Below the pieces are notes generated by a model. The model did not search any database and had not been told where the DNA came from. It saw only the letters and a program-made list of their open reading frames with translations. DNA of 13,657 bases from Spirochaetaceae bacterium (GTDB taxonomy: Bacteria > Spirochaetota > Spirochaetia > Treponematales > Treponemataceae). The stretch spans positions 1-13,657 of the forward strand of contig JAFNZQ010000142.1 in the NCBI GenBank assembly GCA_017382775.1. Direction: 5' to 3'. The position numbers and the translations under genes were made by a program. Of this stretch, positions 1-13,657 are shown one piece after another; position 1 is the stretch's first letter, and the number at the start of each line of letters is the position of its first letter.

Positions 1-3000
1 AATGGGGGCACCAACTCCACCGCCGCCACCACCGCCGCCACCGGGTGTTCCTTCACGGTCATCTTCGCGTATAATATTGTTACCGCCACCGCCCATTCCA
101 CCATGGATGGGCAAGCCTTCGTGAACCGTCAACTCAAGGGATACGGCATCGGCAATCAAAATTTCCCCCGCGGGATATCCGTCATGACCGGCAGCACCTG
201 ACAGGCCTCCAAGACCACCATGGCTTCCGATGGCGGCTCCGGACCCCGGCGTACCCCATGCTCCCAATGTACGCAATTTTGCCGGAACCTCCTTACCCTC
301 ACGTCCGTTCGGGAAATCAATAAACTTATCATCTCCGCCGTGCCTGGAGGTATGGTCATTTTTACCGTTATTTTTCCCATCATCGCCGCTGTAACTACCG
401 TCGTGCGTCTTTCCCAGAATAAAACCATCCTCCGGAAGCCATAGGAGACAAAGATCCTCATAGGTTATTTCAGGCACATCTCCATCTTTGACGCCTGCAT
501 AATCGGGGCCAATGGTAACTGAAACTTTCTCGTCCTCAGATGTTTTAGTACCACCCCAATTATTTTTTTCATCAGTGGGATCTTCCGTATAAGTACCCTC
601 ATTTTTAAATCTGTTGGCGGATCTTTGATAAAGTTTCACCGGTTGATTCTCCGGCCTATCAAACTCACCTTCAGCAATCGCTTCGAATACAACATCACCC
701 GTTGATGTTAATTGTGTCTTAACATATATATCACCCTTCTCGGGGTCTCGCCTAGTGGCGTCTCGCACAAAGACATAGGATGAATCGGTAGGCTTTAGAT
801 AGCTGCCTAATTTACCATCATTGTCAAGGAGTTTCGTAGCTCGCAACCAGGCTTCATAGATTGAAACATTTCCGTCATAGCGATCGTTATGAGTCGGACC
901 GTAAACATCAGCACCAACATATTTTGCGTCTTTGACAATATAGTCATCGTAGTCGAACCAATTATAGCCAAAACGGTACATATGAGCGGGATCGGTGTAT
1001 CCACCTTCCGCAACGAGTGTTCCGCCGCCATAAATTTCCAATCGAGTACCGACGGGCACATGAATACCTGCGCGACCACTCAAAGAACCATAGGATTTTC
1101 CCGCCTTTGCCGTTAAGGTTGCTCCTTTTTCAATGAACAGGCGCAAAACAGTCGTTGCAGTTCCGCCAATTAATTCCGCTGCTGTTTTATCATTTTCATT
1201 TGCCTTTTCGGGAACCAAACTTATTGCGCTACGGTTGTCAACTTGGTCTATCGTTATATCTTTAAAAATTCCGTAGGTATGCACACCGGCTTTAAGTTCC
1301 CGCAACCGTGAGGTTGCCGTTAAGTTATCCTCAAGAATTATTCCTTCAAAGTTCCATGCCGGATACAAGGTCAACACATTATCATCCGTGGAGCATTTTA
1401 CCTTCATGTTTTCGCAGGGTACAAGACTTGCTCCCGTGGGGAAACCATCTTTACCGATTACGATTTCACCTGTTCCGTCGGCAGGACCATTGGTGGAGTA
1501 CTTAACGTCATAATATTTATTACCCAACTTATTTTGAGAACTGACGGTGTTTTTTACGTCGTACAGACCCACACACCTAAATGTGGGGCGATAGGGCACC
1601 GGCCAGTCAACCACGGGGGGCATAACTCCTGCCATACAGGTGCCTGCTATACCGTTGCTTTTACTGGTAAAATATGCCTCATTGGTTGAGGGCAAATTCT
1701 TCACGTCAAAACCAAAGTCAACCTTCACCGAAATTCGTTTTTGCTCCCAAAGGCCTATTACCTCAAAGTTATCAATCTCATCGGACACACGGCCGCTTAT
1801 GGGTTGGCCGTATCGATCATGGGTTTGGGTTTTAATATCGGAAGGATCCTTGAAATATCCCGCAAACTGGTAATTCTTGAAAGCTGTCACCAAATTATCG
1901 GGTATCTGCGGTAACGATACTCTGGCATATGGCGAATCAAACTTTGTTTCCGCAGTGGTAACCGTACCCTGGGCAAATTCTCGAGCGGCGGAAATGTACT
2001 CCTCCGAGGTTATACCCATTGGTTGTCCGTTTCGCACTGTCATTAGAACAGAAACCGGCTCGTACTGGGCATAGAACGTCATTTCCGTGCCAAAATATGC
2101 GGGGGCAAAGGGTTCATCGGGGTTAATAATCTGACCGTCGGAGGAATAATAACAATTCCCTCCCTCGTAGGCGTCAAAAAAGCCCATATACATCATTCCC
2201 TTTGCGTGGGAATTCAATTCAGATACAGAGATCGGCAATGCCGGCAATGGTCGCCCATAGGCATGAGCCACCTTTGTAATGCCCGCCTTTGTGGAGAATA
2301 ATAAGGATATTTTAACAGCATCCCATACCACATCAACGGAAATGGTTCCGTCGGCAACCAGTTGATCTTCAAGTATGCTGAAACGATAAACCAATTCACC
2401 CACTCGCTCCGTGGGTACTTCAAACAGCACCTTATCGCCATCCTTGTAATTGACAATTACGGATTTTATAACATATCCTGTGTTAGGTGCGGCCACCATC
2501 TTGAAATTGGTGAGGCTATCACCGTCTCGTGTCACACTGACAACGCCCCACTTCTCAATTTGGTCCGCGGGGGGGGCAACGGAACCGGTAGTTCCGTCGG
2601 TACTGGGGCCTAAATAGTCCACATTCACGTTAAAATCCCGTGTCTCAAAATCGGCCATAATAAGAATGGTTTCAGCGGGCATCTTAAAGATGAAACCGCG
2701 AATGTCATCAAAGGTTATCAAGGAAACCCGTCCACTGCTCATTCCCATATATCGCAGGGTATTTTCGGAATACTGGTGAGTTTCATCGGAACGAACGGAA
2801 ACGAGAACCTCTTCACCGGGAAGGGCTGAGGCCACTTCGATTCCGCCCACTGTCAGTGTGATGCTTCCAAATTCAAGCTGACTGATGGTCATGCGATATG
2901 CATCTTTTGATGTTAATTTGGTCACATATTTTTCCCACACCAAGGCTCGTCGATATGAGGCAAGGCCTTCCGTTTCCACCACAATTGAAATTAGGCTGCT

Positions 3001-3933
3001 TCCGAAGGCATCGTCCGCAATGTAACTCTGGGACGGCATTGTTGCGGCAAGGTTTACTTCCACCAGGCCACTTTCCAAGAATGCACCGGTACCGATGGTT
3101 TCAAGAGATGCGGGCAATGTCAATGTTTCAATGTTGTTTCCGCGGAATGAATAATCGCCAATACTTTTCAGTGTGGGCGGTAAAACCACGGATGTGATGT
3201 TTTTGTTGGAAAAAACACTGTTTCCGATTCCACGTACTTCCATACCGTCAATACAGGAAGGAATGAACAATTCTCCGCCTTTGTAATCGGAAGAAACGGC
3301 GGTGATTACACCTTCGGAATTTATTGTAAAATAGCGAGGCAATGAGACTACCGTAATGCTGGTCTGTGCTCCCTCGCTGCTGGTCAAAACAACTTTTGTG
3401 CTTCCGCTTTTGCGTCCAAAGGAACCGCCAAGGGTAAGACCGAGAAAGTTGCGAGCCAAGGGGCGTCCTGCAACCTCACCGAGATCCACAATGGAAATGT
3501 CCTCTGAATGCCACTCCAAAGAGTAGGAATCGGAATTTGACTTAATCGTGGGTTCGTAAATCATATCTCCCTGGAAATAGATGATCTCTTCCGTTTCGAT
3601 TTGTGTCTCATACATTTTAGTGAATTGAGCTGAAAGAAAAACATCTCCGGCAGGCATGGTAAAATAACCTTTCCGTATGGGAACCGTTCGTTTTCCCATA
3701 GTGTAGTTCAACGAATTTTCCACCACCGTGTAGCCCACGTCGGGAATTACCTGCACGTCTACGTTGCTACCCACGGCGAACATATTTGCTGAAACTTTAA
3801 TTCGTCCTCCCACAATGGACGAATCCACCGAAACTTTGTGTTCATCCAGGGTCACAAAATTGCTACCGCAGGACACAAAAGCAACGAATGTCAGCAACAA
3901 CGATACTTTTAAATACAACTTTTGAAGCCTCAT
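1..3933 (-). CDS. Large BspA-like LRR surface lipoprotein, C-terminus beyond the window
   Basis: The frame is open without a stop over 1311 codons and continues past the left edge, so the true length is unknown. It starts at ATG 3933, six nt after AGGAGG (3945-3940). The N-terminus is a lipoprotein signal: basic residues, a hydrophobic core and the lipobox FVSC with Cys22, so the mature protein is probably lipid-anchored in an outer or cytoplasmic membrane. Residues about 202-340 form a BspA/LRR_5-type leucine-rich block (for example SIGDYSF, TIGTGAF). Three InlB-B/Listeria-Bacteroides-like repeats follow at about 580-627, 680-735 and 785-862, each of the type GYF or GLY followed by an aromatic end such as YAQYEP, GLWEQ or YPAW. 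Residues about 1228-1311 are very rich in glycine, with a run of nine Gly. Family knowledge suggests adhesion or host-matrix contact; this is inference. It is a single gene with its own promoter. Confidence 0.88.
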   Translation of the reverse strand, partial: MRLQKLYLKVSLLLTFVAFVSCGSNFVTLDEHKVSVDSSIVGGRIKVSANMFAVGSNVDVQVIPDVGYTVVENSLNYTMGKRTVPIRKGYFTMPAGDVFLSAQFTKMYETQIETEEIIYFQGDMIYEPTIKSNSDSYSLEWHSEDISIVDLGEVAGRPLARNFLGLTLGGSFGRKSGSTKVVLTSSEGAQTSITVVSLPRYFTINSEGVITAVSSDYKGGELFIPSCIDGMEVRGIGNSVFSNKNITSVVLPPTLKSIGDYSFRGNNIETLTLPASLETIGTGAFLESGLVEVNLAATMPSQSYIADDAFGSSLISIVVETEGLASYRRALVWEKYVTKLTSKDAYRMTISQLEFGSITLTVGGIEVASALPGEEVLVSVRSDETHQYSENTLRYMGMSSGRVSLITFDDIRGFIFKMPAETILIMADFETRDFNVNVDYLGPSTDGTTGSVAPPADQIEKWGVVSVTRDGDSLTNFKMVAAPNTGYVIKSVIVNYKDGDKVLFEVPTERVGELVYRFSILEDQLVADGTISVDVVWDAVKISLLFSTKAGITKVAHAYGRPLPALPISVSELNSHAKGMMYMGFFDAYEGGNCYYSSDGQIINPDEPFAPAYFGTEMTFYAQYEPVSVLMTVRNGQPMGITSEEYISAAREFAQGTVTTAETKFDSPYARVSLPQIPDNLVTAFKNYQFAGYFKDPSDIKTQTHDRYGQPISGRVSDEIDNFEVIGLWEQKRISVKVDFGFDVKNLPSTNEAYFTSKSNGIAGTCMAGVMPPVVDWPVPYRPTFRCVGLYDVKNTVSSQNKLGNKYYDVKYSTNGPADGTGEIVIGKDGFPTGASLVPCENMKVKCSTDDNVLTLYPAWNFEGIILEDNLTATSRLRELKAGVHTYGIFKDITIDQVDNRSAISLVPEKANENDKTAAELIGGTATTVLRLFIEKGATLTAKAGKSYGSLSGRAGIHVPVGTRLEIYGGGTLVAEGGYTDPAHMYRFGYNWFDYDDYIVKDAKYVGADVYGPTHNDRYDGNVSIYEAWLRATKLLDNDGKLGSYLKPTDSSYVFVRDATRRDPEKGDIYVKTQLTSTGDVVFEAIAEGEFDRPENQPVKLYQRSANRFKNEGTYTEDPTDEKNNWGGTKTSEDEKVSVTIGPDYAGVKDGDVPEITYEDLCLLWLPEDGFILGKTHDGSYSGDDGKNNGKNDHTSRHGGDDKFIDFPNGREGKEVPAKLRTLGAWGTPGSGAAIGSHGGLGGLSGAAGHDGYPAGEILIADAVSLELTVHEGLPIHGGMGGGGNNIIREDDREGTPGGGGGGGGGVGAPI
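16..42 (-). repeat. Glycine tract, nine GGN codons in a row
   Basis: On the minus strand nine consecutive codons (mainly GGC and GGT) encode poly-glycine within the lipoprotein. A second cluster, HGGMGGGG, lies just before it in the protein (about 79-105). The trinucleotide repeat could vary in copy number by slippage without shifting the frame. It probably acts as a flexible linker or a Gly-rich low-complexity surface segment. Confidence 0.7.
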
Positions 3934-4065
3934 AATGGCCCTCCTTGTTCCACTTAACAAAATTGGAATACTTTTTTCTCAACTTTCTCTTTTTTTTACT
4001 TTATGTCTATTTTTTACTTTCTTTCGAGTTAAAACCGATTTTACCCGGTTCAAACCCTTTGTCAT
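3934..4065 (-). promoter_or_regulatory. 5' leader of the LRR lipoprotein mRNA
   Basis: The predicted transcript starts near 4059, giving an untranslated leader of about 126 nt, far longer than the other leaders in this window. It holds a strong ribosome binding site, AAGGAGGG (3946-3939), before the ATG at 3933. A small stem with arms 4050-4046 and 4037-4033 (AACCG/CGGTT, 8-nt loop) lies about 10 nt from the predicted start point and could stabilise the mRNA. The stem is short, so this is weak. The rest is purine-rich on the mRNA strand and shows no known riboswitch that I can recognise. Confidence 0.4.
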
Positions 4066-4094
4066 ATTGTAACACAGAATTTAGAATTTGTCAA
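4066..4094 (-). promoter_or_regulatory. Sigma70-type promoter of the LRR lipoprotein gene
   Basis: The -35 box is a perfect TTGACA (4094-4089), the spacer is exactly 17 bp, and the -10 box is TACAAT (4071-4066). Upstream on the same strand lies a long A/T-tract region (about 4095-4140) that would act well as an UP element. Together this predicts strong constitutive expression from about 4059. Confidence 0.75.
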
Positions 4095-4102
4095 GCAAAA
4101 AT

Positions 4103-4132
4103 ATAAAATAAACTAATTTTTTTTTATTTTAT
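4103..4132 (-). terminator. Possible AT-only terminator after znuB
   Basis: A perfect 10-bp inverted repeat (arms 4132-4123 and 4112-4103, 10-nt loop) is followed on the minus strand by ATTTTT. It lies about 80 nt after the znuB stop. The stem has no G or C and would be weak, and the same A/T tracts are equally explained as an UP element for the next promoter. No better terminator is visible between znuB and that promoter. Confidence 0.25.
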
Positions 4133-4213
4133 TTACGTTTTTCAATGTTTTTTCAATATTTCGTTAATATCCCATCAAAAAAGGCAATTTTTTTTTATAA
4201 AATTCCATTGTGG

Positions 4214-5047
4214 TCATCGGCGGAAAGGATTTTTTTTCACCCCTAAAACCGCAAAAAGCACAATTAGGAAAACGCATACAATGGTGGGTCCCACCGGGGA
4301 TGAGGCGCCAATGGATATCAACAGTCCCGACAGGGTTCCAAACACCCCAATTAGGGCGGAAACCACCGTTACGCTTTTAAACCGTCGGCAAACCTGCATT
4401 GCACAGAAACCGGGAAACACAATCAAGGCACATACCAAAAGGGAACCCACCAAGGTCATGGCCAAAACAATGACCACCGCCACCACAGATGCGATTATCA
4501 TCTTCCAAAGACCGGCATTTATCCCGGAACTTTGGGCAAAATCAAAGTCGAAGGACACGGTAAAAATCCGGTGATAGCCGAAAATGAAAATCAAAACCGC
4601 CGTGAGGGAAACACAGGCACACAAAATTATTTCCCGAGACGAAAGGGTCAGAATGGCGGTTGTGCCAAAAAGCATATTGCAAACATCTCCGGAAATATTT
4701 GATGATGGGGAAAAAATGCTTAAAACCAAGTAACCTATTCCCAACATTCCCACGGAAATCATTGCGATCGCCACGTCGCCACCGATTTTTTTACCGAAAT
4801 TCAGCAGCAAAATGGCGGAAATCACCATAACCGGTATCACCACGGTCATGGGAGCAACAATTTTCAGCACACCGGCAATGGCAAAAACGCCAAAGGCTAA
4901 ATGGGAAAGTCCGTCGCCTATGAATGAAAATCGTTGCAAAATCAATGTGGTGCCGAAAAGGGATGAACACAGGGCAATGAGGGCGCCCACAATAAGGGCA
5001 TTTTGCACAAAGGGAAAGGCGGAAAATTCCAGTATTTTTTCAATCAT
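4214..5047 (-). CDS. znuB: Zinc/manganese-type ABC transporter permease, ABC-3 family (ZnuB)
   Basis: This 277-residue, strongly hydrophobic protein has many membrane segments along its length and fits the ABC-3 permease family (ZnuB/TroC/MntB), whose members are about 260-290 residues. The family motif GDGLSHLAFG is near residues 44-53. It forms the membrane channel that takes metal from the ZnuA lipoprotein, driven by ZnuC. The start at ATG 5047 overlaps the znuC stop as ATGA and follows GGAGG at a 5-nt distance, so translation is coupled. It is the last gene of the operon. Which metal is moved (Zn, Mn or Fe) cannot be read from this subunit. Confidence 0.92.
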   Translation of the reverse strand: MIEKILEFSAFPFVQNALIVGALIALCSSLFGTTLILQRFSFIGDGLSHLAFGVFAIAGVLKIVAPMTVVIPVMVISAILLLNFGKKIGGDVAIAMISVGMLGIGYLVLSIFSPSSNISGDVCNMLFGTTAILTLSSREIILCACVSLTAVLIFIFGYHRIFTVSFDFDFAQSSGINAGLWKMIIASVVAVVIVLAMTLVGSLLVCALIVFPGFCAMQVCRRFKSVTVVSALIGVFGTLSGLLISIGASSPVGPTIVCVFLIVLFAVLGVKKNPFRR

Positions 5048-5706
5048 TTTAGCCTCCGAAAGCCCGCCACGGTACCGAAAAAGTTTTTCTCACCGATGGA
5101 AAGAACGGTTTTTCCAATTTCCGAAAATGCCGAAAAATCGTGGGTTACCACAATAACGGAAAGACCGCCTTCATTCAGTTTTCCCAAAAGCAATGGGATT
5201 TTATCCATGGATTCTTTGTCCAAGGCGGCATCCGGCTCGTCGAGAATCAGCAATTTTTTGGCGGCGCAAAGCGCTCTGGCCAACAGGACTCGTCTTTGTT
5301 GTCCGCCGGAAAGAGCGGAAAAGTTTTTTCTGCGAATATCGGCCACGGAAAGTTTTTCCATTGCATCCTCAGCCACAGCACGGTGCTTTCCGGTGAAAAA
5401 AGGGAATGCGGAAGGTGTACATCCGGACATTATCACTTCCCCAACGGAGGCCGGAAAATATTCGGCGGATGCAACCTGTTGGGGGAGATAACCGATTTGT
5501 CCCTTTAATGAGGAATCAACACGAAGAGTTCCCGAAGAAATGGGATGTAGCCCCAAAATGGCTCTGAGCAAGGTGGTTTTACCGCAACCGTTGGCACCGC
5601 AAATCACCAAAAAATCACCGGGAAAAACCTTGAAATTCAAGTCCTTTACAGTGAGATTTGCCGAATGTTTTATCACCAAATTTTCGCATTCGATTAAAGC
5701 CTTCAT
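5044..5706 (-). CDS. znuC: Zinc/manganese-type ABC transporter ATPase (ZnuC)
   Basis: A 220-residue ABC ATPase. Walker A is GANGCGKTT (residues 37-45), with Cys instead of the usual Ala/Ser before GKT. The Q-loop is YLPQQ, the signature LSGGQQRRVLLARAL, Walker B with the catalytic Glu LLILDEPDAALD, and the H-loop VTHDF, so the motif set is complete. It powers metal import through ZnuB. I chose ATG 5706 rather than an upstream in-frame start at 5784 because 5706 overlaps the znuA stop as ATGA, follows GGAAGG at 6 nt, and gives the family's usual N-terminus; the longer form would add 26 unconserved residues read inside znuA. It ends in another ATGA overlap with znuB. Confidence 0.93.
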   Translation of the reverse strand: MKALIECENLVIKHSANLTVKDLNFKVFPGDFLVICGANGCGKTTLLRAILGLHPISSGTLRVDSSLKGQIGYLPQQVASAEYFPASVGEVIMSGCTPSAFPFFTGKHRAVAEDAMEKLSVADIRRKNFSALSGGQQRRVLLARALCAAKKLLILDEPDAALDKESMDKIPLLLGKLNEGGLSVIVVTHDFSAFSEIGKTVLSIGEKNFFGTVAGFRRLK

Positions 5707-6617
5707 CGCAAACCTTCCCGTAACACGGAAATGTTTTCCGCCATGGTTTTCAAATAGGATTTTCCCGAATTGATTTCCTCCCAAGAAACGATTTGCATGG
5801 AATCCAATTCGACGACGGAAATGTCCTTTCGGTCAATTAACTCCATTAGAGAGGTTGCGATTTTCTTATCGGAATTTTCCGAAACGAAAATTGTTTTTAC
5901 ATCAAACTGTTGGATTTTTTCTCCCAAGAAAACCAGTTGATTGAAGGATGCGGCGCTTTCCGTTCCGCAGGAAGAAAAGGCGGCAAAGCATTCTATGTCA
6001 TTGGAAGTAAAAATTTCGTCATGGAAGAAAGGACCGAAAGGAAAACGGTCGGCGAAAATAACCTTTTTTCCATTGTTTTCCGAGGCAATGGCGGAAAGTT
6101 CCCTTTCCAATGTCCATATTTCTTCAATGTACCGACGGCAATTTTCCGTAAATCGGGCCTTTTCTTCGGGAAAAACTTCAATGAGTTTGTCACGAATTTT
6201 TTCGCAGGAAGAAGTTGCATCCCGCAGAGAGAGCCAAATGTGTTCATCCTCATCGGAATTGGAAGAAAGTTTCAACATCGATTTTGGTTGCATGGATTGG
6301 GGCAATTCATCTGTCCAATGTTCGCTGATACCACCCACTGTTACCAGAAGATCGCTTTGGGAAACGGTAACAAAGGTTTCGGCAGTGGCGAAAAAATTAT
6401 GCATATCAACGCCGGCGAAAAGCAAAATAGGCGTTATATCACTGTTATTGCCCAAAATGTTTCGCACCCAATCGTAAACGGAAAATGTTGTGCACAAAAC
6501 GGTTTTCTTGTTGTCCTCGCTTTGTGTGGGAACTTTTTTTTGACAAGACAAAGGCAGCATCAAAATCACAGTGAGAAAAAAAATTTTTGCAACCATGAAA
6601 CCGGAGACTTTTTTCAC
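5703..6617 (-). CDS. znuA: Metal-binding ABC transporter lipoprotein (ZnuA/TroA family)
   Basis: A 304-residue cluster A-I solute-binding lipoprotein. The signal peptide ends in lipobox LPLSC with Cys25. Probable metal ligands are His73 (GVDMHN, matching GxDPHxY of the family) and His126 (DEHIWLS, matching DPHxWL). At the third ligand site the usual HxAFxY is replaced by ADRFPFGPF, putting Asp190 where His is expected. The stretch AAFSSCGTESAASF fits the C-terminal lobe of Gram-positive and spirochete relatives. There is no His-rich loop. It delivers Zn or Mn to ZnuB/ZnuC, encoded directly downstream with ATGA overlaps. The start is GTG 6617, exactly at the predicted transcription start. ATG 6596 (residue 8) is an alternative, but has no Shine-Dalgarno and still leaves a usable signal peptide. 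Confidence 0.88.
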   Translation of the reverse strand: MKKVSGFMVAKIFFLTVILMLPLSCQKKVPTQSEDNKKTVLCTTFSVYDWVRNILGNNSDITPILLFAGVDMHNFFATAETFVTVSQSDLLVTVGGISEHWTDELPQSMQPKSMLKLSSNSDEDEHIWLSLRDATSSCEKIRDKLIEVFPEEKARFTENCRRYIEEIWTLERELSAIASENNGKKVIFADRFPFGPFFHDEIFTSNDIECFAAFSSCGTESAASFNQLVFLGEKIQQFDVKTIFVSENSDKKIATSLMELIDRKDISVVELDSMQIVSWEEINSGKSYLKTMAENISVLREGLR

Positions 6618-6623
6618 AGTTTG

Positions 6624-6652
6624 AATGTAGCAGATTTGTGAGTTTTTGTCAA
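6624..6652 (-). promoter_or_regulatory. Promoter of znuACB, predicted leaderless
   Basis: The boxes are a perfect TTGACA (6652-6647), a 17-bp spacer and TACATT (6629-6624), with an extended TGC just before the -10. The start point 7 nt downstream is 6617, which is the G of the GTG start codon. No Shine-Dalgarno exists. I see no convincing Zur, TroR or Fur palindrome here, so metal regulation is not shown. It lies back to back with the mogA promoter, the two -35 boxes being 33 bp apart. Confidence 0.7.
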
Positions 6653-6685
6653 GGGAACTGACTGTTTTTTTACTCTAAAAATGAT

Positions 6686-6714
6686 TTGACAAAACATTTA
6701 TTTTCGGATAGAAT
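6686..6714 (+). promoter_or_regulatory. Promoter of the mogA/moaB-family gene
   Basis: A perfect TTGACA (6686-6691), a 17-bp spacer and TAGAAT (6709-6714) predict a start point near 6721. The short leader of about 13 nt contains AAAGGA (6720-6725) eight nt before ATG 6734, so the ribosome binding site would sit at the very 5' end of the mRNA. Confidence 0.72.
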
Positions 6715-6733
6715 GTTCCAAAGGATTTATTAT

Positions 6734-7225
6734 ATGAAAAAACGTTTGGCAATTCTGACTTCCAGCGACTCTTCATACAGAGGAGAACGGGAAGACAAAA
6801 GTGGTCCCGAAATTCGTCGTATGGGCGAAGAAATGGGTTGGTCTGTGGTGTTTCAAGAAATCTATCCGGATGAACAAAATATTTTAGCCGAAGTTATGGA
6901 AAAAATTGCAGACGAGGACATGGCGGATTTAATTTTAACCACCGGCGGAACCGGTTTTTCCCCCAGAGATGTTACTCCCGAAGCCACAGCCCAAGTGTGT
7001 TCCCGAATGTGCCCCGGAATTGCCGAAGCCATGAGGGCATACAGTATGCAATTTACCAAAAGGGCCATGTTAAGTCGCGGCCTTTGCGGAATTCGGGGAA
7101 AAAGCCTTATTGTAAACCTGCCCGGAAGCCCCAAAGCGGTGAAAGAATGCCTTGAATTCATATTCCGGGAATTGGAACACGGTTTGGAAATTCTCCAAGG
7201 AGATGCATCCCGTTGCGCTGATTGA
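6734..7225 (+). CDS. MogA/MoaB-family molybdopterin-binding protein
   Basis: A 163-residue, one-domain protein of the MogA/MoaB fold. The hallmark loop TTGGTGFSPRDVTPEAT (residues 69-85) binds molybdopterin, and the C-terminal part has the family pattern LCGIRG...LPGSPKAV. In Moco synthesis MogA adenylylates molybdopterin, while MoaB proteins in some lineages have lost or changed this role. No other moa/moe/mob gene is visible, so the pathway is not supported here. The start is ATG 6734, with AAAGGA at 8 nt. An in-frame TTG at 6686 overlaps the -35 box and would be outside the transcript. It appears to be a single gene, divergent from znuA. Confidence 0.87.
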   Translation: MKKRLAILTSSDSSYRGEREDKSGPEIRRMGEEMGWSVVFQEIYPDEQNILAEVMEKIADEDMADLILTTGGTGFSPRDVTPEATAQVCSRMCPGIAEAMRAYSMQFTKRAMLSRGLCGIRGKSLIVNLPGSPKAVKECLEFIFRELEHGLEILQGDASRCAD

Positions 7226-7252
7226 AAATTCAAAATTTTTTTTCAAAAACAC

Positions 7253-7281
7253 TTGACATTTTTGAATTTTTATGCAATAAT
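7253..7281 (+). promoter_or_regulatory. Promoter of argR-der-merR, predicted leaderless
   Basis: A perfect TTGACA (7253-7258), a 17-bp spacer and AATAAT (7276-7281), preceded by the extended -10 element TGC (7273-7275). The start point 7 nt downstream is 7288, the A of the argR ATG. There is no Shine-Dalgarno between promoter and ATG. The spacer and -10 are covered by an ARG-box-like operator. Confidence 0.75.
7261..7278 (+). promoter_or_regulatory. ARG box (ArgR operator) overlapping the argR promoter
   Basis: The 18 bp TTTGAATTTTTATGCAAT match the E. coli ARG box consensus WNTGAATWWWWATTCANW at 17 of 18 positions; the only mismatch is G at 7274 where T is expected. It covers the spacer and first half of the -10 box, so bound ArgR would block RNA polymerase. 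This predicts autoregulation of argR and, with it, of der and the MerR-like gene. A second full box at the usual 3-bp distance is not present; only a shortened TGAAAATTCA lies upstream (7223-7232). Confidence 0.62.
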
Positions 7282-7287
7282 AATGGC

Positions 7288-7764
7288 ATGCGAAAACGAC
7301 GTGCACGTCTTGAAGTTCTTAAAGAAATTCTCACCGAGCAGGAAATTTCCTCCCAAGAGGCTTTGCTTCCGATTTTGCAAAATCTGGGTTATGACGTAAC
7401 CCAGGCAACTCTTTCCAGGGATTTGAAGGCTCTTAAAGTAAACAAAATTTCAGGTGCGAAAGGATACATCCTCACTCTACCCTACGATAACCACCTTTCC
7501 GAAATTGACTACGCAAGGGATTTTTTGCGAGGATACATTTCCGTCACCCTTTCCAATAACATTGCTGTAATAAAAACCCATTCCGGTTTTACCGATATTG
7601 TGGCCAATGCCATTGACACACTCATGTCTGACGTGGTTTTAGGTACCATTGCCGGAGGAGACAACTGTGTTTTTGCCTGTTTGAAGGCTTCCGTAACCGA
7701 AGAACTTTTCTTCACTTCCATGGAGCGGGAAATTCGAGGATTTAAACGAGATGAACCAAAATGA
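7288..7764 (+). CDS. argR: ArgR/AhrC-family arginine repressor
   Basis: A 158-residue transcription regulator, matching the family's usual 150-160. The N-terminal winged helix-turn-helix has the recognition helix TQATLSRD (38-45), matching the family TQATVSRD. The C-terminal oligomerisation domain has GTIAGGD (119-125), where most members have GTIAGDD or GTICGDD. The first of the two arginine-contacting Asp residues is therefore Gly124. The start is ATG 7288; an in-frame ATG at 7222 would add 22 residues read through the promoter and give an overlong protein. It overlaps der by 14 bp. No arginine metabolism gene is in view, so its targets are unknown apart from the ARG box at its own promoter. 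Whether arginine is still the effector is open. Confidence 0.9.
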   Translation: MRKRRARLEVLKEILTEQEISSQEALLPILQNLGYDVTQATLSRDLKALKVNKISGAKGYILTLPYDNHLSEIDYARDFLRGYISVTLSNNIAVIKTHSGFTDIVANAIDTLMSDVVLGTIAGGDNCVFACLKASVTEELFFTSMEREIRGFKRDEPK

Positions 7765-9172
7765 AGTAATTTTCTTCGATTCCTCGAAGGAGTATGAAAA
7801 CCTACCCCGCGTTGTAATCACCGGACGACCTAATGTGGGTAAATCAACATTATTCAACCGTTTTCTTCACACAAGACTGGCCATTACCGATCCCACTCCC
7901 GGTGCCACCAGGGATAAAATTGAAAAACAGGCTTTTTTGTCGGGCTATCCGGTCTTACTCACCGACACCGGTGGCTTTAAGTTGGACAGAGAAGAAGGCA
8001 CCAAAGAGGCGGAACTGGACGAAATTGTTGTTTCCGGCACTGTGGCAGCCCTAAAAGGTGCGGACAAAATCCTTTTACTGCTGGATGCGGAGGAAATAAC
8101 CGGAGAAGACGAAGAATTTATCGCCATTTTGCGTCCTTTTTGGAATAAAGTGGTGGCTGCGGTGAACAAAACCGAAGGCGGCCGTCTTTCCAACGAAGCC
8201 TGTGATTTTTACAAGTTTGGTTTTCCAAAACTGTTTTTCATCAGTGCGGAACACGGCGATAACATAAGCGACCTTGCCGCGGCATTGGTAAGGGATTTGG
8301 ATTTTACCCAAGTTCGGGAAAAGGACAGTTTTTCGAAAATTTCCGTGGCGGTGTTGGGAAAGCCCAATACGGGCAAATCAACCCTGTGCAACCGTCTAAC
8401 CCATTCGGAACGCTCCATTGTCAGTGATTATGCCGGAACCACCCGCGACGTGGTGGAGGGTGATTTTACCTATCGCGACCGTAATTTTCACATTTTGGAC
8501 ACGGCAGGTATTCGAAAGAAAAAAAAGGTGGAAGAATCCCTGGAATACTACTCGGTGAATCGTGCAATCAAAACCTTGGACGAAGCGGATTTGGTCTTTC
8601 ACCTCATTGATGCGAAAGAAGGCCTCACCGAACAGGACAAAAAAATTGCGGCCCTTGCCTGCGAACGAGGCTGCGGTGTAATTTTCGTCCTAAATAAATG
8701 GGACACATTGGACTTGAACGAAGGGAAATTTTCCGGCAGACAGGCGGAAAAACAGGCTTTGAAATCCATTAAAAACCACATTAACGTTATGTTCGGTCAC
8801 ATGGAATTTGCCCCGATTTTACCCATTTGCGCCACCGAAGGCAAGGGAATTAAGGACCTTTTGGATGAAGCCCTCATTGTGTACGAACAATTGACCCGAA
8901 AAATTGAAACCTCGGTTCTGAACACCGCATTACGAGACTGGACTGTGAGAAAATCCGTTCCCATGGTGGCAGGAAAACGAGTCAAATTACGATACGGGGT
9001 TCAGCAATCGGTTAATCCTGCGAAATTTCTGTTTTTCTGCACCCACCCCGATGATATGCCTGAAAGCTACACATCCTATTTAAAAAACAGGATTCGGGAA
9101 GACTTGGGGCTGGAAAAAATTCCAATTTTAATCGAATACAAGGCCAGTCGGAAAAAACGGGAGGAAATATGA
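7751..9172 (+). CDS. der: Ribosome assembly GTPase Der (EngA)
   Basis: A 473-residue protein with the tandem GTPase layout unique to Der, which acts in 50S subunit maturation. Domain 1 has G1 GRPNVGKST (25-33), PGATRD (50-55) and G3 DTGG (72-75). Its G4 is NKTE (139-142) where NKxD is usual. Domain 2 has G1 GKPNTGKST (203-211), DTAG (250-253) and NKWD (315-318). A KH-like C-terminal domain follows, ending in a basic tail. There are about 18 extra residues before the usual Der N-terminus. The start, ATG 7751, lies inside the 3' end of argR (14-bp overlap) with GAGGA 10 nt upstream, so it is probably translationally coupled. It ends in an ATGA overlap with the next gene. Confidence 0.96.
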   Translation: MNQNEVIFFDSSKEYENLPRVVITGRPNVGKSTLFNRFLHTRLAITDPTPGATRDKIEKQAFLSGYPVLLTDTGGFKLDREEGTKEAELDEIVVSGTVAALKGADKILLLLDAEEITGEDEEFIAILRPFWNKVVAAVNKTEGGRLSNEACDFYKFGFPKLFFISAEHGDNISDLAAALVRDLDFTQVREKDSFSKISVAVLGKPNTGKSTLCNRLTHSERSIVSDYAGTTRDVVEGDFTYRDRNFHILDTAGIRKKKKVEESLEYYSVNRAIKTLDEADLVFHLIDAKEGLTEQDKKIAALACERGCGVIFVLNKWDTLDLNEGKFSGRQAEKQALKSIKNHINVMFGHMEFAPILPICATEGKGIKDLLDEALIVYEQLTRKIETSVLNTALRDWTVRKSVPMVAGKRVKLRYGVQQSVNPAKFLFFCTHPDDMPESYTSYLKNRIREDLGLEKIPILIEYKASRKKREEI

Positions 9173-9471
9173 CATTGATGGAAGTTTCTCAACTGTTAAA
9201 AATTTCCCAACATAAATTACGGTATTGGGTGAAAAGGTTTCCGTTTTTATGTCCCAAAAAAAATGAGGATGGCATTTTGGAATTTTCCATGAGAGATATA
9301 CAAATTGCCATGCGTATTCAGTACTTAAATGAAAATCAGAATTTATCTCCAAAAAAATGCGGCGAAGTTATTGTAAACGAACTGGCCAACGAAACGGATT
9401 TTCAACTACTCTACTCCATCAACAAAGTTCGAGCCGACATTATCAAATTGAAGCAACGGGGGAAAAAATAA
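9169..9471 (+). CDS. Small MerR-like helix-turn-helix protein
   Basis: A 100-residue protein. Residues 2-45 form a MerR-type winged HTH (LMEVSQLLKIS, then LRYWVKRFP and the wing/FSMRDI segment). The rest is helical and basic, without a recognisable effector domain or Cys metal site. It resembles the short HTH_17/MerR proteins sometimes found beside translation genes in spirochetes and Gram-positives; the target is unknown. The start overlaps the der stop as ATGA with GGGAGG 4 nt upstream. ATG 9178 (residue 4) is a possible alternative. It is the last gene of the argR-der operon and no terminator is visible before the asnS promoter. Confidence 0.75.
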   Translation: MTLMEVSQLLKISQHKLRYWVKRFPFLCPKKNEDGILEFSMRDIQIAMRIQYLNENQNLSPKKCGEVIVNELANETDFQLLYSINKVRADIIKLKQRGKK

Positions 9472-9487
9472 TCTTTGCAAAAAGCAC

Positions 9488-9516
9488 TTGACAAAACTTT
9501 TTTTTTAATGTATACT
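9488..9516 (+). promoter_or_regulatory. Promoter of asnS-pilZ, predicted leaderless
   Basis: A perfect TTGACA (9488-9493), a 17-bp T-rich spacer and TATACT (9511-9516), with TG directly before the -10. The start point is expected near 9523, two nt before ATG 9525, leaving no room for a Shine-Dalgarno. No T-box or other leader exists, which is unusual only by comparison with Firmicute tRNA synthetase genes. Confidence 0.75.
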
Positions 9517-9524
9517 ATTACATT

Positions 9525-10919
9525 ATGGTAGTGCTTATAAAAGATATTTTAACCTCAAATCCGGACGGAAGACCGGTTGATGTTTACGGATGGGTGCGTA
9601 CAAAACGAGATGCAAAAAATTTGGCCTTTATTCAAGTGAACGACGGTTCATGTTTTGCGTCCTTGCAGCTGACTTTTGACAGAGAAACTTCGAATAATGT
9701 TGAAGCAATCGACAAGGTGTTGCAAAAAGTATCCACCGGAGCCTCAATTCACGCCAAAGGAAATTTAATTCCCTCTCCGGCGTCCGGACAGGCTGTGGAA
9801 GTATCTTTGACAGAATTGGAACTCATTGGCGAATCTCCGTCGGATTATCCCTTGCAGAAAAAGCATCATACTGTGGAATTTTTGCGGGAAATCGGACATC
9901 TTCGACCTCGTACCAACCTTTTCGGTGCTGTGGCCAGAATGCGTAGTGAAATGGCCTTTGCCGTCCACAATTTTTTCCACGAAAACGGATTTTTCTATGT
10001 TCACACTCCCATAATCACATCCAGTGACTGCGAAGGTGCCGGGGAAATGTTCCAAGTGACCACTTTGGACATTGAAGCATTGGCAAAAAAGGGTGAGCAA
10101 CCCAATTATTCCAAGGATTTTTTCGGAAAAAAGACCAATCTGACGGTTTCGGGACAATTGGAAGCCGAAACCTATGCCACTGCCCTTTCCAGGGTTTATA
10201 CCTTTGGCCCCACATTCCGTGCGGAAAACTCCAACACGCCTCGCCACCTTGCGGAATTTTGGATGATTGAGCCGGAAATGGCCTTTTACACCTTGAACGA
10301 AAACATGGATTTGGCGGAAAGTTTCATCAAATATCTGCTTAATTGGGCACTAAAAAACTGTAGCGAAGATATGAAATTCTTTGACGACAGGGTACAAAAA
10401 GGCATTATCTCCACATTGGAAGGCGTGTATTCCGCAAACTTTGAACGAATGCCTTACACCGAAGCCATTGTCGCATTGGAAAAATCCGGCGAAAATTTTG
10501 AGTACAAACCATTTTGGGGTTGCGACTTACAAACGGAACACGAAAGGTTTTTAACGGAAAAATTACTGAAAAAACCGGTAATCATCACCGACTATCCTGC
10601 CGAAATTAAGGCGTTCTATATGAAACAAAATCCCGATGGCAAAACGGTGCGTGCCATGGATGTTTTGGTTCCCGGAATTGGGGAAATCATCGGTGGGTCA
10701 CAAAGGGAAGATGATTTGCAAAAATTAACTTCCAGAATGTTGGAATTAAAGTTGAATCCGGAAGACTATTGGTGGTATCTTGATTTGAGAAAATACGGTA
10801 GCGTTCCCCATTCCGGCTTTGGATTGGGTTTTGAACGAATGTTGCGATATGTTACGGGAGTGGCGAATTTGCGTGATGTAATTCCCTTCCCCCGAGCACC
10901 CAAACTTGCCGATTTTTAG
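9525..10919 (+). CDS. asnS: Asparaginyl-tRNA synthetase
   Basis: A 464-residue class IIb tRNA synthetase that joins asparagine to tRNA-Asn with ATP. Residues about 1-110 are the OB-fold anticodon-binding domain ([11 protein letters not shown], then AFIQVNDGS). The catalytic core has [13 protein letters not shown], motif 2 around Arg232 ([21 protein letters not shown]) and motif 3 [12 protein letters not shown] with Arg438. FWMIEPEM and the following [12 protein letters not shown] are typical of AsnRS rather than AspRS. Its length fits the family (about 460). The start is ATG 9525, directly after the promoter and without a Shine-Dalgarno. It is followed 8 nt later by the PilZ gene, and no terminator lies between them, so the two are probably cotranscribed. 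Confidence 0.96.
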
Positions 10920-10927
10920 GTGGTAAA

Positions 10928-11824
10928 ATGAATTTACATGAGAATTCCGATTTTGGACGAAAGGTTTTTTTTGTTGACTTCTCTGAGGCATTTAAAACGG
11001 ATATTGTGCCTGCTCTGTTGGAAAATGAAATTGAACTTTACGTTATCGATTCCTACAAGAAAGCAAAAAACATATTGCGATTATATCCGGATTCAATTTG
11101 CTTCATCTGTATTGATCGCGACCTTCCGCCGGAAAATTGGTTTAATTTCATAATGTCCTTCGAGCAAGATCCCATGCTTTCCACGATTTTTTTCGGAATC
11201 GCATCGGAGCGAAATGACGAAGGTGTTAAAAACCATTTTCTTTTGAACGCCACCATTCCGGCAGGATTTATTTCCCTCAACATCGATGATGACACCCTGG
11301 TGGATAATTTAATGCGTATTCTGGACTTGAATGGTGCAAAGGGAAAACGAAAATTCGTACGAGCAGACTGCGAAGACGACATTTTGGTTTCCGCGGATTG
11401 TACCATTGACGGTGCGAGAATTCCGTTAAAAATAACAAATATCAGTTCCGCGGGAGTTTCATGTCTTGCGGAAGAAAAATTTACCAGTTTTTTCAAAACC
11501 AATTTGTTGATTCGGGATTTGCACATCTCCCTGCGTTCCAAGAAAATACAGGTGCCGGCAATTGTAATGCACTCATCCTTAAAGGACAAGGTTTTAACCG
11601 TGCTTCTTTTATTCACAAGGGGAATTCCAATCAGTGCACAAATAATTGTCCGGGAATATGTGCAACACTGTTTACAGAAGGAAATTAACGATCAGTTGGC
11701 AGATGCACCGCCGGATAAATCCAATTACGCAAAACGAACGGAAGGCGACAACAGTGATGCATTCCTCATAAGCATTGATACAGCAGAGTTGTCAAACGAC
11801 GAAGGCGAATATCTGACCAAATAA
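10928..11824 (+). CDS. PilZ-domain c-di-GMP-binding protein with an N-terminal receiver-like domain
   Basis: A 298-residue soluble protein in two parts. Residues about 11-135 look like a response-regulator receiver fold: strand KVFFVD, helices, strand CFICIDRDLP with Asp63, strand STIFFGIA and a C-terminal helix. I cannot find the conserved Lys of a working receiver, since the segment reads AGFISLN, so it may be a pseudo-receiver. Residues about 140-240 are a PilZ domain with both c-di-GMP motifs: RKFVR (141-145, RxxxR) and NISSAG (171-176, NxSxxG). The tail is acidic and probably disordered. It likely senses c-di-GMP and passes the signal to an unknown partner, possibly motility or surface behaviour as for other spirochete PilZ proteins. 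The ribosome site AGGTGG overlaps the asnS stop codon, supporting coupling to asnS. Confidence 0.85.
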   Translation: MNLHENSDFGRKVFFVDFSEAFKTDIVPALLENEIELYVIDSYKKAKNILRLYPDSICFICIDRDLPPENWFNFIMSFEQDPMLSTIFFGIASERNDEGVKNHFLLNATIPAGFISLNIDDDTLVDNLMRILDLNGAKGKRKFVRADCEDDILVSADCTIDGARIPLKITNISSAGVSCLAEEKFTSFFKTNLLIRDLHISLRSKKIQVPAIVMHSSLKDKVLTVLLLFTRGIPISAQIIVREYVQHCLQKEINDQLADAPPDKSNYAKRTEGDNSDAFLISIDTAELSNDEGEYLTK

Positions 11825-11858
11825 ATCGGAAGATACTCGCATTTTGAAAATTCAATAC

Positions 11859-11886
11859 TAACGGCATCCCTTTCGAAATGCCGTTA
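11859..11886. terminator. Hairpin between convergent pilZ and metQ
   Basis: A perfect 9-bp stem, TAACGGCAT/ATGCCGTTA, with a 10-nt loop lies 34 nt after the pilZ stop and 8 nt after the metQ stop. Its position between two converging genes suggests a bidirectional terminator. Neither side has a clean U-run (the metQ side has only an AATTTTC stretch), so efficiency is uncertain. Confidence 0.55.
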
Positions 11887-11894
11887 TGTTGATA

Positions 11895-12731
11895 TCAGAA
11901 TACTGCCACAACTTCGCCGTTGGGATATTTTGCACCAATAAAGTCTGCAATCACATCCGAACACAAAGCATTAACCAAAGCCTGAATCTTCTCCGAATTT
12001 TCCTGACCTGCTTTTACGGAAATAATATTAACGTAAGGTGAATCCGCAGATTCGATGAGAAGACCGTCTTTGAGGGCATTGAGGCCGGCATCAATGGCGT
12101 AATTTCCGTTGATAACGGCTGCATCCACGTCCTGCAACACACGAGTCAAACTGGCTGCTTCAATTTCGGCAAATTCCAAATTGTGGGGATTGTCCACAAT
12201 GTCATGAACGGTTGCGGTAATTCCGCTTGCCGGATCAAGTGTGATCAAACCGCCACTTTGCAACAACAACAAGGCACGACCACCGTTGGTTGCATCGTTG
12301 GGGATGGCAATTTTGGCACCTGCGGGCAACTCGGATGTGGCTTTGTATTTATTGGAGTAGAGGGCCAAAGGTTCAATGTGGATTCCGCCGGCACTTACCA
12401 AATCCATGGAGTGCTCTGTATTAAAGGTTTCCATGTAGGGCAAGTGTTGGAAAAAGTTAGCATCGATTTCCCCGGAAAAAAGGGCTTCGTTGGGTGTTAC
12501 ATAATCGGTAAATTCGATTATTTCAAGTCGGTAACCCTGAGCGGCAAGTGGTTCAACCACTTGATTCAACATTTCGGCATGAGGTACCGGTGTAGCTCCG
12601 ACGCGTATAACTTTAGATGCAACATCATCACCGGTGGCAGTCTCACCGCCAACTTCTTTTTTTGCACATGAAGGGATCAACAGTGCAAATGCAATCAGTA
12701 AAGCAATGGTGCAAAGTACAGATTTTTTCAT
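11895..12731 (-). CDS. metQ: Methionine ABC transporter lipoprotein MetQ (NlpA/Tp32 family)
   Basis: A 278-residue lipoprotein of the NlpA family, about the usual 265-285. The signal peptide ends in lipobox LIPSC with Cys22. The mature domain begins with IRVGATPVPHAEML and continues with FTDYVTPNEAL, ANFFQHLPYM, IAIPNDATNGGRALLLLQ and the late VINGNYA segment, all typical of methionine-binding MetQ. It binds L-methionine (or a related compound) outside the cytoplasmic membrane and hands it to the MetI/MetN transporter. AAGGAG (12743-12738) overlaps the stop of the upstream gene and lies 6 nt before the ATG, so the gene depends on that transcript. The adjoining MetI is truncated and fused and no metN is present, so the local transporter looks incomplete. 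Confidence 0.93.
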   Translation of the reverse strand: MKKSVLCTIALLIAFALLIPSCAKKEVGGETATGDDVASKVIRVGATPVPHAEMLNQVVEPLAAQGYRLEIIEFTDYVTPNEALFSGEIDANFFQHLPYMETFNTEHSMDLVSAGGIHIEPLALYSNKYKATSELPAGAKIAIPNDATNGGRALLLLQSGGLITLDPASGITATVHDIVDNPHNLEFAEIEAASLTRVLQDVDAAVINGNYAIDAGLNALKDGLLIESADSPYVNIISVKAGQENSEKIQALVNALCSDVIADFIGAKYPNGEVVAVF

Positions 12732-12742
12732 CTTTTTCTCCT

Positions 12743-13486
12743 TTATCTGTTTTTCATTATTCGTTCTGTAATTTTTGTTCCGATGCCCTGAATTAACTCC
12801 ACCAAAACCAAAATAACAATCACGGATACAATCATTACATTTGGAATATTTCGCTGATAACCGTAACGGATTGCCAAATCCCCCAAACCGCCGCCACCAA
12901 TGGCACCGGCCATTGCGGAATATCCGATTAAGTTTATTATGGTTAAAGTTACCCCGGAAACCAAGGAAGGCAAGGCTTCGGGGATTAAAACTTTGAAAAT
13001 AATTTGCATTTTCGTGGAACCCATGGCCTTTGCCGCCAAAATGAGGCCGGAATCAACTTCGTTTAAGGCCGTTTCCACAATACGGGCCACAAAGGGAGCC
13101 GCAGCAATGGACAGGGGAACCAAAGTGGCCGCCGTTCCTATGCTTGTTCCGATAATTATTCGGGACAAGGGAAAGAGCAGGACCATTAAAATAATAAAGG
13201 GAAAGGATCGCAACACGTTTACAATGCGACTTATTATTTGATTCAAAATCGGTTTGGGCGAAATTATGGAATTTTCCCCTGTTACACAAAGGATGATTCC
13301 CAAAGGATATTCTCCATGTTCGATGGCCGAAGCCAAAGGATGAATCATGTCGGGATAGTCGACGCTTTTGTTGCTATAAGTGCCAAAATCTTTGACCATA
13401 TAGCCCGCTTCTTTCAATTTCTCAATCAGAAATTCCTTCATTTCGAAGCCGCCATGGTCGCTTGCTATGGGTATGATGTGTTCCAT
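12743..13486 (-). CDS. In-frame chimera: RpiB N-terminal half fused to truncated MetI permease
   Basis: One open frame of 247 residues joins two unrelated families. Residues 1-67 are the N-terminus of ribose-5-phosphate isomerase B: IPIASDHGGFEMKE, then GTYSNKSVDYPD, ending at the active-site Cys67 in LGIILC. The usual next segment (GSGNG or GTG loop) and all later catalytic residues are missing. From Val68 the sequence is methionine permease MetI: VTGENSI, NVLRSFPFIILMV, IIGTSIG, the EAA loop LAAKAMGSTKMQII and IGYSAMAGAIGGGGLGD. Compared with E. coli MetI about 40 residues including the first membrane helix are lost. The junction (about 13280-13300) falls where both families read GIxLx, suggesting short homology. 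RpiB activity should be lost, and permease function is doubtful. The start ATG 13486 has only a weak GGAA. A deletion or an assembly error could explain it. Confidence 0.85.
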   Translation of the reverse strand: MEHIIPIASDHGGFEMKEFLIEKLKEAGYMVKDFGTYSNKSVDYPDMIHPLASAIEHGEYPLGIILCVTGENSIISPKPILNQIISRIVNVLRSFPFIILMVLLFPLSRIIIGTSIGTAATLVPLSIAAAPFVARIVETALNEVDSGLILAAKAMGSTKMQIIFKVLIPEALPSLVSGVTLTIINLIGYSAMAGAIGGGGLGDLAIRYGYQRNIPNVMIVSVIVILVLVELIQGIGTKITERIMKNR

Positions 13487-13657
13487 TTTTCCGCTGTTGA
13501 TAAACTATGTCGCAAAATTACATATTTTCATCACGCGCCATTGTCATATTGCACTATTTCTGAAAGACTTATCCGCTTAGAAAAAATCAACATTTTTGAA
13601 ATAATAAACTGATAATCAATCAAATAATTAGTTATCAACAAGTATTCTGTTGATAAC
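13487..13657. promoter_or_regulatory. AT-rich region upstream of the rpiB-metI chimera
   Basis: No gene is visible in these 171 bp. A weak promoter candidate for the minus-strand gene is ATGACA (13547-13542), 17 bp, TATGTA (13524-13519); the -10 is poor. TTATCAACA, a DnaA-box variant, occurs three times: 13495-13503 (minus, 9 bp before the ATG), 13632-13640 (plus) and 13648-13656 (minus). The sites may bind DnaA or some other regulator. The sequence stops at the window edge, so the full element is not seen. Confidence 0.4.
13631..13657. repeat. Perfect inverted repeat at the right edge
   Basis: GTTATCAACA (13631-13640) and TGTTGATAAC (13648-13657) are exact reverse complements around a 7-nt centre AGTATTC. 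The window ends on the last base of the repeat, so the stem may be longer. It could be a protein-binding operator, a pair of head-to-head DnaA-box-like sites, or a hairpin. There is no U-run on either visible side. Confidence 0.7.

Follow-up and report, generated by a model that had tools for sequence, protein, structure and literature searches.

An apparent RpiB–MetI fusion in a spirochaete draft genome is very probably a cross-species chimeric contig end

Results

An open reading frame at one end of a Spirochaetaceae contig appears to fuse ribose-5-phosphate isomerase B (RpiB) to the methionine ABC transporter permease MetI. We conclude with high confidence that this apparent fusion is a cross-species chimeric contig end, in which a Bacteroidales end has been joined to a spirochaete-type contig. 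On either side of the seam, the best relatives belong to different taxa (Bacteroidales DNA at 93.8% identity versus a spirochaete-type MetI at 186 of 187 residues), and intact versions of both genes were found elsewhere (the MetI proteins P0002 and P0003, and 80 of 80 rpiB loci), with the hybrid itself known from one contig only. We read the chimera as an ordinary assembly error, and the frame is almost certainly neither a new protein nor the product of a deletion between rpiB and metN.

The contig and its hybrid frame

The window, that is, the whole stretch of DNA analyzed, is a complete contig of 13,657 bases (C72) belonging to a draft genome that comprises 308 contigs with a total of 1.44 Mb and is 81.5% complete and 3.8% contaminated. 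On its minus strand, from an ATG start at 13486 down to 12743, runs an open frame of 247 residues that is RpiB at its N terminus and MetI from approximately residue 61; the plus strand of the same positions carries many stops in the frame read. The single RpiB–MetI frame reported in the preliminary description, which did not state the strand, was confirmed by the open reading frame itself and by two Pfam domains, both with scores far above chance. LacAB_rpiB covers residues 5–74 (72.2 bits, cut-off 24.7) and BPD_transp_1 covers residues 62–229 (83.6 bits, cut-off 26.4). The isomerase domain is incomplete, with only profile positions 1–70 of 138 represented, and RpiB does end at its catalytic cysteine, as had been claimed. 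The features of this end of the contig are listed below.

11895..12731, minus strand: metQ, intact gene for a methionine-binding lipoprotein (Lipoprotein_9, 305.4 bits)
12743..13284, minus strand: 3' portion of metI, spirochaete-type, for the methionine ABC transporter permease; residues 68–247 and the stop codon (BPD_transp_1; P0002, 186/187)
13285..13307, minus strand: seam, the longest stretch that the two source genes would have in common, at most 23 nt, encoding PLGIILC (as judged from the proteins)
13308..13486, minus strand: 5' portion of an rpiB from Bacteroidales, encoding ribose-5-phosphate isomerase B (L037, 66/67 residues; LacAB_rpiB)
13487..13657, minus strand: Bacteroidales DNA upstream of rpiB, reaching the contig end (L037, 159/171 bases, ungapped)
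13631..13657, no strand: inverted repeat at the contig end with 10-base arms and a 7-base loop, part of the Bacteroidales region upstream of rpiB

The RpiB start codon thus lies 171 bases from the contig end, and the RpiB half falls within the last 371 bases. Further inside, the asparaginyl-tRNA synthetase AsnRS (9525–10919) was found whole, at 68–74% identity, in 12 of the 15 same-family genomes searched, the other three giving two partial matches and one distant match. Together with the relatives of the MetI half, these matches place the body of the contig, including the MetI half, MetQ, and AsnRS, in the window's own family, a spirochaete family judging by the source names of close MetI relatives.

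Two further regions on the minus strand were annotated. Positions 1–3960 hold an open-ended frame of 1320 residues that includes a region of BspA-type leucine-rich repeats and a divergent InlB B-repeat domain; it probably encodes a large surface protein truncated where the contig ends. Adjoining genes for a ZnuA-like binding protein, an ABC ATPase, and an ABC-3 permease at 4214–6617 probably form a metal-uptake operon.

The MetI half and its relatives

The matches of relatives to the hybrid frame start at about residue 60. Searches of 23 same-family genomes recovered the MetI half at 68–78% identity in 18 and at 56% in one, with distant permeases only in the remaining four; the source names of some close MetI relatives are Spirochaetaceae, Treponemataceae, and Treponema. 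A complete MetI of 220 residues, P0002 (two sequences, three contigs), shares 186 of the 187 residues that the frame has from residue 61 to its end, and P0003, an intact MetI found on two contigs, is identical to the MetI half at 177 of 187 residues. Both proteins have an ordinary N-terminal stretch where the hybrid has the RpiB piece. The stretch of P0002 that is absent from the hybrid amounts to 33 residues, in agreement with the claim that MetI had lost its N-terminal part. The check proposed in the preliminary description, a search for intact genes in relatives, was partly borne out by these near-identical intact MetI proteins on other contigs.

The surroundings of metI were compared across 24 loci of relatives, taking approximately 1.5 kb on each side, or less at contig ends. 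An ABC ATPase gene, recognized by its motifs, lies directly upstream of metI in 22 of these loci, MetI is complete at its start in 20, and MetQ follows downstream in 19, with all three found together in 16; rpiB is present within the fetched stretch in none of the 24. At the metI of the window, MetQ is present downstream and the upstream side is foreign DNA. When the missing start of metI was sought on other contigs, only distant permeases, at 22–28% identity, were found beside the window itself.

Bacteroidales origin of the RpiB half

Of the 67 RpiB residues in the frame, 66 are identical to those of L037, a locus of the uncultured Bacteroidales bacterium RUG265, and rpiB codons 1–67 are identical at 189 of 201 bases. 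At the DNA level, positions 13287–13657 align with L037 without gaps at 93.8% identity over 371 bases, coding and upstream sequence alike. We retained 80 of 114 confirmed Bacteroidales rpiB loci, with titles naming Bacteroidales, Bacteroidia, Bacteroidetes, Lentimicrobiaceae, and Candidatus Limimorpha, many of them, by title, from ruminant or horse gut samples. In all 80, the reading frame extends beyond the cysteine and spans no fewer than 130 residues counted from the matched start. Within the genus of L037, 70 of 99 genomes match some or all of the Bacteroidales stretch, some of them only in short pieces. The best match is L037 itself at 94%, followed by at least 16 further genomes at 80–84%, and no genome closer than 94% was found among the 99, with six candidate places scored in each. 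The 48 matches to the RpiB piece alone are short RpiBs by construction, as only proteins of similar length were considered, and are not counted as evidence.

The RpiBs of the window's own relatives are at most 42% identical to the RpiB piece among the matches listed. RpiB is present in 6 of the 23 same-family genomes and was not seen in the other 17, at least 5 of which are less than 85% complete.

These results bear directly on the origin proposed in the preliminary description, a deletion within one genome, with one end in rpiB and the other in a downstream metN-metI-metQ operon. Such a deletion needs an rpiB belonging to the organism, and is contradicted by the Bacteroidales origin of the piece, in its coding and upstream DNA. 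No rpiB was seen in the fetched stretches of the 24 metI loci, and 6 of the 23 same-family genomes have an RpiB. It would fit with the draft genome, in which we found no RpiB other than the hybrid and no NIL-domain MetN; however, in a genome that is only 81.5% complete such absences mean little, and they were not used as evidence. With the rpiB half coming from another phylum, the deletion within one genome was rejected as extremely improbable.

The inverted repeat that closes the contig is part of the same Bacteroidales DNA. In 25 of the 80 Bacteroidales loci, identical 10-base arms precede rpiB by 169–181 bases, at a distance of 171 or 172 bases in 21 of the 25, and the palindrome is a conserved element upstream of rpiB in that Bacteroidales genus. 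We take its arms to resemble a variant of the DnaA box.

The seam

At approximately residues 60–68, the codons of the window are TAT CCT TTG GGA ATC ATC CTT TGT GTA. Agreement with P0002 starts at residue 61 and agreement with the RpiB of L037 runs through residue 67, so that the seam lies within residues 61–67, PLGIILC; the switch, previously placed inside LGIILC/VTGENS, is thereby narrowed. The upstream limit is set by a Thr in P0002 versus Tyr60 in the frame and in RpiB, and the downstream limit by Val68 in the frame and in MetI versus a Gly in RpiB. Given these limits, the common stretch can be no longer than 23 nt, and the two source genes would be identical over at most positions 13285–13307.

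Comparison of the 24 metI with the 80 rpiB loci at the seam region gave a longest common stretch of 13 nt in 1,920 pairs, which include 5 metI loci (L020, L026, L027, L029, and L030) that lack a PLGxxxC-type stretch where one is expected. An identity of 21 nt is therefore unusual and would have to be peculiar to this pair of species.

A real horizontal transfer, in which Bacteroidales DNA recombined into metI via a short identical stretch and replaced metN and the start of metI, would be compatible with a frame that is open across the seam. It also gains from the comparison of relatives, as no common stretch of at least 21 nt was found among the 1,920 pairs and a join by overlap is thus not automatic. 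Nevertheless, we consider the transfer very unlikely. The foreign piece makes up exactly the end of the contig, and the family's own DNA does not resume after it. The hybrid is known from one contig, whereas three others are represented by an intact MetI identical at all but one of 187 residues. Recombination across phyla through 23 nt or less would be exceptional, which was counted against the transfer. Little more than a slight chance is likewise left to a single strain that carries a cross-phylum recombinant formed via approximately 20 identical bases and expresses an RpiB–MetI hybrid.

A separate observation concerns P0121, an RpiB-like protein on another contig, of 1,304 bases, which leaves RpiB right after PLGIILC and continues with a different tail. 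The PLGIILC tract may have led to wrong joins in other assemblies too.

Recurrence of the hybrid

A search covering approximately 5.8 billion proteins in 90% clusters found the hybrid once, as P0001, a single sequence on a single contig, which is the window's own. No second protein with both domains occurred among the best 120 of 8000 scored, and among the matches listed for 39 relatives none joined both halves. Recurrence of the fusion in independent genomes, which had been named as the sign of a genuine gene, was thus not seen among those proteins. An exact 36-base pattern of the seam had no matches in viral contigs (viral_contigs), which, with both parents non-viral, is a weak test, and a literature search on an rpiB-metI fusion found no paper.

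The preliminary description had also entertained a new hybrid membrane protein. A functional protein of this kind, with an RpiB head regulating or feeding the methionine transporter, has the open frame alone in its favor; it would have to work with half an isomerase lacking the residues after the cysteine and with a permease lacking its N-terminal stretch, and no second two-domain protein was present among the best 120 of 8000 scored. Known from a single contig, the functional hybrid was rejected, and we assign it a practically negligible probability.

Discussion

The different origins of the two halves and their position at a contig end support an assembly join, which the preliminary description had offered as its fallback. 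A short-read assembler would have walked from the start of the Bacteroidales rpiB into the spirochaete-type metI via short identical DNA, a crossing made possible by the fact that both genes encode PLGIILC at this place. The metN gene and the start of metI would then be absent for no other reason than that the assembler had abandoned the true path upstream. The join probably went through a k-mer-sized overlap: the smallest k-mer of common assemblers is k = 21, which an overlap limited to 23 nt could exceed only slightly. Past the seam, the contig would have run on to end on the palindrome upstream of rpiB; the palindrome may have had a role in this ending, and our guess is that it stopped the assembly. 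Both source organisms presumably come from one metagenome, and under such a course of events no cell would carry the joined rpiB-metI DNA. Against the chimera count a seam that keeps the reading frame and joins the two proteins where their residues are alike, as real recombination could also give, and the common stretch of no more than 13 nt among the relatives.

Measured against its two parent families, the hybrid is like RpiB (PF02502) in its first 67 residues, up to the cysteine, and lacks all residues after it; from residue 61 to 247 it is an ordinary MetI (PF00528), in which the RpiB piece takes the place of the 33 N-terminal residues of the intact protein. P0001 carries both Pfam domain assignments in a protein collection and could therefore pass for a domain fusion.

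The closest known counterparts are the chimeric contigs that mix species in metagenome assembly with de Bruijn graphs. Assembly graphs linked by common k-mers can give chimeric contigs that mix genomes, as described in a review of metagenome assembly in a passage chiefly about closely related species (PMC7299287). The window resembles such contigs in that two taxa are joined at a contig end, the draft is fragmented, and intact genes exist elsewhere, with a short common stretch possible at the seam. It differs from them in that the seam lies in frame within two coding sequences of different phyla, which is why the join looks like a gene fusion. A chance match about one k-mer long between unrelated genes may thus be enough for a draft genome to display a persuasive in-frame "fusion protein".
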